A DNA stretch of 64,000 nt, from the NCBI RefSeq assembly GCF_964204645.1, contig NC_134026.1, forward strand, positions 7,575,450 through 7,639,449, written 5' to 3'. Of this stretch, positions 1 through 64,000 are shown piece by piece. The stretch's first letter is position 1. Every line of letters begins with the position of its first letter. Both the position numbers and the translations under genes were made by a program. Under the pieces are notes generated by a model that was not told where the DNA came from, ran no database searches, and saw only the letters and a program-made list of their open reading frames with translations. The DNA is from Tubulanus polymorphus. Its lineage: Eukaryota; Nemertea; Palaeonemertea; Tubulaniformes; Tubulanidae.

Positions 1-1780
1 TTCCACGTCCATCACGCGATCAGCGTTCATGTGATCTGCAAATTTTCTCCAGTAATTCAGAATTTCAGGTTTATTTTCAAGTTACCCAACTCGCTAAACG
101 TCACCAGAGATCAAAATCAGTTCTTTTTTAAAGACAAGACTCACCACTGGGAAGACAAGTTTTGTTATGATCTTCCCTTGAAGAAAACATTCCCCACAAC
201 ATTCCACAGTAAAATTGATTTCGGTGTTTCTTGTTTATGAAGATATTCTAATTTCGGCGACGTTTGCATCGAATTTTGATTAGAATTTGTTCTCTGAAAG
301 CTGGAATCGTGTGTAAATAAATGAAAAAATTAGTGCGATAAATCAATTCACGTGGAGTAGCGAATATCTCATACGTTAAATAAACTGTTAGGGAGAATTG
401 CTCGGGGACGTTAAAATTACGCAAAGTACGCAACGCATTATAAAGGAAAATACCAATCTCATAGGGTGAAACTAAAAACACATACGACATTACTATATAA
501 AGCATAGCTTTGTTACCTCTGTTAGTCACGTGTTTGTTTGAATGGCAGCTTATTTTAGCAGTTAACACTGATAAACATAAAATTATTATACACGGAATTG
601 TGCCTTTTAGTGCAGGGACTATTGTTTCAAATGTAAAATATATAACACCAAATGAATCCCCACTTCGTCCAGCTAGTTCATCACGTAAACCTTTGCAACA
701 TGTTCGATTATTTCCACAAGTTTTAATAATGGTATAAAAACCTTTGCTGTGAGATAAAGATATTGCCAGTGTAAATAACGTTGCTAGCATTCTCTTGTGG
801 TTTGTGACGTATTGTTTGTGGAAAAACGGTTTCTTTATCGCGATTAACCTTTCAATAGCCATCGTAACAACAATCCAGTTAGAAAAAGAGACCGGCAAAT
901 CACTTATTAGACCTGTGAGTATTGTCATACAAGAATTATAACGTTGCCATGAACTTAACCTTTTGAAGTGTGATACGAATCGTTCAAGACCTGCGTGAAC
1001 TGGACACAGCATGGACATGAAACCTGTTGGAAATATGTGCTCAATTCTACTGCATTTCTCTGGCGAACGAAGAAACTTTATACGCATTACCACGTGACGC
1101 ACGGAAATGGCGTATACGTCAAGTTGATAAAGAATGAACATCTGATCGGATATCGCTAGTGAAAGCAAATAAATGAACGTAGCGCGAACTGAACGAGATT
1201 TACGACACCGAATAAATGTGACAATATTAGTGAAATTCAAGCACGCGAATAAAGGATCAAAAAAACCTACAAAATACCTCATTTCATTGTTGAAATTGTA
1301 GATTTTCGATAGTAGGATTATGGATTGGTACTCTTTACTTATGGTGAGATTTCGTGCAATCAAAATTGAAGACATAGTCTGAATAAGATGGAGTCACAGT
1401 CGAGTTGAAGATACAATTGCTGCGTTCATTTACAGGTAGTATCTATTCCACCTCATCACATCTCCCTGATTCCACTCCGAGAATTTATTTCTTTTCGTGT
1501 ATTTCAAGGAAAATTCCGTGCATGATGCATTAAACTCACCAATTCAGTCACAAATCATATCAGTCCAGTTTTACAAATTAGAATGATAGAAATTAAACAT
1601 AATCTCCCTTACAAACACTAAACAGATAAATATTGACCAATTGGATGACAGTATCAGTTGTAAGAAAGAAAGTTGATGTTTCAACAATATAATTTATTCT
1701 GGTAATAAGATTGATTCAATACTACACGCAGTTTACTATTGTGATTTTGTTAACTAATTTGAAATTATTTTTCAAACGAG
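1..1780. repeat. Tandem segmental duplication, copy 1
   Basis: The sequence from base 1 aligns almost base for base with 3812 onward, an offset of about 3.81 kb. It covers a GPCR gene, its 3' flank and several hundred bases of its 5' flank, and the similarity fades after about 1780. The left edge of the copy lies outside the window. Between the copies (1781-3811) there is no intact gene, only a GPCR relic and a stretch repeated again near 9.1-9.7 kb. Confidence 0.85.
248..1375 (-). CDS. Rhodopsin-like (class A) orphan GPCR, copy 1
   Basis: Intronless 375-residue seven-pass receptor. Rough membrane segments by eye: TM1 36-56, TM2 66-92 (D77 in the conserved acidic position), TM3 152-182 ending in the ER pair E175-R176 in place of DRY, TM4 194-214, TM5 245-275 with P261, TM6 288-310, TM7 328-353 ending in NFFIY (N349-Y353), a form of NPxxY without the proline. 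A Cys-rich loop (CGNNRTCC) lies before TM5, and the tail ends in basic residues after a likely palmitoylated Cys. The ATG at 1375 is the first true start in frame. The class is clear; the ligand is unknown. The nearest look is to invertebrate neuropeptide-type or chemosensory orphans. The copy at 4059-5180 is its tandem paralogue. Confidence 0.85.
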   Translation of the reverse strand: MSSILIARNLTISKEYQSIILLSKIYNFNNEMRYFVGFFDPLFACLNFTNIVTFIRCRKSRSVRATFIYLLSLAISDQMFILYQLDVYAISVRHVVMRIKFLRSPEKCSRIEHIFPTGFMSMLCPVHAGLERFVSHFKRLSSWQRYNSCMTILTGLISDLPVSFSNWIVVTMAIERLIAIKKPFFHKQYVTNHKRMLATLFTLAISLSHSKGFYTIIKTCGNNRTCCKGLRDELAGRSGDSFGVIYFTFETIVPALKGTIPCIIILCLSVLTAKISCHSNKHVTNRGNKAMLYIVMSYVFLVSPYEIGIFLYNALRTLRNFNVPEQFSLTVYLTYEIFATPRELIYRTNFFIYLHTIPAFREQILIKIRCKRRRN

Positions 1781-2764
1781 TAAGGTAGAGAGTAACAGAG
1801 TGCAGACTTGATAAAGTTTTCAATTGTGCAGATACTGAAATCGTTTGACTGTTAACTGTTGATGCAGTTCTCAGGGTAAGATATGATCAAAGGTTTATGA
1901 GAAAATATGAAAGGTTTAACTTAAGTATTGCAGGTCGAATTCTTACCAGAAACTATCAACTTCTGTCCTGAATTCCTGAATGTATCTAAACAACGTCAGA
2001 AACGAGAGAGAATTTATAGAGAATCTATCGACCTCAGGATTCAGTTCCAAAGATAATCGTTGAATCTGACATTGCGAATTAAAAATGGGTTCGTTTCTGA
2101 TGTTTTTACAATTAACCATGCTTTGTGTACCTGAGTCCAGGTATTTGGATTGATGAATCCTAGATTGATTGAGGGATCAGTGACCCGATGATCTTAACAC
2201 ACCTCGGCCATCAACTGATGAGAAAGTTTAGGAATTTTACCAGTAACAAATGTACCAAGCAAGAGATAAGGTCTATTACATTTTAGCAAATTGTTATTTG
2301 ATCCAGTATTCAGTTCCACAGTTTTCTTGGTTTATTGCCCTTAAACTTAGATTAGTCCCAATATCTTCAACCTAGAGTCAGATGTTAACTCATTGTGGCC
2401 GATTCTAGATCTAGGAGCTTTCGGGTGACGTTAACCATGTTGGGTTGAATGAAGGAAAGCAAAAGTCTTAGAACTCAATTCCGTAGCAACATAGGGGTGA
2501 CGTGATGTCACGTGTTCTCTTAGTGACTGAGGAATGTAGCTCTTCAAGCCGCAACCTTAAACTTTTATTGGTTTCCAAATGGATTCCAGGAGGCGATGAC
2601 GGGCAGCGATGTCAGGCGGCGGTAACCATTAGACTGTTCTGAGAAGCTGAAACATTGAAACAGACGGACACGAGTTCTCACTGCTGCGATGATGTTTTAT
2701 ATCAGTAACTACTATGCAATTACTGCGCATTCCACACATTCCTAACTCGTGCCTAGAAAATTCC
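1781..2764. other. Intergenic, partly duplicated at 9.06-9.74 kb
   Basis: No gene is visible. From about 2120 the sequence is a diverged copy of 9060-9735, with shared landmarks such as TTCCACAGTT, GTGACGTGATGTCACGTG and GGATTCCAGGAGGCGATGAC. It carries no coding frame of its own. Confidence 0.7.
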
Positions 2765-2950
2765 GATCGACAGATGAAGCCATTTTAGAACCTATGAATA
2801 AGTAAATTACTATAAACAGAATTTGATGAAAAAAGGAAAATGTAAATCACAATTATGGTGGAAAACTTTATTGAGTCAAACAATTCATAGTAATATCCGC
2901 AAACTGGTCGGAATGAATCAACAAAATAGGTTTGAGACAGAGAACCAGTA
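2765..2950 (-). pseudogene. GPCR relic (TM4-TM5 region)
   Basis: The minus-strand frame reads FVDSFRPVCGYYYELFDSIK and then a hydrophobic stretch. This matches the second extracellular loop and TM5 of the 38-44 kb receptor family (FGCYYELVDKI). A frame change follows, and GSKMASS can be read in another frame, equivalent to the family's GSKMVSS. No intact receptor surrounds it, so this is a decayed fragment. It shows that the 38-44 kb subfamily once reached this end of the window. Confidence 0.6.
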
Positions 2951-2970
2951 CAAGACAACACAGTCCCTGC

Positions 2971-3810
2971 GGACAAGAGTGCTCCATTAGACCACGAGGT
3001 CACCACACGTCCTCCAAACATCGCCACTTACACTTCAGATAATTATACTTCCGGTCAGTGTCTGGTTTCACGTTCACGTCTAATCTAAAAATTGTTAAAT
3101 TAGAATTTTTGTTCTCATCGAAAACATGATAAACCAAAAGAAGCAAAAGCGAAAATGAGAGTTCATATGTTTTGCGTGAAACTGGACGCGGCGAAAGCTC
3201 AGATGGTTCTATATGGAACGTGATTTCAATGAATTCGAATAGAGTTTTGAAAAATTGTTGAATACATACGTATACTGTGACTTGATATTATTTGAAGGTA
3301 GCCATTGATGAAACACTCTGAGACCGTGTTGTAAAGAAGATTATGAACTCAACAAGTTAGTAAAAAGGGGTAAAAACTAAATTACGTAATACAATAGTTA
3401 ATATCAGTGAAAATCTGAATATTAAGTGGAAATCAATCAATGAGTGAAAATGAACATAGTAACGAGTGTTGAATCAAAGGACAAATTATGCATTGAGTTT
3501 TTTAAAATCTCAAAATAGGGATTGTCCCTTTTGTTTATTTGGTGGTTTTGATTTGGTGTCCATTACAAACCCACCACACCTGCCGGGAATGAAACAAGGG
3601 GTTTTGATTTTGAAATTGGAAATCGAAGTGCTGTTCCAGTTGTGTGTTCGATATTCGATTTAGAAAAATATGTATAATTGCAGAGGAATTAAGAAGTATG
3701 TCTTTGGTTTTTTGTTGTGTCTTTATGACTTTTGTTGCAGAATTGCAAGTTTTATCCGCAATTAGATTTTGTATCGTTTTGTAGAAGGTCTTTTATTTCT
3801 TTTCTTGTTC
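2971..3810. other. Intergenic, no gene seen
   Basis: AT-rich DNA with short frames only. A phrase near 3300 (GATGAAACACTCTGAGAC) recurs near 18055 and 35930 next to Penelope-like remnants, so part of it may be old retroelement sequence. No gene is supported. Confidence 0.5.
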
Positions 3811-3811
3811 A

Positions 3812-5620
3812 TTCGACGTCCATCACGCAATCAGCGTTCATGTGACCTACAAATTTTCTCCAGTAATTCGGAATGTCAGGTTTATTTTCAAGTTACCCAA
3901 CTCGCAAAACGTCACCAGAGTTCAAAATCAGTTCTTTTTTAAAGACAAGACTCATCACTGGGAAGACAAGTTTTGTTATGATCTTCCCTTGAAGAAAACA
4001 TTCCCCACAACATTCGACGGTAAAATTGATTTCGGTGTTTCTTGTTTTTGAAGATATTCTAATTTCGGCGACGTTTGCATCGAATTTTGATTAGAATTTG
4101 TTCTCTGAAAGCTGGAATCGTGTGTAAATATATGAAGAAATTAGTGCGATAAATCAATTCACGTGGAGTAGCGAATATCTCATACGTTAAATAAACTGTT
4201 AGGGAGAATTGCTCGGGGACGTTAAAATTACGCAAAGTACGCAACGCTTTATCGAGGAAAATACCAATCTCATAGGGTGAAACTAAAAACACATACGACA
4301 TTACTATATAAAGCATAGCTTTGTTACCTCTGTTAGTCACGTGTTTGTTTGAAAGGCAGCTTATTTTAGCAGTTAACACTGATAAACATAAAATGATTAT
4401 ACACGGAATTGTGCCTTTTAGTGCAGCGGTTATTGTTTCAAATATATACAGAACACCAAATCTATCCCCACTTCGTCCAGCTATTTCATTACCTAAACTT
4501 TCGCAACATGTTCGATTATTTCCACAAGTTTTCATAACGGTATAAAAACCTGCGTTGTGAGATAAAGATATTGTCAGTGTAAATAACGTTGCTAGCATTC
4601 TCTTGTGGTTTGTGACGTATTGTTTGTGGAAAAACGGTTTCTTTATCGCCAATAACCTTTCACCTGCCATAGTAACAACAATCCAGTTAGAAAAAGAGAC
4701 CGGCAAATCTCGTATTAGACCTGTGAGTATTTTCATACAAGAATCGAAAGGAACATATCGCCATGAACTTAACTTACTGAAGTTCGATACGAATCGTGCG
4801 AGACCTGAATGAACTGGACACAGCGTGGACTTAAAACCTGTTGGAAACATGCCACCTCGACTGCATTTCTCTGGTGAACGAAGAAACTTTATACGCATTA
4901 CCACGTGACGCACGGACGAGGCATATACGTCAAGTTGATAAAGAATGAATATCTGATCAGATATCGCTAGTGAAAGCAAATAAATGAACGTAGCGCGAAC
5001 TGAACGAGATTTACGACACCGAATAAATGTGACAATATTAGTGAAATTCAAGCACGCGAATAAAGGATCAAAAAAACCTACAAAGTACCTCATTTCTACG
5101 TTGAAATTATAAATTTTCGATATTTGGATCATAGATTGGTACTCGTTACTATTGGAATCGGTGAAATTTCGTGAATCCATAGTGACAACGAAGTCTGAAG
5201 AAGACGGAGTCACAGCCGAGCTGAAGATGCAATAACTGCGCTTATTTACAGGTAGCGAGAGTCAGTAGTACGTATCTATTTCCCCGCATCACATTTCCCT
5301 GTTTCCACTTCGAGATTTTATTTATTTCCGTGTATTTCAAGGAAAACTATGTGCTTGAATACAAAAAACCCACAAGTCGGCCACAATTCATATCAGTCCA
5401 GTTCTACAAATTAGATTGATGGAAATTGAACATAATCTTCCTAACAAACTGCACTAAACGCGATATGAATATTGACCAATCAGATGACAGTATCTGTTAT
5501 ATAAGAGATGATTTAATTATGTTTCAACAATAGAATTTATTCTGGTAACAAGATTCATTCAATACTACACGCAGTTTACTATTGTGATTCTGTTAACTAC
5601 TTTAAAAATGTTTGTCAAGA
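3812..5620. repeat. Tandem segmental duplication, copy 2
   Basis: Direct-repeat partner of 1-1780. Coding and 3' flanking sequence is nearly identical. The 5' flank is recognisable to about 5600 but carries more indels. Confidence 0.85.
4059..5180 (-). CDS. Rhodopsin-like (class A) orphan GPCR, copy 2
   Basis: Intronless 373-residue paralogue of the receptor at 248-1375 with the same TM layout, ER motif, NFFIY end of TM7 and basic tail. The true ATG is at 5180 (MDSRNFTDS); an upstream in-frame GTG at 5213 is ignored. TM1-TM2 and the span from TM5 to the C terminus are almost identical to copy 1. Changes cluster in the N terminus, the first extracellular loop (residues about 105-150, with indels) and the loop before TM5. 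That pattern fits either diversification of the ligand-facing side or gene conversion of the rest. The ligand is unknown. Confidence 0.85.
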   Translation of the reverse strand: MDSRNFTDSNSNEYQSMIQISKIYNFNVEMRYFVGFFDPLFACLNFTNIVTFIRCRKSRSVRATFIYLLSLAISDQIFILYQLDVYASSVRHVVMRIKFLRSPEKCSRGGMFPTGFKSTLCPVHSGLARFVSNFSKLSSWRYVPFDSCMKILTGLIRDLPVSFSNWIVVTMAGERLLAIKKPFFHKQYVTNHKRMLATLFTLTISLSHNAGFYTVMKTCGNNRTCCESLGNEIAGRSGDRFGVLYIFETITAALKGTIPCIIILCLSVLTAKISCLSNKHVTNRGNKAMLYIVMSYVFLVSPYEIGIFLDKALRTLRNFNVPEQFSLTVYLTYEIFATPRELIYRTNFFIYLHTIPAFREQILIKIRCKRRRN

Positions 5621-5629
5621 GAGTGATGA

Positions 5630-5960
5630 AGATAGAGTGAGTGAGTGCGCAGACACAAGACAAAATTATCAATTGTGAACATATTGAAAATCCATTGACT
5701 GTTTATTATTGATGCAGTTCAGGATCAGTCTCAATGCAACTAACACAGTGTTATATCGGACGGGTCAATATGGATTTATATATTTATATACGAGAAAATA
5801 CTATGATTAAAATGCAAGGTTTGACTTACGGTGTATTTAACTATTGCAGGTCAAATCCTAACTAGAATCTATGACATTTTGTCCTGAATTTCAAAATATG
5901 TATCTCTGTACAACGACTAATGACAAATGTTAGAAGCGAGATCGAGTTTATACAGAATTA
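5630..5960. other. Intergenic, no gene seen
   Basis: Fading tail of the duplicated GPCR 5' flank; nothing else recognisable. Confidence 0.5.
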
Positions 5961-5964
5961 GGAA

Positions 5965-6235
5965 GTTGCGGTGGACCATACTATACTCCCACTAGCAGTG
6001 ACAGCAAACACAAACACCTCCCTGGCGGAAGTGGTCCATAGTGCACCGATCCTAGTGGTAGCAGTCTATGCTACAAGCCCCCTAGCGGCGGTGAAGAAAT
6101 ACTACCTCCTCTAGGAATGTGGCAGTTGTACACATCCCCCTTGCGGTGGTGGCTCATACTAAATCCCCCTGGTGGCAAATGAAGACCTACACACTTCCCC
6201 TGGTGACAGAGGATGGTCGTTCACTGACCCCCACC
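5965..6235. repeat. Degenerate GC-richer minisatellite
   Basis: A loose tandem repeat of about 35 bp built on a CCCCCTxGCGG / GTGG / CATACTA pattern, recurring six to eight times with many substitutions. It is much richer in C than the surrounding DNA and has no consistent reading frame. Confidence 0.6.
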
Positions 6236-6239
6236 CCGT

Positions 6240-6760
6240 TAATATACAAAGAAAGGCAATTTCTATAATAATGATACATGAATTTCACTTAATTATGTCA
6301 TGTTAGAAATACGAACAAGAACGGTATAAACTTTTTGTAGATATGTCATTTCAAATATTAATGGCTAACTATCATATAACTTTAGCAACTTTCATTGAAC
6401 AATGTTGGAGTAAAAGGAGTATATGTATTTTCAGTGCCATCTGAAGCTATTTATAATTAAATCTAATTAACTACATGTCCCCATAACAAAACAAACATAC
6501 AATATACAATGCAATTATATATCGATAATACTGTTTCAGTTTCAGTTTCAGTTTAGTTTATTCACTCAACAAGTTATGATAAAATTGCACAGAGCACAAA
6601 AATAACGCATAAATTACAGCATATTACAAAAATATAATGATAGTATTGATAATAATTATATTGAGAGAGTGCTGACTTTGTGAGAGTGTGCTGACTGTGT
6701 GAGAGTGTGCCGACTGTCTGATAATGTTCTGGTTGTCAGTGAATGTTCTTGAACTGACCG
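6240..6760. other. Intergenic with simple repeats
   Basis: AT-rich. It holds a short CAGTTT repeat (about 6535-6556), followed by a retroelement-like phrase with TTTATTCACTCAACAAG. At 6660-6735 there is a small patch of the 20-bp repeat (GTGTGCTGACTGTGTGAGA type) that is long at 7865-8150. Confidence 0.5.
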
Positions 6761-6769
6761 TGTCTACTC

Positions 6770-7100
6770 GCGTATTGGAAAATTAATCCAACTTTGATAT
6801 AAAGATATCTACAGCTAAGATTCGTTTGTAAGATTTATTGTCAACAGCGAATAGAAAATAGATTCGCTGAAATCTAACACAATTTTCTCAGATTTTGTGA
6901 CTGAATTAAATATAAATATTTGTTGTACAAGAATTAATTGTAAATGGTGAAATAGCTTTTAGTAAATCATCTGAACAGGCCTGAAAAATATCTATTTGTT
7001 CTTTACATGGAAAACACGGGTCACAATAGCATTAGTTCATTATTAAACCACATAAATAATACACGCAAATACACAGGGCAATAGAGTTCTAAGTTCTTAA
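6770..7100 (+). repeat. Dispersed repeat family (about 330 bp), member 1
   Basis: This block (CGCGTATTGGAAAA ... TTATTGTCAACAGCGAATAG ... CATTGTAAATGGTGAAATA ... TTCATTATTAAACCACATA) recurs near 8150, 39405, 40435 (inverted), 44230, 57605 (inverted) and 60355 (inverted). Copies mostly lie beside GPCR genes or relics. It may be GPCR 5'-flanking DNA carried along in duplications, or a non-autonomous mobile element; I see no clear terminal repeats. Confidence 0.65.
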
Positions 7101-7109
7101 TTCCTAAAA

Positions 7110-7860
7110 AGAGAACCTTTTTAGTTCAGCAGTTCTCAGAGGCTGAACTTTATTCCATGAGGAGAACCCTTTCCACTTCTTATCGATAATCTTGAACCAA
7201 ACTTAACCTAGATCCGCTATCATTCTCTGCTGATTACAAAAGTTTACCTGATATACAGAAATATTTGGTAGGTACACCGTTTTAACAATTTCTACTTGCG
7301 AAAAAGTTCTGAAAATAAAAGTCAACACTGATTCAGGAAATGTCCACGTGTTATATGACACCTACACTCACGCTGAGTTCACATACAAACTGTATTCAAT
7401 GATTTTTACGCGTCTAGAAAATCGTGTTTAATTTTTGAATAATATCAACATTTTAACTTGTAATTAGACGTGTTTGTTTATTGATCGTCGTTAAGGCTGA
7501 ATATAAACATTAAACACCCGTTAAAATAACTCGTTATACTGTTTACACGATCGATAATTAATGGCGGCTTTAGTTAGAAGCCATTTTACAAGGATCAACT
7601 TACATCTCTACAAAACCATGAATCAATTTACATCGAATTAATTAGAGTATTTAAACTATCATCCGCATATTGACACTGGCAATTATTAGAACGCACGATC
7701 CTAACTTCGCTGTTTAAATATGTTTTAAGCAATACGGATTACACTAGAGCTCTGCGGAGCTGTTTGGAGTTTGTTTTAAGTGACGTTTGGTGCTCGCGCT
7801 CTGATATCGATGACATAGTTGTAACTGAGCGACTAGTAGTAGAGTAACACAGTCGGTAGC
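7110..7860. other. Intergenic, no gene seen
   Basis: AT-rich sequence without a coding frame or a repeat that I recognise. Confidence 0.5.
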
Positions 7861-7864
7861 AACC

Positions 7865-8150
7865 CGCACTGAACCCAACTCACGTACTATACTGACTGTT
7901 TGAGATCGTGCGGACTGTCTGAGAGTACACTGTCTGTTTGAGACTGTGCGGACTGCCTGAGAGCGAACTGACTGCCTGAGAGCGTACTGACTGTCTGAGA
8001 GTGTACTGACTGTCTCAGAGCGTACTGACTGTCTCAGAGCGTACTGACTGTCTCAGAGTGTACTGACTGTCTGAAAGCCTATCGACTGTCTGAGATTGTT
8101 ACTGACTGTCTTGGAGTGTAGCGACTGTCTGAGAATATATTGGAACTGAC
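7865..8150. repeat. Minisatellite, about 20-bp unit (CTGTCTGAGAGTGTACTGA type)
   Basis: About 13 head-to-tail units of a roughly 20-bp repeat with variants (CAGAGCG, GAGAGTG, GAGATTG). Short runs of the same unit lie at 6660-6735, 38120-38240, 40740-40805, 43065-43105 and 57850-57960, most of them next to a GPCR start codon or GPCR relic start. Confidence 0.8.
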
Positions 8151-8420
8151 TGTGTCTTCTCGCATATCCGAAAATAATTCAACGTTGATACGAATATATC
8201 ATCAGAATTATTTATTCCAGCTGCAAGTCATTTGTAATATTTATTGTTAACAATAAGTAAAAAATTAATTCTCAGAAATCTGCCAGAATTTACTCAGATT
8301 TGTGGAAGTTTAACATTGTGTAGAACATAAATATAAGTGAACTATATATCAATATTCGTTGCACAAAAATTCATTGTAAAATTTGAATATACCTTACATA
8401 GAAAATAAACATACAAACCT
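8150..8420 (+). repeat. Dispersed repeat family, member 2
   Basis: Diverged copy of 6770-7100, directly after the 20-bp minisatellite as in member 1. A further partial copy may run to about 8580. Confidence 0.55.
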
Positions 8421-8593
8421 CAAATGGTAGGTCGATACTTGGGATACAAAATTAATTGGGATAAGAAAATTAATTCTTTTAAAACAAACCCAATTTACTC
8501 AGATTTTGTAAAAGTTTGATATCGTGTAGAAATATAAATGTAACATTAACAAAAATATTCGTTGCAAATGGTGGAATAGGCCTATGTTGTAGT

Positions 8594-8793
8594 GAAAAAC
8601 GTCTTAGCACTTCTTTAGATAGTTTTAAATCTCAATTAAAAACTCACCTTTTTACTATTGCTTATTCTTAAACGCCTAATTCTGCTGTCTTTTACTTGTA
8701 TCTATATATACTTTTTATATGCTAGTTCTGTATTTTTGAAAAAAATATTATTTGTAAGCCAAAGAGCATATTCTAATATGGATTTGGAAATAA

Positions 8794-8825
<32 letters not shown>

Positions 8826-8830
8826 GAAAA
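8594..8830 (+). mobile_element. LINE 3' end (5'-truncated non-LTR retrotransposon)
   Basis: The frame at 8594-8671 reads EKRLSTSLDSFKSQLKTHLF and then TIAYS-stop. This FKxxLKTHLF ending is typical of CR1/jockey-type reverse transcriptase ORFs. After a short 3' UTR the element ends in an (ATT)n tract (about 8795-8825), a usual tail for these LINEs. Everything 5' of the last 25 codons is missing, so it is a dead insertion. Confidence 0.75.
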
Positions 8831-8983
8831 CATCCGCGCTGGCTTGATGATATTTATCGATACTACAGGCACAGCATTCGTTCATTATTCTGCCACATAA
8901 TTACACAGGTTGCCAGTAGTTCGTATGGGTAGCTTTCAAATAGAGAAACATCCATTTTCTATTAATTAGACAGAAACTTTAAC

Positions 8984-9019
8984 CATGGACTCTAAAACGA
9001 TTTCGTTTTAGAGTCCATG
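8984..9019. repeat. Short perfect palindrome (17-bp arms)
   Basis: Arms CATGGACTCTAAAACGA and its exact complement are separated by TT. A similar hairpin with TCGTTTTATAGTCCATG in one arm lies at 15590-15665, suggesting a small foldback element family. Confidence 0.75.
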
Positions 9020-9059
9020 CGTTAATCGAAACCTAAATTGGAACAGTGTGTTAACCACG

Positions 9060-9735
9060 AGACCACCAAATTCTGGTGACTGATACAGTTTGTCAGTTTG
9101 TCTGGTCAGGTGTAGGACTAATGAACCCCTAGAGACCAGTGACTTGATAATCAAAACGACTCTACTGACGAATTTTACCAGTCGTAAATTTTCCACGCAA
9201 GAGACAGAGTCTGTACTGTATTTAGAGAAATTTTTATTAGAGACCGGACTGAGTTCCACAGTTCTTGGTTAATTAGTCTCTCAACTTGAATCATTTCCAA
9301 TATTTTCTAACCCTGCTAAAAGAGTCAGAAGTAAACTCATTGTCTAACCCAAGAGTCAGAAGTAACAGAAGTAAACGCATCGTGGCTTTCTGGATCTTGA
9401 AGCTCACGGATGACGTCACACACCACCATGTCGTGTTGAAGAAAAGACACAAAATCGAAATCCAATTTATACAGCAATCAAATGGTGACGTGATGTCACG
9501 TGGGCTCTTAGCGACTGAGGAGGAATGTAGCTCCATAAGCTGCAACTATTAAACTTTTATTGGATTCCAGGAGGCGATGACGGGAAGCGACGGTAATCAT
9601 TAGACTGTTCTGAGAAGCTGAAACATTGAAACAGACAGACATGAGTTCTCAGTGCATGTGATGATGTTATATATCAGTTACTATTCAATTACTGCGCATT
9701 CCACGCATTTCTATCTCGTGTCTAGAAAATTCCGT
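9060..9735. repeat. Second copy of the 2120-2762 block
   Basis: Diverged direct repeat of 2120-2762. Frames read across this block differ between the copies and are not conserved, so no gene is called. Confidence 0.7.
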
Positions 9736-9739
9736 CACA

Positions 9740-10060
9740 AAACTATTTATTACAATTTAACAGTCGCAATTTCCGTCCATTTAAACACCGTCTGTAGTAA
9801 TTAGAATGTATAAGTCGGGAGCGGGGGGGGGGGGGGTGAGAGGGAGGTTTGACACAGAATAATAAAAGTTCCATTAGTCATGTCATGACGCAAAACATTG
9901 ATCTGAAAATTCAATGAATGTAAGATGGTTTTTTTATCAGTGAATTATGTCTTGTGAGACAGTGTGAGCTTTATTTGATTCGAAAATCATTTTCAAGTTC
10001 AACTCCGATAATGAACTCTAAACTCGCGAAGTCGGTTAGTTAGATTTGTTGGTTTCCTTA
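9740..10060. other. Intergenic with a poly-G run
   Basis: AT-rich apart from a run of about 14 G at 9820-9836. No gene seen. Confidence 0.5.
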
Positions 10061-10500
10061 TTCCACATCATCGCATCTCCCTGATTCCACTCCGGATCAT
10101 CTTAAACTTTCCGGCCGTGTATTTCAAGAGAAATTCCGTTCATAGATACAGAGACTCTAAAATCTGTCACACCAGTCCAATTTCGCAGAAAGTGAAATGA
10201 TATAAATTAAACGTAATCTTCTTCACAGACTGTACTATAAATACGATATGAATATTGACCAATCAGATGCCAGGAAGCAGTTGTTTGAGAGAATTGACTT
10301 ATATAATTATGTTTCAACAATAGATTTTATTCAGCTCATTCAAGATAACGTTTAGCCTACGATTGCGATTTACAACAGTCGTGAATAATTCAAGTGATCA
10401 AAAATCTATTTTTCAAAAGAATGTGAGACGAGTGCAGATATGTTTTCATTTGCGGAGATATGAATATCTGCTGACTGTTTATTAATGTTGATGATGCAGT
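10061..10500. repeat. Third copy of the GPCR 5' flank
   Basis: Matches 1445-1870 and 5280-5715 (shared phrases ATCTCCCTGATTCCACTCCG, AATATTGACCAATCAGATG and TTTCAACAATAGA). No receptor coding sequence remains beside it, so it marks a deleted or displaced third receptor unit, or repeat spread of the flank. Confidence 0.65.
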
Positions 10501-10519
10501 TCATGGGCCAGTCTCTATG

Positions 10520-11150
10520 TACATACATGTATATACCGTACGAACACCTTCAACTCCTGAAAATGGTTTTTTTCAATCCAAAGTTGATTATAAAAGAATT
10601 TAGTCCTTCAAGTTTTTTCTTCCAAAAATGTACACGTTACCAGGTACGGTTGCTTAAGGACAACTGGAACTAAGAGATGGTAGGTTCACTCACACTGCTA
10701 AAACGTGGGATTAACAGTTCTTAACACAACACCGATTGCCATACAAAACTGTGGAATCAATCGAGAAACTACCGCTAGTTGAAGTAGGTAGTAGTAGTAA
10801 GTAGTAGTAGTAGTAGTTTAGTTACGCGTAGTAGTTAGTTATTAGTAGTTTAGTTACGCGGTAACCCGTTCTCGCTATTCCGAACATTTTAGACCTTGAC
10901 CTCTGCCAGCATAAACACTGCAATAACTTACTCTTGCCGGAAGTCGAATTGGTACTTAACATCCTCTTATTCTTCGATGCCGTGGACTTTCTATTTTTTG
11001 TTAAGGGGAGTATAGTGAAGTGAATGGGGCAGCTCCAATTAATCCCGATTGCAAATAAAATTCGATCATAAATGTTGATATTTGAACGCGTGCATTCGTT
11101 AACATTGCGCGCGATAATAAAACAACGCTGAGCGGGGCATAAACTAGCGC
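10520..11150. other. Intergenic with (AGT)n microsatellite
   Basis: A GTA/AGT trinucleotide run occupies about 10785-10855. The rest shows no gene. Confidence 0.55.
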
Positions 11151-11151
11151 C

Positions 11152-11223
11152 GGTTCTATGGTGTAGTGGTTAGCACATTGGACTTTGAATCCAGTAGCCC
11201 GAGTTCGAATCTCGGTAGAACCT
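11152..11223 (+). tRNA. tRNA-Gln (anticodon TTG), copy 1
   Basis: 72-nt cloverleaf without an intron. Acceptor GGTTCTA pairs with TAGAACC, box A is present (TGGTGTAGTGGTTAGCAC), the anticodon loop CTTTGAA carries TTG, and the T arm GAGTTCGAATCTC gives box B. A run of T at 11227-11236 serves as the Pol III terminator. It matches animal tRNA-Gln(UUG) closely. An identical gene lies at 13432-13503. Confidence 0.95.
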
Positions 11224-11604
11224 TGATTTTTTTTTCGACCAACTAAAAGCTCATTGAAACATCATATTATCATATATTATATTCATATTTATTTCATATA
11301 ATTATTTTACATACATTTATTTTATAATCCATTTTTCCACTTTTAATACATCAGTTTCAACACATCGCCGATTAAGCACCTTTTCTTCAACATCATGAAT
11401 TAATTGATTGATGATAATTAGTTATTTTACTATGAGGAATTCTTATGATAATTCAACGCATATTTCTTCAAGATAAACATATAATTTAAGCACAGGAGGT
11501 TCACAATTTATTTACACGTGACCTTTTCGAGCCCTAACTGGGACAAGACGCACATATTCCAAAGTGTTATTTTCAAAAAGGCTAACAGTCGACACTCTTT
11601 AAAT

Positions 11605-14600
11605 TTACGTATTTTGTTTGTCAATGTTTGCGGTGTAAAGATACGGGTTTAGTCCATAAATACTGGATTTCATAGAATTACAGGCTCCAGCCAGCGCCCC
11701 AGCATAGTTGTAACCCGCGGTACCCATTGGTAAACTAGGCAGAAAGTTCGCCGGACCATACGGCATGAACGCCAGCCCTCGCGCCGTGTTCGTAGTTGCG
11801 TACGCATACGGAAGTGTACTCATAGTGGCGCCACCTGCACCGATAGGCGAAAAAGCGGATTTGATTTGATTCGTACTGACTGTACTAGGTGGCGCTGCCG
11901 TAGTGGTCGCATAGGGTTTATGACTTATCAGACCCCGACCAGTGGTGCCATCTTTTGCAGCAGTTTGTGATTTGTCGACGTGGTTATTAAGAATCTGTTC
12001 GATAGCCTGAACGACGTCGTTATTACAACCCTGTAATATCAGCTGTAATACACTGTGTTTCATGTGGGGGAAAACCCGAGCTAACATCTCGACGGGAGGT
12101 CGTCTGATTAACCCACTCCTGTGCGCGGCGCTGTGTTCGTTCATCAATCCGTCTCTCCTCAATAAACTGTTCGTGTTCGGAATCGTATCATCTTCATTTT
12201 CACTCTTTTCCTCGTCGTCAACTTTTACATTTTCATCTTCAGCCGTTTCGTCTCCGGATTTCGCCGATAGGGGTCGTTCGATCCTATCCGATTGGTTGTT
12301 GTTATGTCCGATGATGTCGCCACTGGTCTTATCATCCGGGGTATTTTCCTCTGATGAGTTATCGAGCTGCTGCTGCTGCTGATGATGATGCTGAAAGCTG
12401 TCCGTTGATTTATGAGAATGACACGGTGATGGACTCTCTCGACTGTTAAATGAATCTGATCTTGCTCGTTTTGCAGGCGGTGGCCCAACTCCAGCTGTTA
12501 ATATACAAAACAAAAGATAACATTAGAAATAGTCAGATATTTTGTTCAAACGATGAACTGCTCCTGACATCATTGGTTTCACAGAATTCAAATATCAGGT
12601 CACAGTTGGACCATTTCGAATTTCCACAATACCTCTTGCGCTAGATAGGGGGCGCTGTTTTATTGATATTGTTCCAATTTATCTGCTTGATGATTGGGAA
12701 AGTGCTACACCAACTATTCCACCAGATGGCTTGACGAACACTCAGTCTGACGTTGTCCAAATAATTTAATTTTTGATGAACTTTGAACTGGATTTTTAGA
12801 CTCCGGAATCCGTATTATATCATCACAGTTCATACAACAATAAATCTATTTTTCTACTCGGATGTCGGTATATAATAGTTTTCATTGATAATTCATTTAG
12901 CTTAAGAAAATGTCCATTCTGTTTTAATTAAGGTGTAGAAGAACTTGAATGCGGACTACCAACTATCTACTAGCGAACCTGGCGGATCCTCGCATGCCAG
13001 ATGTGTAATCCTCGCTTGCCAGACGTGGAATCCTCGATTGCCACAGTGGCGGTGCGGGTATTCCATTAGTGCCACCCAAACTCTCTGGTACCCCTTTTTT
13101 CTTCAGCTCTAATGTTTCTACGTGTATAGCTGTTTTACTACCCCGTTAGTTTGTATCCCATTTTATTACGTAATTAAAGTCAAATTGAGATTTAAAAATA
13201 CCATTCGTTTTACTGCGCATATGGAAGATAAAGGCATATAGATATCGGGATGTCACATTTAATAATGCTCTAGACACTCGTGACCAGACGTCTCTACAGC
13301 GTGCTGTTTAACCGCATATGTTAAACTAATTAATAATTATTGAAATGTGACAAAGGAACAACAGTTGTCGTCAGTTCAACATGTTTGTGACAATTGTCTT
13401 TATTACGACTGATTACAGTCGAATAACAACCGGTTCTATGGTGTAGTGGTTAGCACATTGGACTTTGAATCCAGTAGCCCGAGTTCGAATCTCGGTAGAA
13501 CCTTGATTTTTGTTTTCCTGTGGCAATTAAATTGGTTGTTGTTAGTGAAGATCCACCAAGCGCCCTAGTACGTCAAATGCGCTACAAATTTTTGCCAGAT
13601 TTAAATAAAAATCTAAATGTAAACTTTGTTTTTGACCATGTTTTTGACCTTCTTAACATTTCCATAAAGCTAGTCAATATTGGAGTTGAATCAAACTTCT
13701 ATGGTGTTCTGACAATCGTATGGCCGCGCAGAACCCCTGAGCCCCATTTTATAGACTGGTATTAACTTTACCCCAGGGGCTAAGTCAATTGAAATTGAAT
13801 TGAGTTAGCCCCCAGGTTAAAGTTAATTAGCAGTCTGTAAAACTGGCCCCTGTTGTTTTATCAACGTGTAACTCCTAAAAACATTCTTATTTTTCAAACC
13901 CAGTTTGCATTATCTTTAACTCTGCCTCTCTCTGCCCTCTCTCCCGGTGCGTTACAAACATCTTCAAAGAAAACGTTTTTATTTCAAGTTCCAGATTTTA
14001 AGGAATGATATTTGAGCCGTTAATAAGTTTGATATTTAAATGTTTCTGAAGAAAGTGGAGCCCATGCCACGTCGGGATCATCACCGGTTCTGTGGTTACA
14101 TAAAACAGAAACTTGAAAACGCCACCTCGATAGCGACAGGGAGTTGCTTAAAAATGATACCCCATACTGAGAGCTCTCTAATGATACCAAACAAATATAA
14201 GGCCTTAAATGGAATTATTAGAAATCTGATAGCTTTCAAAACGTAATTGATAGATCCTCCACTGAAAACAGGGACCTAGCTTTTTTTTACAATCGTGAGT
14301 TTTTGTTTCGTTTTTGACGCTATAGGGTTTTAACATTGCAATAAGCTGATTAAACTTAATTGGTTTCCATACGCCGTCATTAACGAAAATTGAAGAAAAC
14401 AAGTTTTGAAATTAGTTCATAGAATTGGGCAAAATTGGCATTGAAACGATAAAAAGTTTTGATAAACAAAATCACACTTTTGCAAAAAATCATTTTACCT
14501 ATATAATGCACAATTTATCTGCAGCATTTTCTCTTCATTCTCTGTATTCTGTATTTCAGAATGTTAAATTCGACGCTTTCCCTCATGCGTGCGCGATTTT

Positions 14601-17600
14601 AGATTTTACGTTAATTTGTGCATTGCAAATAAGTCGAAAAAATATATTGTAAACGTCTAAGAAAATATACCGTAAATATTTATCTAAAATGACAAAAACG
14701 TGATATGGATAAATCATCCATTGCCACCGAGGGACGAGCGTTATTTGTTATTAAGAAACGTTTTACTGACTGACCCCCCGCGAAGACGATGGTTTTAATG
14801 ACTCACATTTTCAAACATTTAACGAGATTTCTATCAAAAACACTTTGACAAATTACAGCAGCAAATTTCGCGAATTAATAAGTTTTACTGGTTATTGTGG
14901 TGAATGCGAAAATTCAACGGCACAAGATAATTAAAAGAGTCAATGTGACTGATGAGGGGGAGGGAGGGGGCCTAGGGAGCGGGTGCAAGGGGAGGAGAAG
15001 ATTAATCACGAAGAATTGTAATCAAATGACATTTGATTTAATTTCTATTTAAATCAGAAAAATATTATTGTATTTGGAGGAAAATCAATGAGACCTACGC
15101 CTTGCAAAACTTGAAATTGAGAAATATTTTCGTGATAATTTCAGTTAAGTGTGAAAAACAGTGCTTATAAAATACAGATTTTACTTGGCTTTAGAACCAC
15201 AATAGTCTTAGGTCGAAGTTTATGAGTGAACCCATAAACCCAATTTGACGCTTTGCAAACGCGGATTCAGACGTTATAGAACCGTATGGGCACCGTCGCG
15301 AAAATTTCGTGTCCTTTAAGTAGTCCCTAAAAAATCAAAAGTAGGAAAAGGCATATTTCTACAAGACGAGGCAGAAAATTTTCAACCAAATTTTCTGGGA
15401 GACGCCAAGACCTCCTCGTTTGTCCTGGATTATGCCTTTTTTTATACATACATATATATTTTTTGCAATACCCTCAACAGTGGTCTATGGATCCGCCCCC
15501 GCTGTGGGTCGATCTAGTTTGAAAAGTTTAAATGATTCCTATGCGATAGCGCTGGTCAGTTGTTCAAGGAATTGTTTTAACGTGACCCTTAAAACGGGTC
15601 CATAGTTTTAAACACGGTCTATAAAAAACGAACTGCAACTCGTTTTATAGTCCATGGGTTTTAAAGAGGCTACAATCGGGCAAATACCCCAGGATTCAGT
15701 TCAGACAATGCTGGTAATTGTCACGATTATGTCGTTTATCCGAGCAACTGGCTCCCGGTCATTTAACTGTGTGAAAGAACAGTGACGTACTGTGATTAGA
15801 CGATTATCATCTGAGTTTCTATATATAAGAGCCCTCACTCACTCTCTTTGTAAACAGCATATTCTTACACGACTCGTGTATAAAATGGGACTCAGAAATA
15901 CAAACACCTATAGAAACAACCATTCGGAAGGTAGTAAACGCCTATAGAATATCGGTAACGGTATCCGTAGTCATCAATGAATAAAAGACTCGCTCTTATA
16001 GGAGCAACCAGGCAACACGTCTGACAAACAGGTTTTACGGTCAAATAAACTGATTTTAGACGTCCTATGTTTGCCGTTGTAGTCCTTCTGTTAGAGTTTT
16101 ACCCGTATAGTTAGTGTGTTGACAAGTCCAAGTAAGCCCCCTCATTGACTGACTATCTGTCACTATGTGATAACGTGTACCTTAATTTTGTACTAAATGA
16201 TGAAGATGTAGACACTTTCATAATTGTTGCAAAAGTTATGATTTCAAAATATTGAGAAAATGATAAATCGCGCAGTTTTTAAGGAGTTATTAGAAATCAG
16301 GGAAACCTCCATTCAACCTTTATGCGTAGAAATAATGCGATTGATTTAATTCTGCATTTTCTATGAGATATTTGCCGCATACCATAACATTTTTCGGTTA
16401 CGAATTGCAGGCTTTTATAGTTCTATGACTTAAAGTTATGTCCGACTTTTGGAAAAAGATCTGATTCCGAAACACAATAAAAGATCAACCAGTCTTTCAA
16501 AGTCGTAAATGCATATTATGTGAATTTATTTAGGAGTCAATATTTTGACAAGTTGTGTCGAAGTACAATAGTAGTAACTATGTGAAACCGGTAGTGTTTA
16601 AAGAGGGGAGTGTTGGAGGGACGGAGGGGAGGAGGGGCGGAGGGGCGGAGGGGGTTCGCGTTACAGACTAAAAAGTTTTATTCATATTCCGTATTAGATT
16701 TCAATAGAAAAAAACTGACACGATTCCAACTAGAATCAATATTGAATCTTCAGGATAATGTTCTGATTTCTTTATTCAGAAATATAAAGTGCTCAATATT
16801 CAAATAATCTTTCTGTCATTTTCTAAATGGTGTTTTACTTTGAAAAAAAAGCTATTTCGCCCATGGCGGCCTTCTTAAAAAGTTCTTTTTAAATCAATGC
16901 AACAAGTATTAAAAAATGTAGAATTTCGAAAAGATCTATCAATTATCAAAATTTCCGTATGCGTACTCAACCACTGGAAATCTGTTCGATAAATTAAATA
17001 TTTTGGTTTTCATTTTTCTATTTCTTCCCATTGAAATCTGAAACCATTCTGGATTTGAAATAAAAGATTTTTTTCTGATCCAAAAAGTTCGAATTGTTCT
17101 TATTTTACACGCGAAATTTGTATTTGCGTTTAAATAATGGTTTATATAAGCCTAGAGTGTATAAATTTACTCTAGAATAAAATCCATCTGTTGTATTTTC
17201 GGGGGGTAAATATAAGATAGAATTGCACCGCAGTAATATTCAATCGCTAGTTAGTCGTAGCGTCGCAGCTGATACTAACATAAAACATGTTTAAAATTAC
17301 ATTCAACAAATCCCGGAGTAAATAACACAGACTATGCAGGAATTCAATCCATCAATTCAATTCAATTCACACATGTTCAATTCAAATAAACTCGAAACAT
17401 TATATTTTACAGTTTGCTCTTTCGAATTAGAGGTAAATACTGTAGGAATAAATACAGCTGCCGCCATAAATATACCACAGGTTTTAACTACTCCAGGTTT
17501 AAGGGTTCACAGGTCGTGTATTGACAGAGAACTCGCGAATTCTGACAGATGATCCCGCAGTATAATTTACAATCGTTTTATTTATAAGTGTTTAATTGGA

Positions 17601-17671
17601 ATAGTTCCGCATTCCGCGATCCGCATTCCGCATTTGACAGTCCGCATTCTTAACTACGTAGTTAGTTTTCG

Positions 17672-17711
<40 letters not shown>

Positions 17712-18727
17712 CATTATTTATTTTTCCATTTTGAATTATAATAATCGTACAAAGTAATACAAATACAAAAATTCAAGATGGAGGGAAACATGAAGAAACT
17801 TGTTAAGGTTTATATGATATTCATGCCACCCTCGTACACCCAATCACACTCTCTTTCACACTACATTCACACTGAAAATATTTAAGTGCCAGATGGCAGA
17901 GACTGGCAAGGTTATCGAAACATTAATTGAGAAGATACTGTCTGAAAAAAAGTGTTCGAATGATTCGTGAAAAATTCATTTCAAATCTTCACCCTTTAAG
18001 AATATATTTGAAGCTTAATGCTTTTAAATCTGAATGGTTGACTTGAAAGTATTAGATGAAACACTCTGAATGCATGTTTTTTTAAGATGATAGAAATCCC
18101 CGTACACTTGGAATAGAAAGATTCCGAAATAATTGTGTTTCCTTGAGCTTAGTATTTTACGTTGCAACTTTGTGCTACTCTATTTTAAAGGTGATTTTAA
18201 AGCATCGATGAAACTTCAATCTGAGCCCGCATGACAAAGATGATATAGAATCCCTGCACACTAAAAATGAAAAGTCTGAAATTATTCTCTGAACTAGTAG
18301 TTTATTCAAGGTTTTGACTCAAACCGTGCGGGGATTTTATATTAGTTCATTTCAAAGGTATCACAAAGTAAAACTTACCGGTATTTTGTAGCATCATCAG
18401 CTCGTAGGCTCTTGTCGTGTTACTATTATCGTCAGGTTCAATAGCCGTACTATTCAGAGATAGAAGTCCTCCCGGGCCGTAAAGCAGCCCCAATTCTCTA
18501 GCCTCGTTCTCTTCCTGGGCCTGTTGTCGTCTCAACGCCACCTGAGCGGCCATCACTCTCTGTCTTTCAGCTATCAAAGTACACTTAGCGCAAACGCAGT
18601 CCCGCCATCGACAATATCGTTTATGTCCCTTCAGAGCCGATACGACCCCGTGATTACGGCACCGGGCGCATTTAGGGGTACGGGGGAACCGCTCGGACCC
18701 GCGTAGAAATAGAGGTGCCGTCGACAT
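11605..18727 (-). CDS. dmrta2: DMRTA-type doublesex/mab-3-related transcription factor (dmrta2-like), two exons
   Basis: Exon 1 is 18379-18727 and exon 2 is 11605-12494. Donor (ACCG|GTAAGT) and acceptor (AACAG|CTGG) match in phase 1, giving 412 residues. The DM domain spans about residues 16-63 (C20, C23, H26, H35, C39, C44, C46, C49 as zinc-site residues; [11 protein letters not shown]), with the conserved [20 protein letters not shown] helix behind it. Exon 2 has a Ser/His/Gln/acidic linker, the DMA (CUE-like) domain at about 249-287 ([20 protein letters not shown]) and a C-terminal [10 protein letters not shown] block typical of DMRTA2 (DMRT4/5). The family consists of nuclear DNA-binding regulators of neural, gonadal or appendage patterning. 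The start is the only in-frame ATG before the DM domain; an in-frame TAA lies further upstream. Confidence 0.93.
12515..13430. other. dmrta2 intron, 3' part
   Basis: Intronic. It contains a small degenerate repeat with ATCCTCGCTTGCCAGACGTG-type units at 12975-13060. No other gene seen. Confidence 0.5.
13432..13503 (+). tRNA. tRNA-Gln (anticodon TTG), copy 2
   Basis: Identical over 72 nt to 11152-11223. It lies inside the large dmrta2 intron on the opposite strand. The 3' flank TTGATTTTTG gives a Pol III terminator. Only a few flanking bases are shared with copy 1. Confidence 0.95.
13752..13840. repeat. Imperfect inverted repeat (hairpin)
   Basis: ACTGGTATTAACTTTACCCC faces GGTTAAAGTTAATTAGCAGT, and GGGGCTAAGTCAATT faces AATTGAGTTAGCCCCC, leaving a loop of about 10 nt. 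This is probably a small foldback or MITE-like element inside the dmrta2 intron. Confidence 0.65.
13845..18030. other. dmrta2 intron, 5' part
   Basis: Intronic and AT-rich. It holds a hairpin (15590-15665), a G-rich GGAGGGGCGGA-type minisatellite (16605-16660) and an (ATT)n microsatellite (about 17670-17712). Short frames look like chance. Regulatory elements may exist but cannot be recognised from sequence alone. Confidence 0.5.
15590..15665. repeat. Foldback hairpin related to 8984-9019
   Basis: GGTCTATAAAAAACGA faces TCGTTTTATAGTCC around a loop of about 9 nt. The right arm resembles the 8984-9019 palindrome (TCGTTTTAGAGTCCATG). Confidence 0.55.
18040..18345 (-). mobile_element. Probable decayed Penelope-like remnant
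   Basis: The phrases CTAGTAGTTTATTCAA and GCGGGGATTTTATATTAG, read on the minus strand, resemble sequence around the hammerhead-like motifs at 35221 and 54540. GATGAAACACTCTGAATGC recurs near the other remnants. The ribozyme core itself is not intact. It lies just inside the dmrta2 intron, next to the exon 1 donor. Confidence 0.4.
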
Positions 18728-18879
18728 GCTACCCGGAGCTAAACTCGATTCAGACCTCTGAGGTAGCGAGTCCGACGAGTCTAAATTCAACTTCCCTGAT
18801 GACAAATCCAGTTTGATGTTTCTTGCCGCTTGGCTTCGCGCTCGATTTGAGAAAAGTCCAAATAAAGTCACAAGTTGTA

Positions 18880-21800
18880 CGATAACGTCTTAAAGAGTTT
18901 GTTTGTGAATTGCTGAGTTCGTGGCTGTGTTCTGTTTAAGATTCTGTATCTTACTGATTTTATTAACTATCTCTCTCTTTGATCAGCTTATAAAAGTAAT
19001 TGTTAATCGAAGTGCGACGTCTTATTGTGAACAGTCAAGTATCACGCTGATTCGCTATTGGTTAGTGTGCATAAAAGCGTCAGAATGCGTTCCTAATTAA
19101 CATAATCCCCGCCCACTTTCAATACACCGCACGGGTATCTAGCTGCGAGCTATTAGTTGGCGCACGTGTCCCGCTACTAGTGACACTACGGAAGCGATTT
19201 TAAAATTCAAGAAATCAAAAAAGTTTGCCTACGATTAAAATCCGATATCTATTGTTACGAATTGTTCGGTAGTTTCTCCGTAGGGAAATATTTATGATGC
19301 GTAAAATTGCAGTTAATTTGAAAAAGATTTAATATGCAGGTGATTCTAATTCATGATGGATGGATGTAACTTTCGAGGCAAATCTTGGGAAAACTCGACG
19401 ACAGGCTGAATGGGGAGGGGTACAGTGCGGGGCTTGATTTTGGCAGTGTCCCGTGTCCTGGGGGTACTAGATTTCCGCGGAAAACTAAGAATCGAAATGA
19501 AACAAGGCAGGATACAAGAAATCCACCATTAATCATGTTTCATTTCACCATGTATTATTTCAATTCTTACCTATGTTTTGCATAAACTCAAATCGAAGGC
19601 AAACTGTGATAGCACCAAACTTTGGTACGGCGGGGATTTCTGACAATGGTTGATCTCTTATCCCAATAAGATATTCATAATTCTATAAAGCTTTGAAGGG
19701 GTACAGCAGTACAGCGATAAAAGGGTACATGGGTCTAGGCATCTCGGAAACAAAGATATTGAAATTTGGAATAACTGAAACTCGGCAGGAACTGTGGCAA
19801 GTGAGTTGTATTTAATACTCGAAATACCGAGGCGTTAATTCACGATTTATCCGAATCATATGTTACCGGACAGTAACCGTAGCAACGCGAAGAGCAGTTT
19901 TAAAGAGGGTCCACGATCGGGTTCTATATCGACACCAGTGAGAATTCAACGAATTGAAATAAATCGTTTAATTTGTATCGGATGAAATGTTTCTACATGT
20001 GTTCCGTTAATCTCTCAGCCGTTCTCGAGGTAAGACGAGAAAATAGCTGTTTAGAATCGGTTCGTGCCGGTATTTAGTTACACCCACCGGTGAGATCTGT
20101 TTGTTTTGGTCGATACTCATTACGACATACGGGTACTTGTGAATTATATTTCTGTAACGGAAGTTCGTTCGAGCGGAAGCGTTTTTCGCGATGCACATGT
20201 TTCTGCGAGGCTCGCTGTATGTTACCCCTTGCTGCGGCTTCTCTCGCCGCATTAGCAAAACCAACAGATACAAAATCTGCGCAGAATCCAGAACCGTAAA
20301 ACCATAAAAATGATATCTATGTATCTGATTGTAAAAGCTATTTAAATCACTTCCTCCGCGGCGAGGTTTTTTCAGGTTTGTTTCCAACCCGTTTATATAG
20401 TTCAATATTGTTTATCCCATCAATTCACAACGTGCTTCCGTCGACTCGTCGAAACTGAGAAAGTCAATTAAAACGAATTTCATTACGGACTTTTTAGGGT
20501 GGTAGAAACAAGGCATTTATATATCCGAGACCTCGAGCACATCATGTAACCTTCACCCAGCCCTGGCAGAGGTTGTCTCCACAGTAATCTCCGTCGATCT
20601 ACGTTCCTAGTGTAACCAACCTGTGGTACACCAGACACTAAGGTTCTTGGTGAACATGTTACCCTACTACGTCAGACCATTGAATTTCTAAAAAGGACGT
20701 ACGGATGATTCAATAACACCTTTTAGAAGATAGGTATTTACCCCGAAGTTCTCGGGGACCTGAGCAACATGACATAAACCTGGGATTCGAACCCAAAAGG
20801 ACATGCGCGTTATCGTCCATCTTAGGCAATGTTTATAATAAAATGGGCTGGAAGTTAAGGCTTTGGGACGCTATTTCTATGGGAAATCGTGGATCAAATC
20901 GATGTTAGACGAGAAAACGAATGCGTGTCTGACGTTCTTCGGGAATTTTTAATTACTCGGTCTAAGCCTATGGATCCACAACCGATAGAGTTGAAGTTTT
21001 GTCAGTAACTAACTGGAACCAGCGTGAACGAACATCTGTGCGATTTAAAACCTCGCACCTCGAATCTTTCTGTTTATATCCAGTTAGAAACTGTTATACA
21101 ACTAAATAACTAAAAACTAAATCTTTATTTACAGAACAAGAAAAATATCAGCATCCACCAGAAATTCTTTGAAGTGTGAAATTCAAATCTCTTGTCTTAA
21201 ACAATAACATATTTTGTTAACTTTGCGCCGCAAATCTTAACCCTTAACTCTAGCTATTTTTCTCGAAAAGTGACGTGATGCAAATTTTTATTTTCCCTTA
21301 GTTTTCCGAATTCTGCCGCGGCTAGTTGCGCAGACATAGCTTAGTACAAGACCGGTCTAAGCTCATCTTAGTTATATAATACGTAGGCCCTATATAAAAT
21401 CTTTTGACTTGTCATGACTGTGATATAAACTGGACACAGCCAATTAGTGCATTGCGAGGCCTATGGTCTGGTAGGGGCATTTCTGTCGACTGACGTAGGC
21501 CTCGTAGTTCGAATAAAACATGTTGGCTTATACTAAAGCTAGAAACTTTTACTTGAATCACGGAATGGAATTGGCGACATTTTGAACAGTCACACCTTAA
21601 CCAAAAGTATATACATGACTGTGTATTTGATCTTGACACAAATCGATGTTCTTTTATCTAAGCATCAGTCATCTTTAGATTTACATGGCTTTTTCATCGG
21701 TTGGGGGCAGAACCCCGTTGTATTCATGTTTTCACCATGTTTTAGACCACGAATTCCGACCGCCAGCACGTGTGCGTGTACTATACCGCGTACTACAGAC

Positions 21801-24180
21801 CATTAAAACATCGTCTGTCTAAAACAAAAGTCTAATTCATGCTGAGTTCGAGGTGTCAAACTAACCGATTCACCTGAGATCACCTGCTCGAGGAACAAAC
21901 AAGTTAACATGTATCTACATTTAACGAGAACAATATTAACATCGCGGTAAATTAACAAGATTCATGTTTTCTCGCTCCTCTCTCCCCCCGTCTTTCTCTC
22001 CCACCTTTCTCTATCACATGTGTTTAACTATTAACACGTTCTATATCTCTTACTCCTCGCACCACGGACCTCCCAAATTGACTCGATCTTTTTTCAATCA
22101 TCCATAAGAAACTAAGTTACTATTAAAGACTTTTCTTCACGCGTTTCTTGGTATTCGTCGGTTAACATTGGCATAAAGGCCGTAATGTTGTACCAACCAG
22201 TTCGAAGCTTCAGCGATCCAAAGGGACCTGACGGTCTTAGTGTGTTAGTTGACCTCTCGATAAAATTCACCGCTGCCAGGAATCTAAGCCCTACAAGTGT
22301 TGGAACCAAACTCAGAGAAATCCAGGATTTCTAGGAAGTCAAAGTGAACTTGCGAGAGAGTTATGTGCTACTCACTCTTACAGTGTGCTTAAAAGAACCT
22401 ATGCCATCTAACCTTTTGTTTTTTTAATCATTTATAAGTGATATTCGTGGCCTAAAGGGGTTCTTTCTTAGTGGCGGGTTCTTCCAAAAACCCACAAATT
22501 CCATTCCTTTCGCATTATCAGGCATTACAGAAATGTTTGTCTATAAGATTCTCTTCCTCTCCAAAGACAAAATATTCCAAATGGATAAGTGTATGACGAA
22601 ACTTTGACTGTGATGTTCTTAATATCCTTAAGAATAAATTTCATTATAATACGCATATGTAAACCCTAAACGCTTTTGATCCTATACCGATCATCAGAAA
22701 TTCAATCTTTATTCAAATTTACAAAATCCATTTCATTGTTAAATACATTCTGTTTATTTTATAGATATAGATGTAAAATAGTCATAAAACGTTTTAGACC
22801 CTGTGTGTCTCTATAACGTCTGTTGTGTGGTAGATGTCAAACCGTTTGAAATCTGATATTTTGTGTGCCTTCGGTTTTAATATTTAACTTCAGTTTGAAG
22901 AGTGAATTATATAAATCGAGACATCTATCTCTGTCTTACTTACTGTCTTCTTACTGTTTAACTTTTACTATAAAAGCTTTGTGTATGTCGATAGGATTAG
23001 GTGATAGTCATTTCAATAGAACGACAGTAATATAGGCTACTTGTATTTATCACTGACTCAATGAGACCTTCACTAGAATAAACATTTATCGGAGAATATG
23101 AAAGACTGGTTTTAAAGTTTGTTGTGGTCGTTTCGTCAGATTTTCGATGGCAACTCGATTCATATATACTACTGAAAGTGGTTCAGTATCCAGGGACCTG
23201 TTTTAAATCTAGTCACTAGTTTATTAGGTCCCATGAGCGCAGTCAGTTTGTCGTAGGCCAGTTCCAAGTCTAAAACAGTTTCAGCAGAGCTTACTCCCAA
23301 TGCCATAATAATTACTAAATGGGACTTCACGCAAGTCTACGAACCCAAGCTAGGGTTAACTGTTGAGTCCAGAGTCCTAGTCCAGTATCCAGACGTCTTG
23401 AGTCCGAGTGCGGGTCCTGATACAGTTACGGCATATTCATTAACATGATAGTTACAGTTGCTGGTAATTAAGAGACTGCGCATTTTGATTTACGGCAGTG
23501 GAATATCTCAAATGGATACTGCTTAGCGCAAGCTTAGGGGCGGATTCAGGGTCCTATCTCGAGGGTGTTCCAAATTGTTTAAGGGTACTCGCTATTGTGT
23601 TGCCTTCCGTATCCATGCCCCGCGAAGCCATTTCAGATTCGAGTCCTGAAATGATTGATACCTATATAATTGATATCATGAACATATCATCACAACAATA
23701 CATCAAAATCTGATCCCTAGAATCTGGAATTTTATGGCCGTATTGATTCGCACACGTTTTAAAGTTCGATTGTCTGTAATTTGATATCATTATCAGAAAT
23801 AGAGGGACAGCGAGTATCGATCTGTTTATTGTTGTACTCAACACGACAGTAGGCTATGATTGCGAATAACACGTTTAAAATGTGAAAGTTTATATCAATG
23901 TATTTGAACAATGTGTTGTGTTCCTCTCCTCTCAGCGGAGGAGAGGAAAATCAACGGTTTTTGTCTCATATCTCGACATCTGAATGCGTATATTGGTTTA
24001 AACATCAGACTTCCTCTCACCGGCGGCTTGAGTATCGATCCGTCTTCAACAACCTGAACAAATAATACACAAATACAGGCCACGCCATATTAGATCGTTG
24101 TCCGCCGTAAATGAAAATTCCCAAACTGTAATTTTAAAAGATAAGATAGATTTATCGCGAATTTAAACCACAATGTTTTG
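18880..24180. other. Intergenic region upstream of dmrta2
   Basis: About 5 kb with no supported gene. Minus-strand frames such as 20007-20405 lack recognisable domains and are not called. It presumably holds the dmrta2 promoter (start codon at 18727) and perhaps enhancers, but I cannot point to a defined site. Confidence 0.5.
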
Positions 24181-24187
24181 GCTGCGA

Positions 24188-24665
24188 CTAAACGGCCATC
24201 TGCATCATCCTTCCTTTAAGAACCACAGGCTGCAGCTTCTGAGTTGGTAACAACTGAACGGACGATGTTTGTCCATAATTTAACTCTAACAACCAACATC
24301 TCAACAACGGTCTCGTATTAGAATAGTTGTCTCCTTCAATTACTCTAGGGATTGTAATTCCTTTAAGTAGATTCCACTTTGATTCATCGATCAGCTGAAT
24401 ACGCAGTAAGTAATGCACTCTCCTGGTTTGTGAACAGGTTGTTGTACATTGACAAATTTGTGGTCCCAGAGTATTGAATTTAGGAAAAGGCTCACTTACA
24501 TGTGAAATTCATTACATACCGCAGTAAAGTCCTGAAAAATATTGCAAATTCGTTGCTACAGAATTTCTGACTACGAACGGTCACTGGAGCATCTTTGAAT
24601 TGTATCGGCTTGGCCTGACTATCGGTTATTGTTGTTATGGGAACGACGTCAAGCCGTTGAGGCAT
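24188..24665 (-). CDS. Possible two-exon gene of unknown function
   Basis: Exon 1 24520-24665 (ATG, donor CTGCG|GTATGT, phase 2) and exon 2 24188-24422 (acceptor CAAACCAG|GAG) join in frame across a 97-bp intron. They give about 126 residues beginning MPQRLDVVPITTITDSQ and ending at a TAG. I recognise no domain. The exon 1 frame is open upstream of the ATG, so the real start may lie elsewhere. Support is limited to good splice consensus and matching phase. It could equally be chance, so treat it as a weak hypothesis. Confidence 0.25.
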
Positions 24666-24669
24666 TGTT

Positions 24670-25700
24670 GCACCTGTTGCGACATATTGTCCAAATATTA
24701 GCGTTAGAAAACGGTTAATGGAAGAATGTAGCGGTGACGTCGACTCAGTGCGAAATCGCGGGAGAATTCTAGGTGTTCTTTAATTCAACACGTGAGCGCG
24801 ATTCTAAGCGATTAATGGCGATATTTTACAGTTAAAAGGATTCCGTGACGCTAAATATTTACAATTTCGCTGAAAAGATTCATTGTATTTGATTGTATGA
24901 AATGTATTGATTTCCTGTGTGTTGAATGTATAGTAAATGATAACATTGTATTCAATGTGCAAGAATTTCATACATTGTTTGATGTTACTATTATTTTCAT
25001 AATAAAACGTGAAGTATTCTAATGCATCAAATATTGATTGTAAATAAACTAGCGAGGATTTCACAATCACTATTAATAGCCCTCTTTCTATCCCATTCAA
25101 TTTCTTTCAAATATTACTACTTTCTCTAAACGTTCTTCGTTTGTGTGCTGATGTTTTTTTTTTACGGTAAAGTAAATGTTGGAATAAAAACCAAAGCGGT
25201 CAAATTATAAACACTAAAAAAACGTTTATTCTAGTTCTGTCTTAAAGAATGTTCCAATTTACTTGCTTGAATAAGGTTATGAAAGTCTTCGTTCTTATCA
25301 ACTGAAAGTAGACCTGTGGCGGGCAATAATTTACATTAGAAAAGATCAAAACTAATTGAGTTTTTCCGGAAACGACATTCTCCTACGCGTCTGCCATCTA
25401 GCGTATTCAAACGACATCATCTAGCAACACCGAGCACGAATGTGCAAATCAAGGACGCCCAAAAATTACGTTATATATTTCAAAAGAAAAATAAATCTAT
25501 TTCTACAAAAACTTACATATAATAACAACAAGAAAGAGCTAATATCACTATCGCTACATAGTTGACTAGGGTTACGCATTTTACCAGTCAGGTTGGACTG
25601 CGGTTTATACATGGTCTGTGAACTCAGTCCCGGCATTAGATATCGTCCATGTTCCTAAGGATATTTTCTTGATCAGCCTAGAATCCATCAGGACAGCCGG
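24670..25700. other. Intergenic, 3' flank of GGT A
   Basis: AT-rich spacer between the candidate at 24.2-24.7 kb and the GGT A stop codon. No gene seen. Confidence 0.5.
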
Positions 25701-25707
25701 CTTGAAT

Positions 25708-28700
25708 CTAAAATCCGTCAGGGCAGCCTGCCTTGCGTATATCACAATAAGCTTCTATATTACGAGCAGTTTTATTATAGCAGACAGTCTGTACAGTGGC
25801 ACCGTGAGTAAACGCGTTTAGATATTTTACATTGTGTCCTAAACCTTCCAGATACTCTTTATATTCCTACAACATATAAAAAACATCACTTCACTATATA
25901 TCTAACGACAATATTTAACACCTAGCAGCTACTAACGTTTCAAAGTGAAAGGTTGTGTTTACATCATTTTTCCCACGACCCAGTTCAATCCATAGCTTGA
26001 GTTAAGATTTAACTCTTTTAAGAGTTACATACACGTATAATTCATCTGAAATGTACTGATTTTTTAGGACGGTATAGGTTACTGTATAATGTACTTTGGC
26101 TCCAATGACCCTATTCGGTAAGTTTGGCCAAGTAAGTAAGTAAGGTTCGAATCCTATGGGGTACTTTCAACTGTAATGGTCGAATCTGGAACATGGCAGA
26201 ATCCATCGGCAGCATTTATCACGGGGGTCAAGTAAGGCTGGAGAATTATTTGAATATCCTCTTTTAGTAGTGCGTTTGGAGTCGGAAAACATGTAGATTT
26301 AGATTACCAATAATAAAAGGAGCGCGTATCTGGGGTTCTCGCATTTGCAAACCTTTGGGAAACCATCGTCAATCTGTGTAACATCCGGAAGCCATTGGTG
26401 ATGAATTCTGGGAGCATCTATAGCCGTTTTCAGATCTTCACCGAGAAACAACATCCTGACCAATATCTACAAAATTTTCAACCAACAAGTACGAAGAGTG
26501 ATTTAGATCACACTCAAACCTATTTGAAGTAGGCCCTATTTATCGATCGATAATAAACTCACATTGACTATTCCTGAAATGATATGGGAACCTCCAGACG
26601 CGCCTGTCACGTGTTTCACCTCACCTGTACCAGTGTCGACACCTATTAGCGGTGACATCGACGACATAGGTCGTTTCCCGGGAGACACGAAATTAACAGG
26701 TGACGTAGGTAGATGGTACAAGTTCGAAGGCATTCCCGGGTAGGAGAAATCTTCCATTTCATTGTTGAATATGATACCAGTACGATTACCAACAACATGA
26801 GAACCAAACCTATCAATACACATTATATAAATGAATAAAATGGTATTTATTCAGAAATAAAGGAAGGATCCCGTTCCGCAGTTCAGGACTGGGGTCCACA
26901 GTTGCCAGTTAAGAATTTACTATGGAGATGGAACATTGCAAATGACCTAATTCAAACTCAACTCAGGATAATTTGAGACCCTTCAATGACTGAAGATTCT
27001 ACATTTCTAGATGTTCGCTATTTGGTGAAATACATACGATGTGTTAATGGTACTTGTAACTGAAACTGCGTCACCAGACGGCGCTAGTATCGATATATGG
27101 GTAGTTCCGGTTGGAGACATACTTCCGGTGTAGTTTCCATAATATTTGGGTCCATGAGTCACGTGATCGGATATTCGTAATCTGGTCGAGTCGGTGAATT
27201 GTTTAGATGTTAAATTCACCATCAACTGTGGAAACAGATATGAAAATATCTTTGTCGCTTTATTTGGAAAAAAATATTGATATTTAGCTGATGGGTTAAG
27301 GATCAAGATATTTTTGTTCACATAGAAACATGATTTACTGTCTAGAATTCAATTTAAGATAAAAACCCGCATGGTATTTGACCAACACAATTTCCATGAG
27401 CAATCATCAAAACGGTTTTGAAAGTGGCTCATAAAAATGAGTCGTTTACTTTCTGACAGTTTCTCTTCACAATCGTTCGTTTTTTTTCCATAAGAATATC
27501 TATATTAGTTTTAGGTTCACTTTGTATGAACAATTGGGCTGTTAGTTCGATAAACATTTAGTTCACTATTCAATACATGTATCTAATGATTTAAAAACCT
27601 GTTTGATATCCACGAAATCCTCGTCGCTGAGTTCAAATCTTTTACTGTAACCGAATTTGAAAGCTTCGATAATTCTGTGATACAGTAGACTCATTTCTGT
27701 CTCATCCCGACTGTTGATGGACTTATTCACATAAAAACCTATGCACAAAATACAAAAAAAAGTCTTTTAACGCAGAAATCTCAAGATGATGTTGATAATC
27801 TCAGGTATAGTTCGAGAATCCCAGAATTTTTTTTAAAACATCAGATATGTGTGGAATGATCTTCACCTTTTATCAAATTCAGTATGAAACACGATACCAC
27901 TGAACTAGCCGGAGGAGGTAAACCATAGAATGTGGTGCCACCTATTGTACAATTGACCGGATTCCGCCATTTAGCTTTGTAATTACTAATATCATCATTG
28001 GACACAAGACCTCCTGTACAACAATACGACAATTAGCAAACGATATGTTTGTTAGAATATGATCCGAGTTCGAACCATATTATTCATCATAATTTCTATT
28101 CAAATATGATATGTAAATTCATAATATCTATGAATACGATTAACACGGGGTTCGAACCCCATATTTCAAAGGCACTTGTAGCTGATTATAATGTAATACG
28201 TAGAATGATGATTATTTAAACTACCTCCTTGCTGAATATCGGCTACAATGTCGTCAGCTAATGATCCGTAGTAAAACTCATCACCACCGTGTTGTGATAT
28301 CTGTCTGAGAGTCACCGCCATTTTGGGTCTTTTCACTTTATACCCAACAGGGTGCGGTAACCAGGTCGACTTGTCTATATACAAATCACTACCAAATACC
28401 ATAAATAATTATCTATTAGTATTTCATATCATTCATTATTACGTATCAGTATTCATTATCATATCATAATCAATTATTATTCATAATTTCTTGATCATTT
28501 TTTTCCCTTAAATCTTTTCATCATTGGGATCTGATTGTACAGCTCTGTTTAGACTCCTATCATCAATTTCCTTCGTGCTTTCCTTTATTTCTTTCGTGCA
28601 TATTTCTAACATAAATTTGATTTGAAAACAAACATTATTGTTATCATTATGAATAACTCTCGGGAAGATATTGAGATATGGATCATTTAGAGAAGGCATC

Positions 28701-31700
28701 ACCCCGATTAATGAACCTGTCATCGAGGACCTACCTCAATGCCTGGGTATACCTCAAATAATTATAGAGTTATAATCGATGACATATAGACCTACCTACC
28801 TCAATGCCTGGGTATACCTCAAATAATTATAGAGTTATAATCGATGACATATAGACCTACCTACCTCAATGCCTGGGTATACCTCAAATAATTATAGAGT
28901 TATAATCGATGACATATAGACCTACCTACCTCAATGCCTGGGTATACCTCAAATAATTATAGAGTTATAATCGATGACATATAGATCTACCTACCTCAAT
29001 GCCTGGGCATACCTCAAATAGTTATAGAGTTATAATCGATGACATATAGATCTACCTACCTCAATGCCTGGGTATACCTCAAATAGTTATAGAGTTATAA
29101 TCGATGACATATAGACCTACCTACCTCAATGCTTGGGCATACCTCAAATAGTTATAGAGTTATAATCGATGACATATAGATCTACCTACCTCAATGCCTG
29201 GGCATACCTCAAATAGTTATAGAGTTATAATCGATGACATATAGATCTACCTACCCCAATGCCTGGGTATACCTCAAATAATTATAGAGTTATAATCGAT
29301 GACATATAGACCTACCTACCTCAATGCCTGGGTATACCTCAAATAGTTATAGAGTTATAATCGATGACATATAGACCTACCTACCTCAATGCCTGGGTAT
29401 ACCTCAAATAGTTATAGAGTTATAATCGATGACATATAGACCTACCTACCTCAATGCCTGGGTATACCTCAAATAATTATAGAGTTATAATCGATGACAT
29501 ATAGATCTACCTACCTCAATGCCTGGGTATACCTCAAATAATTATAGAGTTATAATCGATGACATATAGATCTACCTACCTCAATGCCTGGGTATACCTC
29601 AAATAGTTATAGAGTTATAATCGATGACATATAGATCTACCTACCTCAATGCCTGGGTATACCTCAAATAGTTATAGAGTTATAATCGATGACATATAGA
29701 CCTACCTACCTCAATGCCTGGGTATACCTCAAATAGTTATAGAGTTATAATCGATGACATATAGACCTACCTACCTCAATGCCTGGGTATACCTCAAATA
29801 GTTATAGAGTTATAATCGATGACATATAGATCTACCTACCTCAATGCTTGGGCATACCTCGAATAGTTATAGAGTTATAATCGATGACATATAGACCTAC
29901 CTACCTCAATGCCTGGGTATACCTCAAATAATTATAGAGTTATAATCGATGACATATAGATCTACCTACCTCAATGCCTGGGTATACCTCAAATAGTTAT
30001 AGAGTTATAATCGATGACATATAGACCTACCTACCTCAATGCCTGGGTATACCTCAAATAGTTATAGAGTTATAATCGATGACATATAGACCTACATACC
30101 TCAATGCTTGGGCATACCTCAAATAGTTATAGAGTTATAATCGATGACATATAGATCTACCTACCTCAATGCCTGGGTATACCTCAAATAGTTATAGAGT
30201 TATAATCGATGACATATAGACCTACCTACCTCAATGCTTGGGCATACCTCAAATAGTTATAGAGTTATAATCGATGACATATAGATCTACCTACCTCAAT
30301 GCTTGGGCATACCTCAAATAGTTATAGAGTTATAATCGATGACATATAGATCTACCTACCTCAATGCTTGGGCATACCTCAAATAGTTATAGAGTTATAA
30401 TCGATGACATATAGATCTACCTACCTCAATGCCTGGGCATACCTCAAATAGTTATAGAGTTATAATCGATGACATATAGATCTACCTACCTCAATGCCTG
30501 GGCATACCTCAAATAGTTATAGAGTTATAATCGATGACATATAGATCTACCTACCTCAATGCTTGGGCATACCTCAAATAGTTATAGAGTTATAATCGAT
30601 GACATATAGATCTACCTACCTCAATGCCTGGGCATACCTCAAATAGTTATAGAGTTATAATCGATGACATATAGATCTACCTACCTCAATGCCTGGGCAT
30701 ACCTCAAATAGTTATAGAGTTATAATCGATGACATATAGACCTACCTACCTCAATGCCTGGGTATACCTCAAATAATTATAGAGTTATAATCGATGACAT
30801 ATAGATCTACCTACCTCAATGCCTGGGCATACCTCAAATAGTTATAGAGTTATAATCGATGACATATAGACCTACCTACCTCAATGCCTGGGTATACCTC
30901 AAATAATTATAGAGTTATAATCGATGACATATAGACCTACCTACCTCAATGCCTGGGTATACCTCAAATAGTTATAGAGTTATAATCGATGACATATAGA
31001 TCTACCTACCTCAATGCCTGGGTATACCTCAAATAGTTATAGAGTTATAATCGATGACATATAGACCTACCTACCTCAATGCCTGGGTATACCTCAAATA
31101 GTTATAGAGTTATAATCGATGACATATAGACCTACCTACCTCAATGCCTGGGTATACCTCAAATAGTTATAGAGTTATAATCGATGACATATAGATCTAC
31201 CTACCTCAATGCCTGGGTATACCTCAAATAGTTATAGAGTTATAATCGATGACATATATAGACCTACCTACCTCAATGCCTGGGTATACCTCAAATAATT
31301 ATAGAGTTATAATCGATGACATATAGACCTACCTACCTCAATGCCTGGGTATACCTCAAATAATTATAGAGTTATAATCGATGACATATAGACCTACCTA
31401 CCTCAATGCCTGGGCATACCTCAAATAGTTATAGAGTTATAATCGATGACATATAGACCTACCTACCTCAATGCCTGGGTATACCTCAAATAGTTATAGA
31501 GTTATAATCGATGACATATAGACCTACCTACCTCAATGCCTGGGTATACCTCAAATAGTTATAGAGTTATAATCGATGACATATAGATCTACCTACCTCA
31601 ATGCCTGGGTATACCTCAAATAGTTATAGAGTTATAATCGATGACATATATAGACCTACCTACCTCAATGCCTGGGTATACCTCAAATAATTATAGAGTT

Positions 31701-34700
31701 ATAATCGATGACATATAGACCTACCTACCTCAATGCCTGGGCATACCTCAAATAGTTATAGAGTTATAATCGATGAAATATAGACCTACATACCTCAATG
31801 CCTGGGTATACCTCAAATAGTTATAGAGTTATAATCGATGACATATAGACCTACCTACCCCAATGCCTGGGTATACCTCAAATAATTATAGAGTTATAAT
31901 CGATGACATATAGACCTACCTACCTCAATGCCTGGGCATACCTCAAATAATTAAAGAGTTATAATCGATGACATATAGACCTACCTACCTCAATGCCTGG
32001 GTATACCTCAAATAATTATAGAGTTATAATCGATGACATATAGATCTACCTACCTCAATGCCTGGGTATACCTCAAATAATTATAGAGTTATAATCGATG
32101 ACATATAGACCTACCTACCTCAATGCCTGGGTATACCTCAAATAATTATAGAGTTATAATCGATGACATATAGACCTACCTACCTCAATGCCTGGGTATA
32201 CCTCAAATAATTATAGAGTTATAATCGATGACATATAGACCTACCTACCTCAATGCCTGGGTATACCTCAAATAGTTATAGAGTTATAATCGATGACATA
32301 TAGACCTACCTACCTCAATGCCTGGGTATACCTCAAATAGTTATAGAGTTATAATCGATGACATATAGACCTACCTACCCCAATGCCTGGGTATACCTCA
32401 AATAATTATAGAGTTATAATCGATGACATATAGACCTACATACCTCAATGCCTGGGCATACCTCAAATAGTTATAGAGTTATAATCGATGACATATAGAC
32501 CTACCTACCTCAATGCCTGGGTATACCTCAAATAATTATAGAGTTATAATCGATGACATATAGACCTACATACCTCAATGCCTGGGTATACCTCAAATAG
32601 TTATAGAGTTATAATCGATGACATATAGATCTACCTACCTCAATGCCTGGGTATACCTCAAATAGTTATAGAGTTATAATCGATGACATATATAGATCTA
32701 CCTACCTCAATGCCTGGGTATACCTCAAATAGTTATAGAGTTATAATCGATGACATATAGATCTACCTACCTCAATGCCTGGGTATACCTCAAATAGTTA
32801 TAGAGTTATAATCGATGACATATATAGATCTACCTACCTCAATGCCTGGGTATACCTCAAATAGTTATAGAGTTATAATCGATGACATATAGATCTACCT
32901 ACCTCAATGCCGGGGTTCCTTTCGCAAATTCAGCTCGAACGGTGAGTTTCTGATTTAAAGCAGTTGTTATAGGAACACCATCCTCGCAAAGATTTATGAC
33001 AGGCGTAAATAATTGTGACCATTTTAATCCTCCGAATCTTTGATGCGCTTCATACATGCCCTTAATCTCACCCGGTATAGCTATAGCCGTTCCACCTACG
33101 ATAAGAGAAAATGCTCTTTAAATTTCAACTACGACGATATTTTGACTTTCGTTGGAAAAGGTTATTCGTGCGGATATAGAAAGCTGATGAAGTAAGTATT
33201 AAGTAGTGCTGCCATGGCAACGATATTTGCTTATACTGTATCTATATTCTGCCAACAGATAAAAAAATAAATTGGTTACGATGTAAAAGATGTTAGCAGA
33301 GCGTAGTTTCGATCTACGGACCTCTGGGTTATGGGCCCAGCACGCTTCCACTGCGCCACTCTGCTGGTGTCATGTCACTCACCGTAATAATGACTAGATT
33401 TGTGAGAATAGTCTGTACGATTCACTGCATTTGGCGCTGTTTCACGCGAATCAATGGTGAAGATTTCTTTTGTTTGCCTAAAAGACGATAAAATGTAGCA
33501 TTTCACGTCGACTAAAGCCAGGTTACGGACCAGAAATAACTCATTTTCAACTGTGCATAAAAATCCACTGGATAACATGTTCGTTTTTATATGTGGACAG
33601 TGGAACCTCGTTGAAAGGAACCTTGTGGGTCAAAATTGACACGGGTTTCGTGTTATCCAAATCTTGATTAATATGAACATCTTAGCTGGGACATGCTGGA
33701 ATTCATCGCAATTCACGGGTTTCGTCTTAAACAGGGTCGTATTAACGAGGTTTAACTGTATCGTGTTAAATTTGATAATTGTCTGCGTAACCTCAAGACA
33801 AATCACAAATGATCACGACTTAGATCACACACTGGTCAAAAGAAATTTTAGTGAAAATATTCATTTTCTTACATAACGATATATAATATGATATGATTTC
33901 ATCAATATTATTACCATAATTTCTAAAATGTAGCATTTCACGTCGACTAAAGCCAGGTTACGGACCAGAAATGACTCATTTTCAACTGTGCATAAAAATC
34001 CACTGGATAACAGTTTCGTTTTTGTATGTGGACAGTGGAACCTCGTTGAAAGGAACCTTGTGGGTCAAAATTGACACGGGTTTTGTATTATCCAAATCTT
34101 GATTAATATGAACATCTTAGCTGGGACATGCTGGAAATCATCGCAATTCACGGGTTTCGTCTTAAACAGGGTCGTATTAACGAGGTATAACTGTATCGTG
34201 TTAAATTTGATAATTGTCTGCGTAACCTCAAGACAAATCACAAATGATCACGACTTAGATCACACACTGGTCAAAAGAAATTATAGTGAAAATATTCATT
34301 TTCTTACATAACGATATATAATATGATATGATTTCATCAATATTATTACCATAATTTCTTTGGATCAAGTCTATGTCCAAAATTGCTTTTCTTAAAACGT
34401 TCAAAGGTTATACATAATAGTTATAATGATAATTATAACATCATGTTTAACTGAAATACTATTGGAATACTAAGAACAGTAACAACATGGATTTATAATA
34501 GATAAAATAATTTTTTGTGGCAGTTTCCTTACCTTTTATAGATGACCATAAACATACCACCTCCAATACCAGAACTGTGGGGATGAGTTACCCCGTTACA
34601 CAGTAGAGTAGTGATAGCGGCGTCAACAGCTGTTGCTCCCGGCGTCTTCAGTATATCACTAACAACAAAAATACATAAAAATACATAAAATACATACTCA

Positions 34701-36870
34701 TCTTTATGTATTTTTGCTAACAACAATATATCGTAATCAAATATTGATGGGAAAGCAATGTAAAGTGACTGGAATTCACTATTATCAGAGAACTTCCGAA
34801 AAGTGGAAGAATCAGCCATTGAAATGAGTGGAAAACAAAATCAGGGAAAGACGGGCTCCGAACACGCCCGATTCGTTTCTGCACTGGCGAAAAAACAACT
34901 TCGATTTTTTTTGTAATTTGTGGAGGTTCAGAACGGGGTAAGACTTGAGTGTATGGCTCTTTTCAGCAACCACGCAACAGGGCTGGGAAACTATGACCGA
35001 TTCAACATTTCAATGTAAATTGATGGTCAATTCATGATTTTAAACATACCAAAAATATATTACCATCAATCCAATGAAAAGAGTTTAATCTTATTTGTGT
35101 TTGAAAAATAAATCAAACATCAAAAGATCTTTATACCTGCCCATGAATGAAGAAGTCCCACGATAAAAGTTTATATGATCAGATTTATTGAAACGAAACC
35201 ACAACGTTTCGTCATTATTCCTGAAGATGACTATTAGGATATAGTCGAAACGTTGAATAAACTACTAGCTTCAGTTACATTTTCGGACTGATTTTTCGTT
35301 ATTATCGTGTGATTCTCTCTACATCGCGAACGGCCATTGCCAGAAAAGTTAGTACGTTGTTAAACTCACAGGACGTTGACAGAAGCTTTCACATAGTGTC
35401 TGTTTTATTGTGGTACTTCTTTATTTTTCTACAATTTACACGGATTAGCGAGGGTTTCATTCGGCTACACATACCTGCCCATAGTAGAACATATCGCTGC
35501 ATCGCTGGCAACGGAGCCGTGGCTATAGTTACCAATAACACCAGTACACCCACTAGGATCCGAATAAGGCAGATCTGGACCGCGGATTCCATGATTCGTC
35601 GGTAGAATTCTCGTGAAAACGAAATACAGCGATACGAACGATAGGATTGTGATTAGAGCCGTGAATGTCGCAGTCATTGAAACAACGACCCAGCGCGTTG
35701 TGAGGATTACATCCAAATGTCTGCAAATTATTCAACAAGTTCTCAATTATGTACATACGTATGAAAGTGACCACTTATTGTAATAAAATTTTTTCATCTC
35801 GTAATTTTGTTATAACATCAGTATTCCCGATGAAAACTATAGTCAAAACGCCTAATAGACGTTAAACTCTGGCAAACCTTTTGAACTAGTTTTATTCTTA
35901 ATGTGCAGGGATTTTACAATGCAGAGTGTGTTTCATCCATGATTTCCAAAATAGTTCGAATCCAGGTTTTGGTCCAAAGGTTTTATACATTATCGCCACA
36001 ACACAGACTCAAGGGGTACTGACCGTCTGTTGGTATAGTAGTTCTTCTTGGTAGTCTGTTCAGACAGTAGTTGTTTACACGCTGAGTCGACATACAGCGG
36101 ATCAAACGAGAACGGATTATCATCTTCTATTGCATCATCAGTGACGTCATTGTGTAACAGCGGTGACCAAATCTGATTGCCTGAGAAAAACATTTGTATG
36201 CATTCAAACTAATAATAAAACTCATCTGCTGTGGTCATTAAAGTGTATAACGTCTTTTTATTGCTAAACCCGTGTTAGTTGTGATTCTGAACGAGAGATT
36301 TAAAACGGAAGTCAGTGAGTGTGGGCATTGCCAAATAGTAATGTCATGATATTACCAATCCATCCAGCAGAGTGGCGCAGTGGAAGCGTGCTGGGCCCAT
36401 AACCCAGAGGTCCGTAGATCGAAACTACGCTCTGCTAGACTTTTCACATCGCCGATCACTCTTTTTTTTGAAATCTTAATATTGTCTGCCACAAAATTAA
36501 TACAATGAAGCAAACTTGGCTGCCCTGGCAATAATATTCGTATGTTTTTTTAGATAAATCAAATATCGGCATGGATAAAAAGTCCACAGTAATGATTGAT
36601 ACACTTTCACAGTTCTGGACCCAGTTCCACAGTTATGGGCCCTGTTCCACTGTTCTGACTTAGTTCTACAGTTGTCCTTTCATCCTGCACCCATATGACT
36701 CTTAACCCTGTCCATAGACTATAGCACTCTGAAGACTCCTCAGTTCTTTAAGAATTGAATAATCAACAGCGTCCAGAAAAAAACCTATCACAAAACTAGA
36801 TTTAAAACCATCATAAAGTGATTAATCATAGATTCACTCACTTACCAGAATCTCCTAAATCGGAATCCAT
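25708..36870 (-). CDS. Gamma-glutamyltransferase A (type II membrane enzyme), 13 coding exons
   Basis: Exons in order: 36846-36870, 36024-36180, 35475-35720, 34533-34658, 33383-33477, 32903-33095, 28225-28388, 27867-28013, 27599-27738, 27038-27225, 26563-26809, 26353-26466, 25708-25866. Every junction is GT-AG and in phase, giving 666 aa. GGT cleaves gamma-glutamyl bonds (glutathione, conjugates) at the outer cell surface and self-cleaves into two subunits. Landmarks: cytoplasmic tail of about 65 aa, anchor at about 71-95, [33 protein letters not shown], the cleavage/nucleophile Thr472 in [24 protein letters not shown] and GASGGSHI. The human enzyme is 569 aa; the extra length is mainly the N-terminal tail. 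The C-terminal block is [11 protein letters not shown]. Introns hold two tRNA-iMet genes, a 65-bp satellite and retroelement debris. Likely active. Confidence 0.92.
28730..32912. repeat. 65-bp satellite array, about 64 tandem copies
   Basis: Head-to-tail 65-bp units (CTACCTCAATGCCTGGGTAT ... TCGATGACATATAGA) run from about 28730 to 32912 with very low divergence. Variation is confined to a few positions (C/T in GACCTAC versus GATCTAC, TGGGTAT versus TGGGCAT, AATAATT versus AATAGTT), and some units carry an extra TA (67 bp). The array fills most of GGT A intron 6 and starts exactly at the exon 6 donor. On the minus strand each unit contains GGCATTGAGGTAGGTAG, the same bases as the exon end plus donor. 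Confidence 0.97.
33294..33365 (-). tRNA. Initiator tRNA-Met (CAT), copy 1, in GGT A intron 5
   Basis: 72-nt cloverleaf. The acceptor AGCAGAG pairs with CTCTGCT, with an A discriminator. The anticodon stem is GGGCCCATAACCC, with the three G-C pairs of initiators, and the T loop ATCGAAA has A54 in place of T54. It closely matches animal tRNA-iMet. TTTT lies in the 3' flank. It is on the same strand as GGT A, 17 nt beyond the exon 5 donor. Confidence 0.95.
33598..33758. mobile_element. MITE with pogo/Tigger-like ends, copy 1
   Basis: A 161-bp element with terminal inverted repeats CAGTGGAACCTCGTT and AACGAGGTTTAACTG, the CAGT-AACCTCGTT signature of Tc1/mariner-superfamily (pogo/Tigger) non-autonomous elements. 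It lies within the 436-bp duplication, so a second copy is at 34034-34194. It has no coding capacity. Confidence 0.65.
34034..34194. mobile_element. MITE with pogo/Tigger-like ends, copy 2
   Basis: Created by the 436-bp tandem duplication rather than by independent transposition. Its flanks are identical to those of the copy at 33598-33758. Confidence 0.65.
35190..35290 (+). mobile_element. Penelope-like remnant with hammerhead-ribozyme-like core
   Basis: At 35221-35252 CTGAAGA is followed by a 6-bp stem (GACTAT/ATAGTC) and GAAACG, the CUGANGA - stem II - GAAA core of hammerhead ribozymes. Just upstream GAAACG and CGTTTC (35190-35210) form a small hairpin followed by GTC, a possible cleavage triplet, which suggests a dimeric arrangement. 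Minimal type I hammerheads are known from the terminal repeats of Penelope-like retroelements. The fragment lies in GGT A intron 3, antisense to the gene. Activity is untested. Confidence 0.6.
36366..36437 (+). tRNA. Initiator tRNA-Met (CAT), copy 2, in GGT A intron 1
   Basis: Same 72-nt initiator tRNA as 33294-33365, with the GGGCCCATAACCC anticodon arm, the ATCGAAA T loop and a 3' TTTT. It lies antisense within GGT A intron 1. Confidence 0.95.
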
Positions 36871-36879
36871 TGAGAGGCA

Positions 36880-37930
36880 TAGAGATTATCAAACATATAA
36901 AGATATAATGAAATCTCTAGTGACAGACGATTCGATATGTAAACCATACACAGTGTGTTGTGTACTGTATGATGACATCTGTAGCCAGTACAACATGTTA
37001 CCCCCAGTGTCAGCTCCCTCTCTCCTTTAACAATCACAGCAAACGCATTCAATAACTACAGCTCCATATAAAGAACATGAAAATCGGGACAGATGTTTTT
37101 ACACGTAGATTTCAGTCAGAAGAATATTGAACCAATTTTCCACGTTCTTAAAAATAACTTTTATTGGTTTCCCTTTTCTATTAATTCGGGAGCCAGTTGT
37201 GTGTAAGATTTGACGTTGGAGTAATCATCACTTTATGTACAGCTTCAAGGCTTGAGCGGAGAGACCATATATATTTCTGAGTTAAGAAGGCGTCACATCT
37301 GCTGAACATGCAGAATTATTTCATTTTTTTCACTTATGAAATAAATGCATCTGACTGATTCCTCATGATCTTTATTCACCCCACCATTAGTAAAGATGTC
37401 TCAGTGTTGCGGCTTCACAGCGTCAGTTAATCTTGACTCAAGCTTTTTCGTGTGCGGATATATATTTTTGAAAAACGATTTCTAGTTGAAGCTTTTCCTT
37501 TTTGTTCGTTCCACTGCTAGCGCCCCCTATAGGGTGTATAGTGTATCTAAACGACTGTAAGGCAGCACTAGCGCCTGCTGGTACAGTTTGAGCAGCCAAG
37601 TTTGACTTGTTTGCCACCTAGTGGAAACTTAAGTCATGAGTCCACGTAGAGACCACGGATTACATCGTCGCGCCGATTAATGAGCTCTAGACTTAAAATC
37701 AACATATTATATTCTAATAGGTAGAAATGACAATACAATCGGTATTTTTAATCAGTAAACTCGAAGGCTTATAGTTATTGAAAGGAAAACCAGATTATTC
37801 AAATTACGAGCTTTATTTACTTGTGCATTTTAGCTTCATAAGATGATTGGGTCACCAGTGTTAAACTGATGCTCAATAAGGGACAAAGCGAGCGTAAGAT
37901 GAACAGAATCCGCGACGCTTTTAGAACAGA
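36880..37930. other. Intergenic, 5' of GGT A
   Basis: Upstream flank of GGT A; no gene is supported. From about 37560 to 37800 it resembles 45690-46100 and 42770-42840 (the GGT B 3' region and last intron), shared phrases being GTTTGCCACCTAGTGG and TATTCTAATAGG. It is therefore a displaced duplicate of GGT 3' sequence. Confidence 0.5.
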
Positions 37931-37934
37931 AGGT

Positions 37935-38080
37935 GAATTTCCGTGGACTGCAAACAGTTACAGGAACACGTTAGGCAGAATGACCAGTGACACAGTACGG
38001 AAGACTCCAGACCTGTTCACCACTGACATGGAAACGATTTCCTGCTATGAGCTCGACTGATTCGCCTCTGGTTGAATCCA
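37935..38080 (-). pseudogene. GPCR relic (N terminus to TM1)
   Basis: The minus strand matches the first 140 or so bases of the 38347-39294 receptor (TCAGTGGTGAACAGGTCTGG, TACTGTGTCACTGGTCATTC) but with substitutions, indels and no open receptor frame. The 20-bp minisatellite follows on its 5' side, as at the other receptor starts. Confidence 0.65.
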
Positions 38081-38119
38081 TGATTTGCAGCCCGGGTAGA
38101 ATTCATGATTCATGAGGAT

Positions 38120-38240
38120 CAAATGAGAGTGTATTGACTGTCTGAGAGTGAGGTGATTTCTGAGATTGACTGACTGTTTGACATTGTGGTGACTACGTAT
38201 CTAAGAGTGTAATGTCTCCCTGAATGTGTGCTGGAACAGA
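38120..38240. repeat. Short run of the 20-bp minisatellite
   Basis: Degenerate GACTGTCTGAGAGTGAGGTG-type units, upstream of the relic at 37935-38080. Confidence 0.55.
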
Positions 38241-38346
38241 CCATGTTTATGCAAACCTTATTAGATTTAATATATTGAAAGATGGTGAAATATCTTATAG
38301 TGAAATATACGTCGATCAACTTTGAAAATGAATCGTGCTTGACTGG

Positions 38347-39294
38347 TTATTTGACAAAATTTCTACAGCGGATTTTCATACAGAAATATTTACGAATTTC
38401 CCGTCCCAGTAAAAGATATATGTAGAAATTTACCACATAGTTAAAAAGATGGAACTGTGTAAAGGTGTCAAAGAGAAATTCTCTTTGTTGCGGCGAGATT
38501 GGTAAAAATGCGGTAACAATGGATGGAATTGTAAATGTTGCAAATGCAAGTGATACTGTTACAAGCATTATTGTTGTACGTTTTGATTTTGTAGATTTCA
38601 GATCAGATGAAACCATTTTTGAACCTCGGAATAACTGAACTATTGTAAGAGAATTTGATATTAGAATCAAAGATAGAGGCAGCACGTAAACGTGGACAGC
38701 AATTATGGGGAAATATATTATTTTGTCAACTAATTCGTAGTAACATCCGAAAAACCGGTCGGTTAAATGTATCGATATAGTAGGGAAAAACAGAACCAGC
38801 ACATTCACTGCAGTAATTATCAATATAACAAATCTAGCGAATCTCGGTGTACATATCAAACGAGATGTGAACGGGAAGAGCACAACTGCCGCACGTTCTA
38901 GAGATATTGCTACGATTAACCACGAACTATTGCCGACTGCGAGCGTCATTATAAATCCATAAATTTGACAATTGATCAGTGAATTCATGATGAAGATAGG
39001 ACCATCTTGAACGTGCAAGAGAAAAAACTGTAAAACGGGCATCAGTGTAAAACTGATGCAGTACAAAAAATCACAGATTGACAACACGATCAGATAGTTA
39101 GCGTAAGATAAACTGCGGAATCTGCGACTTATCATTATCAGGAAAGTAGCTGAATTCCCGAAATTTCCTAACAGGAACAAGATGGGCAGAATGATCAGTA
39201 ACGCAGTACGGTAGATTCCAGACTTGTTCACCACAGACATCAGAACGACATATGTGATGTAAGATCGACCGACTTGAATATGAGTTGAATTCAT
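38347..39294 (-). CDS. Rhodopsin-like (class A) orphan GPCR, second subfamily
   Basis: Intact intronless receptor of 315 aa. N-glycosylation-type NST lies at residues 2-4. TM1 is about 31-56 with GNFGN (N47), TM2 66-92 with D75, C109 (pairing with C184) precedes TM3, which ends in LERAA (E133-R134) in place of DRY. TM4 is about 155-175, TM5 195-220 with P206, the third loop is Lys/Ser-rich (STKSKR), TM6 is 240-264, and TM7 ends in NFYIY (N289-Y293), followed by a helix-8-like GREIRKYFCMKIRC with Cys. The TM4 Trp and the NPxxY proline are missing, as in its paralogues. Ligand unknown. The paralogue at 40821 is in the opposite orientation, with start codons facing. Confidence 0.88.
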   Translation of the reverse strand: MNSTHIQVGRSYITYVVLMSVVNKSGIYRTALLIILPILFLLGNFGNSATFLIMISRRFRSLSYANYLIVLSICDFLYCISFTLMPVLQFFLLHVQDGPIFIMNSLINCQIYGFIMTLAVGNSSWLIVAISLERAAVVLFPFTSRLICTPRFARFVILIITAVNVLVLFFPTISIHLTDRFFGCYYELVDKIIYFPIIAVHVYVLPLSLILISNSLTIVQLFRGSKMVSSDLKSTKSKRTTIMLVTVSLAFATFTIPSIVTAFLPISPQQREFLFDTFTQFHLFNYVVNFYIYLLLGREIRKYFCMKIRCRNFVK

Positions 39295-39404
39295 GATTCA
39301 CAATAGATAAACTGCTGAAGGTGGGACTGAAAGTATGAATAGAGCGATGCAAGTAAAATACATGTTTTATTCATTTCAGCTAACCATTTTGTGCCCGCGT
39401 AAAA

Positions 39405-39740
39405 TGAAACATCAATCCTCAGTATTTGCGAAATTTTATTATCGTGTAAAATACATAAATGTCAACTAATTAAATGTGAATATTCGTTGTACAAGAATTC
39501 ATCGTGCGGATGGTGAAATATGTTATAGTAAAACATCTGAATAGGTTGGAGAATGTCTATCAGCTATATGCAGGGATAACGCATCGGTTCATTATTCAAC
39601 TACATAGTCGTACAAAAATTCATTGTAAATAGTGTAACATGTTATAGTAAAACATCTGAATTGTTGGAAAATGTCTATTAGTTCTATACAGGGAAAACAC
39701 AGGTCAAAATAGCATCGGTTCATTATTCAACCACATAAAT
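39405..39740 (+). repeat. Dispersed repeat family, member 3
   Basis: Copy of the 6770-7100 block, upstream of the start codon of the receptor at 38347-39294. The CATTGTAAATxGTG / GGAAAATGTCTATxAG part is doubled within it. Confidence 0.6.
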
Positions 39741-40069
39741 AAACAGGACAGTAGCCAGAAGTTCTCGGGGGCAGTTGTTTATTGAACCATACGAAATGAA
39801 TATACAGGACTGTAAAAAAGTAGCTTTCAGATTATGCTGACGGTTTGAGCAGTCACGTTTATGAGGATCGTCAGGTAACCACAGCGACACCTATATATCG
39901 GATTACACTCTCATTTGATCCTCATGAATTTCTACTCCATATCATGTCACGTTCGTAGAGCATGAAATCGGTTTGCAAATCTAGAAGTATAAAGGTTTGA
40001 CATAGCATTCTGGGCAGTCGATAGCCCTCGAGTGGCGTGTGTGATGGGAAACAACACTGTACAACTAAT

Positions 40070-40395
40070 AAGATAAAAAACCCACTATGTACAAATTAAA
40101 ACAATTTTCAAATCGAAAATTTATTTATTCGAAACAATCTAATATATAAGAACACACGTTTCGATCTCACCCAAGAGATCATCGTCAGGTGTGAGATATT
40201 GACTAAAAACAGGGGTATATATACAGAGGAGAACAGGTTAATATAGAACAGGTTTAACCTGTTCTCCTCTGTATATATACCCTGTGTTGAGATCGGAACA
40301 TCGTGTTCTTATAAATAAGATTGTTTTGAATAAATAAATTCTCGATTTTAAAATTCTCTTAATTTGCACATAGTGGGTTTTTATCTTATTATCTG
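40070..40395. mobile_element. Inverted pair of Penelope-like ends, one with a hammerhead-like core
   Basis: A palindromic arrangement centred near 40245: CCCACTATGT...AAATTTATTTATTCGAAACAATCT...GAACACACG in the left arm is mirrored by CGTGTTCTTAT...AATAAATAAATTCTCG...ACATAGTGGG in the right arm. On the minus strand at 40150-40193 the left arm reads CTGACGA, a 6-bp stem (GATCTC/GAGATC), then GAAACG, flanked by CACAC/GTGTG, which is an excellent hammerhead-like core. The right arm has lost most of the core. It lies between the two divergent GPCRs. Confidence 0.6.
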
Positions 40396-40434
40396 TTCAC
40401 CACGTTTGAGTGTGGTTATCGTACTAACTGTACA

Positions 40435-40735
40435 ACTGGTGAACTGATGCAATTGTGTTTAACCTATAGAACTGGTAGATATTTTCCAACCTGTTCAGAT
40501 GTTTCACTCTTTTAACTTTTACTTAATGAATTATTGAACAATAAATTGGTTCAGTTGCATTTTACACACTTATGAATAAACGTTCACAAAATCTGACTAA
40601 ATTTTTTTAGATTGTTGAGAATTGATTTTCTATTCGCTGTTAACAATGAACGTTATGAATGAATTGTAGCTGTAATGATGAATATGAAATTTCATTATAA
40701 TAGAGTTGAACTAATTTTCCAATACGTGAGAAGCG
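40435..40735 (-). repeat. Dispersed repeat family, member 4 (inverted)
   Basis: Reverse-complement copy of the 6770-7100 block, ending in TTTTCCAATACGTGAG directly before the 20-bp repeat and the start of the 40821 receptor. Confidence 0.65.
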
Positions 40736-40739
40736 ATCT

Positions 40740-40805
40740 CATTTCCAATACTGCCTTAGACAGTCGGTACACTCTCAGACAGTCAGTACTGGGATATACT
40801 CTAAC
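40740..40805. repeat. Short run of the 20-bp minisatellite upstream of a GPCR
   Basis: Two to three units (ACACTCTCAGACAGTCAGTA) end about 15 bp before the ATG at 40821. Confidence 0.6.
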
Positions 40806-40820
40806 TGTTTCTGATGGATC

Positions 40821-41774
40821 ATGAATTCTACTCAAATGCAAATCGGTCGACCTTTTCTTGGTTACATCGTTCTCATGTCTGCGGTGCATAGATCTGGAAT
40901 CTACCGCACGTTGTTGCTGGTCTTTCTGCCAATCGTCTTCCTTTTTGGGGCGTTTGGTAATTCAGCTACTTTCTTGATAATGATAAGCCGTAGATTCCGC
41001 AGTTTATCTTACGCTAACTATCTTATAGTTTTATCAGTCAGTGACTGTTTTGTCTGCGTCAGTTTAGTTTTTATGCCTGTCTTACAGTTTGTTCTCTTCC
41101 ACGTTAAATATGGTCCTATATTCATCATGAATTCGGTATTCGGTTGTAAAATCTATGAGTTTGTTATGACACTTGCGGTCAACAATAGTTCCTGGTTAAT
41201 AGTAGCAATAACTCTAGAACGTGCGGCAGTTGTGCTCATTCCGTTCACATCTCGTTTGATATGTACACCGAGATTCGCCAGATTTGTTATACTAATGATT
41301 ACTGCGGTGAACGTAATGGTGATAAATATTCTACCTACTTTGTCGGTAAATTTTATCGACCAATTTTTTGGCTGCTACAACGAAATATTTGACCGTTTTA
41401 CACATTATGCTAGTATTGGTATCATGTTCATGTTTACGCTACCCTTAACCTTGATCATTACATCAAATTCTGTTATAATTATTCAGTTATTCAGGGGTTC
41501 AAAAATGGTTTCGTCTGATAAGAAAACTACAAAATCAAAACGTACAACAATAATGCTTGTAACAGTTTCACTCGCGTTTGCAATATTCACGCTTCCATCC
41601 ACTTTTCCTGCATTTTTACCGATTCCAACGGAACAGAAGGAATTTCTATATGATATTTTCACACAATTATTTATGTGTAACTTCGTGGTAAATTTTTACA
41701 TATATCTCTTCCTGGGACGAGAAATTCGTGAATACTTCTGTATGAAAATTCGCTGTAGAAATTCAGTCCAGTAA
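40821..41774 (+). CDS. Rhodopsin-like (class A) orphan GPCR, second subfamily
   Basis: Intact intronless receptor of 317 aa, paralogue of 38347-39294. GAFGN in TM1, SVSD in TM2, Cys before TM3 (FGCKIYEF), LERAAVV at the end of TM3, a proline in TM5 (FTLPLTLI), KTTKSKRTTIMLVTVSLAFA leading into TM6, and NFYIYLFLGREIREYF at the end of TM7. It differs from the paralogue mostly in the N terminus, TM4, the second extracellular loop and the TM6-TM7 loop; the cytoplasmic ends of TM3, TM6 and TM7 are conserved. Upstream lie the dispersed repeat and 20-bp minisatellite that also flank other family members. Ligand unknown. Confidence 0.88.
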   Translation: MNSTQMQIGRPFLGYIVLMSAVHRSGIYRTLLLVFLPIVFLFGAFGNSATFLIMISRRFRSLSYANYLIVLSVSDCFVCVSLVFMPVLQFVLFHVKYGPIFIMNSVFGCKIYEFVMTLAVNNSSWLIVAITLERAAVVLIPFTSRLICTPRFARFVILMITAVNVMVINILPTLSVNFIDQFFGCYNEIFDRFTHYASIGIMFMFTLPLTLIITSNSVIIIQLFRGSKMVSSDKKTTKSKRTTIMLVTVSLAFAIFTLPSTFPAFLPIPTEQKEFLYDIFTQLFMCNFVVNFYIYLFLGREIREYFCMKIRCRNSVQ

Positions 41775-42700
41775 GTAACCAGTGATTTCAAATATGATTC
41801 TTTATCACGGATAATTGTTTGCTCAGTATGGCATGTTTAGTGGAAAACCCTTATATAGCATCAATTAGGAACTTGCCTTGAAATGTTATGACAATAGGAT
41901 TAGAAACTGCTGAAATCAGAGAATGATTTCCTTTTACCTTTTTTTCATTTTTCCTGTGATGAGAAACTGCTGTGATCAGTATTGCCTGTGAATCACCACA
42001 TCTGGCTGGTCACTACAGTGACCAGACACAGTTATGAGCTAGAGCCCAGTGGCCTATCAGTTGACACCCCCGGATGTACCCTGTTCGATCCTAGTTTTAC
42101 GTTGAACTTTTCTTTTAGTAGAAAATGGATAAATCATCTATTTGGAGAACTGACCTTGAGAACTACTGGCTACAGCCATGTGTATTTCGGGTTGAATAAT
42201 GAACTGATGCTATTTTGACCTGTTTTTTTCTCACTGTATAGGACTGATAGATATTCCCCAACATCGGATTGGGAACTTGTATCTAGAACACGTAAACTAA
42301 CGTGTACATGTAAATTTTTGAATTTCTGAATAAAAAGCTCATATCTCCGCAGATCCGGATATTTACCGTCACTACACTTAAACTTTTACATAAACTTTTA
42401 CAATATTTTGGGCGAGAAAACAAATCTGTTTTCTCATGTAAATGCTCGCTATCTCGCGTTGTTAATATTTGTTTTCTCGCTATCAAATTTGTTGTTAGAT
42501 TTTGCATGCTCGAAAAATCTCAGCGCGGTCCGAAGCGGCCACCATATCTGACTCTGATTGATGAACTGAATGCTGTTGTGTGACCTGTCTTTTGTAAAGA
42601 CATTTTCAAGCTCCTCAGATGTTATAATTACATATTTCACAAATTATCATGAATTCTTGTGCAACAAAAATTGGTGTGTAATTTCAAAAACATTCTTGTT
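41775..42700. other. Intergenic, no gene seen
   Basis: No coding sequence supported. Short GPCR-flank-like phrases recur (AACTGATAGATATTCCCCAA near 42245), suggesting old duplicated flank. Confidence 0.45.
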
Positions 42701-42704
42701 CAAC

Positions 42705-42800
42705 TTAAATTAGAAAAATTAAGTCCCAGCTCTTTTAGATTTTCTATACTTTCCTGAAAAATGAAAAAAATATTTATTCTAATAGGTGCAAAATCACAAT
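42705..42800 (-). pseudogene. Remnant of a GGT last exon and preceding intron
   Basis: AAGTCCCAGCTCTTTTAGAT followed by TTTCTATA and TATTTATTCTAATAG matches GGT B exon 12 (45893-46042) and the intron beside it. The frame is broken and the rest of the exon is absent. Confidence 0.55.
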
Positions 42801-42889
42801 ACATGTATTTTTAATCAGCAAGTCATGAGATCGTATAGTTTAATTATATTTTATTTAGAGTGTCTTTCGCGAAGTTAGTTTCTCTCAGT

Positions 42890-43050
42890 GAATAGGAATC
42901 AGATGAATGAGTCATCAGTGTAAAACGTACAGAACGTAAAATTACTGAGTGACAAAACGACAAATAATTAGCATAAAATAGACCGCGGAATAGAACAGAT
43001 GACGATGTAACTGTTGTTCGACCAATTTGAGTTGAGTAGGATTCATGATT
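42890..43050 (-). pseudogene. GPCR relic with internal deletion
   Basis: The minus strand starts ATGAATCCTACTCAACTCAA like the family's N terminus, then jumps to sequence equivalent to the end of TM1 and TM2 (TATGCTAATTATTTGTCGTT, ACGTTTTACACTGATG). TM1 is deleted and frames are broken. Confidence 0.6.
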
Positions 43051-43209
43051 CATGAGCAGCAAATAGAGTGTAATGACTTTCTGAGAGTGTGCTGGAACTG
43101 ACCGTTATCTAATGTTATAAATATTCGTTTTGTAAAAGAATTCATTGTACTCTGTGTTCCCTGAACGGGTTGGAAAATGAATCAAACTTGAAATCAACGG
43201 TTATTTGAC

Positions 43210-44148
43210 TTAATTTCTACAGCGGATTTTCATACAGAAATATTCACGAATGTCTCGGCCCAGTAAAAGATATATGTAAAAATTTACCACATAGTTACAA
43301 AGATGGAATTGAGTGAAAATGTCAAATAGAAATTCTCTCTGATCCGGTGAAATTGGTGAAAATGCAGTAATAGCGGATGGAAGTGTGAACATCGCAAATG
43401 CAAGTGAAACTGTTACAAGCATTATTGTTGTACGTTTTGATTTTGTAGTTTTCTGATCAGACGAAACCATTTTTGAACCTCTAAATAATTGAATTATTAT
43501 AACAGAATTTGATGTTAGAATTAAAGATAAAGGCAGCATGTAAATGTGGACGGCAATTATGGTGAAAACTATAATTTGGTCAGATAATCCAAGATAACAC
43601 CCAAAAGACATGTCAATAAAATGCATCGACAAAGTAGGAAAAATCAGAACCATAACATTCACATCAGTAATTAGTAATGCAGCAGATTTGGCGAAATTCG
43701 GTGTACATATCAAACGAGATGTGAACGGGAAGAGCACAACTGCCGCACGTTCTAGAGATATTGCTACTATTAACCACGAACTATTGCTGACTGCAAGCGT
43801 CATTATAAATTCATAAATTTGACAACTGATCAGTGAATTCATGATGAATATTGGATCGTCTTGAACGTGGAAGAGAATAAGCTGTAAAACAGGGATCAGT
43901 GTAAAACTGATACAGTATACACAATCACAGAGCGATTAAACGATAAGATAGTTAGCGTATGATAAACTGCGGAATCTACGACTTATCATTATCAGGAAAG
44001 TAGCTAAGTTTCCAAACGCTCCAAACAGGAACACGATAGGCAGAGCGACCAGGGAGACAGTACGGTAGATTCCAGACCTGTTCACCACAGACATGAGAAC
44101 GACGTAACTGTTGTAAGATCGACCAACTAGCATCTGAGTCGCATTCAT
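43210..44148 (-). pseudogene. GPCR gene with one in-frame stop codon
   Basis: Full-length member of the 38347/40821 receptor family, 313 codons including the terminal stop. One internal TAA (43936-43938) lies in TM2 just after LSYANYLIV; the paralogues have TTG or TTA (Leu) there. Both sides are in the same frame and all other family landmarks are intact: GAFGN, LERAAVV, TTKSKRTTIMLV, NFYIYLLLGRDIREYF. It is either a very recent pseudogene, a segregating null allele, a sequencing error, or less likely a read-through case. Without the stop it would be about 312 aa. Confidence 0.85.
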
Positions 44149-44229
44149 GGTAAATAATTAGCTGTTGAATGTGTGGACTGACTGGATCAAAAGACCGATG
44201 TAAAAGCCATGTTTCATTTATTTCAACCA

Positions 44230-44530
44230 CGAGTTTTTATACTACAGCTACAATTTAAAATGTAAGATTTATTGTCAACATCGAATAGAAAATCAATTTT
44301 TAGAAATCCAACACAATTCATTAAGATTTTGCGAAAGTTTATTATTGTGTAAAATGTGGATGCTACTGAATAAAACATGAATGTTCGTTGTACAAGAACT
44401 CATTCTAAATGATATCATCTTATAGCTGAATAGGTTGGAAAATATCTATCAGTTCTATGCAGGGAAAACACGGGTAAAATAGCATCAGTTCATTATTCAA
44501 CCACATACGTAAACACACAGGTCCGTAGCC
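44230..44530 (+). repeat. Dispersed repeat family, member 5
   Basis: Copy of the 6770-7100 block placed upstream of the start codon of the 43210-44148 receptor, the same relation as member 3 to its receptor. Confidence 0.6.
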
Positions 44531-44569
44531 AGGAGTAGAGTCACAGGGGCAGTTCTTTATTCAAAAAGA

Positions 44570-45690
44570 GAATTTTTCTTTCATTTTCTATAAAAAAGAC
44601 ATACAGTTTAATCAAAACCTAGATTTGGACCGGGAAGTAAGCCCACTGTGCGATCTACTAGGCCATTGAGAACCCTTGATTGTGAGTCTCAGTGTGGCGT
44701 CCATTTAGCCGTGGTCCGTGGTGACCAGTCAGGTGTGGTGACCGATGATCAGTCAGGTGTAGTGATTGTAACGTATTAATCTAGTTAGTGGTGTTCGGTA
44801 GTATAGATAGTAGTTTATCGAAGAATCCATAGTCGTTGAATGCTTATCACGGTTCTGTTAGTAATGTGTAAACTATAAACGCTCCCTTTTTATCTCGTTT
44901 TACTTTTTAGTAACGTGTGCAGGCCCTCTTCCACACATGGCTTGGTATTTGCGGATTGTGACGTATTCATGGGTCACAACATTCCTACAACCCATGTATG
45001 GAGTGTTGATGTACCTACACTCGTCACAATAACGTAAAAATACCTTTTGCACATACTTTGAATCAATTGAATTATGATTGTTCTTTTTCTTTGTAAACTT
45101 TTAAGAATTTCACCATTACCGACTCCAGCAACAAGAATTTCAGCATGAAGGAATACAGCAACAATGCCTCGGCGACAAGGACTCATCATTCCTTTCATCA
45201 CCTTCTGAGAATAAATATAATCCATAATCTTATAATCCACATTTCATCATACAAGGCAAAGTTACAATGTTTTTCTCAATATAAGAAATATTTCTTTTAT
45301 TGAAAAAATGTTGTCACGAGACTAAAACAATGTATTTATTTTTTTCCAATTTTTTCCACCATTGATTCGCCCTTGAGTTTACATAGATTTAGAAAATATC
45401 AGAATGGTTTCACAATTTCTTCTTTCGGAGAGCATCACATCAGAACGCAAATAATTATTGCAGCGGTCTTTTAACATGCAGCTCACTGATTTTACATGGT
45501 CGTTTATATTCATCCATACTCTTACGAATAGGTCTCAATCCTATACACAGCTCCACAGTTTTCAGTTACATTTGACACGAGCTCTTTCGGATATTCTTTT
45601 GAACAACAATTTGTACAGAATTTTTGTCGTGTTTTTGAAGTTTATTACATAGCGCTTTCTGTGAGTTTTATTGCGATTAAACGTCTCTGG
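44570..45690. other. Intergenic, no gene seen
   Basis: AT-rich, with a small GTGGTGACC/CAGTCAGGTGT repeat at about 44690-44770. No gene supported. Confidence 0.45.
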
Positions 45691-45892
45691 ATTAGCACTG
45701 AGCATACCGATGCAGTATGAGCAACCAGGTTCGACTAGTTTGCCATCTAGTGGAATTCAAAGTTACGAGGTCGTCACGCTCCATTTGACAACATCCATTA
45801 AGCTAGAGTTAAAATCATTTCATTTTCAATGTTCCTACTCAAGAGGCACATTATACCTGAGAACTGTTGAACTGGGTCCATGGTTCTAAAAC

Positions 45893-48800
45893 TCAGAATC
45901 CATCCGGACAGCCTCCCTTCCTCGGATCGGAGTAAGCTTCTAACATCCCAGAATCTATCCGATTTATTCCTTGTACAACAGCGCCTCGACCACTTAATTG
46001 AGTGAAATTATGTCCCAGTTCTTTTAGATTTTCTATAATTTTCTGTAAAATATAAATCAAAGAAACATTTATTCTAATAGTAAATGATACGGTATGTATT
46101 TTAAAGTACCTCACATTTCATACTGGGTTACTCGTGCATATGCAGCTTCGTCAATGATACATGACGTGAAATCATTGAGGAGAGACAAAACGATAAGATA
46201 GTTAGCTTAAGATAAACTACGGAATCTGCGACTTATCATTATGAGGAAAGTAGCTGAATTCTCGAATGCTTCAAAAAAGAACAAGTTAGGCAGAATGACC
46301 AATGACACAGTACAGTTGGTTCCAGATCGGTTCACGACAGAAAACGATATTACTGGTATTTTTTAAGCATTGTGAATGTGTATTTAACTGGTATGAACTC
46401 GACCGTTTTGCACTTGAGTCAAATCAGAGTGAACTAGTGACTCGTTGTAAAAGAACTCTTTGTAACTGGTGAAATATGTTATGGTGAAACATCTGAATAG
46501 GTTGGAATATGAATCCTACTTAGAATCACTGGTCCATTACCTATGATTATTGGAATCACCATGAACTTTTGATGAGCAAGTATTGTAACAAATTCATGGG
46601 TAAATGCTTTTTCAGAGCATTTTCTTCAGAAATATCCCAATACTTATAAGACCTTGAAAAGTATTGGCACTGACCTTGCTGAATGTTGATTCGTAAACGA
46701 CCTCATTCGGTAACCATTGGTGATGTAATCGAGGTTCATCAATACTGTCTTTCAACGAATCACGAAACCATAAATTCTCAATCAACGACTGTTGGACATA
46801 AAACATTTTGATTTGATTAATTACGGGCACACACCAGATGGCACCACTCTACGGTTAGATTCAAATTCAAATTAGTTTTAAAAGACTTTCTACAGGTCCC
46901 GACAGCTTCTTGTTTCTATGATAGCGACAATTTTATTGCAATGTATAATAAAATAAATATATGACATAAATATGGCGATTCGTCCTTTTCTCATAAAGGT
47001 CCATTATTGTGGAACAGTCTACCAGTCGGAATCAGGAAAATTGAAGATGTGACCTGCTTTCGAAAAGCTTTGAAAACTTTATTGTATAGAAGGCATTATG
47101 TGGAGACAGCGCACTGAGCGTGGAAACACGGATTATGCGCTATGCAAGCTCTTATTATTATATTATTAATGTATGGTTTTATCAACGTTACCTGGGCAAC
47201 AGCTGATATGATCTTGCTGCCACCGGAAGCGCCCATCGAATTGATTACATCACCAGCATTGTCTGTTACAATAACGGGTGCCATGGAGGACATGGGACGT
47301 TTTCCGGGACGGATAAAGTTCGACGGTGATGGTGCCAGTCCAAATCCGTTCGTTTGATTCGGTGTCGAAAAATCGTCCATTTCATTGTTGAATATTATAT
47401 TTGTTCTGTTTCCAACGACTTTAGATCCAAAACTGAAAATAGATCAGAATCATATAAGAGATTTTAGATAGGATAAACTTAGGGGGGGGGGTAGGGTGTA
47501 GGGAGGTAGAGATAAAATTGTTTATATTTCGATTGGATAACCATGGGTAGGAGAGGGCGAAAACTGGCCCGTGATAATGTCCAAAGTCTGTTCCACAAAA
47601 GAGCCTAAATTTCAATCAATTTGATTTTTCATTAACTCAATTTAGATCTTTTATATTTAGAAGTTAATCCGTCTGTTGAACTGGGGCCGAGGTGAAATCT
47701 TCGAAGGGGGGCTAGTCGAGATTTAAATACTTACTAAAAGTTGATAGTTGAAGTAAATGCGACAGCGTCCCCGTTAGGAGCGACCAGCGAGAAATGTGAG
47801 GTACCGAATTGTCCTATTTTAGCTGTAATATTGCCGTAGTAGGACGGATCGTATGTTCTATTGTCACTGATCATTTCTCTGCGCGACGCCGCGTATTGTG
47901 GAGATGATATCTCATCCAATATCTGTAATATAAACGTATCATTTCACTGATATGGTTGCTCAATAATGATGATAATGATACATGCCATAAAGCAGCGATA
48001 ACGGGTTTTCTGCAATACATTCCGTTACTTGAAAGCAATAAACCTTTACTGAATTAATTTGCCCAGGTCGTAGTCCACATAGTTGTGGACCATCCAATGC
48101 GGCCATATTCGCGATATTCAAGACAGTGGATTTGTAACGTTGATTCACCAAAATACAGTGGGAATATTTTTTTCTACTTGATCTCATTGTGATCGTTATG
48201 ATTTCACAGAGAATGTAAGTGAAGTAGGGTAATATATAACGCTTTCAGCAAAAAGGGTCAAGAAACATCTGTAATAGTAATAAATCCAGGGAATAAGATT
48301 ATTTACTCTAATATTACTATGGTATAAGATAATCGTTAAATTAGATCAGAAGTTGACGGCAAAAACAACTAGGGGTCCAGGGACACCATGCCCACTTGGG
48401 AAGTGGTTTCAAATGCTCAACAATCTAACAATTTCAACATTCAACGCCCCCTGGTGACCATTTACAAAAACCAATGACCTTGAAACTCACCACAATCATA
48501 GAACATGTCAGCAGCTACAATTTTGTAATTGATTGTGATAACAAAATATGCCTCGTTACCAATTTCATATGGAAATACTAAGTTATTCTACTATTCAACG
48601 CCCCCTGGAGACCATATTCAAAACCCAATGACCTCGAAACTCATCGCAATCATAGAACATGTCATGAACTACAACTTTGCAATTGATCATGGTAACAAAA
48701 TATGCCTAGGTACCAATATAATAAGGAAATACTAAGTTATTCTACTATTCAACGCCCCCTGGTGACCATATAGAAAAACTTATGTCCTTAAAACTCGCAA

Positions 48801-51800
48801 CAATCATAGATGATGTCATGAGCTACACAACTTTCCAATTGATTGTGGTTACAAAATATGCATAGGTATGAATATAATAAAGAAATGCTAAGATATTGTA
48901 TTATTCAACGCCCCCTGGTGGCCATATACGAAATCCAATTACCTTGAAACTCACCACAATCATAGAACACGTTATGAGCTACAACTTTCTAATTGATTGT
49001 GGTAGCAAAATATGCTTAGGTATCAATATAATGTGGAAAAACTTTTTCCCACTTACGAATGAGTACTGGTGACACCAAGATGGCCGCCAATTGCGTCATA
49101 ATTGGCTGATGAAAAATACATGTCTCAGGTATAAAACATCCCTTTCCAAAGAATACCCATCACAAATTGTAATGAGAAATGGCAAACCAGTAGGAAGCTA
49201 CAGGACTCAGAATTCGGGCCAAAATTAACATTTTTGGGCACTAAAAAGGTCATAGGACGGCCATCTTGAGTCCGATCGACCCAATTTTTGTTATGTTGAT
49301 GGGCCCTGGGGGGATTCACATATATCCGAAAGATCAAGGTAATTGATCAAAGCGTCTTCAAAATTTCCCTCAAAAAGTTCAAAAATGTGTAAAAAGTGCT
49401 GATTTTGGCGAACAACAATGGCTGCCAGTCGGTCATCTTGATTCTGACAGGGCCAGTTTTTGGGCTGAAGATGTGTCTAGGGTAGATACATGTGTAACAC
49501 AAATATTAAAACATTACCTTGAAGCGTCTTCAAAACTTCCCAAAATAACTGGATTCCGTCTGCGGACGGAAGGACGAACGGACGGACGGACGACGGACGA
49601 AAAGTGAACGCAATAGCCCGCTGGGTCTAAAGTCCCAAGTGGGCTAAAAATGATCATGATAATGATAGCTTTCCATACATTTTGCAAATGATAAGTAAAA
49701 ACAAATTATTTTTCTATGGAAACGAAATTTTGTAGTTATTCTTTTTTGGAAATTTATCTTTTTGTATATTTTGTATGCTTCATACACTAAATAGCTCAAT
49801 TACAGGATGATTATTTGTTACCTTTTTTACATCTACGAAATCTTCGTCACCGAGTTCTGCCCTTGCCGCGTATCCAAACTTCATCGCTTCAATGAATCTA
49901 TGGAAAAACAGCGTCGCCTGTTCTTCATCCAGTTTACGAGGTTTATAATTATACCCTGGTTCGAAATAAAACATTCGTGCAACATTAGTGAACGCATAAC
50001 TCACCTCGAGTAGGGTATATTATATACCCATCATTTACTTCTATCGTTGACAGAACGCACCCTGGTGAATGAGACAGGCATATATGGGAATATAATCTGC
50101 GCTAGAAAAATAGCATTACCGATTACGCTAACTTCCTGACGAGTTCGCCCCCTGGTTTCTGGGGTGCTTACCGTCTAGAATGCTAAGTATATACCCGACG
50201 AGTCCACCCGACGATGGAGGGGGTAGTGAGTGCACTGTCAAACCACTGTTCAGTTTAATCGACGTTGGTTGACGCCATTTTACACGGTATTGACTTAAAT
50301 CTTCTTTAGTGACGATCGACGCTGAATTAGAAAATAAATAATAGAAAACATCACTAACATGGCTGCTTACAGGAATCCCCTAATGACGTCATCAAGTCGG
50401 AGATGATATCAACTTATTAGCTATTGAAAAGATGCTACTATAGAAATTGGTGACATTATAAGGGAGTTATGACACGTTTAAGTCGTCCTTACAATATTCT
50501 TTAAGATCTTTGATGATATCCTCAGCTAGTGAACCGTTATAGTATGTGTCAGCGCCCTCTAGCGCGATTAGTTTTAATGTTTTCGCTAGAATTGGCCTCT
50601 TGATTTTTTCGCCAACTTCATAAATGTCGTCGGTGGCCGGGTTGACGTAGATGGCCCTAAAATTCAACAACAAAATGTTCTAATAAGTTTCGATATGAGT
50701 ATTGGTTGTATGGTTTCCTAAAGATGGCGCCACATACTTGAGATATGTATTATTCATAATGGCTCCAAATCTCGCTTTTGCCGCTAGGTGGGTTCCGGGC
50801 GTCATTGGTATCCCGTCCTCACACAGTTCAATTGTCGGTTGAAATAGATCTTCCCACGATAACCGGCCGAATGCTTGATGAGCTGCCCAATACCCAGCCA
50901 CCTGTCCGGGCACGCCTAATGATTTGCCGCCTGAAATTTGGAAGGTACGTAATCTTAACGGGTGGAATTTACCAAACTTGCAGCTAGTTCCGGATATTTT
51001 TCGAAAAAATCTATGTTAATCTGATGTTAAGGGGTTTTGAATGACCTTCACGTGCTTCCTCTGGCTTCCCTACGAACATATCTTCGGTTGCCGCTAGTGG
51101 CGCCGTCTCTCGGGCATCGAGTGTATGTAACTTCTTGGTGGCGCTAGAATGAAATTATGAATAGATTTACAATATCTGGGTCGATCCCTCAACACTTACA
51201 GGTTCTATCACTCTGGATTTTACTGACTTTGGGTCATTTGATCTGACAGAGTGTAGGGTAGAACAATTTTAATCTAGGTTGAGATGCCGAGTCTTGATTA
51301 GTTAATACAATACTTACCGGTCATAGAAGTTCATGAAGAACCCACCTCCTATACCAGTACTGTGTGAATTAGCTACTCCTAAACACAGAGCTGTCGTTAT
51401 AGCTGCGTCAATAGCTGAACCATTCTTACGTAGCATATCTCTATACGTTGAATAGATAGAGAGAGAACATTAACCCTTTATTTACGAAACCCGACACCAT
51501 GGGACTGAATCGAAATCTCGTTGCCGACGTCAATTAGTGTTCTTTAGATGCGTCATTATGGCCGCACACTTTGGCACTACAATTTGAACGTTCTAATGTC
51601 TTGTTCTTAACTTTTGTGTTAACCGATAACATGGGCTGTAAACATTACGGTATAATAAAGTAGTTTTGAATTTGAATTCGAATTTGACTGTAACATTTGA
51701 CTTCAGTTAGCAAATACATGTGTGGCCATTAGGACGCGCTGTGACGTAATATCACGCGGCTGATTACGATTACGATTACGATTTATTTACACTCCAACCA

Positions 51801-52355
51801 TTTCCATGGTATATGGAGGAAAACTATTACACATGTATATACAAATATTTACAAAACAACACTGAAGTGATTAAAATTTAGAGAATGAAAACGTAACAAA
51901 ATATTTACAATACTATATATACTATTATGTACATCAACTATTGCATTATATCTATTACCACCTAGCGTTAGATATACGAACTACTTACGTTCCTATAACA
52001 GAACAGTAGGACGCATCAGTTACTACAGTCGCTTTACTATAGGTTTTCTGGACGCCGTCACATTTTGTTGGATCACGGGGAGGACCAAACGGAAGGGGAG
52101 GTTTCGGCGCAAGGCTGAACAGTAGTCCGGTGATTATAGCGACACCTATACAGAACACGATGAACACTCCCGCTAGTTTCTTACACGAGCATCTAAAACA
52201 GAAACACAATCACTAACAACATGAAATTAAAATCAGTTTGACTGTACGTTAGTTAGCATTCATGATTATTGATTTCATAACAGCAGTCAGTAAAGCACCT
52301 GCAAACACCTGGCTGGTTATAAATACAGCCGCGGTAACGAGTGCACATACTTCAT
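45893..52355 (-). CDS. Gamma-glutamyltransferase B (type II membrane enzyme), 12 coding exons
   Basis: Exons in order: 52351-52355, 51989-52192, 51318-51440, 51052-51143, 50738-50930, 50493-50656, 50172-50321, 49822-49955, 47735-47922, 47192-47432, 46675-46788, 45893-46042; in phase throughout, 585 aa (human GGT1 569). Exon 1 contributes only ATGAA, giving MKCSCKKLAGVFIVF: a short cytoplasmic tail and membrane anchor, as in human GGT1. Landmarks: GIGGGFFMNFYDR, LDARETAP, GVPGQVAGYWAAHQAFGRL, YYNGSLAEDI, LPPPSSGG, GDEDFVDV, the nucleophile Thr396 in [45 protein letters not shown] and the C-terminal SDPRKGGCPDGF. The family is extracellular and takes part in glutathione turnover and gamma-glutamyl transfer. 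All catalytic landmarks are kept. Several exons equal gene A in length (193, 164, 188, 114). Confidence 0.92.
46185..46350 (-). pseudogene. GPCR relic inside the last GGT B intron
   Basis: The minus strand matches TM1 of the second receptor subfamily (ATTCTGCC...TTCTTT...AATTCAGCTACTTTC...ATAAGTCGCAGATTCCG) and runs into CTAACTATCTTATCGTTTTG, the start of TM2. Frames are broken, and only about 160 bp survive, between GGT B exons 11 and 12. Confidence 0.65.
46975..47170 (+). mobile_element. LINE 3' end (5'-truncated)
   Basis: The plus-strand frame ending in TGA at 47119 includes FSHKGPLLWNSLPVGIRKIE and then CFRKALKTLLYRRHY. This is the PLLWNSLP...F...LK ending of non-LTR reverse transcriptase ORFs. 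A TTATTA-rich tail at about 47150-47170 ends the element beside GGT B exon 10. It is antisense within the GGT B intron between exons 10 and 11. Confidence 0.75.
48390..49644. mobile_element. Non-autonomous inverted-repeat element with internal tandem repeats
   Basis: Bounded by GCCCACTTGGGA (48390-48401) and its exact complement TCCCAAGTGGGC (49633-49644). It carries four internal units of about 155 bp and, near its right end, a GACGGACGGACGACGGACG minisatellite. No transposase frame is present. Similar GACGGACG ... AATAGCCC sequences are, to my recollection, common in lophotrochozoan genomes. It occupies the intron between GGT B exons 8 and 9. Confidence 0.6.
48442..49040. repeat. Four direct repeats of about 155 bp
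   Basis: Units begin at CAACGCCCCCTGG at 48442, 48596, 48750 and 48906, spacing 154-156 bp. Each holds AATGACCTTGAAACTCACC, ATCATAGAACATGTCATGA and CAAAATATGCCTAGGTA variants. They form part of the 48390-49644 element. Confidence 0.85.
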
Positions 52356-52499
52356 TGAAAAAAGTAAATACGTAGCACGAGGAAACGGGGAGCGTGGAGC
52401 GGGAGCAATCCCAGAACAGCTCCCGCGTTCTTGAGTAAACATGGTTGTGAGTGTTACTTTGAAGCATTGTTTAAAACACCAGGATCAGTTCTATACAAA

Positions 52500-54470
52500 T
52501 TATGATAATTTATTCTTATAAACATAGCGTATAATATTTACATACAATTAACAATTCAATAATACAGACCTATATACGTATTGGGTATTGATTGAATAAT
52601 AGTAATGAGTGAGCATATCGAGGTTGACAAATATTGTTGTTCACGAGGTTCTTTCCGTGAGATGAGATCTAATAAGGTAAAATAAGCTCTAATGCAAATG
52701 TAAATGCATTAGGGATCATTTATTTCTTACGTACGCATAAAATTTGAATTTTTCAACCCCCCTCCCCCTCTGTACGTAGAATGGGCCAATATTTCGTATA
52801 CATTAAGCATTGCAGTACGCAATTGCACTGACCCCTCCCCTTCCCCTAATGTAATAAATGAATGATCCCTTAGCATTAAAATATACGGAGCCAAGCGAGT
52901 TGTAGCAACAACTTATGGAAGCAATAGCTGCTTGTCCTATCAATTCTAGAACTCCACCGTCATTCCCCGCCGGGTGGCAAACGCTTGAGCCAAAGTGCTC
53001 CATGACGGATGATACTCGACCCCAGCGTTGCTAGTGGCTATCGAGTTACAGCACCTCCTTGTGGTTAATAGAGATGGCACATACCGTGTGTTTAAACATT
53101 GCTCATCCCGGAGTTGGAGTTGCTTCGCTGTAAAAAACGACCACAGACGACATTTACATATATCACGTTTTATCCAACAACAAGTCCGCCTTACAATCCG
53201 TGCAATCTGATATCCCGTATTAGATACACATCTTAATCCTAATTCGGGTATCCGTATTATAGTGTCACCATTCATTGATGTTTGATGGTATTCAAAATCT
53301 ACTTGTACAGCTTTATCCATAGTAAATCCCTTTCATTCACTGAACCAAACTCTATCCTGAGCAGCTTAACCGGTATAATATACACATAATTACAGCAGTT
53401 TTAAATCTTTTTTTTCAATATGCATTCATTTCTAATCACTGGTATCTAGGCCTAATGTCGTATTAATTCTGTGTCCCTATAAATCACACATGTGACGTGC
53501 ATTCCCCTGTAGTGAATACATATCCGGGCACCAGCTGGATATCTCGATCGATTTGTTAATCGATTTTCAACCAACTAGAATTATTTCTCTATCCTAGACA
53601 AAAGATCTGGGGCGGCAGTTGCTCAAAAGTTGGCACGAGTTACCTGATAGTCAAATACCATCCATGATTGAAATGTCACATCACTGTTATTTCTATTCAC
53701 TACTTAATTCCTAACTAACTTTTGAGCGACCGCCCCCTCTCCGATAAAAAAGATTCAATGGGATTTAGTTAAAACTACTCTTATCTTGGTGTCCTACCCT
53801 TGGATCAAACATCAGTGACAGCAGTGGTCCTTAGCACGCACAGGCCACGAAGACTGATCAGAATCTATTAAATATGTGTCATTTTCCAAATGCCTTTTAA
53901 AAGGTTCAGAACTAAAACTATGGATCCAGTTTTCAATTTATAGTTGCAGGAAGACAAACTCCTGAATTAGGGTTCGTTTTACTTATTTGAAGCGTTCCAT
54001 AATCATTGATTTCATTCTTACCATTTTGTTCGTAGTCATAGTTTATGAGAGGCTGACATGAATCGTCCATAACAAGAAACTCCATCAGCCTTATACCTAT
54101 CACCCGACAATCTAATAATCCCCAATTATTGATTATCGATTGCTACCTAATTTATATCCAGCTAATCTTTCGTTTCAAACGGATAAAATGTCCGGTATCA
54201 TTTTCATATCACAGAACAAACTACAAATTACACGGCAAAAGGGTTCGATTATCGAGGTCAATGAGACGTGCCTCAAAACGTAGCTATATCCATACTGTCA
54301 CTGACAAAATACACAACCCCGAAAATATTCTACACAGCAAAATAGTGAAAATAGAAACAAATCAGGTTTGACTTGTTAGAATCCGTAAAATTTCCCTAGG
54401 CGTACTAACGACCAGATATGACCCAAAAACAAGTTCAATTACGCACTTTAAGAATTAATCGCAACTTGAG
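52500..54470. other. Intergenic, 5' of GGT B
   Basis: No supported gene. A minus-strand frame starting at 53320 (MDKAVQVDFEYHQ) was tested as an alternative GGT B first exon but does not offer a donor in the needed phase. GGT B 5' UTR and promoter should lie just upstream of 52355. Confidence 0.5.
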
Positions 54471-54479
54471 TTGAGTTGA

Positions 54480-54720
54480 AATCAAGGCCCAGTCTGAAAG
54501 CATCTTTATCCTAAGTCATCATTAGGAATTCAGCTGTCCTGGGAGATGACTATAGTGGGATAAAGTCGGAACGTTGAATTAACAACTAGCTCAATAATAT
54601 TTCGTTCTTCACCATGCAGGGATTTTATATTAACTTTACGACATGTTTATTAACCGGTTGAGGTTGAAGTGCACTTAAGTGTTTCATCAACGGTTTCAGT
54701 TTAAAAAAAATACTTCTGAG
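54480..54720 (+). mobile_element. Decayed Penelope-like remnant
   Basis: Resembles the 35190-35290 fragment and its surroundings. At 54538-54576 CTGGGAGATGACTATAG ... AAAGTCGGAACGTTGAATT is a mutated version of the hammerhead-like core, followed by ACCATGCAGGGATTTTATA. Core bases are changed, so no ribozyme is expected. Confidence 0.5.
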
Positions 54721-54899
54721 ATTGAAAAAATGTTTTGTTCACACATACCGACTTTGCTTTATATCAACGAATTGTTCTTGTACAATTATACAACTGAGTT
54801 CATCCTCCTGTTTATTGGCGCGTCTTCTAATCCTACCGAGAACCATCACGACTTATTCCACCACTTCAATGACAGCGAACTAAACTAAAAATCCTATCA

Positions 54900-57520
54900 G
54901 CGCGCGGTCAAGGGGGGGAGAGGAAGAGGAACCTGCATGAACCAATCAATCGCATCTGTTACTTTAATGTCAATTCTAATATTCCACGTAACATCAGGTG
55001 ATTATATCTGATTGGACACGTCCTAATTTACCCGCGCGTGCACGTTATTCCCCCATCCCGATCAGGGTTCTGTCTACCTGTATAGAATGTGATGTTTAAA
55101 CCGCCTCGAAACAACCGCTATTCTCAACAGTCTATCTATATATGACTTCCTCTTGAGGTGGTCACCTTGAATGATGACATCAATTACTTTTTTACAGTTT
55201 CACTACCTAAATCCTTCGACCCAGTTTCACAGATGCCGGTTTAGTTTGACTCTATAGTTAAATCAGTTCATTTCCCGCGTTTTTAATTTCTTAAGTCAAA
55301 TTCTAATTGTGGAACTGGACCAACATCAAAAGACAACTGATTCTGCATATATGTGATGGACCATCGCATATATGCAATATCAGTTAACCTAATACAAGGT
55401 TAACCTAAACTAACTGGACCTTGCGCGGATAAACCAATGAAAAAGCTCTTGCGAACTCAATAGTGACACCAGCGTCTAAACCCTGTGCATACCCTCACGG
55501 TAAGGTTTAAATCGTCACAACCAGATATTAATAAAATGTATAATTTAGAAGCAGCGCGCACCTGTATAAATAAATACACACCGCTTGCAAATATCTATAG
55601 AGCTGTAGTAAATATAGTGGCTGATAAATATGAATTCGCGTCAGACTGTAACATTGACACTGAACAACCACAAATACGTTTTCTGATTAAAAAACACCTG
55701 ACGATGATCTCTATGATTCCAATACATCGCTTTTAGATTTGTACGTATGAAGTGGCTTTAAAATTCATTATCCATCCTCGACTCTTGAGTGGGCGGTAAT
55801 TCCGCTATGGATTTGTATAATTCTTTTCAAACTAAGACTTAGTGGAAATTACCAGTGGCCAGTTGCACAGTCGTAACTTAAGTCCAAAAGTGGTTTTAAA
55901 TGTTAAGGCTGGTCTTAAATTGTTAGATTGGCTATAGAACAAAGTTGGTCTTAGACTGGTCTTAAGCCTAAGCCATGTCTATGCAACCGTCCCCAGGAGA
56001 ATAGTCACGTGACTAGCGGGGTACTGTTCTCCATACGTAAGTGTATTCATTGTGTTCAACTTTCGTCACATTTCTAACAAAACCAATCCATATTTTCGTC
56101 ATTTTACCTTCTGCCTTCTCTTTTTACGAATAGTGATTCAAACTCCTCGTTTGTAGTGTCATTAACCTTCCCAGTTTCTTCTTCGTCATCGTTTCCAGTG
56201 TCATCTTCACTGTCGATGAGGAAATCGTAAGAGTTTGATTGACGTGTTATTTTCATATCGTTTACGTAAAAACACGTTATATAACTAAATAATCTGTAAC
56301 ACGTGTGTTGTAAAGTCTAATCGTCTACAAAATGGATATGTTACGATACAACGAATACATATTGTCAGTGCCGTCTCTTCCTAATTCATCGAGGGCTTAA
56401 ATCCTAAAGACCACAGAAATGTTTATTAATGTTACGTCCTTATTGTAGAAACTCCAAAGCTCGTTCCTTACATAGTTTCTGATCAGCATAGGCCTAACCA
56501 TATAGGTAACAACATCCTTGCCTAACCATATAGGTAACAACATCCTTGAGTATGTGTTGTAAAGATAACCTAAATCCTTGCAAAATAAACACAAAAAGAT
56601 TCGTAAATGTTCCCTTGCGCTAGAATTTCATCCTGATATCATAATAGTTTCCTGATATGGTCATCGTCTTCGGAGTTCGTGTTAGTACATCATCTTTAGG
56701 AATACCGAATCACTGTCTCAGATAAGAGTATTGTGTTGACCGATGAAGTCTTCTTCTCTGCGATACAGAATTGTATTAATATAGGCATTTTTCGATGTAG
56801 AGACACGTGTATGTCTGTGCGCGGGTGATCTTCACTCATTGTCTATACTATACCAGTTTAACAGCTGCGTTCAAAGTCGATTACCAACGTACCTGCATTA
56901 TTTCAAATAAATCGAAAATAACGACTGCAGACAATTGTTCAACCATTTATATTTGCGCGTTTAGAAAGACAGTTATTCTACCCAGAAAACCGGGCTCCAC
57001 TGGGCCAAAAAATTGCCAAAAACTATAACCTGAACTAATCCTAGTGCTAGCTAGGGCGTACGTACGTATACCCGAGGCTAAAACGAACCTCAAGCGTCCA
57101 GGATGTCAGCTGAGCATGGTTACCACTAGACATGAACGGTAGTAAGTAAAGATGGCTCAACTCCAGATCAGGTAAAAGTAGATCTGCGGGTTGGTTCCAA
57201 CATTTTCACTGAGAAAAGTATTAATACGCGCAGATCGATAGAAAGAGGCACGTAAAGTAATTTTCAGAAGTCGACAATCGGCAATCGGCACGATGGAACT
57301 ATTTTGAACTATTTTGATCATTCGAACGTAGGTGTGGCGATGATTCACTTAAATAATGCCCACTATCATTCTCTAATTACTGGGGTTTCTAATCACATTA
57401 GCAAAGATTTCCGTGGGCTGTTCTTGTTCCCATATAAAGGTTATTTTCCACCAGAAATTTCACAGTTTAGGGAAAAAACGAGAACGTAGATTCGAAAAGG
57501 GTTGACGTTTAAGTCAATCA
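54900..57520. other. Intergenic, no gene seen
   Basis: AT-rich, with a perfect tandem duplication of about 33 bp at 56487-56545 (CCTAACCATATAGGTAACAA unit). No gene supported. Confidence 0.5.
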
Positions 57521-57526
57521 AACTTG

Positions 57527-57602
57527 AAATCTTCATGCAGAAATATTCACGAGTTTCTCGTCCCATTAATAGATATATGTAGACATTCACCACATAGTTT
57601 AA
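57527..57602 (-). pseudogene. GPCR relic (end of TM7 and C-tail)
   Basis: The minus strand reads AACTATGTGGTGAATGTCTA ... GGGACGAGAAACTCGTGAAT ... matching NYVVNFYIYLLLGREIREYF of the second receptor subfamily. Nothing else of that receptor is left. Confidence 0.7.
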
Positions 57603-57604
57603 GG

Positions 57605-57850
57605 TATTTCAATGAATTCTTGTGCTTAACGAATTGATATTTAATTCAGTTGCATTTTCGTTCTACACAATTAATATTCACGAATCTGAGAAAATTGTAT
57701 TAGATTTCTGAGAATTGATTTTCTCTCGCTGTTAACAATAAATCTTACAAATGAATTGTAGTTGTAATAAAGACTTATTATATAATACTTAATTGTTAAC
57801 TGTATTAAAGTTGAATAAATTTTCCAATACGCGAGACGACATGGTCAGTT
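57605..57850 (-). repeat. Dispersed repeat family, member 6 (inverted)
   Basis: Reverse-complement copy of the 6770-7100 block, immediately followed by the 20-bp minisatellite and then a GPCR start, the same order as at 40435-40821. Confidence 0.65.
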
Positions 57851-57960
57851 CCGGAATTTTCTCAAACAGTCAGTATACTCTCAGATAGTCAGTACACTCT
57901 CAGACAGTCAGTACACCCTCAGACTATCAGTACACTCTCAGACAGTCACTACACTCTCAT
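57850..57960. repeat. 20-bp minisatellite upstream of a GPCR pseudogene
   Basis: About five units of ACTCTCAGACAGTCAGTACA, ending just before the ATG at 57970. Confidence 0.75.
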
Positions 57961-57969
57961 TCGATTTTG

Positions 57970-59637
57970 ATGAATTCTACTCGGATTCAAAATGGTCGAG
58001 CTTATCTTAGTAACATGATTATCATGTCTCTGGAGAACAGAACTGCAATCTACCTGTGACTTTGTCACTGGTCATTCTGCCTCTTTGGTTCTTTTTAGGA
58101 GCCTTCGAAAATTCAGCTACTTTCTTGATAATGATAAGTCGCAGATTCCGGAGTTTATCTTAGGCTATAAACAATCTTATCATTTTGTCTCTCATTGATT
58201 TTACGTTCTGCACCAGTTTTCCACGTTAAAGATGGTCCCATATTCATCATGAATTCACTTATCAGTTGGCAAATCTATGAATTAGTAATGGCGCTTGTAA
58301 ACTGTAATATATCGTAGTTAATAGTAGCAATATCTCTAGAACGTGCGGCAGTTGTGCTCTTCCCGTTCACATATCGTTTGATATGTACACCGAGAGTTGC
58401 TAGATTTGCCATATTGATAATAAATAGTGACTGCACTGGTTCTATATCTCACACCTACTTTGTCGGTACATTTTGCTGACCAGTTTTATGGATGTTTTAT
58501 CTGTTGATTGATCTCAAGTACATTTCTGGTTCTCACTCTTCTTCCAACTGTGTCTTTACATTTTTCCAATCAGTTTTTGATTGACCAAGTAACATTTTTT
58601 ACAATAATGGCTGTCTACCGTTAAATTCCATCGTAACATCAAATTCTGTTATAACAATTCAATTATTCAGGGGTTCAAAAATGTTCGGTTCAAGTCCATT
58701 ATAGCGTGGAATAGTTGACGAACCGACAAACCGACATACCGACAAACCGACGAACGGACAAACCGACATACCGCTAAACCGACAAACTCGTATTCCCTCG
58801 ATCCAGCCACGGGTAATCCACGGAAAAACCCTGTCCGTCGATCACAGCCACATAAGGGTAATCCACGCACCACACAGCCCCTCGATCCCAGCCACATTAT
58901 ATAAGGGTAATCCACGCAACCACTCAGCCCCTCGATATATAGCCACTTTATATGAGGGAAATCGGCGGGTAATCCACGCATATACCCAGCCCCTCGATCC
59001 TAGCCACTTTATATGAGGGTAATCGGCGGTAATCCAGGTACATACCCAGCCCCTCGATCCCAGCCACTTTATATAAGGGTAATCACGGACACACACAGCA
59101 CCTCGATCCCAGCCACTTTGTATAAGGGTAATCCACGCATACACGCAGCCCCTCGATCCCAGCCACTTTATATAAGGGTAATCCACGCACGGATTTATCT
59201 TTTTGTCGGTTCGTTGGTTTGTCGGTTCGTCGGTTTGTCGGTATGTCGGTTCGTCGGTTTGTCGGTATGTCGGTTTGTCGGTTTGTCGGTTCGTCGGTTT
59301 GTCGGTTCGTCGGTATGTCGGTATGTTCGCACGTCCCTATGGCGTAATGTCGTAAGATTCAATCACTCCAATATTGGCGGATTAATTCCAAATACCAGTC
59401 CAATGTGATAAGTCTCTGCTGGAACTATTTAATGCTATAGTGGACTTGAGCCAAATGTTTTCGTCTGATCAGAAAACTACAAAATCGAAACGTACAACAA
59501 TAATGCTTGTAACAGTTTCACTCGCATTTGCAATATTTACACTTCCATCCACTATTACCGCAATATCACCGATGCCTGAACTGCTCAATAATTTCCTTTT
59601 GGACATTTTTCGCAATTCCAAGTTTTAAAGTGAAAAT
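57970..59637 (+). pseudogene. GPCR pseudogene split by a transposable element
   Basis: Begins MNSTRIQNGRAYLSN in the family frame, then a TGA after about 29 codons, several frameshifts and deletions, yet readable blocks equivalent to TM1 (AATTCAGCTACTTTCTTGAT), TM3 (CTAGAACGTGCGGCAGTTGT) and TM5. At TM5-TM6 (AAAAATG) it is interrupted by the 58687-59452 element. It resumes as SSDQKTTKSKRTTIMLV and TM6 and stops before TM7. Clearly dead; member of the 38347/40821/43210 subfamily. Confidence 0.85.
58687..59452. mobile_element. 766-bp non-autonomous DNA transposon with terminal inverted repeats
   Basis: Left end GGTTCAAGTCCATTATAGC and right end GCTATAGTGGACTTGAGCC are imperfect inverted repeats. 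Flanks AAATGTTC (58679-58686) and AAATGTTT (59453-59460) look like an 8-bp target-site duplication with one mismatch, as in hAT-like elements. Inside, a GACAAACCGACATACC run (58715-58795) and its inverted counterpart (about 59200-59325) bracket a tandem array of about 50-bp units (AGCCCCTCGATCCCAGCCAC, 58850-59185). No transposase. Repetitive frames across it are by-products of the satellite. Confidence 0.7.
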
Positions 59638-59639
59638 CA

Positions 59640-60940
59640 ACTAACAAACCTTTTAGTGGGTCGATACTCAGGATGATCTTCATACAAAATAGCAACATTT
59701 GATTCGTTTTTCTCTTCTGTCATCATAGTTCTAAATATCCCTTCGGAATAATAATATCCGTTCCTTATTCAAAACACAACCACAACAACAAACTATGCTC
59801 ATACATATCTTATTAGACCATTGTCTCAAATGAGCACGTCGTATGTATACATCTAAATATAGATTTAGTTCAATTTACTGATTACGAATAATCACATGAA
59901 ATTATTGGCAAAAATAAATCATCGAGTTTGATCGACCTTAATCTAAAAAGTCAAGATTCAAAGCAAATAACACAATGGATCAATATTGTTCCGCGCTTGA
60001 ATCGTTACTCGCATTTGTATATCAGGTTGCATAGATTTATTTTGAATTTAATCTGTGTTAAATAGTGTGCAATCGGGACAATTTATAACGACAAAAATTG
60101 TTACTATAAACCATGTAGATTCGGTTGTACGGATCGAGAATCTGGTTTATATAAAAAATGTCACTTTAAACCAGATGGAAGTGTACGGATCAGGAATCTG
60201 GGTTATAGCGTCACAAATTGTCGCAGTATAAACCTGTGTGTTTACGTGGTTGCAAATTGAACTGGCTTTATGTAAAAAGTCTGTAAAGGCAATGACGCTA
60301 TTCATGACACTATTATCACGGATTCTATTGTGACCTTTGTTTTCCGTGTATAGAACTGATAGATACTTTACAACCTGTTCAAATGTTTTACTAAAACATA
60401 TTCAATATTTGAAAATGAATTCTTGTACAAAAAATTGACATTTCATTTATTGAAATTTATATTTTACACAATAATTAACTTTCACAAAATATGAGTAAAT
60501 TGTGTTAGATTTCTGAGAATTGATTTTCTATTCGTTCTTAACAATAAATCTTAGCTGGCAGAGAGAGTTACAGAGATTCGCCTCTTTCAAAATAAAGACA
60601 GGCTTTGGTGATTAACTCCAAATCTTAAGCTGTTATATTTTCACCGGAATCTTGCAACTCCTATATAATGTACGGAATTAATTTACAGTTTTCCTTGCTT
60701 CAACTCATATGTTTAGTTTACGATCTATTTGTACATTGTATCATGTAAAAACACTTATATGTTTTGATTATTCTTTTAATAGCTTTAATTAATCAATAAT
60801 CTTTACAGCACGGACTCAGAATGGTCCCGAAATTACTAAGATGACTATTAGGCTGCGATTTAAGTTTTTCACGGAATTCAATTTTTAAGCATACTGCACT
60901 ATGATTGAACCGGTTTCAAATGCACATATCATTTGCATTA
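59640..60940. other. Intergenic with one dispersed-repeat copy
   Basis: AT-rich. About 60355-60560 is an inverted member of the 6770-7100 repeat family. No gene supported before the methyltransferase at 61049. Confidence 0.55.
60355..60560 (-). repeat. Dispersed repeat family, member 7 (inverted)
   Basis: Contains ACAACCTGTTCAAATGTTTT, GAGAATTGATTTTCTATTCG and AACAATAAATCTTA, matching the inverted 6770-7100 block. Confidence 0.55.
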
Positions 60941-61048
60941 TAAGAATTGCCATTTTTAGGTCACAGAGTAGGTATATACGTTTATTGTATATCAACCGGT
61001 ACTCATACAGAATGTTTTAATCAAATCATACAGTACACAGTCGTCAGT

Positions 61049-62065
61049 ATGGATGATGAAAAGTACAGTAACGCGTTCAATGCTTTCAATGCTATGGTCG
61101 GTGACAAAACTAATTTGATTTTGGCTGAAGCGTTCCGTCGCTGTTACAAAGAATGCCGTGCCGCAGAAGACTCCCGTGGATTGAGAATACTGGCAATAGG
61201 TCCCGCTCGTGGACATCTGATTGAAGACGCACTGTTTACAGCCCAGAGTGATATTAGAATTGATCAGTTAGATTGTGTAGAACCAAACACTCATATGTTG
61301 ATTGAACTGAAAGAACGGATGGGTTTACTGGCCAGTAAGTTTGACTTCTCTTTCACCATACACAACCGACACTTCAACTCAGAAGAAAGTCGATCATTTC
61401 TGCCGAATAATTTCTACGATTTGTTATTATTTTCACATGTTCTCTACTATTTTGATGATCCTGGATTCGTTTTGGAAACTGCCTTGTACCAACTGGCACA
61501 TTGCGACGGAATGGCTTTCATCGCTTACGATAATAATTCTCAAGCAATGGTTCTAATACGGGATGAAGTAGCGAATATTTTGTCTAAATCCAGTGTCTTG
61601 TGTGACGATGAATCAAGACCGCAGTCGATATCGTGCACATCACCGCTCACGGCACCGAACACGGCACCGGACACGTCACCGGACACGACAACGGACACAT
61701 CGAACACAACACCGGTCATGGCACACGAGACGTCACCGCACACAAAAATTGTCCAATATGACATCTGTGGTATTATCAAGAAGACAAAAACACGTATTAT
61801 ATGTCATGAGTCCTCGAGAACGGGTACAGCCATTCAATTAGCCCTGAAACCAGTCCGCCCGTGTATTAGTGAATTCGATAAATTCATCCGGAAGATGTCG
61901 GACGATATGCTGTCGTTTGTAGCGCAAACTGACATCACTGAATTAGCAGATGATACCCGGGAGTATATACAGAACATCGTGCGTAAATATACAGTTGAAC
62001 ATCAGGGAATTAATGTGCTCGGTGAATCAACAGAAACATTCCTCATAGCTAGAATCAAGACCTAG
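61049..62065 (+). CDS. Histamine N-methyltransferase-like SAM-dependent methyltransferase 1
   Basis: Intronless, 338 aa from the ATG at 61049 (upstream in-frame TTG ignored; the paralogue starts at the equivalent place). Class I Rossmann methyltransferase: motif I ILAIGPARG at about 47-55, acidic motif II CVEP with E78 (the SAM-ribose position), then LPNNFYDLLLFSHVLYYFDD (119-138), like the MLYYV-x-D region of HNMT. By analogy it would methylate histamine or another small amine in the cytosol; the substrate is inferred. Residues about 195-232 form a Thr/Pro/Ser/Asp repeat (APNTAPDTSPDTTTDTS) absent from the neighbour at 62958 and from human HNMT (292 aa). The central part is nearly identical to that neighbour; the C-terminal third diverges. 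Confidence 0.8.
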   Translation: MDDEKYSNAFNAFNAMVGDKTNLILAEAFRRCYKECRAAEDSRGLRILAIGPARGHLIEDALFTAQSDIRIDQLDCVEPNTHMLIELKERMGLLASKFDFSFTIHNRHFNSEESRSFLPNNFYDLLLFSHVLYYFDDPGFVLETALYQLAHCDGMAFIAYDNNSQAMVLIRDEVANILSKSSVLCDDESRPQSISCTSPLTAPNTAPDTSPDTTTDTSNTTPVMAHETSPHTKIVQYDICGIIKKTKTRIICHESSRTGTAIQLALKPVRPCISEFDKFIRKMSDDMLSFVAQTDITELADDTREYIQNIVRKYTVEHQGINVLGESTETFLIARIKT

Positions 62066-62603
62066 TGTGAGGACTTGGCAGTGTTGCTGTGGCGAGCGAA
62101 GATCAACTCAGGAATTCCCCATCCGCAGTCCAGATAAGGACCCGTCACCGTGGCAGTGGCAGCAACAAAATGTACTTGAGATATTGCTGTCAAACGCAGT
62201 CTCAAATGTTTTGTGACTTTCTCAAAATGTATCAAAAATTTAAGTAATTTTTAGTTCATAAGTCTTCAAATATTCAAAAATGAACAGTTAAAAATTGTTG
62301 AAACATGTCGACTCAGCCGTAAAATCAACCCATTCACAGTCCCGAATGTGGGATCATGTCGGGCTTTAGAGAACATAATGCCCCCGAGGTCTTCACATTT
62401 ACAGATAAGATTATGTAAGCGTGTCGCGCGTTACACCGGATAGGCACACAATAGAAATATGAGCCGCACGTTCATTTGATCATCACCAATTAAGAGGACC
62501 GCTATTGTGAAAATTGACTGCGGGAGGAATATTCCTCCCAAGGTCAAACGAAGAGAATTTGACCTTCAGTTCTGATATTCAAAGTATCGACTTCGGAATA
62601 TAT

Positions 62604-62662
62604 GTATTTGTGATCGACAGTACAACCATTGACTCAATGGTTGTACTGTCGATCACAAATAC
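62604..62662. repeat. Perfect inverted repeat, 29-bp arms, 1-nt spacer
   Basis: The arm beginning GTATTTGTGATCGACAGTAC (62604-62632) and its exact reverse complement (62634-62662) surround a single C. It lies between the two methyltransferase genes. No matching palindrome elsewhere in the window. No terminator-like T run, and far from either stop codon. Confidence 0.95.
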
Positions 62663-62957
62663 AGCAGTATAGTCAGTCAGTCAGTATTGATTAGGTTTTA
62701 TTTCTACACCGATGACCCACATTTAGCAGCAGAAATTGGAAAAATACATACAATATACTTTAGCTTTTACTATGCTTTTGCTACGTTTTACACGCTGTAT
62801 TGTTGATATAAGTTAAAAATACATAAAATGCAATTTGAAAGCTGCCACGCGGTACTACATATTGTATACATAGTCAACTGCACAACCGGTAAACAGTCTA
62901 CCACCACAAGACTAATTCTATCTGCGTACTTTTCCAAGTGGATGCATAATAGTGGAA

Positions 62958-63872
62958 ATGAATGATAGCAACTACAGCCAAGCTTTTAACGTTTTCCGAA
63001 ATTTCTCTAGTGGATTTCTAGGATATTCGGTAAATGGAAAATGTAATAAACTGGCTGAAGCGTTCCGTCGCTGTTACAAAGAATGCCGTGCCGTAGAAGA
63101 CTCCCGTGGATTGAGAATACTGGCAATAGGTCCCGCTCGTGGACATCTGATTGAAGACGCACTGTTTACAGCTTGGAGTGATATTAGAATTGATCGGTTA
63201 GATTGTGTAGAACCAAACACTCATATGTTGATTGAACTGAAAGAACGGATGGGTTTACTGGCCAGTAAGTTTGACTTCTCTTACACCATACACAACCGAC
63301 ACTTCAACTCAGAAGAAAGTCGATCATTTCTGCCGAATAATTTCTACGATTTGTTGGTATTTTCACATGTTCTCTACTATTTTGATGATCCTGGATTCGT
63401 TTTGGAAACTGCCTTGCACGAACTGGCACACAGTAACGGAAGGGCATACACTTCGCTGCATGTGAATAGCAAGTCTACTGAACTAATGCGTGATGAATTC
63501 AAACATATTATACCATCTCAAACGACTGACGAATCGCCACCTAACAGAAACAAAAAAGAATTGTCGATTCTTGACATTCTGGCCGGGACTAAGACTCGAA
63601 TTGTCTCTAAGGAAACAGTGATATACGGTGTTATTTTACATTTAGCGTTGGAACCTGGTGGAGTTTGTATCAGTGAATTCGATAAACAGATTCACCACAT
63701 GGCGGACGGGCTGTTGTCTTATGAAACACAAATGGATATCGAAGATATCGGCAAACTGCCAGGTGAAACGAGAAACAAAATTCAAAATATTATTCGTAAA
63801 TATTCGGTAGATTGTTACGGTTTTCCGATAATTCCCGAACCAACTGAAATAGCACTTATAGCGAGAGAATAA
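62958..63872 (+). CDS. Histamine N-methyltransferase-like SAM-dependent methyltransferase 2
   Basis: Intronless, 304 aa from the ATG at 62958 (MNDSNYSQAF). Same fold and motifs as the neighbour at 61049: ILAIGPARG, CVEPNTHM, LPNNFYDLLVFSHVLYYFDD. Length is close to human HNMT. It lacks the Thr/Pro-rich insert. The C-terminal part (LDILAGTKTRIVSKETVIYG, EFDKQIHHMADGLLSYETQM) is alignable with the neighbour but much more diverged than the core. Substrate is inferred from family resemblance only. Downstream sequence to the window end shows no further gene. Confidence 0.82.
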   Translation: MNDSNYSQAFNVFRNFSSGFLGYSVNGKCNKLAEAFRRCYKECRAVEDSRGLRILAIGPARGHLIEDALFTAWSDIRIDRLDCVEPNTHMLIELKERMGLLASKFDFSYTIHNRHFNSEESRSFLPNNFYDLLVFSHVLYYFDDPGFVLETALHELAHSNGRAYTSLHVNSKSTELMRDEFKHIIPSQTTDESPPNRNKKELSILDILAGTKTRIVSKETVIYGVILHLALEPGGVCISEFDKQIHHMADGLLSYETQMDIEDIGKLPGETRNKIQNIIRKYSVDCYGFPIIPEPTEIALIARE

Positions 63873-64000
63873 TCGCCGCCATTTTGTTTTTGTTTCCATA
63901 TTGCTCTTTTTTATTTAATTTATGGGACTGGTTTGATGTACATAAAAGGTTATCAGCATATTTAGAAACATGTTCATTTGCAAGATTGTTACGATGTAAT

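Follow-up and report, generated by a model that had tools for sequence, protein, structure and literature searches.

A 65-bp minisatellite in a gamma-glutamyltranspeptidase gene of Tubulanus polymorphus contains copies of an exon end and its splice donor and most likely arose at the locus

Introduction

Minisatellites, or variable number tandem repeats (VNTRs), consist of head-to-tail units of about 10–100 bp that show high identity and are found at a single locus, with copy numbers that vary among individuals. A VNTR in intron 18 of human ABCA7 has a unit of 25 bp and alleles of up to 10,678 bp; it starts at the exon 18 donor, whose GT forms its first two bases (PMC5954066; this and the following systems are described according to excerpts of the papers cited). 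It was shown that usage of the donor one unit downstream amounts to 2 ± 1% independent of VNTR length, and that skipping of the next exon, exon 19, rises with it (PMC5954066). For ATP2A1 and for the fission yeast 24-bp repeats, splice signals are supplied by tandem duplication of a segment bearing AGGT (PMC4974935), and tandem donors located four nucleotides apart (A5E delta-4) can yield out-of-frame products (PMC2423196). Minisatellites in earthworm metallothionein lie within the first intron, and the excerpt mentions no junction in the unit (PMC12783039). A literature search of titles and abstract starts, with most subscription journals outside its scope, found no splice-donor-spanning array besides that of ABCA7.

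Here, we describe an array in GGT A, one of two gamma-glutamyltranspeptidase (GGT) genes in a window of 64,000 nucleotides from Tubulanus polymorphus (all positions are those of the window). As in ABCA7, which is a close precedent, the minisatellite begins at the splice donor region of an exon. In contrast to ABCA7, the GGT A unit is 65 bp long, extends 14 nt into coding sequence and in most cases also contains an acceptor-like CCCAG^G (^ marks the splice position); moreover, usage of a donor one unit downstream was seen in ABCA7 (PMC5954066), whereas the GGT A array is known from the sequence of one assembly. The rare decoy usage in ABCA7 leads to the prediction that decoy donors of the GGT A array would likewise be used at a low level. 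The tandem duplication of a segment bearing AGGT resembles ATP2A1 and the fission yeast repeats, but the GGT A intron predates the duplication and was enlarged by it, not created (PMC4974935). The native site GTAG^GTAG has the same form as the A5E delta-4 sites, unlike which the tandem pair in GGT A recurs along an array (PMC2423196).

Results

The GGT A gene and the native junction

The gene model was built from the in-frame GT-AG pairs with the highest score between exon cores, the second-best candidate being chosen by judgement for the introns 26352-25866 (GGT A) and 51051-50930 (GGT B). The joined exon cores of GGT A match the Pfam family G_glu_transpept (Gamma-glutamyltranspeptidase) with E 3e-122, and the coding sequence is apparently intact across 11 exon cores, which fits working splicing. 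The features of the focal region are as follows, exon numbers being those of the earlier note on this DNA, which was made from the sequence alone.

33095..32903, minus strand: GGT A exon (exon 6), 193 nt, phase 1 in and phase 2 out; in-frame gene model
32894..32905, minus strand: native donor site GAG^GTAGGTAGA, with the intron beginning at 32902; gene model and donor score
28729..32916, minus strand: 65-bp minisatellite array with 64 array junction copies; Tandem Repeats Finder and unit parsing
28729..28748, minus strand: 3' array edge with the final, partial copy ACCCAGGCATTGAGGTAGGT, followed by the remaining intron; sequence and unit parsing
28389..28728, minus strand: intron remainder, 340 nt; a query covering it matched itself only
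28225..28388, minus strand: next GGT A exon (exon 7), 164 nt, acceptor TTTGGTAG^T; gene model

According to this model the focal intron (32902-28389) is a phase 2 intron of 4,514 nt, 92% of which (4,174/4,514 nt) is array and 340 nt other sequence. The last 14 nt of the exon are ACCCCGGCATTGAG and the intron begins with GTAGGTAG. Of two listed in-frame candidates, only the native donor has a positive score. Another donor motif, TAG^GTAGAT, follows 4 nt downstream, i.e., GTAGGTAG at 32902 contains a second GT four bases after the first, as in a delta-4 tandem donor.

As separate observations on the gene, a tRNA-Met(CAT) lies at 33294-33365 on the minus strand, in the same orientation as GGT A and inside the 287-nt intron that directly precedes its focal exon, and a further tRNA-Met at 36366-36437 on the plus strand. 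The previous large GGT A intron contains a two-copy 435-bp tandem duplication (97%; 33489-34359), which ends about 11 nt before the acceptor of its intron (exon start 33477) and is thus a second tandem duplication adjoining a GGT A splice site.

Structure and variation of the array

The earlier note had described an array carrying copies of the exon end and the donor, and the analysis bears this out. Tandem Repeats Finder reports a tandem array at 28729-32916 with a period of 65, 64.3 copies and 97% matches; together with the one locus found in the one assembly this corresponds to a minisatellite. In minus-strand sense the array starts 14 nt within the exon. By unit parsing each unit, ACCCAGGCATTGAG^GTAGGTAG, consists of 14 nt exon-like and 51 nt intron-like sequence, and the exon end has 13 of its 14 bases in common with the unit (counted by eye). 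Parsing from each GCATTG[A/G]GGTA[G/T]GT gave the native junction and 64 array copies of it, 65 in all; 60 of the 64 intervals between them measure 65 bp and the other four 67 bp. The native donor therefore lies within an intronic VNTR that overlaps it, accompanied by 57 exact and seven variant copies. The 17-mer GGCATTGAGGTAGGTAG, which was thought to recur in every unit, occurs 51 times including the native copy, i.e., in 50 of the 64 array copies. A second GAGGTA site per unit had also been proposed; this is true for the looser motif GAGGTATRCC, which occurs 64 times, but not for the exact sequence TTGAGGTATACC, which is found only 46 times.

The units fall into 16 haplotypes defined by nine variable positions and a 2-bp indel, and across all pairs they differ by 3.0% on average, the indel counting as one difference. 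Adjacent units are more alike (1.65 differences at lag 1) than in shuffled arrays (1.98, sd 0.11; 13 of 5000 shuffles were as low), which fits local duplication. Blocks of four units recur (units 19-22 equal 25-28 and units 27-30 equal 48-51, counted without a chance control), as is expected for block duplication.

The unit at a single locus

If the satellite had been inserted or had spread from elsewhere, overwriting the exon end and donating the splice donor, the near identity of unit and exon end would be accounted for, and copies at other loci, away from the GGT genes, were named in the earlier note as evidence for such an insertion. The genome was searched for these copies and none were found. 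A 121-base query, in a search that skips very common words, gave 64 genome matches, all within the array; exact matches to a 23-base junction pattern numbered 57 and lay without exception in the array or at its native edge. A 23-base spacer-core pattern with up to two mismatches matched 64 times, always in the array, and the reversed controls of both patterns gave 0. This absence holds for the assembly searched, in which gaps or masked stretches are possible. Copies at other loci, as for a dispersed satellite, a transposon or an introner, were thus not found, and insertion of a foreign satellite was rejected; together with the paralog evidence described below, we consider it very improbable.

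As for the 45-nt spacer, no source of it was found; its longest exact match elsewhere in the window is 12 nt, which by a rough estimate is chance level. An inverted origin from the right flank was also considered and rejected, the 9-nt match within the first 60 nt of that flank being weak (12 of 1000 shuffles reach at least 9).

GGT paralogs and the direction of change

A search for the GGT family listed 44 exon matches, which were grouped by position into seven genes, i.e., GGT A, GGT B, C66, C5, C2 at 8.29 Mb, C2 at 23.4 Mb and C8; distant members were possibly missed. A phase-2 intron interrupts six of these seven genes at the focal position (boundaries set by eye), with lengths of 4514, 81, 106, 277, 161 and 150 nt, i.e., 81-277 nt in the five genes other than GGT A. 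The seventh (L011, G000 C8:12607000-12608400) lacks it and reads through as ...NPTLAKHYIRD. The presence of the intron in six of the seven genes shows that it is older than the array. Intron gain by tandem duplication presupposes a gene without the intron beforehand, which does not apply here, and a recent gain was rejected as five paralogs have the intron at the same position and in the same phase. This shared position and phase also speaks against an inserted satellite as the source of the junction.

The base in which exon and unit differ is informative on direction. By-eye alignment of the residues before the junction in the seven genes gave TPAL, NTYL, NPYM, DPIS, SPAL, NPSF and NPTL; the codon concerned encodes proline in six of them, including the GGT A exon (CCG), and threonine in GGT B. 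In the array the same codon reads CAG in 57 of 64 copies and CAA in seven, so that all 64 units show a C-to-A change that the exon lacks. With proline in six of seven genes and the changed base in the array, the exon is ancestral and the array derived; that the array derives from the exon, and not the reverse, is thus well supported by these comparisons, in which age and ancestral state are judged from paralogs of one genome. An inserted satellite is at odds with the absence of the C-to-A change from the exon, and likewise with the Pro-Ala-Leu of the GGT A exon being also present in the paralog at C2:8.29 Mb. The earlier note expected relatives to have GGCATTGAG at the exon end. Tested on paralogs, none of the five exon ends shown contains it as DNA, but one codes for the same Pro-Ala-Leu. 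The suggested origin by a tandem duplication spanning the junction is supported by the single locus of the unit, the intron common to the five paralogs and the differing exon base in a conserved proline codon.

Decoy splice sites

Splice sites were scored with a donor matrix from 23 donors (19 of the other GGT A and GGT B introns and four paralog junctions) and an acceptor matrix from 19 acceptors; both are small and partly circular, as the 19 donors and 19 acceptors had been chosen with a generic consensus. The native donor scores 8.31. Its nine bases, GAG^GTAGGT, are identical in 57 of the 64 array copies; four copies carry GAG^GTATGT (9.59) and three GGG^GTAGGT (5.57). With this small matrix, 61 of the 64 donors in the array equal or exceed the native score, in agreement with the dozens of decoy 5' splice sites postulated earlier. 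Sites of at least native strength have a density of 13.7 per kb in the focal intron vs. 0.24 per kb in the other 19 introns of GGT A and GGT B (2 sites in 8,227 bases).

Each unit contains a second donor-like site, GAG^GTATAC in 46 copies (4.17) and GAG^GTATGC in 18 (7.68). Furthermore, there are 57 acceptor-like CCCAG^G sites with scores of 6.5–6.6; the native acceptor scores 7.08, a value that the acceptor matrix gives to no AG of the focal intron. Conceivably, the array is spliced out stepwise, with the AG^GT motifs of the units (e.g., TTTGAG^GTATAC) serving as ratchet points. The 64 occurrences of GAGGTATRCC would regenerate a donor without residue, and the CCCAG^G acceptors come close to the native one (6.5–6.6 vs. 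7.1). Nevertheless, the TTTGAG acceptors are weak, with scores of 1.6 and 3.2 and no pyrimidine tract, and splicing to CCCAG and then from the next donor would leave 8 nt and lead to a stop, which makes such a recursive removal highly improbable.

RNA structure was also considered as a means of hiding the decoys. In the one 713-nt segment folded, the native donor had a predicted accessibility of 0.34 and was slightly less accessible than five GTAGGT decoys (0.38–0.48), and two GTATGT variants were more paired (0.11). The native site thus gains no support from predicted structure, which gives it no advantage over most of these decoys.

Consequences for the reading frame

The reading frame across the junction continues as ...TPALR followed by TAG at intron bases 2-4. 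Retention of the intron or usage of a downstream array donor therefore ends the protein at the junction, before the TSTIN segment, which we take to be catalytic. Judged from the frame, a working GGT isoform would not be possible from any downstream array donor because of this TAG, and the effect of the array on GGT A output would be at most a decrease. This narrows the roles suggested in the earlier note, which considered altered splicing efficiency, cryptic exons derived from the repeat and a variable-length regulator. Pseudo-exons of 8, 73, 138 and 203 nt made from units all stop two codons beyond the junction codon, and skipping of the 164-nt next exon shifts the frame.

These observations would allow the array to act as a length-dependent dampener, its copy number setting GGT A output via decoy donors, pseudo-exons or skipping of the next exon, followed by decay. 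Such a role is favored by the 61 of 64 array donors equalling or exceeding the native donor in score, by the TAG that any intron extension meets immediately, by the frame shift on loss of the 164-nt exon, by a native donor predicted to be no more accessible than five co-folded GTAGGT decoys, and by the increase of exon 19 skipping with VNTR length in ABCA7 (PMC5954066). Against it, the decoy-donor event itself stays constant over VNTR length in ABCA7 (PMC5954066). We consider this role unlikely, although GGT output may depend on array length. It is likewise quite doubtful that the array, as a junction repeat derived from coding sequence, forms a rheostat in which shifts of the copy number by unequal exchange set how many transcripts run into an immediate stop and hence the enzyme dose. 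With TAG at intron bases 2-4, stray splicing should only cost product.

Other features of the window

The window contains several further features. A 154-bp repeat with 3.9 copies (48439-49043) lies inside a 1,899-nt GGT B intron, and three similar receptor-like open frames (38347-39297, 40815-41774 and 43210-44157; rhodopsin-type GPCR by eye) are located between GGT A and GGT B. On the plus strand, two long open frames similar to each other (60944-62065 and 62916-63872) resemble small-molecule methyltransferases by eye.

Discussion

The most likely explanation, to which we assign a probability of roughly 0.75, is a duplication spanning the junction that expanded locally to about 64 copies, the array being neutral or mildly costly and removed as a whole by splicing. 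Both array edges have 20 nt in common, ACCC[C/A]GGCATTGAGGTAGGT, suggesting that the founding duplication was no shorter than these 20 nt and that its copies were about 45 nt apart. A segment over the exon end and the donor of GGT A (at least 20 nt, 14 from the exon and 6 from the intron) would thus have been duplicated in tandem with about 45 nt more, and the 65-bp unit would then have grown locally by slippage or unequal exchange. The exon copy would have been held constant by its coding role, while the array copies drifted to the 16 haplotypes. Normally, the spliceosome would join the first donor to the distant acceptor and excise the array completely; a decoy donor or a pseudo-exon derived from the repeat is probably used in a small fraction of transcripts, resulting in an early stop and loss of the transcript. 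The array is therefore most likely a minisatellite born at the locus and tolerated since the first donor is still the one spliced, and its function is most likely none or a small cost.

With GGT A, a splice junction as part of a minisatellite is shown in a gene other than ABCA7. The case represents a natural test of how the spliceosome chooses among 65 near-identical donors. As the copies match the native junction in 13 of 14 bases upstream and in tens of bases downstream, a correct choice cannot be accounted for by the strength of the donor alone. Should splicing prove accurate at the GGT A junction, position and exon definition must decide.
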